Source of the DNA: Sabulicella rubraurantiaca
GTDB lineage: Bacteria > Pseudomonadota > Alphaproteobacteria > Acetobacterales > Acetobacteraceae
Assembly: GCF_017355885.1 (NCBI RefSeq)
Contig: NZ_JAFEUU010000001.1
Coordinates: 558,001 to 622,000, forward strand
DNA length: 64,000 bases
Direction of reading: 5' to 3'
In this document: piece after piece, positions 1-64,000 of the stretch
Position numbering within the stretch: position 1 is the stretch's first letter
Layout: each line of letters starts with the position of its first letter
Translations under genes and position numbers: made by a program
The notes under the pieces: model-generated
Told to the model about the DNA's origin: nothing
The model's database searches: none
Seen by the model: the letters and a program-made list of their open reading frames with translations, nothing else

Positions 1-85
1 CGGGCACCTGCCCGGCCAGCCAGACCAGCCCGCCATGCACCACGGCGCCCGACAGGCGCCCTTCCTCAGCCAGCCGACGGATCAT
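1..85 (-). CDS. RidA/YjgF-family protein, N-terminal fragment
   Basis: The minus strand opens with an ATG at 85 and stays open to the window edge, giving 28 residues that begin MIRRLAEEGRLSGAVVHGG and continue to LAGQVP. This matches the usual N-terminus of RidA/YjgF proteins (short basic start, a VVHG turn, then the LAGQV strand), which hydrolyse reactive enamine/imine intermediates. A GAGGGAG ribosome-binding site lies a few bases upstream of the ATG. The gene is cut by the window, so catalytic residues and true length cannot be seen. It is divergent from the Kelch gene. The family call rests on a short match. Confidence 0.65.
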   Translation of the reverse strand, partial: MIRRLAEEGRLSGAVVHGGLVWLAGQVP

Positions 86-193
86 GGGACTCCCTCTCGT
101 CAATGACGCCCGAACCTAACCGATGGAGGCGCGCCCGCCAGCCCGGTCCTTGACGCATCCGGTGCGCCTGCGGAGCTTTCCGCCGCGGCCGCA

Positions 194-1291
194 TTGCTGC
201 CCGGCGCCGCGCTGGCCCAGGCACAGCACCACGGAGCGCATGGGGCTCCCGACTTGCGGCCGATGACGCCCTCGCCCGAGCCCTACGCCAACCTGTTCCA
301 GGGCGGCGCGCCGCATCACATCACACCGGAGCAGGCGGCACAGCGCGTCACGGACAGCCCAGCCCCCGCCGGCCCGGCGGGGCGCTGGGTGAAGCGCGCC
401 GACATGCCCATCCCGCGCTCCGAGATGGCCTGGGCGACGGCCTGGGATGGCCGCATGCACGTGGTCGGCGGCTATGGCGAGGGCCAGGTGAACCGCGCCT
501 ACCACACGGTCTATGATCCGGGGCGGGACCAGTGGTTCGACGCGGCGCCGCTGCCGCGCGGGGCCAACCATGTCGCGGTGGTGGCAGATGCCGGGCGCGT
601 CTATGCGCTGGGCGGGTTCATGGAACAGAATCGCCGCTGCGATGACAAGGCCTTCTTCTACGACGTCGCCCGCGACCGCTGGCAGGAGATCGCGCCCCTT
701 CCCCGTCCGCGCGGCGCGGCGGCCGCCACGGTGCTGGACGGAAAGGTCCACCTGATCGGCGGTGCCACCGACCCCGCGCCCGAGCGCGCCTCCATCTCCT
801 GGCACGAGGTCTATGACCCGCAGGCCGACAAGTGGGAGCTGCGCCGCCCGCTGCCCGCCGGCCGCGACCACGTGGGCTGCGTCACGCATGCCGGGGTGAT
901 CCATGTCGTCGGCGGGCGCTTCAACACCTTCCAGTACAACACGGACATGCACCACGTTTACCTTCCGGCCCGCGACACCTGGGAGGTGAAGGCACCCCTC
1001 CCCACCGCGCGCTCGGGCCATGGCATGGTGATCCACAAGGGCCGCTTCTACGTGATGGGCGGCGAGGGCGGCATCCTCGAGCGCGGACAGGCGCGGGACG
1101 CCAAGGTGTTTGGCCAAATGGAGAGCTACGACCCGGCCTCCGACACCTGGCAGAGCCACGCGCCGATGCCGACGCCCCGCCATGCCGTAGCCGCGGTCTC
1201 CATTGGAGATTGGATCTATGTGGCGGGTGGCGGCGCCGTGCTGGGCGGCGCGGTGCAGAGCGCCATCCACGAGGCGTGGACGCTGGGGTAA
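194..1291 (+). CDS. exported Kelch-repeat protein (start uncertain)
   Basis: This is a beta-propeller protein built from Kelch repeats. The spaced signature (MHVVGGYGEG, VYALGGFME, VHLIGGATD, IHVVGGRFN, FYVMGGEGG, WIYVAGGGA, each followed by a YDP...W strand) appears six times, consistent with a six-bladed propeller. The N-terminus contains the end of a secretion signal (AALLPGAALAQ, with cleavage expected after ALA), so the protein is probably periplasmic. Substrate or partner is unknown. The only in-frame start other than CTG is the TTG at 194, which leaves a signal too short to work. The frame is open upstream to 107 without ATG or GTG, and a different frame carries an ATG at 103 followed by an arginine-rich stretch, so a frameshift in the leader is possible. 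The gene converges on dnaE with 5 bases between stops. Confidence 0.8.
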   Translation: MLPGAALAQAQHHGAHGAPDLRPMTPSPEPYANLFQGGAPHHITPEQAAQRVTDSPAPAGPAGRWVKRADMPIPRSEMAWATAWDGRMHVVGGYGEGQVNRAYHTVYDPGRDQWFDAAPLPRGANHVAVVADAGRVYALGGFMEQNRRCDDKAFFYDVARDRWQEIAPLPRPRGAAAATVLDGKVHLIGGATDPAPERASISWHEVYDPQADKWELRRPLPAGRDHVGCVTHAGVIHVVGGRFNTFQYNTDMHHVYLPARDTWEVKAPLPTARSGHGMVIHKGRFYVMGGEGGILERGQARDAKVFGQMESYDPASDTWQSHAPMPTPRHAVAAVSIGDWIYVAGGGAVLGGAVQSAIHEAWTLG

Positions 1292-1296
1292 GGGGC

Positions 1297-4200
1297 CTAG
1301 ACCTCCTCCACCTGCGCGACGCCGGGCAATACCTTGAGGGCCTGCATCATGCGTGGCCCGACATTCCAGCCGCCCGGGAGCGCCACCTCGACCTCCTGGC
1401 CCGGGCCAAGGCGCGGCACGATGGAGACGCGGCCCTTGCCGCGTCCCTCGCGCTCCAGCAGCGACTTGATGTCCGGCAAGGCCGTCGCGGCCTCGACGAA
1501 GACGCGCATCCCCTGCCCCGCCCCGGCAGCCGCCTTGTCCAGCTTCTCGCAGTCGGCGGCGGTCAGGCGCAGCGCGTCGTTCTCGATCCGCGCATCGGCC
1601 GTGACCAGCACGGCCGAGCCCTCCTCCAGCATGTCGCGGCAGCGATTCAGCACTTCGGAGAAGAAGGTCACCTCGTAGCCGCCCGCCTGGTCCGAGAGCG
1701 ACACCCAGGCCATGCGGCTGCCGGTGCGCGTGTTGCGCTCCTTCCGGCCGGTCACCGTGCCCGCCAGCTTCAGCCGGCCCGACCCGGCCCGCGCCTTCTC
1801 CGAGATGCGGGAGGAAAGCGTGACGCCCAGGCGCCGCAGCGCACCGCGATACTCGTCCAGCGGATGGGCCGAGAGGTGGAAGCCCACCGCCTCCGCCTCG
1901 AAGGCAAGCTTGTCCAGGGTGGGCCAGTCGGGCATGTCGGGCAGGCGCAGCATGGCCGGCCCCTGCTCCGCCTCGCCGAACAGCCCGATCTGGCTGGAGC
2001 CGCGCTCCTCCGCGCTGGCCTGGGCGCGGCGCAGCACCGTCTCGGCCCCCGCCACCAGCTTGGCCCGGTTGCCCTCCAGGCTGTCGAAGGCGCCCGCCTT
2101 GGCGAGGTTCTCCAGCTGCATCTTGTTGAGCAGCTTCGGGTCCACGCGCGCCGCGAAATCCGCGAGGCTGGTGAAGGGCCCGCCCACGTCGCGCGCTGCT
2201 ACCAGATCCTTCATCGCCTGCAGCCCGACGCGCTTGATCGCAGCGAGCGCGAAACGGATGGCCCCATCCTCGATCACGAACTCCGCGCCAGATCGGTTGA
2301 TGTCCGGCGGCAGCACCTTGATAGAAAGCCGCGACGCCTCCTGCATGTGACTCGCCAGCTTCTCCGTCTTGTCCATGTCGAGCGTCATGGAAGCGGCAAG
2401 GAAGGCGACGGGGTAATGCGCCTTCAGATAGGCGGTGTGATAGGAGACGAGCGCATAGGCCGCCGCGTGCGACTTGTTGAAGCCGTAATTGGCGAACTTC
2501 TCCATGAGGTCGAAGACCTCACCCGCGACCTTCTCCGGCACGTCGTTCTTCGACGCGCCTTCGACGAAGATGGCGCGCTGCTTCGCCATCTCCTCCTTGT
2601 TCTTCTTGCCCATGGCGCGGCGCAGGAGGTCCGCGCCGCCCAGCGAATAGCCCGCCATGACCTGGGCGATCTGCATCACCTGTTCCTGGTAGACCATGAT
2701 GCCATAGGTCTCGGCCAGGATGTCGTGGATCAGCGGATGCGGGCTGTCCCATTTCTCGCCGTGCTTGCGGGCGCAATAGGCCGGAATGTTCTCCATCGGG
2801 CCGGGCCGGTAGAGCGAGACGGCGGCGATCAGATCCTCGAAGCGGTCGGGGCGCATGGCGCGAAGGCAGTCGCGCATGCCCTGGCCTTCGAACTGGAACA
2901 CGCCGGCTGCGTCGCCCTTCGCTAGCATCTCGTAGGTGTCGGCGTCATCCAGCGGGAGCGTGTCCAACTCCACCGTCACGCCCTGCTCGCGCAGCAGCTT
3001 CACCGCGCGGTCCAGCACGGTCAGTGTCTTGAGGCCGAGGAAGTCGAACTTCACCAGCGAGGCCTGCTCGACATGCTTCATCGAGTACTGGGTGATGAGC
3101 ATCTCGCTGCGTGGGTCGCGGTAGATGGCGGTGATGTCGAGCAGCGGCTTGCGCCCGATCACCACCCCCGCCGCGTGGGTGGAGGCGTTGCGGTACAGGC
3201 CTTCCACCTGGAGCGCGATGTCCAGCAGGCGTCCCACCGCCTCATCCGTCTCCCGCGCCTCCTTCAGCCGCGGTTCGCCCTCGATGGCAGCAGCGAGAGG
3301 CACGGGATTGGCCGGGTTGTTCGGGATGAGGGAGGCAATGCGGTCCACCTGCCCATAGGGCATGCCCAGCACGCGCCCCACGTCGCGCACCGCCGCCTTG
3401 GCCTGAAGCTTGCCGAAGGTGATGATCTGCGCGACGCGGTCGGCGCCGTATTCGCGCACCACGTAGCGGATCACCTCATCCCGCCGGTCCTGGCAGAAAT
3501 CGATGTCGAAGTCCGGCATCGAGACGCGCTCGGGATTGAGGAAGCGCTCGAAAAGCAGTCCGAAGCGCAACGGATCCAGGTCGGTGATGGACAGCGCCCA
3601 GGCCGCAACAGAACCTGCGCCCGAGCCGCGCCCAGGCCCCACCGGGATGCCCTGCGCCTTGGCCCACTGGATGAAGTCCGCGACGATCAGGAAGTAGCCC
3701 GAGAAGCCCATCTGCTCGATGACGCGGAGCTCGTATTCCAGCCGTTCGGCATGGATGGGCGGCACCGGCTCGGGCGCGAAGCGGCGCGCCAGACCTTCGC
3801 GTGCCATCTCGGCGACGGTTTCGCCTTCTGTCCGCCCTTCGCGCACCTTGGGGCAGACCGGAAGCTCCGGCTTGCGGGCCGTCTCCATCACCGTGCAGAG
3901 CTTCGCGATGGCGAGAGTGTTGTCGCAAGCCTCGCCCAGATCGGCGAAGGCGGCGCGCATCGCCTCCGCCGGCTTGAACCAGTGTTCCGGCGTGACGCGG
4001 CGACGCTCGCGCTCGGTAAGCAATCGCCCTTCCGCGATGCAGAGCAGGGCGTCGTGCGCTTCGTGCATCTTCGCCTCTGCGAAATACACGTCGTTCGTGG
4101 CGACGATGGGCACGCCGGCCTCATCCGCGAGGCGCAGCAATCCCGGCTCGAGCGCCGCCTGGCGCGGCGTCGGGCCGTGGCGCATCAACTCCACCGCCAT

Positions 4201-4716
4201 CCGGTCGGGGAAGCATTCGCGCAGCGCGTCCAGCAGCCATCCCGCCGCCTCGCGACGCCCTTCCGCCAGCAGGCGCGACAGCGGCCCGCAATCGCCGCCC
4301 GTCAGCAGGAATAGCCCCTTCCCGTGTCCGCGCAGGTCATCCAAGCCGATGGCCGGACGGCCCGAAGGGTCATCATCCCGCACCCACCCTATCGAGGACA
4401 GCTTCTTGAGGTTCGCCAGCCCCTCGGCATCCATGGCGAGGGCCACCACGCAATCAGCGCCGGCTCGGAGAACCTCTTCACGAGTCTCGGACACGGCGCG
4501 GCGGGTGAGCCAGAGCTGACAGCCCATGATAGGCTGCACACCCTTCCCGCTGGCGGCCTGGGCGAATTCCAGCGCACCGAACATGTTGGCCGTGTCGGTC
4601 AGCGCCACGGCCGGCATCCCGGCGGCAGCGGCCAGGGCGGGCAGCTTCTCCGCCTTGATCGCCCCCTCGCTCAGGGAATAGGCGGAATGGGCGTGGAGAT
4701 GGATGAAGCCGGCCAT
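1297..4716 (-). CDS. dnaE: DNA polymerase III subunit alpha
   Basis: This is the catalytic subunit of the replicative polymerase, 1139 residues (E. coli about 1160). It starts with a PHP domain (FIHLHAHSAYSL at residues 4-15). The polymerase palm carries the acidic motif MPDFDIDFCQDRR that holds two of the three catalytic aspartates. The finger and beta-binding regions follow, and a C-terminal OB fold is seen around the stretch LAGTVTGRKERNTRTGSR. It is the DnaE1 type rather than ImuC/DnaE2, judging by the LHAHS PHP start and by its genomic place next to lolD. It follows lolD by 21 bases and is probably the last gene of the same run. It ends 5 bases from the convergent Kelch stop. Confidence 0.97.
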   Translation of the reverse strand: MAGFIHLHAHSAYSLSEGAIKAEKLPALAAAAGMPAVALTDTANMFGALEFAQAASGKGVQPIMGCQLWLTRRAVSETREEVLRAGADCVVALAMDAEGLANLKKLSSIGWVRDDDPSGRPAIGLDDLRGHGKGLFLLTGGDCGPLSRLLAEGRREAAGWLLDALRECFPDRMAVELMRHGPTPRQAALEPGLLRLADEAGVPIVATNDVYFAEAKMHEAHDALLCIAEGRLLTERERRRVTPEHWFKPAEAMRAAFADLGEACDNTLAIAKLCTVMETARKPELPVCPKVREGRTEGETVAEMAREGLARRFAPEPVPPIHAERLEYELRVIEQMGFSGYFLIVADFIQWAKAQGIPVGPGRGSGAGSVAAWALSITDLDPLRFGLLFERFLNPERVSMPDFDIDFCQDRRDEVIRYVVREYGADRVAQIITFGKLQAKAAVRDVGRVLGMPYGQVDRIASLIPNNPANPVPLAAAIEGEPRLKEARETDEAVGRLLDIALQVEGLYRNASTHAAGVVIGRKPLLDITAIYRDPRSEMLITQYSMKHVEQASLVKFDFLGLKTLTVLDRAVKLLREQGVTVELDTLPLDDADTYEMLAKGDAAGVFQFEGQGMRDCLRAMRPDRFEDLIAAVSLYRPGPMENIPAYCARKHGEKWDSPHPLIHDILAETYGIMVYQEQVMQIAQVMAGYSLGGADLLRRAMGKKNKEEMAKQRAIFVEGASKNDVPEKVAGEVFDLMEKFANYGFNKSHAAAYALVSYHTAYLKAHYPVAFLAASMTLDMDKTEKLASHMQEASRLSIKVLPPDINRSGAEFVIEDGAIRFALAAIKRVGLQAMKDLVAARDVGGPFTSLADFAARVDPKLLNKMQLENLAKAGAFDSLEGNRAKLVAGAETVLRRAQASAEERGSSQIGLFGEAEQGPAMLRLPDMPDWPTLDKLAFEAEAVGFHLSAHPLDEYRGALRRLGVTLSSRISEKARAGSGRLKLAGTVTGRKERNTRTGSRMAWVSLSDQAGGYEVTFFSEVLNRCRDMLEEGSAVLVTADARIENDALRLTAADCEKLDKAAAGAGQGMRVFVEAATALPDIKSLLEREGRGKGRVSIVPRLGPGQEVEVALPGGWNVGPRMMQALKVLPGVAQVEEV

Positions 4717-4737
4717 CCCCCCAATATAGGCGATCCC

Positions 4738-5410
<673 letters not shown>

Positions 5411-5418
<8 letters not shown>

Positions 5419-6664
5419 TGCGCAGCATCTCCACGGGGTCGGTGCGGGCGGCGCGCCAGCTGGGATAGATCGTCGCCAGCAGGGCCAGCGACAGGGCCAG
5501 CGCCACGACCTGCGCGACCTCCGCCCAGTTCAGAACGGCGGGCAGACGGGTGAGGAAATACACTTCCGGGCTGAACAGCTCCGTGCCCGAAAGCATCTGG
5601 ATGAATTGCCGGATGCTCTCGATGTTGATGCAGAACAGCACCCCCACCACGAAGCCCATCAGAGTGCCGATCGCGCCGATGGAGGCGCCGCAGAGCAGGA
5701 AGATCCGCATGATGGCGCCGCGCGTCGCACCCATGGTCCGCAAGACGGCGATGTCCCTTCCCTTGTCCTTCACCAGCATGATGAGGGAGGAGATGATGTT
5801 GAAGGCCGCCACGATGATGATCAGTGTCAGGATCAGGAACATCACGTTCCGCTCCACCTGAACCGCCGCGAAGAAGGAGGAGTTGGCGTCCTGCCAATCC
5901 AGGATGCGGATGCCCGAGGGGATGGCGGCGCGGATGTCCCGGTTCACCGCCCGCACCCGCGTCGGGTCGGCGACGAAGACCTCCACCTGCGTGGCGGCGT
6001 CCGGCCCGGTCTGGAAATAAGTCTGGGCGGCGGGGAGCGGCATGAAGACGTAGGAACTGTCGTATTCATTCATCCCCACCTCGAACAGCGCCACGACGCG
6101 GTAGGCGCGCAGGCGGGGGATGGTACCGATGACGGTGGCACGGCCCTGCGGGGAAACGAGGGTCAGGCGGTCGCCCACGTTGATGCCCATGCGGAAGGCG
6201 AGGCGCGTCCCGATGGCGATGGCATCATCGCCGCTGAACTGATCGAGCGAGCCGGCGCGGATGTTGCCGGCGATGATCTCCCGCGCGCGCAGATCCTCCG
6301 GCCGGATGCCGCGCGCGAGGCCGCCGCTGGCTCCGCCGCCCTCGGCCGTCAGCAGCACCTGCCCTTCCACGATAGGCGTCGCGCTCACCACGCCGGGCAC
6401 GCGGCGGACCGCGGCTGCTACCGCGTCGAAGTCGCGCAGATTGCCGCGTTCAGCCGCGAAGACGCCCATGTGGCCATTGAGGCCGAGGATGCGGCCCAGC
6501 AATTCCTGCCGGAACCCGCCCATCACGCTCATCACGATGATCAGCGTCGCCACCCCCAGCATGATGCCAAGGAAGGAGAAGATGGCGATCACCGAGGTGA
6601 AGCGGTCGCTCTTGCGCGACAGGAGGTAGCGCTTGGCCACCGTGCGCTCGAATGCGTTGAACAT
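5411..6664 (-). CDS. lipoprotein-releasing ABC transporter permease LolC/E
   Basis: This is a 417-residue inner-membrane permease of the LolC/LolE family. An N-terminal membrane segment follows [18 protein letters not shown], then a large periplasmic MacB-like domain, then three C-terminal FtsX-type segments (residues about 270-410). The basic loop with [18 protein letters not shown] is a family hallmark. Alphaproteobacteria commonly encode one LolC/E permease, which would act as a homodimer; only one is present here, followed directly by lolD. It lies between proS and lolD, a common alphaproteobacterial arrangement. Confidence 0.92.
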
Positions 6665-6709
6665 CAGTGCCTCTCATTGAGCAGCCACGCGGCCGCTTCG
6701 CGCAAATCC

Positions 6710-8017
6710 CTAGCCCCGGATCCGTGCGAGCGCGTCGTCCAGTGAAACCTCCTCGCGCTCGCCAGTCGCGCGGCGCTTCAGCTCCACCTTGCCTGCGGCG
6801 GCGCCGCGTGGGCCGATGATGGCCTGCCAGGGGCAGCCCAACAGATCCGCATCGGCGAACTTCACCCCGGCGCGTTCCGGGCGGTCATCCAGCAGCGCCT
6901 GGTCGGGCATCGCCGCATGGAGCTTGCCACACAGCGCGTCCGTCGCGGCATCGCCGGGCTTGAGGTTCAGGATGGAAACGCGCCAGGGCGCCACCGCATC
7001 CGGCCACTTGATGCCGGCCTCGTCGTGATTCGCCTCGATCAGCGCGGCGACAAGGCGCGACACACCGATGCCGTAGGAGCCCATCTCGGGCACCACCTCG
7101 GACCCGTCCGGCCCGGCGACGCGCAGCCCCATCGGCTCGGAATACTTGGTGCCAAAATAGAAGATGTGGCCGACCTCGATGCCGCGGGCGCTCACCTGCC
7201 GCTCGGCCGGGACACGCCCCCAGGCGGCCTCGTCGTGCTTCTCGTCAGTCGCGGCGTAGCGGCTGGTCCAGAAATCGACGGTGGGGGACAGGTCGCCCTC
7301 GTAGTCCGGTTCCTGTGCCAGCGGGTCGAAGTCGAGCAGCTCGCGGTCCAGGAAGACCTGGCTTTCGCCCGTCTCGGCGAGGATGATGAATTCGTGGCTG
7401 AGGTTGCCGCCGATCGGACCGGTATCCGCCTGCATGGGGATGGCCTTCAGGCCCATGCGCGCGAAGGTCCGCAGATAGGCGACGAACATCTGTCGGTAGG
7501 AGTGCTGCGCGCCTTCCTTCGTGAGGTCGAAGGAATAGGCGTCCTTCATCAGGAACTCGCGCCCGCGCATCACTCCAAAGCGAGGCCGCACCTCGTCCCG
7601 GAACTTCCACTGGATGTGGTAGAGATTCCGCGGCAACTCGCGATAGCTCGTGACGTAGCCCCGGAAGATGTCGGTCACCATCTCCTCGTTGGTCGGACCG
7701 AACAGCATCGGGCGGCCATGCCGATCCTCAATGCGCAGCATCTCCTTGCCGTAATCCTCGTAGCGGCCGGAGCGCTGCCAAAGCTCGGCCGACTGGATGG
7801 TTGGCATCAGGATTTCCTGCGCGCCCGCGCGGTCCTGCTCCTCCCGCACGATGCGGGCCACGTTGTTCAACACACGCAGCCCGGCCGGCAGCCAGGCATA
7901 GATGCCGGCGCTGGTCTGGCGGATCAGCCCCGCGCGCAACATGAGGCGATGAGAGACGATCTGCGCCTCGGCAGGGGTTTCCTTGAGCGTGGGCAGGAAG
8001 GCTTTGGTCAGACGCAA
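6710..8017 (-). CDS. proS: prolyl-tRNA synthetase
   Basis: This class II synthetase charges tRNA-Pro. Starting at the TTG at 8017 gives 435 residues beginning [19 protein letters not shown], the expected N-terminus for the short alphaproteobacterial ProS type without the long editing insertion. A GAGGAA ribosome-binding site sits 9 bases upstream of this TTG. The longer open frame to 8176 adds non-homologous residues and is rejected. Class II motif 1 lies around [20 protein letters not shown], motif 2 around [21 protein letters not shown] (split here only for length), and motif 3 in [18 protein letters not shown]. An anticodon-binding domain closes the protein. The gene follows a strong minus-strand terminator, so it probably has its own promoter in 8018-8180. 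Confidence 0.95.
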
Positions 8018-8174
8018 GGGAGCGGATTCCTCGGAGGCAAAGGCGGCGCACCCTACAGCGGAATCCGTTGATCCCGAAACCGACCCCTGCAACAGCCGGA
8101 ATGAAATTTTGCTGCGCCGCACAACGGATTTGGTGAAGAAAGTGACTTGAATGGCCGGTTTCCAACCGCTAAAC

Positions 8175-8263
8175 AAAAAGAAGGGCTGGCCCCTTGCGGG
8201 GACAGCCCAAGTTTAGGGAGGAAACGCCAGTCACACGGCAGAGAGAGGAACATCCTCTCTCTG
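8175..8263 (-). ncRNA. candidate trans-acting small RNA with CCUCCC loop
   Basis: Read on the minus strand, a transcript starting near 8263 would begin with a perfect stem (8263-8253 pairing 8249-8239, loop 8252-8250). A mostly unpaired linker follows. A four-base stem GTTT/AAAC (8225-8222 and 8214-8211) then displays the loop CCTCCCT, complementary to ribosome-binding sites. The RNA ends in a GC-rich hairpin (8208-8183) and a T-rich tract (TTCTTTTTG). A promoter-like TTGGAC, 17 bases, CATTAT lies immediately upstream. Predicted length is about 89 nt. The layout (5' hairpin, anti-Shine-Dalgarno loop, terminator) is typical of Hfq-type small RNAs known in alphaproteobacteria with C-rich UCCUCCC loops. 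Identity with any named family is not claimed. Confidence 0.6.
8183..8208 (-). terminator. Rho-independent terminator of the small RNA and DUF1467 transcript
   Basis: On the minus strand GGGCTG and CAGCCC form the outer stem, with CCC/GGG inside and loop GCAA. It is followed directly by TTCTTTTTGTTT (8182-8171). It would end transcription coming from the nuo-to-DUF1467 side and insulate proS. Confidence 0.8.
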
Positions 8264-8269
8264 ACGACG

Positions 8270-8298
8270 ATAATGGCGGAATGACCCTTCGAGTCCAA
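8270..8298 (-). promoter_or_regulatory. candidate promoter of the small RNA
   Basis: On the minus strand TTGGAC (8298-8293) and CATTAT (8275-8270) are separated by 17 bases. The predicted start, about 7 bases downstream, falls at the first base of the 5' hairpin (near 8263). The -35 is weak, so support comes mainly from this coincidence with the hairpin edge. Confidence 0.45.
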
Positions 8299-8412
8299 TG
8301 CGAAAGCCGGGAAAAATCGGCTGAAAATCAGGCATCCATTAAGGATATGCCTATTCGAGGGGCGACCGCCGGGCGAAATCCAGGCAGTCGCCTTTTCCTT
8401 GTGCAGGTCGCC

Positions 8413-8670
8413 TCAGTCGGGGATGGCCAGCCAGCCGCGGCGGAACGAGATCAGGTCGCTTTCGATCAGCGTATAGATCGCCAGCCAGATCACCGCGGAG
8501 AGAATTGTGGTCCAGATGATCTTGCGACCGAGCTGCGGCGCGGCAGGCGCGCCTCGCCAACCGCCTTCCTCCAGGCTGCCTTCCTCCGGATTCACGCCAA
8601 TCGGCAGGATGCAGAAGAGCAGCGTCCACCAGATCAGCGAATAGACTACAAAACCGATAAACCAGCCCAT
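8413..8670 (-). CDS. DUF1467 family small membrane protein
   Basis: This 85-residue protein has two membrane segments: WFIGFVVYSLIWWTLLFCIL (residues 3-22) and a second around IIWTTILSAVIWLAIYTLIE. Between them is a short polar loop containing NPEEG. Length, two-helix plan and the position directly after rnj match the DUF1467 family of alphaproteobacteria, whose function is not established. Its ATG overlaps the rnj stop (TGATG), so it is translationally coupled. Expression with complex I and RNase J suggests a housekeeping envelope role, but that is only an inference. Confidence 0.85.
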   Translation of the reverse strand: MGWFIGFVVYSLIWWTLLFCILPIGVNPEEGSLEEGGWRGAPAAPQLGRKIIWTTILSAVIWLAIYTLIESDLISFRRGWLAIPD

Positions 8671-10313
8671 CAGACCCTCAGCAGGTGAACCTCGACATTG
8701 GGGCGCTTGCGAAGCTGCCGCCCCACCGCCTTGCGCAACATGGCACGCGCCGCCTCGGTCACGGCATCGTCCTCACGGCGCAGCCCCTTCGGCAGCTCGC
8801 CGAGGCCCCGGGCCAGCTCCTCGGCCAGATCCTCGGATTCGGGGCCATCGGGATCGAAGAGGCCGGGCGCCGAGATGCGTGGCTTGCCGACGAGCCGCCC
8901 CTGTCCGTCCACGGCGAGGCTCGCGACCAGCACGCCGTTCATGAGCATGCGCTTGCGCGCACCCAGCACCCCTCCCGCCACGGGTAGGAGGCGGCTGCCA
9001 TCCACGGCCAGGCGACCGACCGGCACGCTTTCCGCAATCTCGGCCCCACCGGGGGCAAGGCGCACCACGTCGCCATCCTCGATGACCAGCGCCTCTGCCC
9101 CGAGGCCGCGCGCGAGAGAGGCGTGCTCGGACAGGTGGCGCCACTCGCCGTGCACGGGGATGGCGTAGCGCGGACGCACGAGCTCGTAGAGGCGCCTGAG
9201 TTCATCGCGGGCCGGATGGCCGCTGACATGGACGAAATGGTCGTCGGCGGTGATGACCTTGCAGCCGCGCCGCGCAAGATCGTCCTGCACGCGCAGGATC
9301 GCGCGCTCATTCCCCGGGATCTGCCGCGAGGAGAAGATGACCGTGTCCCCCTCGCCCAGCGCCATGTGGGGGTGGGTGTCGGCTGCGATCTTCGCGAGAG
9401 CCGAGCGCTCCTCGCCCTGCGACCCCGTGCAGATGATCAGGAGGTTGTCGTCGGGAATGTATCCCGCCTCATCCTCCGAAACGAAGTCGGGCACGCGGGA
9501 GAGGTATCCGCACTCACGCGCCGCGGCGACGGCGTTGCGGAGCGACCGGCCGAACAGCGCCACGTCGCGCCCCGCCGCCTGGGCCGCGAGCGCGACCGTC
9601 TCGACGCGGGCCAGGTTGGTCGCAAAGCAGGTCACCGCGATGCGGCCCCGCATGGGGCGGATCAGCTCCTGCAGGCTGCGCCGCACTTCCGACTCGCTGC
9701 CCGAATGCCCCTCGACCAGCGCGTTGGTGCTGTCGCACACCATGGCGAGCACACCCTCCTCGCCCAGCCGAGCGAAACCGGCCTCGTCCGTGGGCGGGCC
9801 GATCAGCGGCTCCGGGTCCAGCTTCCAGTCACCCGTGTGCACGACCAGACCGTGGCGCGTCCTGATCGCCATGGCCAGCGCCTCGGGGATGGAGTGGGCG
9901 ACGCGCAGGAACTCGATGTCGAAGGGGCCGAGCTTCAGTCGACCCGGCAGGTCGAAGGGGCGAAGCTCCGCCTCCTGCGACAGCCCGGCCTCGGCCAGCT
10001 TCCGCCGCAGCACGGCCGAGACGAAGGGGCCGGCATGGATCGGGCATTGCAGCGAGCGCCAGAGATGCGCCACGCCCCCCACATGGTCCTCGTGCGCGTG
10101 GGTGATGACGAGGCCCAGCAAATCCCCCCGCCGCTCCGCCAGCCAAGCCGGATCGGGGACCATGATCTCGACGGAAGGATTGTCCGGACCGCCGAACCCG
10201 ATGCCGCAATCCACGGCGAGAAGCTTGCCGTCACAACGATACACGTTGAGGTTCATGCCGATCTCCCCCGTTCCGCCGAGGGGGATGAAGGCGAGGTCGT
10301 CCTTGGGTGTCAT
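8670..10313 (-). CDS. rnj: ribonuclease J
   Basis: This metallo-beta-lactamase/beta-CASP nuclease has 5'-3' exo- and endonuclease activity in mRNA decay and rRNA maturation. It has 547 residues, typical for the family. The N-terminal core [15 protein letters not shown] is followed by the zinc motif [10 protein letters not shown] (H72, H74, D76, H77). The beta-CASP region follows, then [18 protein letters not shown] and the late histidine strand [12 protein letters not shown]. The ATG overlaps the coaX stop (ATGA). The order birA-coaX-rnj-DUF1467-proS is common in alphaproteobacteria. Confidence 0.95.
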
Positions 10314-11104
10314 GCGTGTCCAGCGGAGGATGGGGGGGGCGGGTTGCGCCCGGCCAGCAGTCGAAGCCCCTCAAGCGTGATGTCAGGGTCCACCGTCTCG
10401 ATAAGGGTGGTTCCCTCGGCGAAGAGTGGGGCGAGACCGCCCGTTGCCACCACCTTCAGGCGCGGCTGTTCCGCCTCGGCCCGGATGCGGGAGATGATGC
10501 CCTCGATGAGTCCGACATAGCCCCAGAAGATGCCGGACTGCATGGCGCTGATCGTGTCGCGTCCGATGGCGGCCTGGGGGCGGCCGATACCAATGCGGGG
10601 CAGCCGGGCCGCGGCGCGGTGCAGCGCCTCGATGGAAAGGTTGATGCCGGGAGCGATGGCGCCTCCCAGGTAGTTCCCGGCATGGTCCACGACGTCGAAA
10701 GTGGTGGCGGTGCCGAAATCCACCACGATCAACGGGCCCTTGTAGTGGTGATGCGCAGCCAGGGCGTTCAGCAGGCGGTCCGCCCCCACCTCCTGAGGTC
10801 GGTCCACCATGATGCGGAATCCCCAGTCCAGCACCGAGCGCGCCACCAACGGCTCGCAGTCGAACCAGTCCCGCGACAAGCGACGGAGGTTGTAGAGCGC
10901 GGCGGGAACCACCGTGCCGATGGCGCAGCGGGTAATCTCGGCGGGGCGCAGGCCGGCATGGGTCATCAGAGTCAGCAGCCACACCGCGTATTCGTCGCTG
11001 GTGCGGTCGGCGCGGGTCGCGATGCGCCAGCGGCCGCGCCACTCCCTCCCGTCATGCACCGCGAAGACCACGTTGGTGTTGCCCGCGTCCACGGCCAGCA
11101 GCAT
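10310..11104 (-). CDS. coaX: type III pantothenate kinase
   Basis: This enzyme phosphorylates pantothenate in the first committed step of coenzyme A synthesis and belongs to the ASKHA fold. It has 264 residues, slightly longer than many CoaX. The phosphate loop [19 protein letters not shown] opens the protein. The motif with catalytic aspartate is [13 protein letters not shown], and the second nucleotide loop is [14 protein letters not shown]. The C-terminus contains a run of prolines encoded by a C8 tract (G8 on the plus strand, 10332-10339), a possible slippage site. It starts just downstream of birA (3 bases) and overlaps rnj by 4 bases. Confidence 0.95.
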
Positions 11105-11107
11105 CGC

Positions 11108-11824
11108 CTAATCCCCTACCTCGCCCGCGAGGAAACGGTGCACCCGCCCCCCGGTCGCAAGCATCAGCCCGCCATCCTCGGCGAGCCCTTCATAGCGCCC
11201 CGAGACGGTGCCGGTACCCTGGCGCAGCGTCAGTGTTTCCCCGCGCGTCGGACCGGCCGCCTCCCAGCCCGCGCGGATAGGCGCGAAGCCTCCGACGAGG
11301 CGCCGCGTCATCCAGGCATCGAGGGAAACGAGAAGCGCCTCGGCAAATTCCTCGGGCACGACGGGGCCAAGCGCGGCGGTGGCGCGGCCCGGCACCTCCG
11401 GCGCATGGGCGAGGTTCACTCCGAAACCCAGCACCAGATGCGCGATGCCCCCCTGCCCGTCCACCGCCCCTTCCGCGAGGATGCCGGCGCATTTCGCGCC
11501 GTCCCGCAGCAGGTCATTCGGCCACTTCAGCGAAAGCCCGCTGGCGAAGCGCGATGCCGTCTCGTGCAGCGCGACGGCTGCGAGCAGCCCGTATTGCGGC
11601 AAGTCCCGAGCGGGTCCGCCGGGCCGCAGCAGCACCGACAGGGCGAGATTGCCCGACGGTCCTTCCCATCCTCGTCCCTCGCGGCCGCGCCCCGCCGTCT
11701 GGCGCCGCGCCATGACGGCGAGCCCATCAGGCTCGCCCGCTTCCGCCAGTCCGGAGACGAGGCTCTGGGTGCTTTCCAGTGCCTCGAAGATGCGCAACCG
11801 CCAGCGGGAGGCCGCGCCGCTCAC
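11108..11824 (-). CDS. birA: biotin-[acetyl-CoA-carboxylase] ligase
   Basis: This ligase attaches biotin to the carrier domain of acetyl-CoA carboxylase. The start chosen is the GTG at 11824, which overlaps the nuoN stop as GTGA and gives 238 residues, the length of single-domain BirA. There is no N-terminal DNA-binding repressor domain, so it should be a ligase only. The biotin/ATP loop is visible as ARRQTAGRGREGRGWEGPSG, and the catalytic core as LKWPNDLL followed by KCAGILAE. The longer open frame to 12148 lies inside nuoN and is not credible. Confidence 0.92.
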   Translation of the reverse strand: MSGAASRWRLRIFEALESTQSLVSGLAEAGEPDGLAVMARRQTAGRGREGRGWEGPSGNLALSVLLRPGGPARDLPQYGLLAAVALHETASRFASGLSLKWPNDLLRDGAKCAGILAEGAVDGQGGIAHLVLGFGVNLAHAPEVPGRATAALGPVVPEEFAEALLVSLDAWMTRRLVGGFAPIRAGWEAAGPTRGETLTLRQGTGTVSGRYEGLAEDGGLMLATGGRVHRFLAGEVGD

Positions 11825-13242
11825 CCCATCAGCGCCAACGCGGCCTGCCGCGCGGCGGCGAGGATGGGTGCGGGGAAGAGGAAGAACAGCGTGGTGAACA
11901 GCGCGGTCGCGCCCAGCACCACCGTCACTCCCCCGGCGCGCTGCTCGAAGCCCGGCTGCGGAGCGTCGAAATACATCACCTTTACGATGCGCAGGTAGTA
12001 GTAGGCCGACACGACGGAGGAGATGACACCCACCGTCGCAAGCACCCAGAACCCCTGCTCCACCGCCGGCAGCAGCACGTAGAGCTTGGCGAAAAAGCCA
12101 GCGAGCGGCGGGATGCCCGCCATGGAGAACATGAAGATGGCCATGCACAGCGCCATCATCGAGTCGTTGCGGCCCAGCCCGGCGAGATCCTCGACGCCTT
12201 CCACCGCGCGGCCATTGCGGCGCATCGCGATCAGCACCGCGAAGGCACCCAGATTCATGGCGATGTAGATGCTAATATAGACCAGCACCCCGCGAAGGCC
12301 GCTTTCGCCGCCGACAGCGAGGCCCATCAGGACGAAGCCGACATGGCCGATGGAGGAATAGGCCATCAGGCGCTTGATGTTACTCTGGCCGATCGCGGCA
12401 AAGGCCCCAAGCACCATCGAGCCGAGCGAGGCCAGCACGATGATCTGCTGCCATTGGTCGGACAGCTCGGAGAACGGCCCGGCCAGCACGCGCACGAGGA
12501 GCGCGACCCCCGCCACCTTGGGTGCGGCGGAGAAAAAGGCTGTGACCGGCGTCGGCGCGCCCTCATAGACGTCGGGTGTCCACATGTGGAACGGCACCGC
12601 CGCGATCTTGAAGGCCAGAGCCGCGATGATGAACACGATGCCTACCACGACGCCCGCGCTTACCCCTGCCTCGGCGGAGAGCGCGTCGGCCAGCCGATCG
12701 AAATTTGTCGTGCCGGCAAAGCCATAGACCAGCGACGCCCCGTAGAGCAGCAGGCCCGAGGAAAGCGCGCCCAGCACGAAGTACTTCAGCCCTGCTTCCG
12801 CCGAGCGCGGGTTGTCGCGGTCGAACCCCGCTAGGACGTAGAGCGGCAACGACAGAAGCTCGAGCCCGAGATACAGGCTCATCAGGTCGTTGGCCGAGAT
12901 CATGACCATCATCCCGAGCGTGGCGAAGAGCGCCAGCACCGGGAACTCGAAGCGCGACAGGCCCTCCTTCTCATTCCAGTCGAGGGCGACAAGGAGCGAG
13001 AGCGACCCTGCGGCCAGCGCCAGGATCTTCATGAAGGAAGAGAAGCTGTCCGAGACGTATTGCCCGCCGAAGCCCGTGCCCTCGGGCTGCATCAGCACGA
13101 GCACGCCTGTGACGAGGAAGGCACCGATCGTCGCCATGGCGACGGGGAAGGTCATGTCCCGCCGGGGTACGACCCCGATCAGCAGGATGGCGCAGCCCGC
13201 GAGCGCGAGCACGATTTCAGGAAGGGCGATCTGCCAGTTCAT
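11821..13242 (-). CDS. nuoN: NADH-quinone oxidoreductase subunit N
   Basis: This is an antiporter-like, proton-pumping membrane subunit of complex I, 473 residues with about 14 predicted helices. The start is the ATG at 13242 ([16 protein letters not shown]), which overlaps the nuoM stop as ATGA; the longer open frame to 13356 is out of register with the family. The conserved discontinuous-helix region is seen around [20 protein letters not shown], and the [16 protein letters not shown] segment carries the pump lysine. It is the last gene of the collinear nuo operon. Confidence 0.96.
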
Positions 13243-14756
13243 GGAAGCCCCGCGAGCCGGGAGGCGGCCTGCACCGCAGCCTGGTGTTGCTCCACCAGCT
13301 GCGACACGGTCACCGAGAAGAAGGAAAGGAAAGATTGCGGATAGATGCCCATCCACAACGTCAGTGCGATCAGCGGCGCGAAGGTCGCATACTCGCGCGG
13401 GCTGAGGTCGAGTAGCGAGCGCAGGTCATCCCTCGTGATGCGGCCGAACGCCACGCGCCGGTACAGGTAGAGCATGTAGGCCGCGCCGAGGATCATGCCG
13501 AGCGCAGCGCCCAGCGCCACCCAGGGGCTGACGGACCACGCGCCGACGATCACCAGGAACTCGCCGGGGAAGCCCGCCGTACCCGGCAGCGCGACGCTGC
13601 CCATGGTGAAGAGCATAAAGACCAGCGCATAGGCCGGCATGATCTTGGCCACCCCGCCATAGCGCGCGATCTCGCGCGAATGGATGCGGTCATACAGCAC
13701 GCCGACGCAAAGGAAGAGCGCGCCCGACACGACGCCATGCGCCAGCATGGTGAAGAGGGCGCCCTCGATTCCCTGCTGGTTGAAGGTGAAGATGCCAAGC
13801 GTGACGATGCCCATATGCGCCACCGAGGAGTAGGCGATGAGCTTCTTCATGTCCTGCTGCGCCAGCGCGACCAGCGAGGTGTAGACCACCGCCACCACCG
13901 ACAACACGTAGATGAAGGGCGCGAAATAGGCCGAGGCCTCCGGCAGGAGGGGCAGCGAGAAGCGCAGGAACCCATAGGCCCCCATCTTCAGCAGCACGCC
14001 CGCGAGGATGACGGAGCCAGCCGTCGGCGCCTCCACGTGCGCATCGGGAAGCCAGGTGTGGACCGGCCACATCGGCACCTTCACGGCGAAGGACGCGAAG
14101 AAGGCCAGGAACAGCCAGACCTGGACACCGAACGGGATCTCGAACTCCGCCAGCTCCGGGATGCTGGTCGTGCCCGCGCTGAACCACAGCACGATGATCG
14201 CCAGCAGCATCAGCACCGAGCCGAGCAGCGTGTAGAGGAAGAACTTGTAGGCGGCATAGACGCGCCGCGCCCCACCCCAGATCCCGATGATGAGGAACAT
14301 CGGGATCAGCACGCCCTCGAAGAAGACGTAGAACAGGATGAAGTCCATCGCGCAGAACATGCCGACCATCATCGTCTCCAGGACGAGGAAGGCGACCATG
14401 TACTCCCGCACCCGGTTCTCCACGCTCTCCCAAGAGGCGAGGATGCAGAGCGGCGTCAGCGCGGTGGAAAGCAGGACGAACAGCACGGAAATGCCGTCCA
14501 CGCCCATCATGTAGTTGACGCCGAACTCCGGCAGCCAAGAGAGCTGCTCGACGAACTGGAAGTCCGGGCTCGACTTGTCGAAGCGGAACCAGAGGATCAG
14601 CGACAGGACGAAGGTGATCAGGCTGGTCCAGAGCGCAGTCCAACGAGCGTTGGAAGCGACAACCGCATCCTCGCCACGCACGCTCATGATGATCAGCGCT
14701 CCGGCCAGTGGCAGGAAGGTCAGGAGCGAAAGGAGGGGAAATCCCGCGGCGTTCAT
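13239..14756 (-). CDS. nuoM: NADH-quinone oxidoreductase subunit M
   Basis: This is an antiporter-like proton-pumping subunit of complex I, 505 residues and highly hydrophobic. Conserved segments include the [20 protein letters not shown] motif of the broken helix and [15 protein letters not shown] with its essential lysine. An N-terminal glutamate lies in the helix before ENRVREYM. It is separated from nuoL by 3 bases and overlaps nuoN by 4. Confidence 0.97.
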
Positions 14757-14759
14757 CGG

Positions 14760-16670
14760 TCAGGCGCCCACAAGGAAGATGGTGATGAAGAGGACGAGGC
14801 CGATGATCATGGCGAAGGCGTAGTTCGCCACCCGCCCGGTCTGCAGCCGCACGGCGCCGCGCGCGGCGCCCGCCGCGACAGAAGCCGCGCCGTTCGGCAT
14901 GCCGTCGATGATCCGTACATCGCCGATCTGCCAGAACTGCACCGCGAGGCGCCGCGCCGGCTGGACGAAGATGCGGTCATACAGCTCGTCGAAATACCAC
15001 TTGTTGAGGAGAAACCGGTGAAGCCCCGGCACGGCGGCCGCGATGCGCGCCGGCACCCGCGGCAGGAAGCCGTAGAGCAGCACGGCGAGCGCAATGCCCG
15101 ACACGGCGGTGACCTTCGCCACGGTTGGCACCCAATGCGGCGCGTGGTGCAGCGCCTCCATCATGTGCTTGGCCGGGAGGTTGAAGATCGCGCCGTTCCA
15201 GAACTGCTCCTGTAGGTCGCCGATGAAGTAGGGCGCGAAGATGAATCCCGTCGCGACCGCACCGGCCGAGAGGATCAGCAACGGGATCAGCATCACCGCC
15301 GGGCTTTCGTGCACATGCGCCATCGTTTCCGCATCCGCCCGCGGCGCTCCATGGAAGGTGAGGATCAGGAGGCGCCAGGAATAGAAGGCCGTCAGGAAAG
15401 CGGCTAAGATCCCGCAGGCGAAGGCATAGGTACCCACACCGGATTGCGCGGCGATCGCGCCCTCCAGGATGGCGTCCTTCGAATAATAGCCGGCAAAGAT
15501 CGGGATGCCTGCCAGCGCCAGCGAGCCGGTCCACATCACCACGTAGGTTACGGGGATCTTGCGCCAGATGCCCCCCATGCGTCGGATGTCCTGCTCGTCG
15601 CTCATCGCATGGATGACGGAGCCGGCGCCTAGGAAGAGCAGCGCCTTGAAGAAGGCATGGGTGAAGAGGTGGAACATCGCCGCCTGGTACAGCCCAACGC
15701 CCGCGGCGAAGAACATGTAACCCAGCTGCGAGCAGGTCGAGTAGGCGATGATTCGCTTGATGTCGTTCTGCACGCAGCCAATCGTTGCGGCGAAGATCGC
15801 GGTTGTCGCACCCACCACCGTCACCACGGACAGGGCGAAGGGCGCATACTCCATCACCGGCGACATGCGGCACATCAGGAACACGCCCGCCGTCACCATC
15901 GTCGCGGCATGAATCAGCGCGGAGACCGGGGTCGGGCCCTCCATCGCATCCGGCAGCCAGGTGTGCAGACCAATCTGTGCCGACTTGCCACAAGCCCCCA
16001 GGAACAGCAGCAGCCCGATCAGCTCGAGGGACGGCACACCCAGGAAGGTGTCCCCGGCCTGCTCCGCCGCAGCGGAGAAGATGGCGTCGAACTCCAGCGA
16101 GCCGAAGGTCCAGAAGGTCAGCGCCATACCGAGCATGAAGAACAGGTCGCCGACGCGGTTCACGATGAAGGCCTTCATCGCCGCCGCGTTCGCGCTTTCC
16201 TTCTCGTACCAGTAGCCGATGAGCAGGTAGCTCGCGAGGCCGACGCCTTCCCAGCCGAAGAAAAGCTGGACGAGGTTGTCTGCCGTCACCAGCATCAACA
16301 TCATGAAGGTGAAGAGCGACAGGTAGGCGAAGAAGCGCGACGGCGTCTCGTCATGCGACATGTAGCCGACGCTGTAGAGATGGATCAGCGTGGAGATGAA
16401 GGTCACCATCCCCACCATGACCGCGCTCAACGTGTCGTAGCGCAGCGACCAGGCGAATTCGAGATCGCCCACGTCCATCCAAGTGAACAGCAGCTCGGTC
16501 GCGGGCTGGCCGCCCAGCGCGACCTGGAAGAAGGCCGAGACGCCGCAGATCGCGGCGAGCACCATGCAGATCACCGTGGACCACATGGCCGCCCGGTCGC
16601 CGATCCAGCGGCCGAAGAATCCGCTGACGGTGGCGCCCAAGAGCGGGAAGAAGACGGCTCCGACGAACAT
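14760..16670 (-). CDS. nuoL: NADH-quinone oxidoreductase subunit L
   Basis: This is the distal proton-pumping subunit of complex I, 636 residues. It has the antiporter core (SAQIGLHTWLPDAMEGPTPV, NDIKRIIAYSTCSQLGY) and the C-terminal extension that forms the long lateral helix along the membrane arm. The region around LLNKWYFDELYDRIFVQPAR is typical of that extension. It lies between nuoK (4 bases upstream) and nuoM. Confidence 0.97.
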   Translation of the reverse strand: MFVGAVFFPLLGATVSGFFGRWIGDRAAMWSTVICMVLAAICGVSAFFQVALGGQPATELLFTWMDVGDLEFAWSLRYDTLSAVMVGMVTFISTLIHLYSVGYMSHDETPSRFFAYLSLFTFMMLMLVTADNLVQLFFGWEGVGLASYLLIGYWYEKESANAAAMKAFIVNRVGDLFFMLGMALTFWTFGSLEFDAIFSAAAEQAGDTFLGVPSLELIGLLLFLGACGKSAQIGLHTWLPDAMEGPTPVSALIHAATMVTAGVFLMCRMSPVMEYAPFALSVVTVVGATTAIFAATIGCVQNDIKRIIAYSTCSQLGYMFFAAGVGLYQAAMFHLFTHAFFKALLFLGAGSVIHAMSDEQDIRRMGGIWRKIPVTYVVMWTGSLALAGIPIFAGYYSKDAILEGAIAAQSGVGTYAFACGILAAFLTAFYSWRLLILTFHGAPRADAETMAHVHESPAVMLIPLLILSAGAVATGFIFAPYFIGDLQEQFWNGAIFNLPAKHMMEALHHAPHWVPTVAKVTAVSGIALAVLLYGFLPRVPARIAAAVPGLHRFLLNKWYFDELYDRIFVQPARRLAVQFWQIGDVRIIDGMPNGAASVAAGAARGAVRLQTGRVANYAFAMIIGLVLFITIFLVGA

Positions 16671-16674
16671 GCGC

Positions 16675-16986
16675 CTAACCCTTCAGCGTCGAGACGTCCT
16701 CGACCTCGATGGTCCCGCGGTTGCGGAAGTAGATGACGACGATGGCGAGGCCGATCGCGGCCTCGGCGGCGGCGACGGTCAGGATGAACATCGCGAAGAC
16801 CTGCCCGGCCAAGTCACCCAGCTGGGCCGAGAAGGCCACCAGGTTCAGGTTGACCGAGAGCAGGATCAGCTCGACCGACATGAGGATGACGATGACGTTC
16901 TTGCGGTTCATGAAGATACCGAAGACGCCCAGCACGAAGAGGATGGCGCCCACCACGAGGTAGTGCGCGAGACCGACCGCCAGCAT
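16675..16986 (-). CDS. nuoK: NADH-quinone oxidoreductase subunit K
   Basis: This small three-helix membrane subunit of complex I has 103 residues, the usual length. The conserved buried glutamates of helices 2 and 3 are visible in [15 protein letters not shown] and [14 protein letters not shown]. Its ATG overlaps the nuoJ stop by one base (TGATG). Confidence 0.97.
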
Positions 16987-17681
16987 CAGTGGTGCCCCCC
17001 ATGGCCATGGCCATCATGCGCGACAGGCTTCGGCTTCTCCTTCGGCTCGGGCGGAAGCGGGCGCAGGATGGACTCGCGCGTGATCCCCTGCCCCGGCGCC
17101 GGGCTCTGCATGGACAGGATGGAGGTGCGGGCGATCTGAGCGCCGATGTCCTGGCGCCGTGAATGCGCCGGCTTGTCGCGCAGGGTCAGCACGATGGCCC
17201 CAATCATGGCGACCAGCAGGATCAGCCCCGCCGCCTGGAACAGGAAGATGTAGTCCGTGTAGATCAACCGCCCCAGCGCCTCGGTGTTGGAGACGCCCTC
17301 GGGCACGGGAGCCAAACGCAGGTCGCCGGCATCGGGTGCGAAGTTCCAGGCGCCCAGCACCAGCAGGAGCTCCAGGAACAGAATGCCGCCCACCACGGCA
17401 CCGAAGGGCGCATAGCGCTGGAACCCCTCGCGCAGCTGGCTGAAGTCGATGTCCAGCATCATCACGACGAAGAGGAAGAGCACCGCGACGGCGCCGACAT
17501 AGACGATGACCAGAATCATCGCCAGGAACTCGGCCCCCGCCAACAGGAACAGCGCTGCCGCGTTGAAGAAGGCGAGGATCAGGTACAGCACCGAGTGCAC
17601 AGGATTGCGCGAGGTGACGACCATCACCGCCGACGCGACGAGGACCGCCGCGAAGACGTAGAAAGCAAGGGCGGCGATCAT
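16986..17681 (-). CDS. nuoJ: NADH-quinone oxidoreductase subunit J
   Basis: This five-helix membrane subunit of complex I has 231 residues from the ATG at 17681 ([20 protein letters not shown]), which overlaps the nuoI stop as ATGA. The longer frame to 17729 adds non-homologous residues. The pi-bulge helix is recognisable in [20 protein letters not shown]. The tail is histidine- and glycine-rich ([10 protein letters not shown]), a C-terminal decoration that may bind metal but has no known role. Confidence 0.96.
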
Positions 17682-18166
17682 CGGTAGGGCGCGTCCAGTT
17701 CGAGGCGCTTGGCCAGCACCGGCTCCCACCGGTCGCCATTCGCCAGCAGCTTCTCCTTGTCATAGAGCAGCTCCTCGCGGCTCTCGACGGCGAATTCGAG
17801 GTTCGGCCCCTCGACGATGGCATCAACCGGGCAGGCCTCCTCGCAGAGACCGCAATAGATGCACTTGGTCATGTCGATGTCATAGCGGGTGGTGCGCCGG
17901 CTGCCATCCTCGCGGGGCTCCGCCTCGATGGTGATGGCCAGGGCTGGGCACACTGCCTCACACAGCTTGCATGCGATGCAACGCTCTTCCCCGTTCGGGT
18001 AACGGCGCAGCCCGTGCTCGCCCTTGAAGCGGGGCGAGAGGGGTGACTTCTCATGCGGGTAGTTGATCGTCGCCTTACGGCTGAAGAACTGCTTCAGCGT
18101 CAGTGCCATTCCACCGACCAGCTCGGTCAGCAGGAAGGATCGGGCGAAGCGGTCGAGCGTCATCAT
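17678..18166 (-). CDS. nuoI: NADH-quinone oxidoreductase subunit I
   Basis: This peripheral-arm ferredoxin-like subunit of complex I carries clusters N6a and N6b. It has 162 residues. The two tetracysteine motifs are [13 protein letters not shown] (C63, C66, C69, C73) and [13 protein letters not shown] (C102, C105, C108, C112). The N-terminal amphipathic helix anchors it to the membrane arm. It overlaps nuoH and nuoJ by four bases on each side. Confidence 0.97.
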
Positions 18167-19173
18167 GCCGGAAGCAGCCCCGTGATCTTAAGGAACCCCG
18201 CCGTGAGAACCAGCCAGAGCAGCGAGAAGGGCAGGAACACCTTCCAGCCCAGCCGCATCAGCTGGTCATAGCGGTAGCGCGGGAAGGTCGCGCGCACCCA
18301 GAGGAAGAAGAACAGCACCAGAGCGATCTTGAGCGCGAACCACACCGGGCCCGGGATCCAGGTGAAAGGCTCCATGTGCAGCGGCGGATACCAGCCTCCG
18401 AGGAAGAGGATGGTCGTCAGCGCGCTCATCAGGATCATGTTTGCGTATTCGCCGAGGAAGAACAACGCAAAGCTCATCGAGCTGTATTCGACGAAGAACC
18501 CGGCCACCAGCTCCGACTCGCCTTCCGGCAAGTCGAACGGGGCACGGTTCGTCTCGGCCAGGGCCGAAATGAAGAAGATCACGAACATCGGGAAGAGCGG
18601 GATGAAGAACCAGAGATTCTCCTGTGCCCGCACGACTTCCGTCAGGTTCAGCGAGCCGACGCAAAGCAAGACCGTGACGATGACGAAGCCGATCGAGACC
18701 TCGTAGCTCACCATCTGCGCGGCGGAGCGGAGCGCGCCGAGGAAGGCGTACTTCGAGTTCGAGGCCCAGCCGGCGATGATGATGCCGTAGACGCCCAGGC
18801 TGCTGATAGCGAAAAGGTAGAGGACACCGACATTGATGTCGGCGATGGCCCAGCCATCGTTCACCGGGATCACCGCCCAGGCCAGCATCGCCAGCATGAA
18901 GGTCAGCATCGGCGCGGCCATGAAGAGCAGCCGCGACGCGCCGGATGGGATGATCGTCTCCTTCATCAGCATCTTCAGCGCGTCGGCGAAAGGCTGCAGC
19001 AGGCCGAAGGGGCCGACCACGTTCGGGCCCTTCCGCATCTGCATCGCGGCCAGGACCTTGCGCTCGGCCCAGGTCAGGTAGGCAACGGCGATCAGCACCG
19101 GCACGAGAAGCGCCAGGGTCTGTGCAACGGTCAGGGCCAGCACCCCGACTGGCGTATTGAGGAAGTCGGTCAT
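18163..19173 (-). CDS. nuoH: NADH-quinone oxidoreductase subunit H
   Basis: This membrane subunit forms the quinone chamber between the two arms of complex I. The start is the ATG at 19173 ([18 protein letters not shown]), giving 336 residues; the upstream extension to 19212 is arginine-rich and lies in the nuoG reading region. The conserved quinone-site loop is visible as [20 protein letters not shown]. The gene starts 5 bases after nuoG ends. Confidence 0.97.
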
Positions 19174-19177
19174 GCCC

Positions 19178-21205
19178 TCACTCCGCCGCGATCGCCGGCT
19201 GCGGCGCCACATAGGTAGCGGCGCATTCCGCCATCACCGCGCTGGCGCGGGAGATAGGGTCCACCTGCCAATAGTTGGTGATGGCCGGCACGAAGGGCTC
19301 GCCAGAGAGCGGCCCCTCCCCGCCCGGCCCCGCGCTGTCCGTGCAGCCGCGCACCGGGCCGGCATTCAGCCGGGCCAGCGCCGGGTGGTTCGCCGCCATC
19401 TCGCCGCGCAGCGCGTCCAGCGTGTCGAAGGGAAGCGTCACGCCCAGGAACTGCGACGCGGCGCGGATGATGCGCCAATCCTCGCGAGCCTCACCGGGTG
19501 GCATGGTGGACAGGCGGCCGCGCTGCACGCGCCCTTCCGTGTTCACGTAGGTGCCGTCCTTCTCGGTATAGGCTGCGCCCGGCAGGATCACGTCGGCGCG
19601 CGCAGCGGCGCGGTCCCCGTGGTGGCCTTGGTAGACGACGAAGGTGCCGGCCGGGATGCGCGCCACGTCAAACTCGTCCGCGGCGAGGAGCCACAGCGCA
19701 TTCACGCCACCGCCCAGCATCCCCTCGACATCATGGCCGCCCTCGCCCGGGACGAAGCCGACATCCAGCGCTCCTACCTGACCACCGAAATGGTGCAGCA
19801 AATTGAAGCCGTGCCAGTCCTCGCGGAGCGCATTGACGCTGGCCGCGAGATCCCAGGCGGCCTTCAGCACCGCCGCGCCATCGGGTCGCGCCAAGGCGCC
19901 GCGCCCGAGGATGATCATCGGCCGCTCTGCGCCTTCCAGGAAGGAAGCGGCGGCGGCGATGTCCTGCGGCCCCGTGCCGAGCCGCTCAGCGGCATAGGTC
20001 AGCTCCGCGTCTGGGCCGATCATGCCGACGCGGAAGCCGCCAGCCAGCCAGCGGCGGCGGATGCGCGCGTTCAGCACCGGAGATTCCAGACGCGGGTTGC
20101 TGCCGATGATCACCAGCGCGTCAGCGTCGTCGATACCGGCGATGCCGCTGTTGAACAGGTAGAAATCAGGCCGGGACGCGTCGAGCCGCGCCCCGTCCTG
20201 CCGCGCATCGTAGCTGGTCGAGCCGAGCGCGTTCAGCATCTGCTTCAGCGCGAAGAGGCTCTCGGCGTCGCAGGTGTCACCGGCGATGGCGCCCAGGCGC
20301 TTGCCCTTGAGGCCCGCCGCGACAGCCTGGAACGCCTCGGCCCAGGAGGCCGCGACCAGCTTGCCATCGCGCCGCACCCAGGGGCGGTCGAGGCGACGGC
20401 GCTTCAGACCGTCGATCGCGAAACGCGACCGGTCGGCCAGCCACTCCTCGTTCACCTCGTCATTCTGGCGCGGCAGGACGCGCAGCACCTCGCCCGCGCG
20501 GACATCCACGCGGACGGGGGCGCCGAGCGCGTCCATCACGTCCACGCTCTCGATCTTCGAGAGTTCCCAAGGGCGGGATATGAAGGCGTAGGGACGGCTG
20601 GTCAGCGCACCGACCGGACAGATGTCGATCAGGTTGCCGGAAAGCTCCGTGCTCAGCGCCTTCTCGACATAGGTGCCAATCTCCATCTGCTCGCCGCGGC
20701 CCGTCGCGCCCATCTCGGGCACGCCAGCCACTTCCTGCGAGAAGCGGACGCAGCGCGTGCAATGGATGCAACGGTTCATGATCGTCTTGATCAGCGGACC
20801 GACATACTTGTCCTTCACCGCCCGCTTGCCCTCCTCGTAGCGGGAGAAGGACTTGCCGTAGGCCACTGCCTGGTCCTGCAGGTCGCACTCGCCGCCCTGG
20901 TCGCAGATCGGGCAGTCGAGTGGGTGGTTGATCAGCAGGAACTCCATGACGCCGCGCCGCGCCTTCCGCACGGTCTCGGTGTCGGTGAAGATCTTCATGC
21001 CGTCCATGACCGGGTAGGCGCAGGAGGCGACGGGCTTCGGCGCCTTCTCCACCTCCACGAGGCACATGCGGCAATTGCCGGCGACGCTCAGCCGCTCATG
21101 ATAGCAGAAGCGCGGGATTTCCTTCCCCGCTGCCTCGCAGGCCTGGAGTGCCGAGGCGCCATTCGGCACCTCGACCTCGATGCCATCGACCGTGACCTTG
21201 GCCAT
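19178..21205 (-). CDS. nuoG: NADH-quinone oxidoreductase subunit G
   Basis: This is the large iron-sulfur subunit of the complex I hydrophilic arm, 675 residues (shorter than the 908 of E. coli, as usual in alphaproteobacteria). The N-terminal 2Fe-2S site uses C34, C45, C48 and C62. The His-Cys cluster region is [15 protein letters not shown] and the second 4Fe-4S site is [11 protein letters not shown] molybdopterin-oxidoreductase-like domain without cofactor fills the C-terminal two thirds. Six bases separate it from nuoF. Confidence 0.96.
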
Positions 21206-21211
21206 CGTTGC

Positions 21212-22507
21212 TTACTCCGCGGCGAGCGGAACCGTCCGCCCCTGCCGCTCAAGAATCCGTCGTTCCATCTCAGGCCGGAAGTGGCGGATGAGGCCCTGGA
21301 TCGGCCAAGCCGCCGCGTCGCCCAGGGCGCAGATCGTGTGCCCTTCGACCTGGCGCGTCACCTGCTCGAGCACGTCGATCTCCTCGATCTCCGCCTCGCC
21401 GCGCACCATCCGGTCCATCACGCGCTTCATCCAGCCCGTACCCTCGCGGCACGGCGTACACTGGCCGCAGGATTCGTGCTTGTAGAAATGGGCCAGCCGC
21501 GCAATCGCGCGCACCACGTCGGTGCTCTTGTCCATCACGATCACACCGGCCGTGCCAAGCCCCGAGCGGTGCTCGCGCAGCGCGTCGAAATCCATCAGCA
21601 CGTCGTCGCAGATGTGCTTGGGCAGCAGCGGCACCGAGGAACCGCCGGGGATGACCGCAAGCAGGTTGTCCCAGCCGCCGCGCACCCCGCCCGCATACCG
21701 GTCGATCAGCTCGCGCAGCGGGATGCTCATCTCCGCCTCGACGTTGCACGGCTTGTTCACGTGGCCGGAAATGCAGAACACCTTGGTGCCGGCATTCTTC
21801 GGACGCCCGAACCCGGCGAACCAGCCCGCGCCGCGCCGCAGGATGGTGGGCACCACGGCGATCGTCTCGACATTGTTCACCGTGGTCGGGCAGCCATAGA
21901 GCCCCACCGCCGCCGGGAAAGGCGGCTTCAGGCGCGGCATGCCCTTCTTGCCTTCGAGGCTCTCGATCAGCGCCGTTTCTTCGCCGCAGATATAGGCGCC
22001 CGCGCCGCGATGAACGTAGAGGTCGAAATCATAGCCGGAGCCGGCCGCGTTCTTGCCAAGCAGCCCGGCCTCATAGGCCTCGGCGATCGCGGCCTCCAGC
22101 ACCATGGCTTCGTTGTAGTACTCGCCGCGGATGTAGATGTAGCCGGCCACCGCGTTCATCGCGAAGCCGGCGATCAGGCAGCCCTCGATCAGCTTCTGCG
22201 GATCGTGACGGATGATGTCGCGGTCCTTGCAAGTGCCGGGCTCGGACTCGTCCGCATTGACCACCAGATAGGCCGGCCGGCCGTCGCTCTGCTTCGGCAT
22301 GAAGGACCACTTCATGCCGGTCGGGAAGCCTGCGCCGCCGCGGCCGCGGAGGCCGGAGTTCTTGACCTCCTCGATGATCCAGTCGCGGCCCTTGCCGATG
22401 AACCCGGCCGTGCCATCCCAGTCACCGCGCATCTTCGCCGCCTGGAGGTTCCAGGGCTGCGTCCCGTAGAGGTTGGTGAAGATGCGGTCCTTGTCGGAAA
22501 GCGCCAT
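21212..22507 (-). CDS. nuoF: NADH-quinone oxidoreductase subunit F
   Basis: This NADH-oxidising flavoprotein subunit holds FMN and cluster N3. It has 431 residues. The NADH/FMN glycine-rich loop [10 protein letters not shown] is at 55-64, and the FMN-site acidic segment [14 protein letters not shown] follows. Three of the four cluster cysteines are in [10 protein letters not shown] (C347, C350, C353), and the fourth is in HTICALGD. It begins 3 bases after nuoE. Confidence 0.97.
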
Positions 22508-22510
22508 GGG

Positions 22511-23224
22511 CTACTCCTCCACACCCGTCAGCGTGTTCGGCCCACCCTCGGGGGCGCTGGTCTGACGGCCGATGACGCTGCCCGGCCGCGGGCGCTCGCC
22601 GCGCTTCAGGGCCTCGATGAGCTTCACCGTGCTGTCGTAGTCGAGATCCTCGTAATAGTCGTCATCCACCTGAAGGATCGGCGCATTCACGCAGGCGCCC
22701 AGGCACTCCACCTCGGTCAGGGTGAAGTTGCCGTCCGCGCTGGTGTCGCCATAGCCTTTCAGCCCGCCCGCATCCTTGCAGGCGCGCAGCACGTCGTCGG
22801 AGCCACGCAGCATGCAGGGCGTCGTGCCGCACACCTGCAGGTGGTACCGGCCGATCGGCTTGGTGTTGAACATGAAGTAGAAGGTTGCGACCTCGTAGAC
22901 GCGGATCGCCGGCATGCCGAGGCGCTTCGCGATCACGTCCATCGCCACGCGCGGCACCCAGGCGCTGCCAGTCTGCCGGCCCGTCTGCTTCTGAACCACA
23001 TAGAGCAGCGGGATGACGGCGCTGGCCTGCTTGCCCGCCGGATAGCGGGCGATGAACTTCTCGACCTCGCGCTCGCTCTGCTCGTCGAAGGCGAAATGCG
23101 TGGGCTGGTCGTGCTCAGCCTTGCCCTGGGCATGGGTGTGCTCGAAGCCACCGCCGGTGCCCTGGTCGCGCAGGCTGTCGGGGCCGCGTTGGGCCTGGCC
23201 CTTCTCCTCGGGACGATCAGTCAC
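22511..23224 (-). CDS. nuoE: NADH-quinone oxidoreductase subunit E
   Basis: This thioredoxin-like subunit carries the 2Fe-2S cluster N1a. The start chosen is the GTG at 23224, overlapping the nuoD stop as GTGA and giving 237 residues. The cluster cysteines are in CGTTPC and CLGAC. The first 40 or so residues are polar and histidine-rich and not conserved, and the family core begins around [19 protein letters not shown]. The longer open frame runs antisense-free through nuoD and is rejected. Confidence 0.95.
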
Positions 23225-24462
23225 CGGTCGATCTCCCCGAACACGATGTCCAGGGAGCCGATGATCGCCACCGCGTCCGCCAGCATGTGCCCCTTGCTGA
23301 GCGCCTCCATGGCCTGGAGATGCGCGAAGCCGGGGGCGCGGATCTTGCAGCGATACGGGCGATAGGTCCCGTCGCTGACGAGGAACACGCCGAACTCGCC
23401 CTTCGGCGCTTCGGTCACGGTGTAGGTCTGCCCGGCCGGCACGTGATACCCTTCGGTGTAGAGCTTGAAGTGATGGATCAGCGCCTCCATCGAGCGCTTC
23501 ATCTCGGAGCGCTTGGGGGGGCTGATCTTGCTGTCCGGCATCTTGATCGGGCCGGTGGGCATCTTCAGCAGGCACTGCTCGATGATGCGCAGCGACTGCC
23601 GCATCTCCTGCATGCGAACGAGGTAACGGTCGTAGCAGTCGCCATGGCGGCCAACCGGGATCTCGAAATCCACCTCGCTGTACATCTCGTAGGGCTGGCT
23701 CTTGCGCAGGTCCCATGCGACGCCCGAAGCGCGAAGATTCGGCCCGCTGAAGCCCCAGGCCATCGCCTGCTCAGCCGTCATGACGCCGATATCCACGGTG
23801 CGCTGCTTGAAGATGCGGTTCTCTGTCAGAAGCCCCTCGAGTTCGTCGAGGAAGGCCGGGAACTGCCCCGCCCAGCGCAGAATCTTCTCCGGCAGCTCGG
23901 CCGGGATGTCGCGCGAGACGCCGCCAGCGCGAAAGTAGTTGACGTGGTAGTGCGAGCCGCCCGTCATCTCGTACATCTCGAGCAGGTGCTCGCGCTGTTC
24001 GAAGCCCCACAGCGCCGGCGTGATCGCGCCGCAATCCAGCGCGTAGGTGGTCACGTTCAGCAGGTGGTTCAGGATGCGCGTGATCTCGGCGAACATGGTG
24101 CGGATCCAGCGCGCGCGGGGCGGCACCTGGTCCTCCACGTTCATCAGCTTTTCCTGGGCCAGCACGAAGCTGTGCTCCATGCACATCGGGCTGACATAGT
24201 CCAGGCGATCGAAATACGGGTTCGCCTGCAGGTAGGACTTATGCTCGATCAGCTTCTCGGTGCCACGATGCAGCAGGCCGATATGCGGGTCAGCACGCTC
24301 CACCACCTCGCCCTTCATCTCGAGGATGAGGCGCAGCACGCCGTGCGCCGCCGGATGCTGTGGGCCGAAATTGATGGTGTGACTGTCCATCTGGACGGTG
24401 CGGCGGAACTCACCCGCCTGATCGCCCGGGCCTTCGCCCAGGACGGTGGTCGTCACGCTCAT
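23221..24462 (-). CDS. nuoD: NADH-quinone oxidoreductase subunit D
   Basis: This 49-kDa subunit forms the quinone-binding pocket together with NuoB. It has 413 residues. It starts with a variable segment and then [14 protein letters not shown], which carries the quinone-site histidine pair. It is NuoD alone, not a NuoCD fusion, as expected for alphaproteobacteria. Coupling is by 4-base overlaps with nuoC and nuoE. Confidence 0.97.
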
Positions 24463-25097
24463 GGCGCCTCGCTCCCCTTCTCGGGGCCCTCGATGCGGTT
24501 CAGGTGGACCTTCTCGTCACCGGGGAGCGTGGTCATTGCCTCCCAGGGCGAGAGGAAGTCGAAGTTGCGGAAGTCCTGCGTCAGCTTCACCGGCTCATAG
24601 ACCACGCGCCCGGCCTCGGCGTCGTAGCGCACCTCGCTGAAGCCGGTCAGCGGGAAGTCTTTGCGGAGCGGATGCCCCTCGAAGCCGTAATCGGTGAGGA
24701 TGCGCCGCAGATCGGCAAGGCCAGCGAAGGTGATGCCGTACATGTCCCACGCCTCGCGCTCGAACCACGTTGCGGTAGGCCAAAGCAGCGATACGCTGGG
24801 CACAGGTTCGCGCTCGTCGGTGGCGACGATCACGCGAACCCGCTCGTTCCGCGTCAGGGACAGCAGGTTGTAGACCACGTCGAAGCGCTCGGCGCGCTCC
24901 GGCCAGTCCACGCCGCACACATCCATCAGCAGGGCGAAGTCGAGGGCCGGCGTGTCGCGCAGCAGCAGCATCAGCGCCGGCAGCGCGGCCCGCGTCGTGT
25001 GCAGCTCCAGCTCCCGGCCCCAATTGGCGCGGACGAACTCCACCGGCAGGCGGTCGCCCAGCGTGGCGCGGATGTCGTTCTCGAGCGCGTCAACCAC
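24459..25097 (-). CDS. nuoC: NADH-quinone oxidoreductase subunit C
   Basis: This 30-kDa scaffold subunit of the complex I hydrophilic arm has 212 residues when started at the GTG at 25097 ([16 protein letters not shown]), which overlaps the end of nuoB by 8 bases. The family signature [13 protein letters not shown] and the segment [17 protein letters not shown] are present. The longer frame to 25259 is an arginine/alanine-rich shadow of nuoB. Confidence 0.95.
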
Positions 25098-25635
25098 GGA
25101 GGATGGTTCCCGTCCGGCGAATCTTCCGCTGCAGCTGGAGGATGCCATAGACCAGCGCCTCCGCCGTGGGCGGGCAGCCGGGCACATAGACATCCACCGG
25201 CACGATGCGGTCGCAGCCGCGCACCACGCTGTAGCTGTAGTGGTAGTAGCCACCGCCATTGGCGCAGGAGCCCATGGAGATGACCCAGCGCGGCTCGCTC
25301 ATCTGGTCGTAGACCTTGCGCAGCGCGGGGGCCATCTTGTTGGTCAGCGTGCCGGCCACGATCATCACGTCGCTCTGACGCGGCGAGCCGCGCGGGATGA
25401 TCCCGAAGCGGTCGAGGTCGTAGCGGGCCATGTAGGCATGGATCATCGGCACGGCGCAGCAGGCCAGGCCGAAGGTCATCGGCCAGAGGCTGCCGGTGCG
25501 GGCCCAGTTCACCACCTTGTCCAGGCTGGCGACGACGAAGCCCTTGTCCTCGATCTCGCCGGTCACGGCGCGGACCACCGCGTCCTGCTCGGCGCCGGGG
25601 CCAAGCCCCTGCTTGTTCCAGGCGATCTCGTTCAT
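25090..25635 (-). CDS. nuoB: NADH-quinone oxidoreductase subunit B
   Basis: This subunit carries cluster N2, the final iron-sulfur centre before quinone. It has 181 residues. The ligands are the tandem C59-C60 in [11 protein letters not shown]124 in MGSCANGG and C154 in [11 protein letters not shown]. It starts 6 bases after nuoA. Confidence 0.97.
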
Positions 25636-25641
25636 CTCGCC

Positions 25642-26010
25642 TTACTCCCAGTCCAGGGCGCCCTTGCGCCACTCATAGATGAATCCCACGGTCAGCACGC
25701 CCAGGAACCCCATCATGGACAGGAAGCCCAGCCAGCCGATGTCGCCCAGCGCGACCGCCCACGGGAAAAGGAAAGCCACCTCAAGGTCGAAAATGATGAA
25801 CAGGATGGCGACGAGGTAGAATCGCACGTCGAAGCGCCGCCGCGTGTCGTCGAAAGGCTCGAAGCCGCACTCATAGGCGGAGAGCTTCTCGGCATTCGGC
25901 TTCTGCCGCGCCAGAAGAAGGCTGCCACCCACCATGGCGAGGGCAATGCCGGCTGCGATTCCCAGAAAGACAAGAATGGGAAAATACTCGGCGAGCAGGG
26001 GCTGCGTCAT
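25642..26010 (-). CDS. nuoA: NADH-quinone oxidoreductase subunit A
   Basis: This is the first gene of the operon. It is a three-helix membrane subunit with 122 residues from the ATG at 26010 ([20 protein letters not shown]). The conserved [14 protein letters not shown] loop that contacts the quinone tunnel is present. The frame extends to 26127, but that region is basic and not conserved. An AAGG lies 7 bases before the ATG. The promoter should lie in 26011-26204; no consensus pair stands out there. Confidence 0.96.
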
Positions 26011-26204
26011 GGTCCGGCCTTGCTGTCCACTTTGCCTTGGCTTGTGCTTGACTTTGGCCATGCAGCGCGCAAGCCCGCGCCCGGCCCGATGCGGCGCACC
26101 ATAGGGAAGAACCGCCCGTGCCGCCATAGGGCGACCTGGGAATTTTCCTTAGCACTGCAACAGCTTGAAGCTGGTGCCGACACGTCCTGAATGAAAGGGG
26201 AGAC

Positions 26205-26281
26205 TGGCGCGAGTGACGGGGCTCGAACCCGCGACCTCCGGCGTGACAGGCCGGCGCTCTAACCGACTGAGCTACACCCGC
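26205..26281 (-). tRNA. tRNA-Asp (GTC)
   Basis: This is a 77-nt cloverleaf on the minus strand. The acceptor GCGGGTG pairs with CACTCGC, the D-stem is GCTC, and the anticodon loop CTGTCAC gives GTC. The T-arm is GCGGG TTCGAGC CCCGT, the discriminator is G73 as required for Asp, and CCA is encoded. Confidence 0.96.
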
Positions 26282-26295
26282 GCAGCGTGGAGCGG

Positions 26296-26324
26296 CGTTT
26301 ACGGCCCCCACGCGATCCTGTCAA
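26296..26324 (-). promoter_or_regulatory. candidate sigma-70 promoter of tRNA-Asp
   Basis: On the minus strand TTGACA (26324-26319, perfect -35) is followed after 17 bases by TAAACG (26301-26296). The predicted start is about 8 bases before the mature 5' end at 26281. Confidence 0.55.
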
Positions 26325-26343
26325 CGCGGGGGGAGGAGGAAAG

Positions 26344-26419
26344 TGGTGGGCGCTGACGGGATCGAACCGCCGACATCCTGCGTGTAAAGCAGGCGCTCTC
26401 CCAGCTGAGCTAAGCGCCC
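26344..26419 (-). tRNA. tRNA-Val (TAC)
   Basis: This is a 76-nt cloverleaf on the minus strand. The acceptor GGGCGCT pairs with AGCGCCC, the D-arm is GCTCAGCTGGGAGAGC, and the anticodon loop TTTACAC gives TAC. The T-loop is GGTTCGATCC, the discriminator is A73, and CCA is encoded. Confidence 0.96.
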
Positions 26420-26429
26420 CCTGCCCCCC

Positions 26430-26457
26430 TCCATAGCCCGTCCTCCGCGCAGGACAA
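26430..26457 (-). promoter_or_regulatory. candidate promoter of tRNA-Val
   Basis: TTGTCC (26457-26452) and TATGGA (26435-26430) are separated by 16 bases. The predicted start lies a few bases before the mature 5' end at 26419. Confidence 0.4.
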
Positions 26458-26476
26458 GAGCCATGCGCCGGGAACG

Positions 26477-26502
26477 AAAAAAGCCGGCCTTTCGGCCGGC
26501 TT
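26477..26502 (-). terminator. Rho-independent terminator of the HU gene
   Basis: A perfect nine-base stem AAGCCGGCC/GGCCGGCTT with loop GAAA, read on the minus strand, is followed by a T run (TTTTTT, 26482-26477). A second hairpin, 26504-26522 (GGCCCCT/AGGGGCC), lies just before it, between the HU stop and the terminator. Confidence 0.85.
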
Positions 26503-26543
26503 CGGCCCCTACTGGAGGGGCCCGGATCCGTCAGGAACGATAC

Positions 26544-26819
26544 TCAGTTCACGGCGTCCTTCAGGCCCTTGCCGGCCTTGAAGCGGACGGTCGTGCTGGC
26601 CGGGATCTTGATCTCCTCGCCGGTACGGGGGTTGCGGCCCTTGCCAGCCTTACGCTTGCTGGTGCTGAAGGTGCCGAAGCCCACTAGGCGAACCTCGCCG
26701 CCCTTCTTGGTCAGGGCCGTGGTGATCGCATCGAACACCGCGTCCAGCACCTCGCCGGCCTTGGCCTTGGACATCTCCCCCGTCTCGGCCACAACGCTGA
26801 CCAGATCCTGCTTGTTCAT
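26544..26819 (-). CDS. HU family DNA-binding protein
   Basis: This is a 91-residue nucleoid protein that binds and bends DNA as a dimer. The start is the ATG at 26819 (MNKQDLVSVVAETGEMSKAK). The family signature GFGTFSTSKRKAGKGRNPRTGEE (a little over 20 residues; GFGTF, GRNPRTGE and the arm proline are visible) is present. The C-terminus FKAGKGLKDAVN is typical of HU-beta rather than IHF. A GAGGGGGG ribosome-binding site precedes it. The gene has its own terminator and a candidate promoter. Confidence 0.95.
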   Translation of the reverse strand: MNKQDLVSVVAETGEMSKAKAGEVLDAVFDAITTALTKKGGEVRLVGFGTFSTSKRKAGKGRNPRTGEEIKIPASTTVRFKAGKGLKDAVN

Positions 26820-26885
26820 AGGGTTGCCCCCCCTCTCTCCGCATCCTGCCGGTCGGGGACGATTCCCCGCCGGCACTGGCGGCGA

Positions 26886-26914
26886 CACTAATCGCGGCGT
26901 TTCGGCCGCGTCAA
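26886..26914 (-). promoter_or_regulatory. candidate promoter of the HU gene
   Basis: TTGACG (26914-26909) is a good -35. The -10 position at 17 bases, TTAGTG (26891-26886), is poor. It would give a leader of about 60 bases before the HU ATG. Confidence 0.35.
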
Positions 26915-26983
26915 CCGAAGCGTCGCGCCAAGACCCAGGGATTCATTGGGTTTGCGGCGAATGAACCATGCCCTGACCGCAGA

Positions 26984-27005
26984 AAGGGGGGCCGAAGCCC
27001 CCCTT
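26984..27005 (-). terminator. Rho-independent terminator after lon
   Basis: A perfect nine-base stem AAGGGGGGC/GCCCCCCTT with loop TTCG on the minus strand is followed by TTTCTG. It lies 5 bases after the lon stop. Confidence 0.8.
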
Positions 27006-27009
27006 CCCG

Positions 27010-29406
<2,397 letters not shown>

Positions 29407-29524
29407 GGGGACCTCTCTAGGGACAGTCGGCCGGGGGCAAGCCCAAAGGCGGCACAAGCCGCCCGGCCACGGGATGGATTCACCATTTGGTCTCGCGCGG
29501 CCCTGATTCCAAGGCCGCGGCGCA

Positions 29525-30781
29525 TCAGGCGGAGCTCTGCTCCGCCGGCTTCTCGTTGTAGATGAACAGCGGCTGGGCGCGGTTTTCGGCCACTTCGCGG
29601 TTCACCACGACCTCATCCACATCGGTGAGGCCCGGAAGCTCGAACATCGTGCCGAGCAGGATCTGCTCCATGATGGAACGGAGGCCTCGGGCACCCGTCT
29701 TGCGCTGGATCGCCCGCTGGGAAACCGACTTCAGCGCGTCCTCGGTGAAGGTGAGCTTGGCTCCCTCCATCTCGAACAGACGCTGATACTGCTTCAGCAG
29801 CGCGTTCTTGGGCTTCGTCAGGATCTCGATCAGCGCCCGCTCGTCCAGATCTTCGAGGGTCGCGACCACCGGCAGGCGGCCGATGAACTCGGGGATCAGG
29901 CCAAACTTCAGCAGATCCTCCGGCTCCACCTCGCGCAGCACGGTGCCGACGCGCCGCTCCTCCGGATCGCGGACCTCCGCACCGAAGCCGATGCCCGAGC
30001 CCTTACCACGCGCGCCGATGATCTTCTCAAGCCCGGCAAAGGCACCGCCGCAGATGAACAGGATGTTGGTCGTATCCACCTGCAGAAATTCCTGCTGCGG
30101 ATGCTTCCGACCGCCCTGCGGCGGGACAGAGGCGACCGTGCCTTCCATGATCTTCAGCAGCGCCTGCTGAACACCCTCGCCCGACACGTCGCGCGTGATG
30201 GAGGGGTTGTCCGACTTGCGGCTGATCTTGTCGACCTCGTCGATGTAGACGATGCCGCGCTGCGCCCGCTCCACGTTGTAATCCGCGGCCTGGAGCAGCT
30301 TGAGGATGATGTTCTCCACATCCTCGCCCACGTAGCCCGCCTCGGTCAGCGTGGTGGCGTCCGCCATGGTGAACGGCACGTCGAGGATGCGCGCGAGGGT
30401 CTGCGCAAGCAGCGTCTTGCCCGAGCCCGTGGGCCCGATGAGCATGATGTTGCTCTTCGCGATCTCAATGTCGTTGTTCTTCTGGCCCGCGGCCAGACGC
30501 TTGTAGTGATTGTGGACCGCGACGGAGAGCACCTTCTTCGCATGGTCCTGCCCGATGACGTAGTCATCGAGGACCTTGCAGATCTCCTTCGGTGTCGGCA
30601 CGCCATCGCGCGTCTTCACCATATGCGTCTTGTGCTCTTCACGGATGATGTCCATGCAGAGCTCGACGCATTCATCGCAGATGAACACCGTCGGGCCCGC
30701 GATCAGCTTGCGGACCTCGTGCTGGCTCTTCCCGCAGAAGGAGCAGTACAGGGTGTTCTTGCTATCGCCAGACTTGCTCAT
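29525..30781 (-). CDS. clpX: ATP-dependent Clp protease ATP-binding subunit ClpX
   Basis: This AAA+ unfoldase feeds substrates to ClpP. It has 418 residues from the ATG at 30781, chosen over the GTG two codons earlier because GAGGAG sits at ideal spacing. The N-terminal zinc domain uses [10 protein letters not shown]...CDECVELC. Walker A is [12 protein letters not shown], Walker B is YIDEVDKI, and the ClpP-docking loop is in the IGF-containing segment ([10 protein letters not shown]). It follows clpP, separated by 146 bases. Confidence 0.97.
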
Positions 30782-30844
30782 GCCCACTCCTCGCTCCCTC
30801 GGCAGGCGTCAGCCCCCGCCCGGAAGGCGCGTTGGCGAATGATA

Positions 30845-30865
30845 GCCCCCCGGAACCCCCGGGGG
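30845..30865. other. GC-rich inverted repeat in the clpP-clpX gap
   Basis: An eight-base stem CCCCCCGG/CCGGGGGG with a five-base loop lies between clpP and clpX. It has no T run on either side, so it may act as an attenuating or RNA-stabilising hairpin rather than a full terminator. Confidence 0.35.
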
Positions 30866-30927
30866 GAAGCGCGCCTTCCCCGGGGCACCATCACGCCCCC
30901 CGGGGAATTGAAACGTTCCAAAGCCGG

Positions 30928-31569
30928 TTAGGTTTTCGCCGGCTCGAGAGATGCGGGCCGGGTGGTCACGACCTGATCGATCAGACCGAAGGCCAGGGCC
31001 TCCTCCGCCGACATGTAGCTGTCGCGCTCCAGCTTGGCCTCGATGGCCTCGACCGGCTGCCCCGTGTGCTTCACGTAGATCTCGTTCAGCCGCCGACGCA
31101 GGGTCAGGATCTCGCGGGCCTGGATCTCGATGTCCGTCGCCTGCCCCTGGGCGCCGCCGGAGGGCTGGTGCACCATCACGCGGGCATTAGGCAGCGCGAA
31201 GCGCTTGCCGGCGGCACCGGCGGTCAGCAGCAGGGAGCCCATGGAGGCCGCCATGCCGATGCAGACGGTCGAGACGGGCGAGCGGATGTACTGCATCGTG
31301 TCATAGATCGCGAGGCCGGCGGAAACGACGCCGCCCGGAGAATTGATGTAGAACGAAATCTCCTTGTTCGGGTTCTCGCTCTCCAGGAACAGGAGCTGGG
31401 CACAGATCAGGGAAGAAACCTGATCGTAAACCGCGCCCGTGAGGAAGATGATCCGCTCCTTCAGCAGGCGCGAATAGATGTCGTAGGCTCGCTCGCCGCG
31501 GCTGGATTGCTCCACGACCATCGGAACCAGCGAGTTGTTGTAGATTTCGACCGGATCGCGGTCCCGCAT
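30928..31569 (-). CDS. clpP: ATP-dependent Clp protease proteolytic subunit ClpP
   Basis: This is the serine peptidase barrel of the Clp system. It has 213 residues. The catalytic triad is visible as S109 in GMAASMGS, H134 in VMVHQPSGG and D183 in [11 protein letters not shown]. It lies upstream of clpX and downstream of trigger factor, the classic tig-clpP-clpX-lon order. Confidence 0.97.
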
Positions 31570-31748
31570 GGAATGTCTTTCCCGAAAAAGTCGCCCGCCC
31601 CGGGATGGGCGCGGGCGGCGGGCCGGCCCGGCGAATCACGCCCGGCGCCCTGCCCTCCAGCCCGCATCATGTGGTGCGCCGGGGAGGCAGGAAAAGCCCC
31701 CTCCCCCACAGCCACGAAACCCGACCCTGGAGTGGCCGGGGAACGCCG

Positions 31749-33071
31749 TCAACCGCCCTGGGCGGCCTTCTGCAGCGCCTCGGGCGACATCTCCTCGTCC
31801 GTCACCTTGGCCAGCTCGAGCATGAAGTCGACCACCTTCTCCTCGAAGATCGGGGAGCGGAGGTTGTCCATGGCCTGCGGGTTCTTCTGGAAGAACTCGA
31901 AGACCTGCTTCTCCTGGCCCGGATAGCGGGCGACTTCCTGGCGCAGGGCGTTGGAAAGCTCCTCGCGCGTCACCTCGATGTTGTTGGTCCGGCCGATCTC
32001 GGCGATCAACAGGCCCAGGCGGATGCGGCGCTCGGCGATGGAGCGGTACTCCGCCTTCAGCGTCTCCTCGTCCTTGCCGACATCGTCGCCGTCCAGGCGG
32101 CCGGCCTTCATGTCGGCCTCGACGCGCTGCCAGATCTGGGCGAACTCGCCCTCCACCATGCCCTCGGGCACGGTGAAGCTGGCCTGGTCGGCCAGGGCAT
32201 CGAGCAGCTTGCGCTTCACCGCAAGGCGGGAGGCGGCGTCGTACTCGCCCTGCAGCACCTCGACGATGCGCTCGCGCAGCTTGTCGAAGCTCTCGAGGCC
32301 CATCTTCTTCGCCAGCTCGTCGTCATGGGCCGGCTTGGCATAGACCTTGAGGGCCTTCGCGGTCACGGTGAACTCGGCATCCTTGCCGGCCAATTCCGCC
32401 GCGCCGTACTCGGCCGGGAACGTCACCTTGACCACGCGTTCCTCGCCCGGGGCCAAGCCTTCCAGCTGCTCGGTGAAGCCGGGGATGAAGCCCGGACCCG
32501 CCACTTCGATGGGCATGTCGTTGGCCGAGCCGCCCTGGAACTCCTCGCCACCGATGCGGCCGACGAAGTCGCAGATCAGCACCTCGCCCTTCTGGGCGGC
32601 GCGGGCCTCCGTCTCCTCCAGCGAGGCGTTGCGGCGGCTGATGTTGTCCAGCGCCTCCTTCACCTGCTCCTCGCCCGGGGCCGCCTTGGGGCGGGTAAGG
32701 TTGATGGAGGCGAAGTCCGGCATCGGGATCTCGGGCAGGATCTCGACATCCACGCGGAACTCCAGGTCGGCACCATCATGGAAGTTGATCAGCTCGATCT
32801 TGGGCTGGAGCGCCGGGCGCAGCCCGCGCTCGGACACCACCTTGCCCGTGGCCTCCTGCACCGAGGCTTCCAGCACCTCGCCCATCACGGCCTGGCCGTA
32901 GCGGGCCTGGACCACCTTCTGCGGCACCTTGCCGGGGCGGAAGCCAGGGATCTTCATGTCCTTCGCAAGCTCGGCGAGGCGCTTGTCCTTCTGCGCGGCG
33001 ATGTCGGCGGCGGGCACCACCACCGTGTAGGCCCGCTTCAGACCCTCGTTCGCAACCTCCGTCACCTGCAT
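31749..33071 (-). CDS. tig: trigger factor
   Basis: This is a ribosome-associated chaperone and prolyl isomerase, 440 residues from the ATG at 33071 (MQVTEVANEGLKRAYTVVVP). The ribosome-binding signature GFRPGKVPQKVV is near residue 45. The FKBP-type domain lies around residues 160-245, and the C-terminal chaperone arms follow. The much longer open frame upstream runs through tRNA-Leu and into dctM and is not coding. No good ribosome-binding site is seen, which is common for this gene. Confidence 0.96.
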   Translation of the reverse strand: MQVTEVANEGLKRAYTVVVPAADIAAQKDKRLAELAKDMKIPGFRPGKVPQKVVQARYGQAVMGEVLEASVQEATGKVVSERGLRPALQPKIELINFHDGADLEFRVDVEILPEIPMPDFASINLTRPKAAPGEEQVKEALDNISRRNASLEETEARAAQKGEVLICDFVGRIGGEEFQGGSANDMPIEVAGPGFIPGFTEQLEGLAPGEERVVKVTFPAEYGAAELAGKDAEFTVTAKALKVYAKPAHDDELAKKMGLESFDKLRERIVEVLQGEYDAASRLAVKRKLLDALADQASFTVPEGMVEGEFAQIWQRVEADMKAGRLDGDDVGKDEETLKAEYRSIAERRIRLGLLIAEIGRTNNIEVTREELSNALRQEVARYPGQEKQVFEFFQKNPQAMDNLRSPIFEEKVVDFMLELAKVTDEEMSPEALQKAAQGG

Positions 33072-33109
33072 CGCGCGCAATCCATCCAATCTGTGCCGGG
33101 ACTTCCAAG

Positions 33110-33194
33110 TGGTGCGGGCGGAGGGACTTGAACCCCCACGGCTTGCGCCACTGGAACCTAAATCCAGCGTGTCTGCCAATTCCACCACGCCCGC
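33110..33194 (-). tRNA. tRNA-Leu (TAG)
   Basis: This is an 85-nt class II tRNA on the minus strand. The acceptor GCGGGCG pairs with CGCCCGC, the anticodon loop TTTAGGT gives TAG, and a long variable arm lies at GGCGCAAGCC. The T-loop is GGTTCAAGTCC, the discriminator is A73, and CCA is encoded. Confidence 0.96.
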
Positions 33195-33226
33195 GTCCGT
33201 ATCCGCGTTCCGCGTCGGAAGCCGGG

Positions 33227-33255
33227 CGTGTAGCGGAAACCCCCGGCCGCGCCAA
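33227..33255 (-). promoter_or_regulatory. candidate promoter of tRNA-Leu
   Basis: TTGGCG (33255-33250), 17 bases, then TACACG (33232-33227) on the minus strand, about 30 bases before the mature 5' end. The match is weak. Confidence 0.3.
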
Positions 33256-33277
33256 CCCAGGCTTTGCCCGATCGCTC

Positions 33278-34549
33278 CTATCTCTGGAGGGCCAGGGCGA
33301 AGCCGGGGATATAGGTCGTCAACATCAGCACGGCGAGCATCACCAGGATCTGCGGCCAGATGGCCCGGGAGACGGCGCCGAGCGACAGGCCGCTGATCGC
33401 CATGCCCACGAACAGGCAGTAGCCGATGGGCGGGGCCGCCATGCCGATGGCCACATTGGTGACGATGATGGCCCCGAAATGGATCGGGTCCACCCCGAAG
33501 CCGTTGCCGATGGCAATCAGCAGCGGTCCCAGCACCACCATGATCGCGATCTCGTCCATCACCGCCGCCAGCAGGAAGAAGGCGATGTTGAGGGCCGCCA
33601 GCGCCATCCAGCGCTCGGAGAAGTTGGCGGCCATCCAGGAGGCAAAGTCCACCGCGATCCGCTCCTGCGCCACCAGCACCCCGAACCCGGCGGAGGCGGC
33701 GATGATCGCCGTCACCATGGCGCTGGTGCGCATCCCCCGCAGCACCAGGGCCGGCAGGTCGCGCAGGGCGATCCGGCGCTCCACCCAGAGACCGATCACG
33801 AGGGCATAGACACAACTCATCGCCGCGGCCTCGGTGGGGGTGAAGACCCCGCCATAGATGCCGCCCAGCACCAGGACAGGGGAAAGCAGCGCCCAGCGAC
33901 CCTGCACGATGGCCCGTCCCAGCTCACGCCAGCTTGCACGTTCCTGGCGTGGGACGCCGTGCCGGCGGGCATGGAACCAGCAGACGACCAGCAACCCGGC
34001 CGCGATGGTGAGGCCCGGCACGACGCCGGAAAGGAACAGCCGGCCGATGGATTGCTCGGCCACGATTCCCCAGATCACGAAGGCGATGGAAGGCGGGATC
34101 AGCGGACCCAGCACCCCGGCCGATACGGCGATGGAGGCGGCGAAGGCGGCGGAATACCCACCGGCGACCATGGCCGGGATCATGATGGCGCCGATCGCCG
34201 CCGTGGTGGCAGGCGCCGAGCCGGAGATGGCCGAGAACACCACCGCCGCCAGCACCGTGACCATGGCGAGCCCGCCGGTCCGGTGCCGCACGGCAGTGGA
34301 AGCCACGTCGACGAGGCGCTGCGACAGCCCGCCAGCCCCCATAATCTCCCCGGCCAGCATGAAGAGCGGGATGGCCAGGAGGCTGAAGCTTTGCGAACCC
34401 GCAACCAGCTGCTGCGCCAGGAAGGCGGGCTCCATGTCTGCCAGCAGCAGGGCGAGCGCCGTCACGCCGGCGATGGCGATGGCGAAGGGCAGGCCAAGGA
34501 TGACGAGCGCGGCGAAGCCGGCCGTCAGGGCGAGGGCGACTCCGCTCAT
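33278..34549 (-). CDS. dctM: TRAP transporter large permease (DctM family)
   Basis: This is the sodium-coupled membrane channel of a tripartite ATP-independent periplasmic transporter. It has 423 residues and about 12 helices. Typical segments are SFSLLAIPLFMLAGEIMGAGG in the N-terminal half and LGPLIPPSIAFVIWG at the first substrate hairpin. It overlaps dctQ by four bases (ATGA). Together with dctQ and dctP it forms a complete TRAP operon; the substrate (an organic acid is likely) cannot be read from sequence. Confidence 0.94.
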   Translation of the reverse strand: MSGVALALTAGFAALVILGLPFAIAIAGVTALALLLADMEPAFLAQQLVAGSQSFSLLAIPLFMLAGEIMGAGGLSQRLVDVASTAVRHRTGGLAMVTVLAAVVFSAISGSAPATTAAIGAIMIPAMVAGGYSAAFAASIAVSAGVLGPLIPPSIAFVIWGIVAEQSIGRLFLSGVVPGLTIAAGLLVVCWFHARRHGVPRQERASWRELGRAIVQGRWALLSPVLVLGGIYGGVFTPTEAAAMSCVYALVIGLWVERRIALRDLPALVLRGMRTSAMVTAIIAASAGFGVLVAQERIAVDFASWMAANFSERWMALAALNIAFFLLAAVMDEIAIMVVLGPLLIAIGNGFGVDPIHFGAIIVTNVAIGMAAPPIGYCLFVGMAISGLSLGAVSRAIWPQILVMLAVLMLTTYIPGFALALQR

Positions 34550-35016
34550 GCCGGCTCAGCCGGCCCGGGAAGCAGCGCGTGTTCCAGCGCGAAGATCATG
34601 ACCAGCGCCCCGCTCGCCGGTGCCATGGCGGTGAGGATCTCGGTCGGATAGCCGATCGCGGCGGAGATGGAGCCGCCGGTCATCTCGACGAAGCGCAGGC
34701 CGGACCAGGCGACGAAGCCGCCCAGCGCCGCTGTCGCCAGGGCCAGGACGCGCCCCCAGGCGCGGCGTGACGCCGGGGGGAGCCGCTCGGGCAACAGAGT
34801 CAGTGCGACGTGGAACCCCTCGCGCACGCCGAGGGCGAGACCGCCCAGCGTGGCCCAGGAAAACATGAGCAGCGCCAATTCCTCCGACCATGGCGGCGCC
34901 CGGTGAAAGACGTAGCGCATCACGACCTGGAGGAAGATGCTGCCCAGCATGACCGCCGCGGCCAGCACGATGCTGGCGCGCAGCAGCCAGGCGAGGGCGT
35001 CGAGCGCGCGTCCCAC
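34546..35016 (-). CDS. dctQ: TRAP transporter small permease (DctQ family)
   Basis: This four-helix membrane partner of DctM has 156 residues when started at the GTG at 35016, 1 base past the dctP stop. The family motif region VVMRYVFHRAPPWSEELALL is present near residues 35-55. The longer frame upstream lies in dctP. Confidence 0.9.
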   Translation of the reverse strand: MGRALDALAWLLRASIVLAAAVMLGSIFLQVVMRYVFHRAPPWSEELALLMFSWATLGGLALGVREGFHVALTLLPERLPPASRRAWGRVLALATAALGGFVAWSGLRFVEMTGGSISAAIGYPTEILTAMAPASGALVMIFALEHALLPGPAEPA

Positions 35017-35017
35017 G

Positions 35018-36013
35018 CTACTCCGCCGCGGCCAGCGCGTCGCGCACGATGTCGGCGCCGATCTGGCCACGGAAGCTTTCATACATCGGCAGGACAGCGC
35101 GGCGGAACGCGGCTGCGTCGGCCACGCGGTTCACCTGCATACCCTTCTGGCCTAGCGAGTCGGCGAGGGTGCGGGCGATGCGTCCCGCCTCCTCCCGCTG
35201 GGTTGCCCTCGCAGCGGCCGAGGCCTCGCGCACTGCGGCACGAAGGTCCTGCGGCAGGCGGTCATGCGCACGCTTCGCCATGCACAGCGCGATCATGGAA
35301 TAGATATGGTTGGTGAGGGACAGGTACTTGGTCACCTCGTTGTACTTGCTGGCGTCGATCACGGCGAGCGGGATCTCCAGCCCGTCCACGGCGCCCTGCT
35401 GCACGGCGGTGAAGGTCTCGCCCCAGGCCATGGGGACGGCGGTGCCGCCCAGGGCGTTGAACAGCCCGATATAGATCGGGCTTTGCAGAACGCGGAACTT
35501 CACGCCACGCACGTCGCCAGGCTCCGCAACGGGCCGGACATTGTTGATCATCTGGCGGAACCCGCCCTCCATGAAGCCGAGGGCCATCACGCCTCTCGCT
35601 TCAAGGCGTTGCGCTAGGCTCGTGCCCACTTGGCCGTCTAGGACGCGGTGCGCTTGCGCCTCGTCCCGGAACAGGAAGGGCATGTCGCAGATCTGGAAGG
35701 CCGGCTCGACCTGCGCGACCACGGCATTGGTGATGATGCCGCAATCCACCGTGCCGAGGCGCATGCCGTCCAGGAGGGGCCGCTCGTCGCCCAGCGCGCG
35801 ATTCGGAAAGAGTTGGACCTCGACGCGGCCGCCGGCGCGGCGTTCCAGCTCGGTCTTGAAGGCGCGGGCACCGATCGCATAGGGGTCCTGCGCGCCATCC
35901 GTCGTGGTCCAACCCATGCGAAGCGCCACGCGGTTCTGCGAAAGTGCGGGGGTTGCCAGAAGCGTCGCCGCGCCCAGCCCCGCCAGGCCGCGGCGGCCAA
36001 TCATCGTCATCAT
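35018..36013 (-). CDS. dctP: TRAP transporter substrate-binding protein (DctP family)
   Basis: This is a periplasmic solute receptor of 331 residues with a signal peptide (MMTMIGRRGLAGLGAATLLA, cleavage after ALS). The core shows FPNRALGDERPLLDGMRLG and the conserved substrate-carboxylate arginine region VKFRVLQSPIYIGLFNALGG. An AAAGGAA ribosome-binding site precedes the ATG. It is the first gene of dctPQM, divergent from the DUF1643 gene with 84 bases between starts. Confidence 0.93.
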   Translation of the reverse strand: MMTMIGRRGLAGLGAATLLATPALSQNRVALRMGWTTTDGAQDPYAIGARAFKTELERRAGGRVEVQLFPNRALGDERPLLDGMRLGTVDCGIITNAVVAQVEPAFQICDMPFLFRDEAQAHRVLDGQVGTSLAQRLEARGVMALGFMEGGFRQMINNVRPVAEPGDVRGVKFRVLQSPIYIGLFNALGGTAVPMAWGETFTAVQQGAVDGLEIPLAVIDASKYNEVTKYLSLTNHIYSMIALCMAKRAHDRLPQDLRAAVREASAAARATQREEAGRIARTLADSLGQKGMQVNRVADAAAFRRAVLPMYESFRGQIGADIVRDALAAAE

Positions 36014-36097
36014 GGATCGTTCCTTTCCCTCGGCCGGCGGGGCCGGCTCCGCGGGCGGAGGCTAGGCACAGGCGCAGGGTGCCGCAAGGATGACGCC

Positions 36098-36655
36098 ATG
36101 TCCGATCCTCATGACCCTGGCGGCCGTGTCCGGCTGCGCCTCGCGGAGGACGTGGTGTCCGAAGCCGAGTTCTCTCCTTGCCGGCGCTGGCGCTGGACCC
36201 TGGAGCGGCGGTGGGACGGGCGACCCATCGGCAGCCCAGGAGTGGCGGCGGTGATCGGCATGAACCCTTCCACCGCCGACGTGGACGTGGATGACCCGAC
36301 CGTTCAGGGCGTGATGTGGCGCGCCCGGCACCTCTGGGGGGCAGGGGGCTGCGTGATGCTGAATGCCTTCGCCTATCGCGTCACCGACAAGCGGCGGCTC
36401 CTGGAAGTGGACGATCCGGTGGGGGCGGAGAATGATGCCGCCATCGCCCGCCACGCTGCACGCGCCTCGACCCTGGTCGTGGCCTGGGGGCAACCGCCCA
36501 AGCCGCTCGCATGGCGAGGGCCGCAGCTTGCGTCCATGCTCGCCGGGCTGGGGCTGCGGCCGCTCTGCTTCGGGGTGAACGGGGATGGCAGCCCGAAGCA
36601 TCCGCTCTACCAGAGGCGCGATGCGCCCCTCATCCCCTATCCGATCAGGAGCTGA
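36098..36655 (+). CDS. DUF1643 domain-containing protein
   Basis: This 185-residue cytoplasmic protein starts at the ATG at 36098 after AAGGA. The DUF1643 hallmark VIGMNPSTADVDVDDPTVQ is present, with a later VVAWGQPPK strand and the ending KHPLYQRRDAPLIPY. The family has no established biochemical role. The longer frame upstream overlaps dctP antisense and is rejected. Its last 19 bases overlap the convergent transketolase-like gene. Confidence 0.88.
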   Translation: MSDPHDPGGRVRLRLAEDVVSEAEFSPCRRWRWTLERRWDGRPIGSPGVAAVIGMNPSTADVDVDDPTVQGVMWRARHLWGAGGCVMLNAFAYRVTDKRRLLEVDDPVGAENDAAIARHAARASTLVVAWGQPPKPLAWRGPQLASMLAGLGLRPLCFGVNGDGSPKHPLYQRRDAPLIPYPIRS

Positions 36656-39024
36656 GCGCAAGCATCCAGGATCGTCGCCTCATCCAGCCCGTACTCGGCG
36701 TAGAGGTCGGGGAGGTCGCCAGCCTGGCCGAAGCGGTCCACGCCCAGCGCCGCGACGCGTTGCCCGCGCACCGCGCCCAGCCAGTCCAGCGAGGCCGGGT
36801 GCCCATCAAGCACCGTAACGAGCCCTGCCTCCGGCGCCAGCGGCGCAAGCAGCGACTCGATGTGGGAGGGAGCAGCGCCCGGCCCGCCGCGTGCCCGGCG
36901 GCGGGCTTCCAGCCAGCCCTGGTGCAGCCGGTCGGGGCTTGTGACGGCGAGAAGCCCAGCGCCCGGCTCCTCCTCGCGCAGCGATTCGAAGGCGGCCATC
37001 GCCTCGGGAGCGACCGGCCCCTGATAGGCGATAGCGATGCGCGCGCCGGGCGCGGGCGGCACCATCCAGTAGCCGCCGGCGATCACCGCATCCGGGTCCA
37101 GATCGCGCTTGGGCTGGGCGAGGCCGCGCGTCGAGAGGCGCAGCCATACGGAGGTACCGTTCTCCGCCTGCATGTACGCGAAGGCGTGGCGCATCAGCAC
37201 GGCAAGTTCGTCGGCAAAGGCGGGCTCGTAGCTGGATAGCCGGTCCTGCGCCATGCCGATCAGCGGCGTGTTGACCGACTGGTGCTGCCCTCCTTCCGGC
37301 GCCAGCGTCAGCCCCGACGGGGTTGAGACCAGCAGGAAGCGCGCATCCATGTAGCAGCCGTAGATCAGCGCATCGAGGCCACGATTGACGAAGGGATCGT
37401 ACACCGTCCCGATCGGCAGCAGCCGCGCGCCATAGAGGGAATGGGCAAGGCCGCACGCCGCCAGCACGAGGAACAAATTCTGCTCGGCGATGCCGAGTTC
37501 GATGTGCTGCCCCTCGGGCGACATGCCCCATCGTTGCGCCGAGGCCAGCTTGGCGTCGCGGAACACGTCGTTCTTCTTGTGCCGGTCGAAGATGCCGCGC
37601 CGGTTCACCCAGGGACCCAGATTGGTGGAGACGGTCACGTCCGGGCTGGTGGTGACGATGCGTGAGGCCAGGGGGCCGTATTCCCCCTCCCCGCGGCCGA
37701 TGCCGGCCAGGATTTCGCCGAAGGCGGCCTGGGTGGAAAGTTTGCGCCCTTCCGGCACCTTGGGAATCGGGAACGCATCGGGCACCGGAATGGTCGGGGC
37801 GGACAGGCGCCGCCCCTCGGGCGTCAGCGGCTTGGCGAAGGGCGCATCCTCGACGATGCGGCGCAGCTCCGCCTCCGGGAAGGGAAGCCCCTCGAACGGG
37901 TCCCATTCATGGCCGGGACGGATGTCCATCTCCGCCCGGAACCCCTCCATCTGCTCCTTGGTCATCAGCCCGGCATGATTGTCCTTATGCCCGGCAAAAG
38001 GCAGGCCCATGCCCTTGATGGTGTAGGCGATGAAGCAGGTGGGCTGGTCCCCGGCGGCGTCCTGGGCGCGGAAGGCTTCAAGCAGCGTTTCGACGTCATG
38101 CCCGCCGAGATTGGTCATCAGCCCGGCCAGTTCATCATCGGAGAGCGGGTCGATGATCGCCCGCACCCCAGGCTCGCGGCCCAGCTCTGCCAGGAGCGCC
38201 GCGCGCCACGCGGTGCCGCCCTGGAAGGTGAGCGCCGCGTAGAGACTATTGGGGCAGTCATCGATCCAGCGGCGCAGCGCCTCGCCGCCCTCGCGGGCGA
38301 AGGCGGCCTGGAGCTTGCGGCCATATTTCAGGGTGACGACATTCCACCCCATGTCGCGGAATAGCCCCTCGATGCGGCCGAAGAGGCGGTCCTGCACCAC
38401 GGAATCGAGACTCTGGCGGTTGTAGTCCACGACCCACCAGACATCGCGGATATCGTGCTTCCAGCCTTCGAGCAGGGCTTCGTAGATATTGCCCTCGTCC
38501 AGCTCCGCGTCGCCGACGATGGCCACGTGGCGCCCGGCCGGCACGCCCGGGGGCGCGAGATCCTTCAGCCGGACGTAATCCTGCACGAGCGATCCGAACG
38601 AGGTCAGCGCCACGCCAAGCCCGACCGAGCCGGTGGAGAAATCCACCTCCGCCCCGTCCTTCATGCGGGAGGGATAGGGTTGGATGCCGCCGAACTGGCG
38701 CAGCGTCTCCATCCGCTCCGGCGACTGGCGGCCCATCAGCAGGTTGATGGCGTGGAAGACCGGCCCTGCATGAGGCTTCACGGCCACGCGATCCGCGGGC
38801 CGCAGCACCTCGAAATACAGCGCCGTCATGATGGACACGCAGGAGGCGCAGGAGGCCTGGTGCCCACCGACCTTCAGCCCGTCCCGGTTGGGACGGACGT
38901 GGTTGGCGTGGTGGATCATCCAGGCGGACAGCCAGAGCAGCTTGCGTTCGATGGCGTGCAAGAGCTCGATACGCTGCGCCTCGGCCGGGGTGTGGGCGCG
39001 CTGCGCCAGGGCCTGCTGATTCAT
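36637..39024 (-). CDS. homodimeric E1/transketolase-like thiamine-diphosphate enzyme
   Basis: This 795-residue protein has the domain order of the homodimeric pyruvate dehydrogenase E1 and transketolase families. An N-terminal thiamine-diphosphate domain carries the GDAELDEGNIYEALLEGWKH motif (GD...N-type, binding Mg-ThDP). Then come the AceE-like segment GMGLPFAGHKDNHAGLMT, a central Pyr domain with HIELGIAEQNLFLVLAACGL (the catalytic glutamate region), and a C-terminal domain. It is about 90 residues shorter than AceE, and no E2 or E3 gene is nearby. It could act on pyruvate or another 2-oxoacid, or as a transketolase; substrate is undetermined. Its neighbour is malonyl-CoA decarboxylase. 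Confidence 0.8.
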   Translation of the reverse strand: MNQQALAQRAHTPAEAQRIELLHAIERKLLWLSAWMIHHANHVRPNRDGLKVGGHQASCASCVSIMTALYFEVLRPADRVAVKPHAGPVFHAINLLMGRQSPERMETLRQFGGIQPYPSRMKDGAEVDFSTGSVGLGVALTSFGSLVQDYVRLKDLAPPGVPAGRHVAIVGDAELDEGNIYEALLEGWKHDIRDVWWVVDYNRQSLDSVVQDRLFGRIEGLFRDMGWNVVTLKYGRKLQAAFAREGGEALRRWIDDCPNSLYAALTFQGGTAWRAALLAELGREPGVRAIIDPLSDDELAGLMTNLGGHDVETLLEAFRAQDAAGDQPTCFIAYTIKGMGLPFAGHKDNHAGLMTKEQMEGFRAEMDIRPGHEWDPFEGLPFPEAELRRIVEDAPFAKPLTPEGRRLSAPTIPVPDAFPIPKVPEGRKLSTQAAFGEILAGIGRGEGEYGPLASRIVTTSPDVTVSTNLGPWVNRRGIFDRHKKNDVFRDAKLASAQRWGMSPEGQHIELGIAEQNLFLVLAACGLAHSLYGARLLPIGTVYDPFVNRGLDALIYGCYMDARFLLVSTPSGLTLAPEGGQHQSVNTPLIGMAQDRLSSYEPAFADELAVLMRHAFAYMQAENGTSVWLRLSTRGLAQPKRDLDPDAVIAGGYWMVPPAPGARIAIAYQGPVAPEAMAAFESLREEEPGAGLLAVTSPDRLHQGWLEARRRARGGPGAAPSHIESLLAPLAPEAGLVTVLDGHPASLDWLGAVRGQRVAALGVDRFGQAGDLPDLYAEYGLDEATILDACAQLLIG

Positions 39025-39062
39025 CGGGGTTCCTCCGGCTTGTCCCCGACTCTACCCGGGAT

Positions 39063-40463
39063 TCAGCTCTTCACAAGTTTCCGAACATGGGCGGACATGG
39101 CGCGCTTGCCCTCACCCGCATAGGCCTCGTGGTTGTCTTCGATCGCCTCGGGGTCATAGAGGTAGTTGACCATCATCCCCGCGCTCTCGCGCATGCCCTT
39201 GGCGCTGATGTCGCCGCGCCAGTTCAGCCGCTCGATCCGCGCGCCGTTGCTCAGGTGGAAATGCGCGACTGGGTCGGCGGCGCGCTTCGGGTTCCGCCCG
39301 CCTTCCACGGCGAGGTAGCGCAGGCAGAGGCGGTTCAGCACCGGTTCCAGCGCCTTCATGGTGGGCATGTCCCAATCCTTGCGCGCCATCAGCATCTGCA
39401 GCGCGGCGAGGCCCGAGGTGCCGGGCGCGGCCTGGGCCGCCTGGCGCAGCGACTCCGTCTCCTCGGGCGTCAGCAGCCCTTCGGCCCCAGCCTCCTCCCG
39501 CGCCGCGAGCCAGCGGCAGAAGCCGGGGATGGGCGAGAGGGTGGCGAAGTTGCGCAGGTTGCGGAATTCCTGGCTCAGCACGTCGACCACGCGCTTGATC
39601 AGGAAGTTGCCGAAAGCGATGCCGTCCAGGCCGCGCTGGCAGTTGTTGATGCTGTAGAAGATGGCGGTGTCGGCCTTGGCCGGGTCCATCACATCCGCCG
39701 TCGGGTCCAGAAGGGCCTGGACGCTGCCGGCGAGGCCCTGGACCAGCGCGATCTCCACGAAGATCAGCGGCTCCTCAGGCATGCGGGGGTGGAAGAAGGC
39801 GTAGCAGCGTCGGTCGCTGTCCAGACGGTTCTTCAGGTCTTCCCAGCTTTCGATGCGGTGCACCGCCTCGTATCGGATCAGCTTCTCGAGCAGGGCGGCG
39901 GGGCTGTTCCAGTCGATGCGGCGCAGCTCCAGGAAGCTCACATCGAACCAGGAGGCGAGCAGCGTCTTGAGATCCGCCTCAAGCGCTCGCAGCAGCGGGT
40001 CGTCGCCCATCAACCCCAGCAGGTCCTCGCGCAGATCCACCAGCAGCTTCACCCCGTCGGGAATGCCGGTGAACTGCGTCATGAGACGGACGCGCGGGCT
40101 TTCCAGCGCGCGGCGCAGCGCGACCTTGGCCGCGGCCTTGCCGGCCACGTCGGTGGCGCTGGTCCATTGGGCCATGGCGTTCTCGACGGCGACGGGGTCG
40201 GCGTCGAACTCAGCCAGGGTGCGGAGGAAGGAGAGCCGGTCGGCCGCAGGCAGGGAGCGATAGGCCGCTGCAAGCTTTGCCGCGCGCGCGCGCGCGGAAA
40301 CTTCGCCGCCCCGCGCGGCCAGGCAGGCCCGCATCTGTTCGGCGATCGAGAGTTCTTCTTCGCGGCCCGAGACCCGCTCCGCCATATCCCGCCAAAGGCC
40401 TGTCACGCGGCGGAGAGCACGGTCCACCAGGGTTTCGGCGGGAATTACGGCGACGTCGGACAT
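39063..40463 (-). CDS. malonyl-CoA decarboxylase
   Basis: This enzyme converts malonyl-CoA to acetyl-CoA. It has 466 residues from the ATG at 40463, which shares one base with the upstream stop (TGATG). A helical N-terminal oligomerisation domain (about 1-190) is followed by a GNAT-like catalytic domain. Visible motifs are FFHPRMPEEPLIFVEIAL, YSINNCQRGLDGIAFGNFL, TLSPIPGF, and FHLSNGARIERLNWRGD with its catalytic histidine. A (CG)7 run at 40281-40294 encodes an ARARA stretch. It is coupled to the NAD(P)HX repair gene. Confidence 0.93.
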   Translation of the reverse strand: MSDVAVIPAETLVDRALRRVTGLWRDMAERVSGREEELSIAEQMRACLAARGGEVSARARAAKLAAAYRSLPAADRLSFLRTLAEFDADPVAVENAMAQWTSATDVAGKAAAKVALRRALESPRVRLMTQFTGIPDGVKLLVDLREDLLGLMGDDPLLRALEADLKTLLASWFDVSFLELRRIDWNSPAALLEKLIRYEAVHRIESWEDLKNRLDSDRRCYAFFHPRMPEEPLIFVEIALVQGLAGSVQALLDPTADVMDPAKADTAIFYSINNCQRGLDGIAFGNFLIKRVVDVLSQEFRNLRNFATLSPIPGFCRWLAAREEAGAEGLLTPEETESLRQAAQAAPGTSGLAALQMLMARKDWDMPTMKALEPVLNRLCLRYLAVEGGRNPKRAADPVAHFHLSNGARIERLNWRGDISAKGMRESAGMMVNYLYDPEAIEDNHEAYAGEGKRAMSAHVRKLVKS

Positions 40464-41923
40464 CAAGCTTCTCTCCGGGTGGTTGCATATCCTAACGCCG
40501 CAACATGCAGAAATGTAGCGTGAATTTGCTGTGGCAGATCCTCGGCGATCATGCCAGGACCGGCCCTGCGCGCCGCCTCGCCGTGCAGCCAGGCCGCTGC
40601 GCAGGCCGCTTCGAAGGATGGCATTCCCTGGGCCAGCAAGGCGGCGGCGATACCGGCCAGCACGTCTCCAGTTCCGCCGCTGGCCAGCCAAGCGGGTGCG
40701 TTGTCGTTGATGGTCGCTCGCCCGTCAGGTGCCGCCACCACCGTGTCGCTGCCCTTCAACAGGACAACTGAGCCAGATTGGGATGCGGCCCTCCTTGCCG
40801 CGCCGAGCCGATCGTTCCCGACCTCGCCGAAGAGCCGGGCGAACTCGGCCGAGTGGGGCGTCATGATCGCCGCACCCTCCAACCGGTCCGCGTGCCCGGC
40901 GAGGGCGGTGAGTGCCCCCGCGTCGAGGACAAGCCGCTTTCCGGCGGCGAGCAGCGCGGCGACCGCTCCACGCGTCGTGGCATCCGGGGGTAGGCCCGGG
41001 CCCACGCAGAAGACGTCGCGCCGCCCGTCCTCCAGCAGCGCTTCGGGCCAATCACCGGTAAGGGTCAGGGCGCCCGGTTCTGCCATGCGGTGGGCGCGCG
41101 CCGCCTCCCCCGACTCGCAAGCCAGGGTAACGAGGCCGGCCCCGGCGCGGCGCGCACCCCGCGCCGCCAGCAGCGCGGCGCCCGACATCGCGTCGGAGGA
41201 AAGAATGGTGACATGCCCGCGCGCGTGCTTGTGCGTCGCAGCCCCAGGCTGCGGAAGCTGCCACAGCGTCGGGTTGTTGCGGAAGGTGCGGGGAGCGATC
41301 CGCTCCAGCACCGCTTCCGGTAAGCCGATCTCCGCCAGCAACGTTTCGCCGCACAGGTCGCGCCCGGGCAGGAGAAGATGGCCCGGCTTCAGCCGAAAGA
41401 AGGTGACGGTCAGTGCCGCTTGCGGCGCAAATCCGTGCACCGCGCCGGTCGCGCCATCCACCCCGCTCGGCACGTCCACCGCCACGATGGGCGCCCGGAT
41501 GACAGAGAGGGTTTCCGCCACAAGCCCATCCACCGCGCGCGACAGGCCAGCGCCGAACACCGCGTCCACCACCAGCCCGGCGCGCGCCACGGATGCGGGC
41601 GCGAAGGGGCGAACGGGGCCGCGCCAGCGCGCGGCGGCACCTACCGCATCGCCGCCGGGTGGGGCTAGCGGCGCCACGGCAACATCCCAGCCCGCACGCT
41701 CCAGGTGCCGCGCCGCGACATACCCGTCGCCGCCATTATGCCCCGGCCCGGCCAGCACCAAGACCGGGGCCGGCCGGAAGCGCGACCGGATCGCGTGCGC
41801 CACGGCTGTCCCGGCCGCCTCCATCAGCGCCGGTCCGTTTCCGGCGAGGCGGTCGGCCTCGGCCATCTCGGTGGGGGACAGCAATTCGCTGGGGGTTGCG
41901 GCACGGCTGATCATCGCGCTCAT
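40463..41923 (-). CDS. nnr: bifunctional NAD(P)H-hydrate epimerase / ADP-dependent dehydratase
   Basis: This enzyme repairs hydrated NAD(P)H. The N-terminal YjeF_N epimerase domain (about residues 10-210) shows LVLAGPGHNGGDGYVAARHL and VAVDVPSGVDG. The C-terminal dehydratase domain (about 225-486) has FCVGPGL, LVLDAGALTAL, TPHSAEFARLFG and the phosphate/ADP loop ASGGTGDVLAGIAAALLAQG. It has 486 residues from the ATG at 41923; the ATG at 41914 is the alternative, and neither has a strong ribosome-binding site. It is divergent from the sulfite dehydrogenase gene by 46 bases. Confidence 0.94.
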   Translation of the reverse strand: MSAMISRAATPSELLSPTEMAEADRLAGNGPALMEAAGTAVAHAIRSRFRPAPVLVLAGPGHNGGDGYVAARHLERAGWDVAVAPLAPPGGDAVGAAARWRGPVRPFAPASVARAGLVVDAVFGAGLSRAVDGLVAETLSVIRAPIVAVDVPSGVDGATGAVHGFAPQAALTVTFFRLKPGHLLLPGRDLCGETLLAEIGLPEAVLERIAPRTFRNNPTLWQLPQPGAATHKHARGHVTILSSDAMSGAALLAARGARRAGAGLVTLACESGEAARAHRMAEPGALTLTGDWPEALLEDGRRDVFCVGPGLPPDATTRGAVAALLAAGKRLVLDAGALTALAGHADRLEGAAIMTPHSAEFARLFGEVGNDRLGAARRAASQSGSVVLLKGSDTVVAAPDGRATINDNAPAWLASGGTGDVLAGIAAALLAQGMPSFEAACAAAWLHGEAARRAGPGMIAEDLPQQIHATFLHVAALGYATTRREA

Positions 41924-41969
41924 AATCAGACGAAGCCGCGCAAAAGCGGAACAGCCGGAGGAAACACCC

Positions 41970-43289
41970 ATGGCCGAGCGCTCGATCCAGGAGCTTTACC
42001 GCGACGACCCCGAGCGGGCCGACGCCCTGGCCTTCGGCCGGCGAGGTGCGCTGAAGGGTGCGGCGCTCACTGCCATGGGCGCGGCGCTGGGCGCGGCCAT
42101 TCCCTTCGCCCGCCATATGCCGGAAGGGCACCTGCCCGCGCTCTTTTCCCGGCCCGCCGCAGCGCAGGGCAGCGGCGGCAACGCCCCGCCGGTCCTGCGG
42201 ATGGACGGCAAGGCCGAGCTGATCCTGCAAGGCGACCGCCCGCTCGTGGCCGAGACGCCCGAGCATATGCTGGACGAGCCCGTCACAAGCTACCGCCACT
42301 TCTTCATCCGCAACAACGGCCAGATCCCGGAGCAGCATACCGGCGACCCCAATTCCTGGCGCGTCACGGTGGATGGTGAGGTGAACTCGCCCCTCGACCT
42401 GACCGTGGGCGACCTCCGCTCCCGGTTCGAGAACGTGACACTGCAACTCCAGATGGAGTGCGGTGGCAATGGGCGCGCCGCCTTCTCGCCGCAGACGCGC
42501 GGCAATCAGTGGGGCAACGGCGCCATCAGCAACGGCCAATGGACCGGGGTGCGGCTACGCGACGTGTTGCGCGCCGCCGGGCTGAAGCCGGGCGCCACCC
42601 ATACGGGGCATTTTGGCGCGGACCCGCATCTGTCGGGCGCCACGGATCGCGCCGCCATCTCGCGCGGGATGCGTCTGGCCAAGGCGATGGATGACGACAC
42701 GCTGATCGTCTTCCAGCTGAACGGGCAGCCCATTCCGCACATCCATGGCGCGCCGGTGCGGCTGCTGGTTCCAGGCTGGCCGGGTAGCCTTTCGCAGAAA
42801 TGGCTGACCCGCATCGCGGTGCTGGACAAGCCGCATACGGGGGCCGGCATGGGCGGTACCTCCTACCGCCTACCGGTTTCGCCCATCGTACCGGGCAGCA
42901 CCAATGACGGCCGCTCCTTCGCGGAGATGGAGAGCATGCCGGTGCGCTCCATCCTGTCCTCCCATGCCCATGGCACGCGGCTTCCCGCCGGCACCCGCGA
43001 ACTGGACCTCCGCGGCGCCGCCTGGGCGGGCGATCTCTGGGTCAGCAGCGTCCATGTCTCCACGGATTTCGGCGCGACCTGGCAGAAGATGGACCTCGCC
43101 GCACCCGCCAACCGCCATGCCTGGCAGCGCTGGCAGGGCCGCATCTCCCTGCCGCGCGACGGGTATTACGAGATCTGGTATCGCGCGACGGACAGCGAGG
43201 GCCGGATGCAGCCCCATGCGGCGGCGAACTGGAACCCGCAGGGCTACGGCGCCAACCCGATCAGCCGCGCAGCCATCCTGGTCGGGTGA
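41970..43289 (+). CDS. sulfite dehydrogenase, molybdenum subunit (SorA-like)
   Basis: This periplasmic molybdopterin enzyme of the sulfite oxidase family has 439 residues. A twin-arginine leader (FGRRGALKGAALTAMG, RR at 24-25) directs Tat export after folding. The molybdenum-ligating cysteine is C164 in LQMECGGNGRAAF. The cofactor and dimerisation (Mo-co) domains follow, with VPGWPGSLSQKWL and the C-terminal WAGDLWVSSVHVSTDFGATW. There is no heme domain in the chain. The adjacent cytochrome c gene, coupled by GTGA overlap, would accept the electrons, as in SorAB. Sulfite is the likely substrate. Confidence 0.9.
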   Translation: MAERSIQELYRDDPERADALAFGRRGALKGAALTAMGAALGAAIPFARHMPEGHLPALFSRPAAAQGSGGNAPPVLRMDGKAELILQGDRPLVAETPEHMLDEPVTSYRHFFIRNNGQIPEQHTGDPNSWRVTVDGEVNSPLDLTVGDLRSRFENVTLQLQMECGGNGRAAFSPQTRGNQWGNGAISNGQWTGVRLRDVLRAAGLKPGATHTGHFGADPHLSGATDRAAISRGMRLAKAMDDDTLIVFQLNGQPIPHIHGAPVRLLVPGWPGSLSQKWLTRIAVLDKPHTGAGMGGTSYRLPVSPIVPGSTNDGRSFAEMESMPVRSILSSHAHGTRLPAGTRELDLRGAAWAGDLWVSSVHVSTDFGATWQKMDLAAPANRHAWQRWQGRISLPRDGYYEIWYRATDSEGRMQPHAAANWNPQGYGANPISRAAILVG

Positions 43290-43606
43290 GGATGCGCCAC
43301 TTCCTCCTCCTTGCTCTCCTTCTCGCCACACCCGCAGCGGCGCAGGAGGAGGACCCCTCCATCCTGCCTGAGGGGCCGGGCCAGGAGGAGGTATTCTACG
43401 CCTGCACCGCCTGCCACTCGACGGCGATCATCCGGCGCTCCGGCTTCGACCGGAATCGCTGGGACGGGCTGATGGACTGGATGACCGAGGTGCACGGCAT
43501 GGCGCCGCTGGAAGGCGAGGAGCGGCGGCAGATCGTGGATTACCTCGCGCAGCATTTCGGCCCGCGTGGGGGATCGGCGCGCGGGCGAAACCCCTTCCTG
43601 CCATGA
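43286..43606 (+). CDS. c-type cytochrome, SorB-like
   Basis: This 106-residue exported monoheme cytochrome has a signal peptide (HFLLLALLLATPAAAQ) and one heme site CTACH with a distal methionine candidate in EVHGMAPLEGEE. The GTG at 43286 overlaps the sorA stop; an ATG at 43292 is the alternative start. It is the probable electron acceptor for the sulfite dehydrogenase, passing electrons to the respiratory chain. Confidence 0.88.
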   Translation: MRMRHFLLLALLLATPAAAQEEDPSILPEGPGQEEVFYACTACHSTAIIRRSGFDRNRWDGLMDWMTEVHGMAPLEGEERRQIVDYLAQHFGPRGGSARGRNPFLP

Positions 43607-44217
43607 TCGCACGCCTCGCCTGCCTGCACACGGCACGAAGCAACGCGGCCCTATTCGAGGCGGCGGTCGACGCCCTGCCCGTTCGCGCGGCTGAGCTTTC
43701 GCACCATGCCCGCCCTGACCTGCTGCGCGAGCCCGACGCGGCCACGCTGGACGAGGCGGCGCGCGTGATGGAGGCGCTGACTCGCGGGGCAGATTCGGTG
43801 ATCCTCACCTGCTCCACCATCGGCCGGGCAGTTGAGCGGGTGCGCGCCCCCTGCCCCGTGCTGCGCGCGGATGCGGCACTGGCAGAGGCGGCGACGCGTT
43901 CGGGCGGCGAGGTGACCGTGCTCTACGCCGCGCCGACCACGCGCGAGCCAACGGAGGCGCTGTTCTCGGCCGCCGCCGCCCGCACCGGCGCCACCGTGAA
44001 GCTGCATTTCGTCGCCAAGGCGTGGGATTGCTTCCTGGGCGGCGATCTCTCCGGCTACCACGCCCGCATCCGGGAGGCGGCCGAGGAGGCGATGGGCCGC
44101 GTCGCCTTCGCCCAGGCCAGCATGACACCCGCTGCCGAGGGGCTGACGCCGCGGCCCCTTACCGTCCCGGGCGCCGCTATCCTCGCGGCGCTGCGTGCCA
44201 TTCGCGAGGCGCGCTAG
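43603..44217 (+). CDS. Asp/Glu racemase-like protein
   Basis: This is a 204-residue cytoplasmic protein. The motif VILTCSTIGRAVE (C70) matches the first catalytic cysteine loop of aspartate/glutamate/hydantoin racemases and arylmalonate decarboxylase. The second cysteine loop, expected near residue 172, reads AFAQASMTPAAE and lacks a cysteine. With one cysteine a classical two-base racemase mechanism is unlikely; a decarboxylase-like or altered activity is possible. The ATG overlaps the cytochrome stop (ATGA), so it belongs to the same operon. The function is not known. Confidence 0.65.
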   Translation: MIARLACLHTARSNAALFEAAVDALPVRAAELSHHARPDLLREPDAATLDEAARVMEALTRGADSVILTCSTIGRAVERVRAPCPVLRADAALAEAATRSGGEVTVLYAAPTTREPTEALFSAAAARTGATVKLHFVAKAWDCFLGGDLSGYHARIREAAEEAMGRVAFAQASMTPAAEGLTPRPLTVPGAAILAALRAIREAR

Positions 44218-44247
44218 ACTCTGCCCCCGAATCGAAGGGGTACAGGC

Positions 44248-44874
44248 ATGGCCTTCGTGATCGCCGTCGCGCAGCAGAAGGGGGGCGCGGGGAAATCCAC
44301 CCTCGCCGCCAACCTCGCCGTTGCGCTGGGAGAGGGAGGGCCGGTCACTCTGCTGGACACCGACCCGCAGCAATCCCTGGCGCGATGGCATGCCATCCGG
44401 GTCGCCCAAGGACATGCGCCGCTGCGCTTCGACACGCCCTCGGGCTGGCGGGTGCCTTCGTCGCTGGATGGATTGCGGCGCGGGCCGGGCTTCGTGGTGC
44501 TCGACACCCCACCGGCGGCGGACACGGACGCGAAGCAGATGTTGCGCGCCGCGGACCTCGTCCTGATCCCCCTCCAGCCCTCCCTTCCCGACCTCTGGGC
44601 CAGCGAGGCGACGGTCGCCCTGGCGGAGGGCGAGCGGAAACCCTGGCGCTACGTGCTGAACCGCGTCCCGCCGCAATCGCGCGTGGCCGAGGTGGTGCTG
44701 GAGGAACTTGCCCGCCGCAAGGCGCCGCTGCTGGCGGAACGCCTGGGCAACCGCGCGGTCTATGCCACAGCATTCGCCACCGGCCAGGGCGTCACCGAGG
44801 CGCAGCCCCGTTCCACCGCCGCTTCCGAGCTTCGGGCCCTCGCCTCTTCCATCCGGGGGCTTGCCGGCCAATAA
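44248..44874 (+). CDS. ParA family ATPase (orphan)
   Basis: This is a 208-residue ParA/MinD-type ATPase. The deviant Walker A is QQKGGAGKSTLAANLAVAL (signature lysine and KST), Walker A' is LLDTDPQQSLARW, and Walker B is FVVLDTPPAAD. The N-terminal DNA-binding extension of plasmid ParA is absent, so it is the short chromosomal type that positions cargo. No parB or parS-like partner is visible beside it. The gene is 30 bases after the racemase-like gene and precedes a CopD-like membrane protein. Confidence 0.9.
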   Translation: MAFVIAVAQQKGGAGKSTLAANLAVALGEGGPVTLLDTDPQQSLARWHAIRVAQGHAPLRFDTPSGWRVPSSLDGLRRGPGFVVLDTPPAADTDAKQMLRAADLVLIPLQPSLPDLWASEATVALAEGERKPWRYVLNRVPPQSRVAEVVLEELARRKAPLLAERLGNRAVYATAFATGQGVTEAQPRSTAASELRALASSIRGLAGQ

Positions 44875-44881
44875 AAGAAGG

Positions 44882-45340
44882 ATGCTGCCAAACCTCCTTT
44901 ACGCCCTGCACGTCTTTTTCGCCGCGCTCTGGGTGGGCGGCATGGCATTCGCCATCCTCGCATTGCGCCCTTCCCTCGCCGCGCTGGAACCGGCGCAGCG
45001 CATGGCGCTGATGGGCGGGACGCACCGGCGATTCTTTGTCATCGTCTGGCACGCCATGCCGATCGTGCTCCTGTCCGGCTACAGCCTGCTGCTCGGCTAT
45101 TACGGCGGCTTCCGTGGTGCAGGCTGGCATGTCCACCTGATGCATATGACCGGGCTGCTGATGGCGGCCGTGTTCCTGGCGGTCTTCTTCGGCCCCTGGA
45201 AGCAGATGCGCGCCGCCCTGGCCGCTGGCGACCAGGCGGGCGCCGCCGCCGCCAATGACCGGGTTCGCCAGCTCGTCACCGCGAACCTCCTCCTCGGAAC
45301 CCTCACCGTGCTGGTCGCGGCCTGGGGCCGCCTGGGATGA
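44882..45340 (+). CDS. CopD-like four-helix membrane protein
   Basis: This 152-residue integral membrane protein has four predicted helices. It begins MLPNLLYALHVFFAALWVGG, carries histidines in the helices (ALHVF, VIVWHAM, HVHLMHMTGLLM) and ends with a helix around ANLLLGTLTVLVAAWG. The plan and the LHVFFAALWVGG opening resemble the CopD/DUF2214-type integral proteins with heme- or metal-ligating histidines. The ATG has GAAGG directly abutting it, an unusual spacing; a TTG at 44861 overlapping ParA is the alternative. Function unknown. Confidence 0.7.
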   Translation: MLPNLLYALHVFFAALWVGGMAFAILALRPSLAALEPAQRMALMGGTHRRFFVIVWHAMPIVLLSGYSLLLGYYGGFRGAGWHVHLMHMTGLLMAAVFLAVFFGPWKQMRAALAAGDQAGAAAANDRVRQLVTANLLLGTLTVLVAAWGRLG

Positions 45341-45765
45341 ACCCGCCGCGGCTTACCATCAGCGACGACGATTATCCCGAGCTGGAAGCAGTCGCCGCCA
45401 TCCAGCGTGGCCTCCATACCTTCAACCAGGAGATGGGCGGCCCCTATGACCGCGAGCCGGTCACCGTGCTGGCGCGCGACGAGAATGAGGTGGTGAAGGG
45501 CGGGCTGCTCGGCCTCACCTACTGGAACTGGCTGTTCATCGACTGGCTATGGCTGTCGCGCGAGGTGCGTGGCCAGGGTCTCGGCACCGACCTCCTTTCG
45601 CGGGCGGAGGCAGTCGCGCGCGGGCGGGGCTGCACCGACGCCTATACCGACACATTCTCCTTTACCGCCGCGAATTTCTGGAAGCGCAACGGCTGGATCG
45701 AAGCGGGTCGGCTGGACGGCATGCCGCCCGGCCATTCGCGCATCTGGTACCGCAAGAAACTCTGA
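45337..45765 (+). CDS. GNAT family N-acetyltransferase
   Basis: This is a 142-residue acyltransferase. The acetyl-CoA pyrophosphate loop is REVRGQGLGTDLLSRAE around residues 76-92. It is followed by the GCTDAYTDTFSFTAANFWKRNGW core and a closing WYRKKL strand. The ATG overlaps the preceding stop (ATGA). Substrate unknown. Confidence 0.85.
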   Translation: MNPPRLTISDDDYPELEAVAAIQRGLHTFNQEMGGPYDREPVTVLARDENEVVKGGLLGLTYWNWLFIDWLWLSREVRGQGLGTDLLSRAEAVARGRGCTDAYTDTFSFTAANFWKRNGWIEAGRLDGMPPGHSRIWYRKKL

Positions 45766-45775
45766 GGAGACGCCT

Positions 45776-46750
45776 ATGAAGGCCGCCATTGTCACCGAAC
45801 AGGGCCTCGTCGTTCAGGAAGTCCCGGAGCCGAAGCCGGGACCGCAGCAGGTTCTGATCAGGCTACGTGCCGTCGGCATGAACCGCGCCGACCTGGCCAT
45901 CGCGGCAGGGCATCGCCACGGCGCGATCGGCGGCCCCGGGGCCATCCCCGGGCTCGAAGGCGCGGGCGAGGTGGTGGAGGTCGGGCCAGATGTGCCGGAT
46001 TCGATCCGACCGGGCATGCGGGTCATGGCCTCCCTCGCCTCCTCTTACGCGGAATACGCGGTGGCCGATTGGGGCCGCGTGTCGCCGATCCCGGATGCCA
46101 ACATGTCGTGGGAGGTCGCGGCCACGCTGCCCGTCGCGCTGCAGACCATGCACGACGCGGTGGTGACGCATGGCCGTGCCGGGCCGTCGCGCACGGTGAT
46201 GATCCAGGGCGCCTCCTCCGGCGTCGGACTGATGGGCTTGCAGGTAGCCCGGCTGATGGGCAGCCCGGTGGTGATCGGCACCTCCACCAATGCAGAGCGG
46301 CGCGCGCGCCTTCGCGAATTCGGTGCGACCCTCGCCGTCGACACCAACGATCCCACCTGGGTCGATCAGGTGCTGGAGGCGACGGAGGGGCGCGGCGTGG
46401 ATTCGGTGGTGGACCAGATCAGCGGCTCGCTGGTTCGCCACACCATGCGCGCCACCGCCATCCTGGGCCGCATCGTGAATGTGGGGCGCCTGGGCGGCAT
46501 GGTCGCGGATTTTGATTTCGACCTGCATGCAGCGCGGCGGATCACCTATATCGGCGTGACCTTCCGTACACGCTCCGCCGACGAGATCCGCGAGATCGTG
46601 CGCAAGATGCGCGCGGACCTCTGGCCCGCGCTGGAGCGCGGCGAACTGCGTCTGCCGCTGGATCGCTGCTTCCCGCTGGACGAGGTCGGGGCGGCGCTGG
46701 CGCATATGAAGGCCAATGCACACTTCGGGAAGATCGCCCTGATCCCCTGA
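45776..46750 (+). CDS. zinc-independent quinone oxidoreductase-like MDR protein
   Basis: This medium-chain dehydrogenase/reductase has 324 residues starting at the ATG at 45776 (MKAAIVTEQGLVVQEVPEPK) after GAGGAG. It has no zinc ligands. The N-terminal GroES-like domain contains GLEGAGEVVEVG. The NAD(P)H fold has the quinone-reductase-type loop IQGASSGVGLMGLQVAR, and the domain closes with FPLDEVGAALAHMKANAHFGK. It probably reduces a quinone or an activated double bond; the substrate cannot be set. Confidence 0.88.
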   Translation: MKAAIVTEQGLVVQEVPEPKPGPQQVLIRLRAVGMNRADLAIAAGHRHGAIGGPGAIPGLEGAGEVVEVGPDVPDSIRPGMRVMASLASSYAEYAVADWGRVSPIPDANMSWEVAATLPVALQTMHDAVVTHGRAGPSRTVMIQGASSGVGLMGLQVARLMGSPVVIGTSTNAERRARLREFGATLAVDTNDPTWVDQVLEATEGRGVDSVVDQISGSLVRHTMRATAILGRIVNVGRLGGMVADFDFDLHAARRITYIGVTFRTRSADEIREIVRKMRADLWPALERGELRLPLDRCFPLDEVGAALAHMKANAHFGKIALIP

Positions 46751-46763
46751 GGGGCGGCATCCC

Positions 46764-47235
46764 GTGACCGCCTCCCCCGAGGACGCGCTGTGGACTGCGG
46801 GGGTCGTGCCGATGCCGGTCGGAAGTGGCCCTGTATCGAGACGGACAAGGCCGGGAGGATCGCGGTGGCGCCGGACCTTTCGGTTCCGGGCCATCCGGAG
46901 ATCTTCGCCGTCGCGACCTCGCCGCCGCGGAGGACAGCAAGGGGCCCCACGTGGGGAAGCTTCTCACCGAGCGAGCCTTTGAGCGGAGTTCAGCTTCCCC
47001 GTTCAGCTATCGCCACTACGGCAAGCTCGCGACGATCGGGCGGCATTCCGCCGTGGTCTATCTGGACTGCTTCAAGCTGCGCGACCACATCGGCTGGTGC
47101 TTCTGGGGCATCGCGCAAGCGTTGTTCCTGATCGGCTTCCGCAGCCGCGTCGTCGTGTCCTTCGAGTGGCTGTGGAGCTACCTGACCTTGCAGCGCAGCG
47201 CCCGGCTCATCACCGGGCGCCGGCGGGACGACTGA
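46764..47235 (+). pseudogene. 3' remnant of a type II NADH dehydrogenase
   Basis: Three successive frames give a continuous match to the C-terminal third of NDH-2 flavoproteins. They are ALWTAGV (near 46785), then IETDKAGRIAVAPDL and PGHPEIFAVA (46840-46920), then YRHYGKLATIGRHSAVV, GFRSRVVVSFEWLWSYLT and ARLITG to the stop at 47235. The FAVGDT flavin loop is broken at the second shift, and the N-terminal FAD and NADH domains are missing. It is therefore a decayed single-subunit NADH:quinone oxidoreductase, non-functional. It ends 4 bases before the convergent Bug receptor gene. Confidence 0.82.
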
Positions 47236-47239
47236 AGTC

Positions 47240-48190
47240 CTAGCTCAGCTGCATGCCGGTGCGGCGCACTACCTCAGCCCAGCGGGCGGCGTCGGCGCGA
47301 AGGCGCTCGCCCAGCGCCTCGGCGGGGGTATCCACCGGCTCAATGCCCAGGCCCTTCAGGCGTTCGGCGACTTCTGGCACGCGCAGCACCTGGCCCACGG
47401 CGGCGTTAATGCGGGCGATCAAAGCAGGGTCGGTGCCCTTTGGGGCGACTAGGCCGTGCCAGCCCGACGCCTCCAGCCCGGACAGCCCAGCCTCGGACAG
47501 GGTCGGGACTTCCGGCAGGGCGGCGGCGCGAGCCGAAGTGGACACGGCGATACCCTTCAGGCGCCCGACCTTCACGTGGTCCGTCACCGCGCCGATGTTG
47601 ATCATGACGCCCTGGAGCGAGCCGCCGAGCAGGTCGTTGACCGCCAGCGCACCGCCACGATAGGGCGCGTGGGTCCAGCTCGTTTCCGTGACCTGTTGCA
47701 GCACCTCGATCAGCAGATGGGACAACTGTCCATTGCCTGGCGTCCCGACCGCGACCGGATTGTGGCGGCTGTATTCCACGAATTCGCGCAGGGAATTTGC
47801 CGGGAAATCCGCGCGGGCGACGAGGATCTGCGGCACCGAAGTGACTTGCGCAACCGGGACGAGGTCGGTCAGCGGGTCAAAGGACAGGCGCGGGAAGAGC
47901 GCCTTGTTGATGGAGAGACTATCGGCGCCCGCCACCAGCGTCAGCCCATCTGGGCACGCCCGCGCCCCGGCTTCATAGCCGATATTGGAGCCGGCCCCCG
48001 GCAGGTTCTCCACCACGATGGAGGTGCCCAGCGCGGGGCCAAGGTGGCGCGCCACCAAGCGCGCGACGATGTCCTGCGAGCCGCCGGGAGCCACCGGGAC
48101 GATGAGGCGGATCGGGCGCTCTCCCTGCGCGAGCGCCGGCAGGGGCAATGCCAGGGAAGCGGCAGCAGCAACGAGCGAACGGCGATTCAT
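47240..48190 (-). CDS. Bug family tripartite tricarboxylate transporter receptor
   Basis: This is a periplasmic solute receptor of 316 residues. The signal peptide is [20 protein letters not shown]. Bug motifs are visible: [20 protein letters not shown] at the mature start, the [15 protein letters not shown] loop, and [18 protein letters not shown]. The start is the ATG at 48190; the extension to 48241 is not signal-like. No TctA or TctB permease lies nearby, a common situation for Bug proteins, so the ligand is unknown. It has a credible promoter upstream. Confidence 0.9.
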
Positions 48191-48223
48191 CGTGGAAACC
48201 CCTATTGCACGATTTATTTGTGT

Positions 48224-48252
48224 TTTATCGGAACTATACACCGCTACGTCAA
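48224..48252 (-). promoter_or_regulatory. candidate promoter of the Bug receptor gene
   Basis: TTGACG (48252-48247), 17 bases, then GATAAA (48229-48224) on the minus strand, in a locally AT-rich patch between the Bug gene and cysK. Confidence 0.5.
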
Positions 48253-48355
48253 CGTTCTTTCCGTGTGGAAGATCGGCGACGTGCGCATCCCCGGCACGCG
48301 TGGGAAGCGTGGATGGGGATTTCCACGCCGCGCCGCGCAGACATAAGCTACCGCT

Positions 48356-49351
48356 ATGTGGACCGCCCCCTCAGCCGGCTTGCTCGGCTCCATCGGAAAC
48401 ACGCCGCTCATCCGCCTCCACCGCGCCAGCGAGGCGACGGGATGCGAGATCCTCGGCAAGGCAGAGTTCATGAATCCCGGTGGCTCGGTGAAGGACCGCG
48501 CCGCCCTCGCCATCATCGAGGCGGCGGAGCAGCGTGGCACGCTGAAGCCCGGCGGCGTGATCGTCGAGGGAACGGCGGGCAACACCGGGATCGGCCTGAC
48601 CCTGGTGGGCAACGCGCGCGGCTACCGCTCAGTCATCGTGATGCCCGAGACGCAGAGCCAGGAGAAGATCGACTTCCTGCGCATGATCGGCGCCGAGCTG
48701 CGCCTCGTGCCCGCCAAGCCCTTCAAGGACCCAGGCAACTACGTCCACGTCTCCCGCCGCCTCGCCGAGGAGGAGGGCTGGTTCTGGGCCAATCAGTTCG
48801 ACAATCTCGACAACCGCGAGGGTCATCGCCGCACCACGGGCGCCGAGATCATCGCCCAGGCCGGCGGCAAGGTGGATGGCTTCACCTGCTCCTGCGGCAC
48901 GGGTGGAACGTTGGCGGGCGTGGCGCTGGCGCTGAAGGCGCACGACGCCTCCACCCGCGTCGTCCTGGCCGACCCGCTGGGCAGCGCCCTCTATTCCTGG
49001 CGCAAGACCGGCGAGCCGGTGATGTCCGAAGGCACGTCCATCACCGAAGGCATTGGTCAGTCCCGTGTACCGGCCAATCTGGAAGGCGCACCGATCGACG
49101 ATGCCATCCAGGTGACGGACCCCGAGGCGCTGGAGCAGGTCTTCGACCTGACGCGGCACGAGGGCCTGTGCGTGGGCGGTTCGGCCGGGCTAAACGTGGC
49201 GGCGGCGGTGAAGCTGGCGCGGGAAATGGGGCCGGGCCACCGTATCGTCACCATACTTTGCGATGGCGGTTCGCGTTACCAGTCCAAGCTGTTCAACCCG
49301 GAGTTCCTGCGAGGGAAGAACCTGCCCACCCCGCCGTGGCTCGAATCATGA
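48356..49351 (+). CDS. cysK: cysteine synthase A (O-acetylserine sulfhydrylase)
   Basis: This PLP enzyme makes cysteine from O-acetylserine and sulfide. It has 331 residues. The PLP lysine is K46 in [11 protein letters not shown]. The asparagine-bearing loop [11 protein letters not shown], the phosphate-binding [10 protein letters not shown] and the closing [12 protein letters not shown] are visible. It is coupled to the serine acetyltransferase gene by an ATGA overlap, so the two steps of cysteine synthesis are made together. Cystathionine beta-synthase-like enzymes are similar, but the operon partner supports cysK. Confidence 0.92.
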
Positions 49352-50001
49352 TTGGCGAGATGCTGGAACTTGGCCGTTCCATCCGCGAACGGGACCCGGC
49401 CCGCCCCTCCTGGGGCGAGGTGGTGTTCTCCTACCCGGGCCTCCATGCGGTTCTGTGGCACCGCTTGGCCCACGCGCTGTGGCGCGCCGGGCTGCGCGGC
49501 GCAGGGCGCTTCGCGTCGCATCTCGGCCGGATGCTGACGGGAATCGAGATCCATCCCGGCGCCCGGATCGGACGGCGCCTCTTTATCGACCACGGCATGG
49601 GGGTGGTGGTCGGTGAGACGGCGGAGATCGGCGATGACGTGCTGATCTATCATGGCGTCACGCTGGGCGGGCTTTCGCTCAAGCCCGGAAAGCGGCACCC
49701 GACCATCCGCAGCGGCGCGGTGATCGGTGCGGGCGCCCAGGTGCTTGGGCCCATCACCGTCGGGTACGGGGCACGGGTAGGCGCGAACGCCGTCGCCGTG
49801 AATGACGTGCCCGACGGCGCCACGGTGGTCGGCATCCCGGCGCGCTGCCCGCCCTCCGATTGCGGGCAGGAGCCGAATGTCGGTTACGGGCTTTCGGCCT
49901 CGAATCCCGACCCGGTCGGGGAAAGGCTGGCAGCGCTGGAGGCAGAAATCCGTCGCCTCCGGGCCGAAGTGGAGCGGAGCGCTCTGCGGGAGCGAAGCTA
50001 G
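49348..50001 (+). CDS. cysE: serine O-acetyltransferase (EpsC type)
   Basis: This enzyme acetylates serine for cysteine synthesis. It has 217 residues from the ATG at 49348. A short N-terminal helical domain is followed by a left-handed beta helix made of hexapeptide repeats ([40 protein letters not shown]). The catalytic histidine is in DHGMG. The tail ends with a coiled-coil-like helix ([15 protein letters not shown]). It is shorter than E. coli CysE and resembles the EpsC/SrpH class. Tandem with cysK. Confidence 0.92.
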
Positions 50002-50079
50002 CGGCGCAACCGGCGCCCCCATTCGACGCTTACCATCATGGGCAGGGCGCAAGACCCAAGCCTGCTTGGGAGGTGTCGA

Positions 50080-51066
50080 ATGGACGTTTCCGTCATCCTG
50101 CCACTCCGCGCCGGCGCGGCCTCTCCCTCCGGGATGATGCGCTCCATCTTCGGGCAGCGGCATGAGCCGCGCGAGGTGATCGTGGTGGATGACGGGGCGA
50201 CGGATGAAGGCCTGGCCCTCAAGGCTGAGTTCGGCTCACGTCTCGCCATGCTGCGCGTGGAGCGCTCCGGCGGGGTGCAGGCGATGCGCAATGCCGGCAT
50301 CGCCAAGGCGCGGGGCGACTGGCTGGCCTTCGTGGATGGGAGCGAATGCTGGGGGCCGGATTTCCTGCTCCGCCTGGCGACGCTGCACCGCGCGGCCCCG
50401 AAGCTCGACCTTCTCTTCACAGATTTCCGCCAAGGGGAACCGGCCGCCGCGACCGGCTTCGCTGCGGCGCCCCCAGGTTGGTGGGACGGGAGCAGGCGGC
50501 AGGACCTCCCCGAGGGATGGGTGTTCGAGCGCCCGGTCGCCGCCCTCGCCTTCCGCTGGACGCCGATCCGGCTTTCCGCTTCCGTCTTCGCCCGCTCGCT
50601 GGTGGAGCGCGTCGGAGGCTTCGATTCCCGCATGCGCGGCCTCCGCCCGGAGGCCTGGGAGTTCCTGCTGCGCTGCCTTTACGCGGGCCGTCTTGGCGCC
50701 CTGCCAGAGGCCCTGGTCGCGGTCAGGCGCGGCGATACCGCCACTCCACACGACCAGGCCGGACGACTGATTCAGGAAGTGGAACTGCTGCGCTTCGTCC
50801 TGCGTCATCACCGCGAGGCGGTGCCGTTCCGCGCCGTGATCGAGGAGGAAATCCGCCACCGCCGCGTCGCCGCCGCGGACCTCGCCTTCGCCGAGCGCAA
50901 CCACGCCCTGGCGCGGCGCCTCCTGTCGGAGGTCGCCTCGCGCGACCGTTCGCTCCGGCTGCGGGCCAAGGCGGCGTGCCTCGCCCTGCCGGACAGGCTG
51001 GGGCTGCCGCTGAACGGCCTGCTCCAGCGCTTGTCGGAATGGCGGCAGCGCCGGGCTGCCGCCTGA
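50080..51066 (+). CDS. GT-A family 2 glycosyltransferase-like protein
   Basis: This is a 328-residue protein. MDVSVILPLRAGAASPSGMM opens a GT2 fold with nucleotide-sugar contacts in VIVVDDGATDEG. The DxD position reads FVDGSE, with an atypical acidic pair, so catalytic competence is not certain. GGVQAMRNAGIAKARGDWLA is the conserved family segment. The C-terminal 80 residues are helical and basic. The start at 50080 follows GGGAGG at good spacing. Acceptor unknown. Confidence 0.8.
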   Translation: MDVSVILPLRAGAASPSGMMRSIFGQRHEPREVIVVDDGATDEGLALKAEFGSRLAMLRVERSGGVQAMRNAGIAKARGDWLAFVDGSECWGPDFLLRLATLHRAAPKLDLLFTDFRQGEPAAATGFAAAPPGWWDGSRRQDLPEGWVFERPVAALAFRWTPIRLSASVFARSLVERVGGFDSRMRGLRPEAWEFLLRCLYAGRLGALPEALVAVRRGDTATPHDQAGRLIQEVELLRFVLRHHREAVPFRAVIEEEIRHRRVAAADLAFAERNHALARRLLSEVASRDRSLRLRAKAACLALPDRLGLPLNGLLQRLSEWRQRRAAA

Positions 51067-51069
51067 ATC

Positions 51070-52080
51070 TCAGATCTTCACGACCAGCTTGCCGAAATTC
51101 TCGCCGCGCAGGAGGCCAATGAAGGCGCGCGGTGCGCGCTCCAGCCCCTCCACCACGTCTTCCTTCCACTTCAGCTGGCCGGCGCGGATCAGCCCGTCCA
51201 TCTCGGCCAGGAAGCGCCCGTAGCGCTGCCAGCCCGTATCGAAGACGATGAAGCCCTGGATTCGCAGCCGCTTGCGGACCACGGCGCCGAGATTGGGCCC
51301 CGGCTCCGCCTTCGAGGTGTCGGCCCCGGGAGCGGTGTTGTATTGCGAGATCATCCCGCACATCACCATGCGTCCAAAGTCGCGGAAGCGCGGGAAGACG
51401 GCATGCTGCGTCTTGCCGCCCACATTCTCCCAATAAACGTCGATGCCCTCCGGGCAGGCCTTGTCCAGCTGGGCATCGAGGTCGCCGCGATGGTCCAGGC
51501 AGGCGTCGAAGCCCAGTTCCCTTACGACGAAGTCTCCCTTGGCCTTGCCGCCCGCGACGCCGATCACCCGCGCGCCGCGCGCCTTGGCGATCTGTCCCAC
51601 CACCTGCCCGACCGCGCCGGAAGCTGCGGAGACAACCACCGTCTCGCCCGGCTTGGGCTGGCCGATATCTTCCAAGCCGACCCAGGCGGTAAGGCCGGGC
51701 ATGCCCAGCACGCCCGTATAGGCGGAAAGCGGCGCGATGCCCGTGTCCACCTTGCGCAGCGCGTCGCCATCCGCCACGCAGAAGCGCTGCCAGCCCTTGC
51801 CCCCGGCGACAAGGTCCCCCTTCGCGAAACGGGGATCGTTGCTTTCCACGACCTCGCCCACCGTGGCGCCTTCCATGACGTCGCCGATCGCGACGGGCTT
51901 CGCGTAGCTCTTCGCGTCGCTCATCCGTCCGCGCATGTAGGGGTCGAGCGACAGGAAATGCGCGCGGATGAGGACCTGGCCCCGGCCAGGGCGGGGGGTC
52001 TCGGTCTCCACCACCTCGAAATCGTTTTCCGACGGCTCGCCCGTCGGACGGTTCCGCAGCAGCACCTGCGTGTTCTTCAT
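51070..52080 (-). CDS. NADP-dependent oxidoreductase, CurA/PTGR-like
   Basis: This medium-chain reductase has 336 residues (start ATG at 52080, MKNTQVLLRNRPTGEPSEND). SLDPYMRGRMSD is the hallmark of the curcumin-reductase/leukotriene-B4-dehydrogenase branch. The NADPH loop is VSAASGAVGQVVGQIAKARG and the active-site region is DVYWENVGG. It reduces alpha,beta-unsaturated carbonyls. It ends 4 bases past the convergent glycosyltransferase gene and overlaps the aroKB stop by 4 bases. Confidence 0.93.
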   Translation of the reverse strand: MKNTQVLLRNRPTGEPSENDFEVVETETPRPGRGQVLIRAHFLSLDPYMRGRMSDAKSYAKPVAIGDVMEGATVGEVVESNDPRFAKGDLVAGGKGWQRFCVADGDALRKVDTGIAPLSAYTGVLGMPGLTAWVGLEDIGQPKPGETVVVSAASGAVGQVVGQIAKARGARVIGVAGGKAKGDFVVRELGFDACLDHRGDLDAQLDKACPEGIDVYWENVGGKTQHAVFPRFRDFGRMVMCGMISQYNTAPGADTSKAEPGPNLGAVVRKRLRIQGFIVFDTGWQRYGRFLAEMDGLIRAGQLKWKEDVVEGLERAPRAFIGLLRGENFGKLVVKI

Positions 52081-53756
52081 GGACTCGCTCCCTCCTCGAT
52101 CAGCAAGCGTCGCACCGCGTCCTCGGGCACGTCGTCCGCGGTCAGGCAGTGCCCTGCACCGCGCAGCAGCACGAAGCGCATCTGCCCTTCGCGCGCCTTC
52201 TTGTCCGCCCGCATCCGCGCCATCAGCGCATCGGCCGTGAAGCGGCGCGGAAGGTCCGCGATCCGCACGCGCATGCCGCATTCGCGCACATGCTCGCGCA
52301 CCCGCCCCGGCATTTCCTGCGAACAGAGGCCGAGCCGCGCCGAAAGCTCCGCCGCGAGGCCGAGGCCGATCGCCACCGCTTCGCCATGCAGCAGCGCGTC
52401 GCCGTAGCCGGTCTCGGCCTCCAGGGCGTGGCCGAAGGTATGGCCCAGATTCAGCAAGGCGCGGCCGCCCTCGGCCTTGGTCTCGAACTCGTCCTCGGCG
52501 ACCACGGCGGCCTTCAGGCGGCAGCTTTCGAGCACCGCATAGGCGAGGGCAGCAGGGTCGCCCGCCAGGGCGAGGGGGCCATTGGCCTCGCACCATTCCC
52601 AAAGTGGGCCTTGCAGGAGGCCGTGCTTCGCCACCTCGCCCCAGCCGGCCTGAAGCTCGCGCGGCGGCAAGGTGCGAAGCGCGCCGGTATCGGCCAGGAC
52701 GAGGCGCGGCTGGTGGAAGGCGCCGACCAGGTTCTTGCCGTGCCGCGTATTGATGCCGGTCTTGCCGCCGACGGAGGAATCCACCTGCGCCAGCAGGCTG
52801 GTCGGGCATTGGACGAAGGACAGGCCACGCAGGACGGAGGCCGCCGCGAATCCCGCCAGGTCGCCCACGACGCCCCCGCCCAGCGCCACGATCGCGGTAC
52901 GGCGGTCGGGCTTCGCATCAAGGATCGCCTCCACCACCCGCGCATATTCCGCGAGGGATTTCGACGCCTCGCCCGGGGCGACCGTCACCTCGCCTGCCAG
53001 GGTGAACCCCGCCTCGGCCAGGCTAGTCCGCAGCGTGGGCAGGTGATGCGGCGCGACGTTGCGGTCGGTGACGACGACGCAGCGCCGCCCCTCCAGCCGT
53101 GCCGCCATCTCCGCCCCTGCCCGCGCGAGCATCCCCTCGCCGATCAGGATGTCATAGGCGCCGCGCTCAAGCTCGACGCGGAGGCGCTCGGGCGGGCGAT
53201 GCGCCAGGATCGCCTCGGCGACGCGGCGCGTGGTCTGCTCCGGCGGTTCGTCCTGGCAGGGGACGACGAGGTCAGCCTGGGCGTAGAGCGGGTGGCGCGC
53301 GGCCATCAGCCGTTCCAGCACCTCGCGCGGGTCGGCGTCGCGGAACATCGGGCGATGCTCCCGCCCGGCCACGCGGCGCAGCAGCAGTGGCAACCGCACC
53401 TTCAGCCAGACGGTCAGCGCGCCGGAGGACCGCAGCAGCGCCCGCGTCTCCGGATCGGCGAAAGCGCCGCCTCCGGTGGCAAGCACCACGGGTTCGTCTC
53501 CGGCGACAAGGCGGCCGATCACGCGGCGCTCGCCCTCGCGGAAATGCGCCTCGCCATAGCGGGCAAAGATCTCGCTGATCGCGATGCCGGCCGCCTGTTC
53601 GATCTCGGTGTCCGCGTCGCGGAAGGGCAGGCCCCAGCGCGCGGCGAGGCGACGGCCAATGGAGGATTTCCCGGCGCCCGGCATCCCCACCAGGACGATG
53701 GAACGGCGGGGGGGCGAGGGGATGGGGGACGAAAGGGGGGCGAGGTTGCGCGACAC
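52077..53756 (-). CDS. aroKB: bifunctional shikimate kinase / 3-dehydroquinate synthase
   Basis: This single chain joins two shikimate-pathway enzymes. The N-terminal kinase (about residues 18-185) shows Walker A GMPGAGKSSIGRRLA, the shikimate-binding DADTEIEQ and VLATGGGAF, and the lid arginine region. The C-terminal dehydroquinate synthase (about 195-559) shows IVALGGGVVGDLAGFAAA, TSLLAQVDSSVGGKTGIN, and the zinc histidines in LNLGHTFGHALEAETG and HGEAVAIGL. The start chosen is the GTG at 53756; no ATG fits. Usually the genes are separate but adjacent. Confidence 0.94.
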   Translation of the reverse strand: MSRNLAPLSSPIPSPPRRSIVLVGMPGAGKSSIGRRLAARWGLPFRDADTEIEQAAGIAISEIFARYGEAHFREGERRVIGRLVAGDEPVVLATGGGAFADPETRALLRSSGALTVWLKVRLPLLLRRVAGREHRPMFRDADPREVLERLMAARHPLYAQADLVVPCQDEPPEQTTRRVAEAILAHRPPERLRVELERGAYDILIGEGMLARAGAEMAARLEGRRCVVVTDRNVAPHHLPTLRTSLAEAGFTLAGEVTVAPGEASKSLAEYARVVEAILDAKPDRRTAIVALGGGVVGDLAGFAAASVLRGLSFVQCPTSLLAQVDSSVGGKTGINTRHGKNLVGAFHQPRLVLADTGALRTLPPRELQAGWGEVAKHGLLQGPLWEWCEANGPLALAGDPAALAYAVLESCRLKAAVVAEDEFETKAEGGRALLNLGHTFGHALEAETGYGDALLHGEAVAIGLGLAAELSARLGLCSQEMPGRVREHVRECGMRVRIADLPRRFTADALMARMRADKKAREGQMRFVLLRGAGHCLTADDVPEDAVRRLLIEEGASP

Positions 53757-53810
53757 GGTCTGCGAAGGTAGCACGAAGCCCGCGCCGTGCGAGGGGATGC
53801 CCCGGTTTCC

Positions 53811-53957
53811 ATGTTCCGTCGTCCGATCCTTCTTCTGGTCCTCCTGCTGATCGGGGCCCTGGTACTCGGTCTGCTGGCGCTCGGCGCCTTCCCGCCGGAG
53901 GTCTCGACCTCGCCGGTCGAGCGCGTCCTGCCCAATGACCGGTTCCAGACGCGGTAG
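53811..53957 (+). CDS. small membrane-anchored hypothetical protein
   Basis: This is a 48-residue ORF with ATG at 53811 and stop TAG at 53957, 3 bases before the xerD start. It opens MFRRPILLLVLLLIGALVLG and has one transmembrane helix (about 5-27), then a short polar tail ending FPPEVSTSPVERVLPNDRFQTR (22 residues; its features are two prolines, VERVL and the RFQTR end). The tight spacing suggests it is co-transcribed with xerD. It is too short for standard gene finders and matches no family I recognise. Confidence 0.55.
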   Translation: MFRRPILLLVLLLIGALVLGLLALGAFPPEVSTSPVERVLPNDRFQTR

Positions 53958-53960
53958 CAC

Positions 53961-54866
53961 GTGGCCCTCCATCTTCTGGAAGCCTTCCTGGAGATGATGG
54001 CGGCGGAGCGTGGCGCCGCGCGCAATACGCTGCTCGCCTACCGAACCGATCTGGCGGAATACATTGCCGCGCACGACCCGGTCAGGGCCGATGCGGCAGA
54101 ACTCCGCATCTATGTCGGCGGGCTGGCTGGCCGGGGATTCTCACCGCGGTCCCAGGCGCGGAAGCTGTCCTCGCTGCGGCAGTTCCACCGCTTCCTCGCG
54201 CGCGAGGGGTTGCGCCTCGACGACCCGACCGAGTTGCTGGAGAGTCCCAAGGCCCCTGCCCCGCTGCCCAAGGCATTGAGCGAGGAGGAGATGGATCTCC
54301 TCACCATGGGCGCGGCCTCCCTTCCCGACAGCCAGGCGCCGGTGGCCCTGGCGGTGATCGAACTGCTCTACGCCTCCGGCCTGCGGGTGTCGGAACTGGT
54401 CACGCTGCCTTCCGGCGCGCTGCGCGGCGACGCGCCGCTCGTGACGGTACGGGGGAAAGGGGCTAAGGAGCGTCTCGTGCCGATCTCCCGACGGGCGCGC
54501 GAGGCGACATCCATGGCGCGAGAGGGGTTGACCAAGCGAGGCAAGGGCCGCCCGCAGGCGCAGCGCTGGCTCCTGCCCTCACGCGGGGCGTCGGGGCACC
54601 TGACGCGGCAGGGGGTGGGTCTGCTGCTGAAGCAGGCGGCCCTGGCCGGTGGCCTGGACCCGGCGCGGGTGTCGCCGCACGTGCTGCGCCACTCTTTCGC
54701 CACGCACCTCCTGTCGCGCGGCGCCGATCTGCGCGCGCTGCAGACCCTGCTCGGCCACGCCGACATCGCCACCACGCAAATCTACACCCGCGTGTTGGAG
54801 GAAAGGCTCCGCGCGGTGGTCGAGGAGCATCACCCCCTCGCCCGGCTTCAGCCCAGCGCAGCCTGA
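53961..54866 (+). CDS. xerD: tyrosine recombinase XerD
   Basis: This site-specific recombinase resolves chromosome dimers at dif. It has 301 residues from the GTG at 53961. The SAM-like N-terminal domain (1-95) is followed by the catalytic domain. The residues are R142 in YASGLRVSEL, K166 in RGKGAKERLVP, H240 and R243 in HVLRHSFATHL, H266 in LLGHADIATTQ and the nucleophile Y275 in IYTRV. Context beside aroKB favours XerD over XerC. It overlaps the convergent nitronate-monooxygenase-like gene by 19 bases. Confidence 0.92.
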   Translation: MALHLLEAFLEMMAAERGAARNTLLAYRTDLAEYIAAHDPVRADAAELRIYVGGLAGRGFSPRSQARKLSSLRQFHRFLAREGLRLDDPTELLESPKAPAPLPKALSEEEMDLLTMGAASLPDSQAPVALAVIELLYASGLRVSELVTLPSGALRGDAPLVTVRGKGAKERLVPISRRAREATSMAREGLTKRGKGRPQAQRWLLPSRGASGHLTRQGVGLLLKQAALAGGLDPARVSPHVLRHSFATHLLSRGADLRALQTLLGHADIATTQIYTRVLEERLRAVVEEHHPLARLQPSAA

Positions 54867-55810
54867 GTCCCTGCGCCGAGGCGGTGCAGCCTCTCCAGCA
54901 CCGCGCGCGCCTCCGCTCCCATGCGCCGTACCACCTCGCCGGCCGATGGGAGGTCCTCGATTAGCCCGACGCTTTGCCCGGCCCAGACATAGCTGTCTTC
55001 CAGCGCGCCCTCCCCGACGCCGCGCGCATTCGCCTCACCGGAGATGAGGGGGAGGATGTCCTCGCCCTTGGCCTCAGCGGCAAGGATGGCCTCGGCATGG
55101 CGGGAGCGGAGGACACGCCCCGGCTGGCCGACGCTGCGCTTGATCAACATCGTCTCCTCCGGAAGCGCGGAGAGCAGGGCGTTCTTGTAGGCCGCATGCG
55201 CCCGCGCTTCTTTCGTGGCGACGAAGCGCGTGCCCATCTCGACTCCCTCGGCGCCCAGGGCCAGCGCCGCCACCAGCCCGCGCCCATCGGCGATGCCGCC
55301 TGAGGCAAGAACGGGGATGGAAACCGCGGCGACGACGCGCGGCACCATTACCATCGTCGTCTCGTCACCACGCCCGATATGGCCACCGCCTTCGAACCCC
55401 ACCGTGGCGACGAGGTCGGCGCCCGCCGCCTCCGCCTTGCGCGCCAGCTCCGGCCCGGCGGTGAGCACCAGAACCTTGGCCCCGCCATTCACGCGGCGAA
55501 TCCAGGGCGCCGGATTGCCGGCGGTGAGGGCAATGACCGCCACTCGCTCCTCCAGCGCCACTTCCAGCATCGGCGTGATGTCGAAGCGGCCGATGGGCAG
55601 GTTCACGCCGAAGGGCCGCGCGGTCAGCGCTCGGCAGGCGAGGATCTCGGCACGCAGCCCTTCGGGACCATTCAGACCGACCGTGCTGATCTGGCCCAGC
55701 CCGCCCGCCTCGCTGACCGCGGCGCAGAGTTCGGCCCCCGCCACGCGGGCAAGTCCGCCCTGGACGATGGGAAGATCGATGCCGAGCATCTCGGTGACGC
55801 GCGTTCTCAT
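54848..55810 (-). CDS. nitronate monooxygenase-like flavoprotein
   Basis: This FMN-dependent TIM-barrel protein of the nitronate monooxygenase/2-nitropropane dioxygenase family has 320 residues. PIVQGGLARVAGAELCAAVS opens the barrel and GGGHIGR with VPVLASGGIADGRG-like text (IPVLASGGIADGRGLVAALA) binds phosphate. The MGTRFVATKEA motif follows. FabK enoyl-ACP reductases belong to the same superfamily, so the substrate is open. It is translationally coupled (overlap of 4 bases) to the Bug receptor gene upstream. Confidence 0.87.
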   Translation of the reverse strand: MRTRVTEMLGIDLPIVQGGLARVAGAELCAAVSEAGGLGQISTVGLNGPEGLRAEILACRALTARPFGVNLPIGRFDITPMLEVALEERVAVIALTAGNPAPWIRRVNGGAKVLVLTAGPELARKAEAAGADLVATVGFEGGGHIGRGDETTMVMVPRVVAAVSIPVLASGGIADGRGLVAALALGAEGVEMGTRFVATKEARAHAAYKNALLSALPEETMLIKRSVGQPGRVLRSRHAEAILAAEAKGEDILPLISGEANARGVGEGALEDSYVWAGQSVGLIEDLPSAGEVVRRMGAEARAVLERLHRLGAGTQAALG

Positions 55811-56769
55811 CCTGCAGTCGCTCCCGTGACACGCACCACCTCCGCCCAGCGCGAAACCTCGGCGGCGACGAAGGGGCGAAATTCGGCAGGCCCCATGCCA
55901 GACGGGATGGCGCCGAGGGCGCGTATGCGCGCGGCATTCGCCTCTTCCCGCAGCGCGGCGGCGATGATGGCGGCCACACGTTCCACGATGGCGGGCGGGG
56001 TGCCGGCGGGCGCCATCAGCGCCTGCCAGGCGGTCGGCTCGAAATCCGGCCAGCCCAATTCTCGCGCCAGGGGCGGGATGTCGGGGAAGTCCGGATGCGG
56101 CTCACGCGAGGAGATGCCGAGCGCCCGCAGGCGCCCATCGCGGATGAAGGCCGATTGCGGCGGCAGATTCTCCAGCACCGCGTCGATGCGCCCGGCGATG
56201 AGCTCCGTCACCGCCGGGGCGGAGCCACGGAAGGGCACATGCGTTCCCCGTGCGCCGGCACGCCGCAGCAGCAACTCCATCGAAAGATGCGGGTGGGTGC
56301 CGATGCCCGCCGAGCCGAAGGAAATTCCCGCCGGCTTCGCCGTGGCCCAATCCAGGAACTCCTTCGCGCTCCGCACGGGCGTGGATGGATGCACGGACAG
56401 CACATTCGGCACCATGGCGATCACCACGGTGGGCGCGAAGTCGCGCAGGAGATCGAAGGGAAGGTTGCGGTGCAGCGTCTGGTTGATAGTTGCGGCCGCC
56501 GCGACCACGGCAAAGGTCTGCCCATCGGGAGCGGAGCGCGCCACGTGCTCCAGCCCCACATTGCCACCTGCGCCCGTGCGGTTCTCCACAAGGAAGGAGC
56601 CACCGGTGGCAGCGCCTAGCGCGGCGGCTGAAAATCGCCCGAGCGTGTCGGCCGCTCCGCCCGGCGCGAATGGCACGATGAGGCGCACCGGCCCGTTGGG
56701 CCAGGATTGCGCCGCGGCCAGACCCGGCAGGAGCGCCGGCGCGGCCAGAAAGGCGCGTCGGGCGATCAT
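55807..56769 (-). CDS. Bug family tripartite tricarboxylate transporter receptor
   Basis: This periplasmic receptor has 320 residues with a signal peptide (RRAFLAAPALLPGLAAAQ). Mature Bug motifs are PVRLIVPFAPGGAADTLGR, VENRTGAGGNVGLEHVA and ISFGSAGIGTHPHLSMELL. It sits between an acyl-CoA dehydrogenase and a nitronate-monooxygenase-like gene, with 4-base overlaps on both sides, so it probably supplies a carbon compound degraded by these enzymes. No TctAB permease is present here. Confidence 0.9.
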   Translation of the reverse strand: MIARRAFLAAPALLPGLAAAQSWPNGPVRLIVPFAPGGAADTLGRFSAAALGAATGGSFLVENRTGAGGNVGLEHVARSAPDGQTFAVVAAAATINQTLHRNLPFDLLRDFAPTVVIAMVPNVLSVHPSTPVRSAKEFLDWATAKPAGISFGSAGIGTHPHLSMELLLRRAGARGTHVPFRGSAPAVTELIAGRIDAVLENLPPQSAFIRDGRLRALGISSREPHPDFPDIPPLARELGWPDFEPTAWQALMAPAGTPPAIVERVAAIIAAALREEANAARIRALGAIPSGMGPAEFRPFVAAEVSRWAEVVRVTGATAG

Positions 56770-57929
56770 CGCACCATCTCCTTCGCGATCAGCAGGCGCT
56801 GGATATCGGAAGCGCCCTCGAAGATCCGCAGCAGGCGCACGTCGCGGAAGAACTGCTCCACCACGCTGCCGCGCATGTAGCCGGCGCCGCCATGGATCTG
56901 CACGGCACGATCGGCGACGCGCCCCACCATCTCGGAGGCGAAGAGCTTGCAGCAGGCGATGTCAGCGATGATCTCGCCCTGCGCCTCACCCGCCACGTCG
57001 AAGGCCCGCGCGGTCTCCAGCACCATGGAGCGCGCCGCCAGCAGCTCCGCGCGGGAATCGGCAAGCTGCGCCTGCACGAGCTGGAACTCCGCGAGAGCCT
57101 GACCGAATTGCTTCCGCTGCCGCGAATAGGACAGCGCCTCGTCCAGCAGGCGCTGCGCCTGGCCGACACAGGTGGTGGCGACATGCAGCCTTGCGTGGTT
57201 GATGCCGCGCATCGCCGTCTTGAAGCCACTGCCCTCGCGCCCGCCGATCAGCGCCGTCTCCGGCACGCGGACGCCGTCGAAATAAACCTCGCTCGTCGCG
57301 CTGCCGTCCTGGCCCATCTTGCGGTCGGCAGGGCCCATCGTGATGCCCGGCGTTTCGCGCGGCACGATGAAGGCGCTGATGCCGCCCGCTCCGCGCGAGC
57401 CCTCCTCCGTGCGCGCCATCACGATGAGCACCTGCGCCTGACGGGCATTGGTGATGTAGCGCTTGCTGCCGTCGAGCACGAATTCCGCGCCCTCGCGCCG
57501 CGCACGGGTCCGCACCCCGCCCGCATCGCTGCCCGCTTCCGGCTCGGTTAGGCAGAAGGCGGCAGTGGCCTCGCCGCTCGCCATGCGCGGCAACCATTCG
57601 CGCCGCTGTGCTTCCGTCCCGTTGTAGAGGATGGGCTGGGAGCCGAGCCCGATGGTGGTGGAGAAGCGGGACCGGAAGACGGCAGACGCATAGGTGACCT
57701 CCATCATCACCCGCACCTGCTGCTCCATGCTCAGGCCCAGCCCGCCATAGCGCGTGGGGATGGAGATGCCAAACAGCCCGGCCCGGCGCAGCAGATCCGT
57801 GAGGTCCTCCGGGAGGGTTTCCTCCCCTTCCAGCCGTGACTCGGCCGGGATCAGGCGGTCGCGCACCAGGCGGCGGATATTGCCCAGGTATTCCGCGAAG
57901 GCCTCGTCCTCGACCACTCCATCCGGCAT
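56766..57929 (-). CDS. acyl-CoA dehydrogenase
   Basis: This FAD enzyme of 387 residues introduces an alpha-beta double bond in an acyl-CoA. FAD/substrate motifs are FCLTEPEAGSDAGGVRT and YITNARQAQVLIVMA in the middle domain. QIHGGAGYMRGSVVEQFFRD and the catalytic glutamate E371 in IFEGASDIQRLLIAK lie in the C-terminal helical domain. A GGGAGGGG ribosome-binding site precedes the ATG. It starts the operon with the Bug receptor and the nitronate-monooxygenase-like gene. Confidence 0.94.
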   Translation of the reverse strand: MPDGVVEDEAFAEYLGNIRRLVRDRLIPAESRLEGEETLPEDLTDLLRRAGLFGISIPTRYGGLGLSMEQQVRVMMEVTYASAVFRSRFSTTIGLGSQPILYNGTEAQRREWLPRMASGEATAAFCLTEPEAGSDAGGVRTRARREGAEFVLDGSKRYITNARQAQVLIVMARTEEGSRGAGGISAFIVPRETPGITMGPADRKMGQDGSATSEVYFDGVRVPETALIGGREGSGFKTAMRGINHARLHVATTCVGQAQRLLDEALSYSRQRKQFGQALAEFQLVQAQLADSRAELLAARSMVLETARAFDVAGEAQGEIIADIACCKLFASEMVGRVADRAVQIHGGAGYMRGSVVEQFFRDVRLLRIFEGASDIQRLLIAKEMVR

Positions 57930-58239
57930 TGTGCCCCTCCCTGCTTGAAGGGGAGGCTAGACCTGATGGCTCGGCCAGCGCCAGACAGCGGATGAACCGG
58001 GCGGCCCTCAAAGCCGCTTCCTTCTGGCTGCTGGCAGGCCAGCCGCGCAGACCGCGCATCATCTCGCCAAGATCCGCCACGCGTTCCACCAGCCAGTGCC
58101 TTGCGGCAGCGTCGCTCGCATCGCACAACTCTTCCAGCAGCAGGCGCAACGCCTCGGCCATCGGCGCCGCGCCCTCCGATGCCGACGCGAGGGGCCAAGC
58201 TTGCGGCGCGGCGCGCGGCGGGCCAGCCTGCGGGGGACG
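57930..58239. other. 310-base gap with a possible decayed minus-strand ORF
   Basis: No complete gene is seen. On the minus strand a frame from the ATG at 58161 encodes protein-like, GC3-biased text (LLLEELCDASDAAARHWLVE, then ALRAARFIRCLALAE) for about 66 residues. It then loses codon bias and runs without a stop into the acyl-CoA dehydrogenase gene. A single frameshift near 57970 would bring in the TAG at about 57959. It may be the remnant of a small helical protein, or chance. Confidence 0.35.
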
Positions 58240-58647
58240 ATGAGACCTTTCCATCTCCGCCTTCCCCCGACGCTCGACAGCGTCACCGCCCTTCAGGATG
58301 CGCTGGAAGCCTGGTCCGATGAGGCGGGCTTGCCCATGCCCGTGGCGATGCGCCTGGCGCTCGTCGCCGAGGAAGTCGCGGCGAACGTGGCGAATCACGC
58401 GACAGGCGCGAGCTATTTCGAGTTCGGGGCGAAGGTCGAGTCAGAAGGCATCCGGCTTTCCCTGGTCGATGACGGACCGGAATACGATCCGCTCGCGCAC
58501 GCCGCACCCGATACGGAGGCCCCGCTGGAGGATCGCGACCCGGGCGGCCTGGGCATCCATCTGGTCCGCACCATGACGCGCGGCGCCGCCTATGCGCGGG
58601 AGAGCGGGCTCAACCGTCTCACTTGCACCCTTCCCGTCGAAGGGTAG
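58240..58647 (+). CDS. RsbW-like anti-sigma/serine kinase (HATPase_c_2)
   Basis: This 135-residue GHKL ATPase is of the partner-switching type. The N-box is EEVAANVANHATGAS, G1 is LVDDGPEYDP and G2 is GGLGIHLVRTM. In known systems such proteins phosphorylate a STAS antagonist and hold a sigma factor or other target. The next gene is exactly such a STAS protein, 29 bases downstream. The gene opens the Che-like cluster. No sigma factor gene is visible inside the window. Confidence 0.88.
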   Translation: MRPFHLRLPPTLDSVTALQDALEAWSDEAGLPMPVAMRLALVAEEVAANVANHATGASYFEFGAKVESEGIRLSLVDDGPEYDPLAHAAPDTEAPLEDRDPGGLGIHLVRTMTRGAAYARESGLNRLTCTLPVEG

Positions 58648-58676
58648 ATTCCGCCCACTCGCTGGAGAGACAAGTC

Positions 58677-59000
58677 ATGGAAATCACCGAAGCCCAGGAA
58701 GCCGGCCGCTCCGTTGCCGTGCTCGACGGGCGTCTGGACACCGCCACCGCCGCGATGACCGAGGCGAAGCTGACCGAGATGCTGAAGCAGGGCGGCCTCA
58801 TCGCCGACCTGTCGGGCGTTCGCTACGTCTCCTCGGCCGGGCTGCGCGTCCTGCTGAAGGCTGCGAAGCAGGCCAAGGAAGGCCAAGTGCCCTTCGCCGT
58901 CGTAGGGCTGCAGCCACCGGTGCGCGAGGTGTTCGAGATCAGCGGCTTCGACAAGATCATCCCCGCCTTCGCCACGCGGGCCGAGGCCGCGGCCGCCTGA
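58677..59000 (+). CDS. STAS domain anti-sigma factor antagonist
   Basis: This 107-residue protein starts at the ATG at 58677 after GGAGAGA. It is a single STAS domain of the SpoIIAA/RsbV type. The phosphorylation loop is DLSGVRYVSSAGLRVLL, with S52/S53 at the site equivalent to SpoIIAA Ser58. It should be the substrate of the upstream kinase. Its stop overlaps the CheR reading frame, linking partner switching to the chemosensory genes. Confidence 0.9.
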   Translation: MEITEAQEAGRSVAVLDGRLDTATAAMTEAKLTEMLKQGGLIADLSGVRYVSSAGLRVLLKAAKQAKEGQVPFAVVGLQPPVREVFEISGFDKIIPAFATRAEAAAA

Positions 59001-59743
59001 ATCCCGAGCTTCTTGCCGGGCTGGCCAGCCTTGCGGGGCTGGCCGATTCGCCGGTGCTGGCCGGGCGGCTGGCCCGCGCGCCGGACCTCGCAGCGCGCTG
59101 CACCAGGACCCCACCGGATTTCAACAATCCCGACTGGGCCGCGCTTCTCGATGCGGTGAGCGTGGCGGAGACGCGGCTGTTCCGCTTGCCGGGGCAGTTC
59201 GCGACGCTGGCCGAGCTGCTTCCCGGGTTGGGCGCGACGGCGTGCAGGCAGGGCCGCGCCCTGCGCCTCCTGTCAGCGGGCTGCGCCAGCGGGGAGGAGG
59301 CATGGAGCCTCGCGGCCCTGGCCCTGCGCCACGCGCCACCCAGCACGAGAATCGAGGTCCTTGGCCTCGACATGTGCCGGCCGTCGCTGGACGTCGCACG
59401 AGCGGGGAAGACGGGGGCTGGGCTGGGCGACCCCCTCGCCTTGGTCCCGGGTGAAATCCTGCCCTTCCTGGCCGACGAATGCAGGCGACCGCGCCCGCAC
59501 CCCGCCCTGCGCGCCGTCACCCGTTTCGATCGCGCCAATCTGCGCGACGCACTACCGGGCCATTTCGACGTGATCTTCTGCCGCAATGTGCTGATCTATC
59601 TGCACGAGGCGGCACGCAGGGAGGTCGTCGCCCGCCTGACGGAGGCACTTCACCCGGGCGGCGTGCTCGGCCTCGGTCCCACCGACCAGCGCCCCGCCGG
59701 CCTCGTGCCGCTGGGCGAGATGCTGTGGCGCCGCGATGCGTGA
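58997..59743 (+). CDS. cheR: CheR-type protein-glutamate methyltransferase, short N-terminus
   Basis: This S-adenosylmethionine-dependent methyltransferase family normally methylates chemoreceptor glutamates. LSAGCASGEEAWSLAALAL is the SAM-binding motif and FDVIFCRNVLIYLHEAA the family signature. The frame opens LNPELLAGLASLAG and has no ATG. The candidates are CTG at 58997 (overlapping the STAS stop) and GTG at 59054, which gives 229 residues. Either way the N-terminal receptor-binding domain is shortened compared with typical CheR (about 270-290 residues). No receptor gene is nearby. Confidence 0.8.
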   Translation: MNPELLAGLASLAGLADSPVLAGRLARAPDLAARCTRTPPDFNNPDWAALLDAVSVAETRLFRLPGQFATLAELLPGLGATACRQGRALRLLSAGCASGEEAWSLAALALRHAPPSTRIEVLGLDMCRPSLDVARAGKTGAGLGDPLALVPGEILPFLADECRRPRPHPALRAVTRFDRANLRDALPGHFDVIFCRNVLIYLHEAARREVVARLTEALHPGGVLGLGPTDQRPAGLVPLGEMLWRRDA

Positions 59744-60635
59744 CGCGATCCCCCTTCCCGGTGGCGGCGCCTTCGCCCTCGTGGATGGGGTCGCCGTGCC
59801 GGTTCCACGCCAGGCCTCGGCCGAGCGCACCGCGCGCGAGGCCGCAGAACCCCTGCCACTGCCTCCCGCCACGAGCCGGCGCGCGGGCATCGCAGCGCTG
59901 CACCTGACGCTCGGCGACGCGACGCTCGTCGTGCCGGCTTCGCTCGTCTGGCGCATTCATGGCTTCGACGCGCCGGTGCCGCTGCCCGCCTCGCCGCCTG
60001 GGGTGCTGGGCGTTTCGCTGATGGATGGCACCCCCGTGCCGGTGCTGGCGCTGCCGGGTGCGCAGGGCTGGCGCGACGCGATCCTCCTCCTGGATTTGCG
60101 GCACGGCGGGCGCCGCTTCGCATTGCCAGCCGGGCGCATCTCCGCCCTGCCCTCGGGAGGCGAGGAGTTCGCTGCCTGGCTCCAGTCCGACGAGGCAGCC
60201 TCGCTTCTCGCCGTGACGCCGCTTGCCCCGATGGAGACACCCGCTCCGCCCGTGCCGCATCGCGACCTCGTCGTGTTCAGCGCGGGTGGGCGCGATGTCG
60301 CCCTCCCTGCCGACGCGGTGGTGGCCGTCCTTCCGCCGCTCCATCCCGCGCCGGTGCCGGGCGGCTCGGTTGCCGCGCATCGCGGCGAGGTGCTGCCCGT
60401 GCTTGATGCCGGGCCGCGCCTTGGCGGTGCGCCGACGCGGCTGCCCGCGCCGATGCTTCGCCTCGCTACCCATCCGGGGCGGCTGCTTCTGGTATCCTCC
60501 ATTGCGGGGGTGCGCAGAGTGCCGGCGGAGGAGGTCCATTCCCTGACACCGGGCGGGCTGATCGCGGCCCTTGCACGCTCTGGCGCTGCGCCGCTCCCCG
60601 TGCTCTCCCTGGCCGCGCTCGGGAGGCCGGCATGA
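59736..60635 (+). CDS. double CheW-like adaptor protein
   Basis: This 299-residue protein has two CheW-like SH3-type units joined by a proline-rich linker (PLAPMETPAPPVPHRD near residue 175). The first unit lies at about 50-165 with DATLVVPASLVWRIHGF, and the second at about 180-290 with GRDVALPADAVVAVLPP and GEVLPVLDAGPRLGG. It would bridge a receptor and the CheA kinase. Its ATG overlaps the cheR stop. A CheW-like adaptor with two domains in one chain is less common than a single domain. Confidence 0.75.
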   Translation: MRDAIPLPGGGAFALVDGVAVPVPRQASAERTAREAAEPLPLPPATSRRAGIAALHLTLGDATLVVPASLVWRIHGFDAPVPLPASPPGVLGVSLMDGTPVPVLALPGAQGWRDAILLLDLRHGGRRFALPAGRISALPSGGEEFAAWLQSDEAASLLAVTPLAPMETPAPPVPHRDLVVFSAGGRDVALPADAVVAVLPPLHPAPVPGGSVAAHRGEVLPVLDAGPRLGGAPTRLPAPMLRLATHPGRLLLVSSIAGVRRVPAEEVHSLTPGGLIAALARSGAAPLPVLSLAALGRPA

Positions 60636-61633
60636 TCCCGGTGCTGATTGTGGACGACAGCGCCTTCATGCGCCTCGCCCTCCGACGAATCATCGAGGCG
60701 GAGGGAGATCTGCGGGTCGTGGGCGAAGCGGCGGATGGCGAGGCCGCCATCGCCGAAACCAAGCGCCTGCGCCCGGCCGTGGTGGCGATGGATGTGGAAA
60801 TGCCGGTCCTGTCGGGGATCGAGGCGACGCGGCGCATCATGGCGCTGCCCGATCCACCCGCCGTGGTCATGGTCAGCCAGCACACCTCGGCCGACAGCCC
60901 GGCCGCCCTCGCCGCCCTCGCCGCCGGGGCCAGCGACTACTTGTCCAAGGATACCGGCCTGGGCGGCCTCGACCTCGGCCATCTGGACCGCGAGTTGCGG
61001 GCACGGCTGAGGCACTGGGCTCGGCAGCGGGATCGCACAGGCGGACCCGCACGACCAGTGCAATCCGTGCCGGGCCAGCGCCCTTCGCTGATCCTCGTCG
61101 CCGCCTCGACAGGTGGGCCGGATGCGTTGGAGGCGCTGCTGCGCGCCTCCGGGCCGCCCCCCCTGCCCACGGTCATCGCGCAGCACATGCCCGAACGCCT
61201 GGCGCCGGAACTGGCAGCCCACCTCGCGCGGCGCACCGGAACCCCCGTGCGCGTCGCGGAGGAGAATGAGCCGCTTCGCCGTGGCGAAGCCACGTTGCTG
61301 CGGAAGGACGCCGTGCTGCTGCGCGAAGGCGCGCATCTCGCACTGCGCTTCTCCCCGCGCACCGATGGGCTGGTCCATCCCTCTGCCGACCTTCTGTTCC
61401 GCAGCGCAGCGCTGCTTGCCGTGCCATGCTGCGCCGTGGTGCTGACGGGCATGGGCGATGATGGAGCAGATGGTGCGGCGCGGATCGCGTCGCAGGGCGG
61501 CATGGTGATGGTGCAATCGCGCGACAGCGCGGTCGTCGGAGGCATGCCCAGCGCGGCGCAGGCGCGCGTGCCCGCGGCCGTGGCGCTCTCCCCCGCCTCT
61601 ATCGGCGAGCGTCTCAAGGAACTCGTGCGATGA
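60632..61633 (+). CDS. cheB: chemotaxis response regulator methylesterase CheB
   Basis: This 333-residue receptor methylesterase/deamidase has an N-terminal receiver domain with phospho-acceptor D54 in VVAMDVEMPVLSG and acidic pair DD at 8-9. A linker of about 40 residues leads to the catalytic domain. The triad is S159 in AASTGGPDA, H185 in IAQHMPERLA and D277 in LTGMGDDGADG. It is coupled to the CheW-like gene by an ATGA overlap. Confidence 0.93.
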   Translation: MIPVLIVDDSAFMRLALRRIIEAEGDLRVVGEAADGEAAIAETKRLRPAVVAMDVEMPVLSGIEATRRIMALPDPPAVVMVSQHTSADSPAALAALAAGASDYLSKDTGLGGLDLGHLDRELRARLRHWARQRDRTGGPARPVQSVPGQRPSLILVAASTGGPDALEALLRASGPPPLPTVIAQHMPERLAPELAAHLARRTGTPVRVAEENEPLRRGEATLLRKDAVLLREGAHLALRFSPRTDGLVHPSADLLFRSAALLAVPCCAVVLTGMGDDGADGAARIASQGGMVMVQSRDSAVVGGMPSAAQARVPAAVALSPASIGERLKELVR

Positions 61634-62268
61634 TCGAGGATGAGGAACTCCTCGCGGCGCTGCGCCCGGAATGGGCGGCGGAATGCGATGCGCTGGCGGC
61701 CGCGACGGACGCGGCTTCGGCGCAGCGCGTCCTGGCAAGGCTGCGCTCCATGGCCGACGCGATGGGCTTCGCCGCGCCCTTCCCGGAACCCGATGCACCC
61801 TTCGAAACCCTCGTCGCCGCCGCGCCTGCGCTGCGCGGCGTGCTGGCGCCGCAAACGGCGCAGCCAAGCCCGGCGCGGGTATTGGTAGTGGATGACAGCC
61901 GCACCATCCGGCGCCTCCTGCGTGGCATCTTGGATGGCGCGGAGGGGCTGGAACTGGTGGGCGAGGCGGCGGACGGGCAGGAAGGGCTGCGCCTGATGGC
62001 GGAGCATCGGCCCGACCTCATCCTGCTCGACCTCGAGATGCCCGTGATGGACGGGATGGGGTTCCTGGCCGAATGGGCGCTCGCCGGGACGGGCGCGGTG
62101 GTGGTCGTTTCCTCCGCCGCGCCACCCGGCAGCCCGGCTGCGCTGGAGGCGCTGCGGCGTGGGGCTTTCTGCTGCGTTTCGAAGCCATCCGGCGCCTTGT
62201 CGCCGGATCTCGCCGATCGAGCGGGGGTGGAGATCGTGGCGGCCTGCCGCCGGGCGATGACACGATGA
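61630..62268 (+). CDS. response regulator with extra N-terminal domain
   Basis: This is a 212-residue protein. The C-terminal two thirds (about 82-205) is a receiver domain with acceptor D134 in ILLDLEMPVMDG, acidic pair in LVVDDSRTIRRLL and conserved lysine in CVSKPSGAL. The first 75 residues form a helical acidic domain (MIEDEELLAALRPEWAAECD...) that matches nothing I recognise and may be an HPt-like or docking domain. There is no output domain. It sits between cheB and cheA and may serve as the diffusible CheY of the cluster. Overlaps on both sides are 4 bases. Confidence 0.8.
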   Translation: MIEDEELLAALRPEWAAECDALAAATDAASAQRVLARLRSMADAMGFAAPFPEPDAPFETLVAAAPALRGVLAPQTAQPSPARVLVVDDSRTIRRLLRGILDGAEGLELVGEAADGQEGLRLMAEHRPDLILLDLEMPVMDGMGFLAEWALAGTGAVVVVSSAAPPGSPAALEALRRGAFCCVSKPSGALSPDLADRAGVEIVAACRRAMTR

Positions 62269-64000
62269 GTCCCGACGATCCGCTTTTCGCCGAGTTCCTG
62301 GCCGAGTCGGCGGAACATCTCGATACGCTCGAAATGGGGCTGACGGGCGAGGCGCCAGTGGATGTTCTGTTCCGCGCCATGCACAGCCTGAAGGGCATGG
62401 CCAATGCCCTCGGCGCGCGCGGCATGGGCGCCCTGGCCCACGCTGCCGAGGAGGTGCTGGGACGGGCACGGTCCGGCGCACGGCCGCTCGACCGGGATAC
62501 ACGCGAGGCGCTGCTGGGAACGGTGGACGCGCTGCGCGCAGCACGTGACGCCCTGGCCGAAGGGCGCGACCTGCCGGCCGATGCCGCATTGCTGGCACGG
62601 CTTGTCGGCGGGGAAGCCGCACCTGCCCCTGCGGCAGCCCCGGTGCCTGCCGCCGCTCAGGGCGGTGACCCGTTGCGGCTTTCGCTGGCCTCGCGCCTCG
62701 CGGCAGAAATGCCGCGCCTTTCACCGCAACTGGCCGAGGCCGCCCGCGATGCGGGGCTTCCGGCCTTGGCCACGGCCATTGCCGAGGCTGGGTCGCCCGC
62801 CGGATACGGGCGGTTGCGCAGCAAGCTCGCCCTGCTGGAAGCGGTGACCGGCATTCCGGCCGGATCCGCTGCCACGCTTACTGGCCGGCCCGACCCTGCG
62901 CCCCTCCTGGCGGCGCTGGAGAGTGCGTCGGCGCGCGAAGCGGCGCGCGACTTCGCCGATGCCGCCCATGCCCATGGGGATCGCGGGGCTGAGGAGCTGG
63001 GCCGGCAGATCCAGGACCTGGCCGCACGCGGTGTTTCGGTCGGACATTTCAGGTCGGCTCTGCTGGAGCCGGTGCTGCGCGCCGTCGAGGCGCCGCCCGC
63101 GCCGCCGCCCCCGCCTCTCACCTCCTCGCTCGCCGCCGCCCTGCCGCAAGCCGCACACCAGCGCGCCGCCGCCGCGATGGCGAGTGGGCGGCGCATCTGG
63201 CGCTTGCGCCTGGGTGCCCTCGCCCTCGCCGAAGCGGTGGCGGAATCCTTCCTTCAGCGCGCGGGCGATTCCCTGGCCAGTGCCGGACCGCCCGGCTCAC
63301 TCGACCTCTTCTTCAGCAGCGACCTGCCGCCCGCCGAGCTGGCCGGGCTGCGCGCCGAGCTGGACCCCGAGGGCGTCGCGCTGCTCGACCTCGCTCCGGC
63401 CGATGCGCCACCCCCGCCGCCCATGCTGCGCGTCCGGCAGGATCGGATCGACGCGGTGATCGCGCTGGAGGCGGAGTTGCGCGCTGCGACCCTCGCCCTG
63501 ACCGACTCCCTCGCCGACCCGGGCGCGGCGCAGGCACTGGAAGACCTTGCCGCCATCCAACGCGCCTTGCCGCCCGGCCCGGCGTCGCGCCTCGCCCCCG
63601 CGCTGGAAAGGTTGCGCGCTGTCCGCGTCGCGGCGGACCGCGCGGCGAGCCGCCTTCGCCTGTCCCTGGGCCAGATGGACGAGGCGGTGCTGGAGCTGCG
63701 CGTCGTGCCCTTCGCACAGCTGGCGCAGCGCCTGCACCGCCCGCTGCGGCAGCTTGCCGAGGCGCAGGGCAAGACCGTTGAGCTGGTGACCGAGGGCGAG
63801 GAGGTCACGCTGGACCGTTCCCTCGCCGACCTCCTGGCCGATCCGCTGCTGCATCTGCTGCGCAATGCTGTGGACCACGGGATCGAGACACCGGAGCTGC
63901 GCGCCGCCGCCGGCAAGCCGCGCATGGCGCGCATCCTGTTCACTGCGGAGCGCCGGGCGGGGCGGTTGCGCGTCGTGCTGCGCGACGACGGGCGCGGCGT
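62265..64000 (+). CDS. cheA: chemotaxis histidine kinase CheA (3' end beyond window)
   Basis: This is the N-terminal 578 residues of a CheA-type kinase, running off the window. The HPt domain carries H40 in FRAMHSLKGMANALG. No P2 response-regulator-binding domain is obvious. Instead there are proline-rich linkers (APPAPPPPPL near 285, APPPPPM near 385) around helical segments. The dimerisation helices and ATPase domain follow, with N-box LLRNAVDHGIE (N534) and the start of G1 (RDDGRG) at the edge. The ATG overlaps the preceding stop. Confidence 0.9.
   Translation, partial: MSPDDPLFAEFLAESAEHLDTLEMGLTGEAPVDVLFRAMHSLKGMANALGARGMGALAHAAEEVLGRARSGARPLDRDTREALLGTVDALRAARDALAEGRDLPADAALLARLVGGEAAPAPAAAPVPAAAQGGDPLRLSLASRLAAEMPRLSPQLAEAARDAGLPALATAIAEAGSPAGYGRLRSKLALLEAVTGIPAGSAATLTGRPDPAPLLAALESASAREAARDFADAAHAHGDRGAEELGRQIQDLAARGVSVGHFRSALLEPVLRAVEAPPAPPPPPLTSSLAAALPQAAHQRAAAAMASGRRIWRLRLGALALAEAVAESFLQRAGDSLASAGPPGSLDLFFSSDLPPAELAGLRAELDPEGVALLDLAPADAPPPPPMLRVRQDRIDAVIALEAELRAATLALTDSLADPGAAQALEDLAAIQRALPPGPASRLAPALERLRAVRVAADRAASRLRLSLGQMDEAVLELRVVPFAQLAQRLHRPLRQLAEAQGKTVELVTEGEEVTLDRSLADLLADPLLHLLRNAVDHGIETPELRAAAGKPRMARILFTAERRAGRLRVVLRDDGRG

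Follow-up and report, generated by a model that had tools for sequence, protein, structure and literature searches.

An alpha-r8 (suhB/MmgR-type) small RNA gene in the DUF1467–proS gap of Sabulicella rubraurantiaca, with orthologues across Acetobacteraceae

The minus strand of the gap between a DUF1467 gene and proS in Sabulicella rubraurantiaca very probably carries an independent gene encoding an alpha-r8 (suhB/MmgR/SisA-type) small RNA (sRNA) of about 89 nt, the Acetobacteraceae orthologue in the DUF1467 (or RNase J)/proS gap. A first-pass annotation of the window (the whole 64,000-nt stretch of DNA analysed) had listed this element as an unclassified candidate and suggested a covariance-model search. 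That search classified it: RF00519 (suhB, 'Makes More Granules Regulator RNA') matched 8168-8246 (minus strand) over its full length (model positions 1-77 of 77) with 47.3 bits, above the Rfam gathering cut-off of 41 (E = 1.3e-6 over the whole window). RF00519 was the sole Rfam match at E up to 1 within 8100-8420; alpha-r15/AbcR, whose model is present in the Rfam library, gave none in that interval at the same threshold. A model built from orthologues (R1), with the element's own locus included in the training set, scored 101.4 bits at 8164-8270. The element thus belongs to an already known family, RF00519/alpha-r8, whose members block ribosome-binding sites, and an unannotated gene is placed in a family whose action was only recently worked out in Caulobacter. 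The features are as follows.

8175..8263, minus strand: alpha-r8 (suhB/MmgR-type) sRNA gene, about 89 nt (RF00519, fold z, orthologue model R1)
8298-8293, minus strand: -35-like hexamer TTGGAC, seen in the sequence, position kept in relatives
8275-8270, minus strand: -10-like hexamer CATTAT, seen in the sequence, 17-nt spacer from TTGGAC
about 8263, minus strand: predicted transcription start
8263-8239, minus strand: perfect 5' hairpin of 11 bp, seen in the sequence, with covariation
8239-8226, minus strand: weak hairpin GCCG-UGUGAC-UGGC with subtype-specific loop (minimum-energy fold)
8216..8236, minus strand: nearly invariant 21-nt core GTGTGACTGGCGTTTCCTCCC (pattern search of genomes)
8224-8215, minus strand: 10-mer UUUCCUCCCU, anti-Shine-Dalgarno seed, identical to the published alpha-R8 core (PMC12559287, partial text)
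8225-8222, 8221-8215 and 8214-8211, minus strand: GTTT, CCTCCCT and AAAC, seen in the sequence
between 5' hairpin and terminator, minus strand: linker containing GUUUCCUCCCUAAAC, seen in the sequence
8208-8183, minus strand: terminator stem-loop, from sequence and two-sided changes
8175..8182, minus strand: T-rich tract after the terminator stem (TTCTTTTT), presumed Hfq handle
8670-8413, minus strand: upstream neighbour, DUF1467 gene (PF07330, 84.2 bits)
6710..8017, minus strand: downstream neighbour proS, prolyl-tRNA synthetase (PF00587 and PF03129)

The proS start near 8017 was judged from homologues (tblastn homology starts near 8015); the listed open reading frame (ORF) reaches 8176. An earlier description of the gap as ORF-free is loosely right: four of six reading frames are open over the 89 nt and two mechanical ORFs, 8053-8298 (minus) and 8194-8688 (plus), run across the element, but neither shows any sign of being a gene. 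Directly after DUF1467, a GC-rich inverted repeat is visible by eye (GGCGACTGCC...GGCGGTCGCC, 8395-8360, minus strand), and the upstream transcript may end there, ahead of the sRNA promoter.

Structure was assessed in the element itself and in its orthologues. The fold has a z of -4.16 (RNAfold), with 0 of 200 shuffles equally stable. Both strong stems described from the letters, the perfect 11-bp hairpin at the predicted start and the terminator with its T tract, are present and covary in relatives. In a plain alignment (A1; 79 orthologues), 17 of 20 pairs of the 5' hairpin and terminator had two-sided changes, compared with 19 of 21 in a structure-fitted alignment; the hairpin alone had 8/10 (plain) and 10/11 (structure-fitted), and the terminator 9/10. 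Values for the whole structure were reached by 0 of 500 shuffles of the plain alignment, and covariation measures collapsed in the structure-fitted alignment once pairing partners were slid. Sequences entered A1 only if they carried the core pattern; there were 103 distinct ones, and 79 once near-duplicates were removed. This selection inflates how conserved the core looks in A1, in the 103-orthologue folds, and in the promoter, core-type and identity comparisons given below. When each of the 103 orthologues was folded alone, the 5' segment had 7 or more pairs in 101 and z < -2 in 86; the full-length z was < -2 in 99/103.

The seed lies between these stems in a largely unpaired stretch. Across the ten positions of UUUCCUCCCU, mean unpaired probability was 0.61-0.92 (103 orthologues), and CCUCCCU stays unpaired, as it does in Caulobacter SisA (PMC12559287, partial text). 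The first-pass annotation had CCTCCCT presented by a GTTT/AAAC mini-stem, a structure that we rejected: alone it has a free energy of +2.0 kcal/mol, its pairing probability is 0.003 here, and among the 103 orthologues the mean is 0.14, exceeding 0.5 in one. The fold places the weak hairpin at 8239-8226 before the seed. Its GCC/GGC helix occurs in both the minimum-energy and consensus folds (98.7% paired, one-sided changes only), and the hairpin has a pairing probability of about 0.09 in longer context. Covariation, anticipated for both proposed stems, was thus seen in the 5' hairpin and in the terminator but not in the mini-stem, which had no two-sided change in its four pairs; because the mini-stem is nearly invariant, covariation cannot test it.

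The promoter-like TTGGAC-17-CATTAT is present as described, and its distance is kept: in 58 of 76 non-redundant loci the best sigma-70-like match had its end 31-36 nt before GTGTGAC, whereas 100 runs of single-base shuffles averaged 8.65 such loci and never exceeded 18/76. It nevertheless failed a strict consensus scan (9 of 12 consensus bases) of 8050-8700, in which no promoter was found, so that the claim of a promoter stands because the hexamer position is kept in relatives. Measured against the characters of alpha-r8, the element has the 10-mer in a single-stranded stretch (8224-8215), an intrinsic terminator at the 3' end and, on the evidence of the positioned hexamers, its own promoter; adjacency to the FGase gene, the position of MmgR and sisA, is lacking, the neighbours being DUF1467 and proS. 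It is scarcely credible that the site is a transcription terminator with chance motifs and no RNA function. A simple terminator scan does find as many sites as shuffles (1 found versus 0.9 expected), but the Rfam match, the covarying 5' hairpin, the conserved unpaired core and the positioned promoter all speak for an RNA gene. Positioned promoter and terminator also argue for separate transcription. For a link with the complex I/RNase J operon, an idea raised from gene order, we found no evidence; constant neighbours do not establish coordination, because vertical inheritance can keep neighbours.

To avoid circularity, we fetched loci through the DUF1467 protein alone (n = 29, nearest Roseococcus sp. 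MDT2-1-1). The core lay downstream of DUF1467 on the same strand in 25 of the 29; among the four without a copy, L057 and L060 stop short of the core, L058 stops inside it and L059 lacks it. DUF1467 was upstream and proS downstream in 44 each of 47 copies of the GTGTGAC-type, with at least one of the two in all; no DUF1467 was found in L067, L068 and L097, the contig ends in L050 and L052, and L087 has no proS within 2 kb. The core pattern yielded 70 further loci, 67 of which were scored for neighbours: 64 keep at least one (30 both, 9 DUF1467 only, 25 proS only), and the remaining three lack both genes (L189, and also L127 and L147, where RNase J is the upstream gene). These collections overlap, in that L033/L082, L034/L078, L035/L062 and L054/L180 each appear to represent one contig. 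Altogether 24 loci are listed without a copy, namely L096, L057-L060 and 19 Rfam matches (L032, L086 and L090 above cut-off); L096 carries the 21-mer though the search pattern missed it.

Allowing up to 2 mismatches, 147 of the 299 genomes searched from the order, spread over 40 of 65 genera, contained the 21-mer GTGTGACTGGCGTTTCCTCCC. At least one of these matches arose by chance (in L122 it falls, as read from the letters, where an RNase J gene ends), and some are second copies; the reversed 21-mer gave zero in the listed genomes of the order. It was absent from all 140 genomes of other families, and only S. rubraurantiaca had a match among 142 genomes of the class. Five genera of Acetobacteraceae (g22, g27, g33, g40 and g54) were without it and a sixth (g32) nearly so, with one chance-like match, which suggests loss or strong divergence. 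In 13 orthologues picked for the core, identity was 1.00 at 8236-8212, 0.86 just upstream and 0.35-0.67 across the remaining gap (8361 to 8012). The hairpins and the C-rich segment are therefore kept in relatives along with the flanking genes, a comparison on which the candidate had been staked. As far as we searched the literature, with limited coverage of subscription journals, an orthologue kept in the DUF1467–proS gap with a nearly invariant 21-nt core is new; no title dealt with an alpha-r8 copy in this gap. A phylogenetic study of the alpha-r8 family reportedly appeared in 2016. For specialists, the interest lies in an orthologue held in this gap and in its extended core.

The steady presence of proS raises the reading that the element is a cis-acting proS leader, in which the terminator would attenuate transcription from the promoter and prolyl-tRNA synthetase would be supplied by read-through. 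We consider this improbable. The element does precede proS closely, and on its strand, in 44/47 copies and 55/67 further loci, but the same family core sits elsewhere in the same genomes, lolC rather than proS comes next in L092/L252, and L087, L127 and L147 share RNase J or DUF1467 as neighbour, not proS. A proS antiterminator was tried and rejected, as there was no conserved pairing of the core with the terminator 5' arm: six or more pairs formed in only 14 of 103 orthologues and not in one place, and with the 3' arm in 68/103, at scattered places.

Sinorhizobium meliloti also has an sRNA beside proS, sra32/smrC9, labelled alpha-r9. It was detected between SMc01933 and proS and differs from the Sabulicella element in length (133-165 nt), end sequences and structure (PMC2245857 and PMC2573895, partial texts); the neighbourhood may therefore host sRNAs repeatedly.

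RF00519 matched at E up to 0.001 in 35 of 41 genomes, with 34 above cut-off. S. rubraurantiaca itself has two further copies of the family, at C11:199348 (51.3 bits) and C58:298923-298997 (minus strand; 33.5 bits, below the Rfam cut-off); the latter, the third copy (locus L003/L121), adjoins TctC-type receptor genes, carries GTGACTGGCATTTCCTCCCTGAAC and has the related GTGACTGGC. Across 25 genomes of the family, the GTGTGAC core type occurred in 23, the CTTGGAC (CUUUCUU-loop) type in 24 and both in 22, with G002, G015 and G017 each lacking one. The CUUUCUU-type copy of S. rubraurantiaca has GST, DsbB and a transglycosylase-like gene (scoring slightly under the Pfam cut-off) nearby, and none of these three scanned neighbours is an FGase gene. 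Siblings in one genome thus share the anti-Shine-Dalgarno seed and differ in the adjoining conserved element, a natural experiment: comparing their targets would tell redundancy from specialisation, which the Caulobacter authors pose as a question (PMC12559287, partial text).

The separate sRNA gene with a C-rich anti-ribosome-binding-site segment, probably acting in trans, that the first-pass annotation proposed is supported. The sRNA most likely works with the help of Hfq, whose gene is present in the genome, by pairing with Shine-Dalgarno regions; transcription, Hfq binding, repression, targets and a role for the extra core are inferred. The alpha-r8 gene would be driven by its own sigma-70-like promoter, and its RNA would end at the intrinsic terminator, the U tail serving as Hfq handle and the strong 5' hairpin guarding the 5' end. 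Single-stranded UUUCCUCCCU would pair with Shine-Dalgarno regions of other mRNAs and block ribosome binding. The adjoining GUGUGACUGGC would most likely extend or specify this pairing, and GTGTGAC and CUUUCUU copies would therefore have overlapping but different targets.

We searched 25 genomes for the reverse complement of the core (18-mer, up to 3 mismatches). S. rubraurantiaca gave 14 sites, two of which are the sRNA gene and its C58 paralogue; the other 12 compare with 7 for the reversed control. Two of six fetched sites in this genome cover a ribosome-binding site (RBS) and ATG. One site (L193 492-520, contig C36) belongs to a metallo-beta-lactamase-fold hydrolase gene whose RBS, AAGGAGGAAACGCCATG, shows 13 nt of complementarity with the sRNA core (read by eye). 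This best RBS site is not kept: the nearest relative lacks a complementary RBS, and the match is absent in 4/4 relatives' loci with the start region visible (5 of 8 loci, including that of S. rubraurantiaca). For hppA, a SisA target, the upstream region was visible in 12 of 18 loci, and none of these 12 had a matching RBS by eye.

A nearly invariant 21-nt core would also suit one fixed partner, as if the RNA were a sponge or decoy that mainly captures a single partner RNA, not many mRNAs. The Caulobacter alpha-R8 core does pair with the sponge CrfA, as confirmed for SisA by compensatory exchange (PMC12559287, partial text). However, SisA represses many mRNAs through its core, and no conserved complementary partner stood out in the 25 genomes in a non-exhaustive search at up to 3 mismatches, which makes this reading highly improbable. 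Repression of mRNAs by the family is documented: SisA lowered 8 of 10 tested reporters, and in E. coli supplied with Caulobacter Hfq it reduced one target roughly six-fold (PMC12559287, partial text).

Given its whole-length Rfam match, the Sabulicella element resembles MmgR of S. meliloti (RF00519, alpha-r8), a 77-nt, Hfq-dependent RNA with three stem-loops and an anti-Shine-Dalgarno motif that limits PHB accumulation (PMC7143759 and PMC8401924, partial texts). MmgR, however, is the sole alpha-r8 copy in S. meliloti, whereas the Sabulicella element is one of three and adjoins proS, and it has the loop GUGUGACU where MmgR has a CUUUCUU-type loop. With SisA-D of Caulobacter crescentus it shares the identical UUUCCUCCCU, here after a possible weak hairpin, an intrinsic terminator and several siblings per genome (PMC12559287, partial text). 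sisA adjoins an FGase gene, in contrast to the DUF1467 and proS neighbours here; the single copy of most species is described as linked in this way, which siblings need not be, and the available part of the same source contains no mention of the extended 21-nt core (PMC12559287). Corbino et al. had earlier made the case for a noncoding RNA, with a putative promoter and a terminator on either side of the conserved domain and with conserved sequence in unstructured regions (PMC1273637, partial text). AbcR1 and AbcR2 (alpha-r15) are likewise Hfq-binding, with unpaired CU-rich anti-Shine-Dalgarno motifs and partial homology to SuhB RNA, but they are 114-120 nt long, lie as tandem copies beside lsrB and have two such motifs (PMC7143759, partial text).

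Outside Acetobacteraceae, we obtained 29 DUF1467 loci from 42 genomes of other families with a DUF1467 match. At E up to 1, R1 matched nine of the 29, all downstream of DUF1467 on its strand. Five had E < 0.01 (L267, 52.6 bits; L252, 49.2; L258, 38.6; L255, 28.8; L259, 20.6) and the remaining four were weak. Because divergent matches lie downstream of DUF1467 in 9/29 loci, the location looks older than Acetobacteraceae; 20 of the 29 had no R1 match at E up to 1, and loss, movement or divergence must therefore be common. The order DUF1467-RNA-proS is kept in L267 and L259, and in L252 (same place as L092) lolC, named from reading, comes next, not proS. Several of the DUF1467-linked RNAs from other families fall short of the Rfam cut-off: only L252 is found at cut-off, L267, L258 and L255 reach 36.6, 34.3 and 32.8 bits, and L259 and L261 had no RF00519 match at E up to 1.

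A second long-standing location for alpha-r8 may thus exist in addition to the FGase-linked one (PMC12559287, partial text). Our fuller proposal combines an ancient site following DUF1467, in most cases ahead of proS and separate from the FGase-linked MmgR/SisA line, with a division of labour in which the second nearly invariant determinant of the Acetobacteraceae orthologue, GUGUGACUGGC, gives it a conserved target set of its own and the CUUUCUU-type sibling keeps the classical set; we put this forward tentatively, at slightly under an even chance.

Three alpha-r8-like RNAs downstream of DUF1467 in other families, L267 2026-2131 (plus), L258 2586-2689 (plus) and L255 1184-1072 (minus), share GGCGATTCCTCCCTAAACT.
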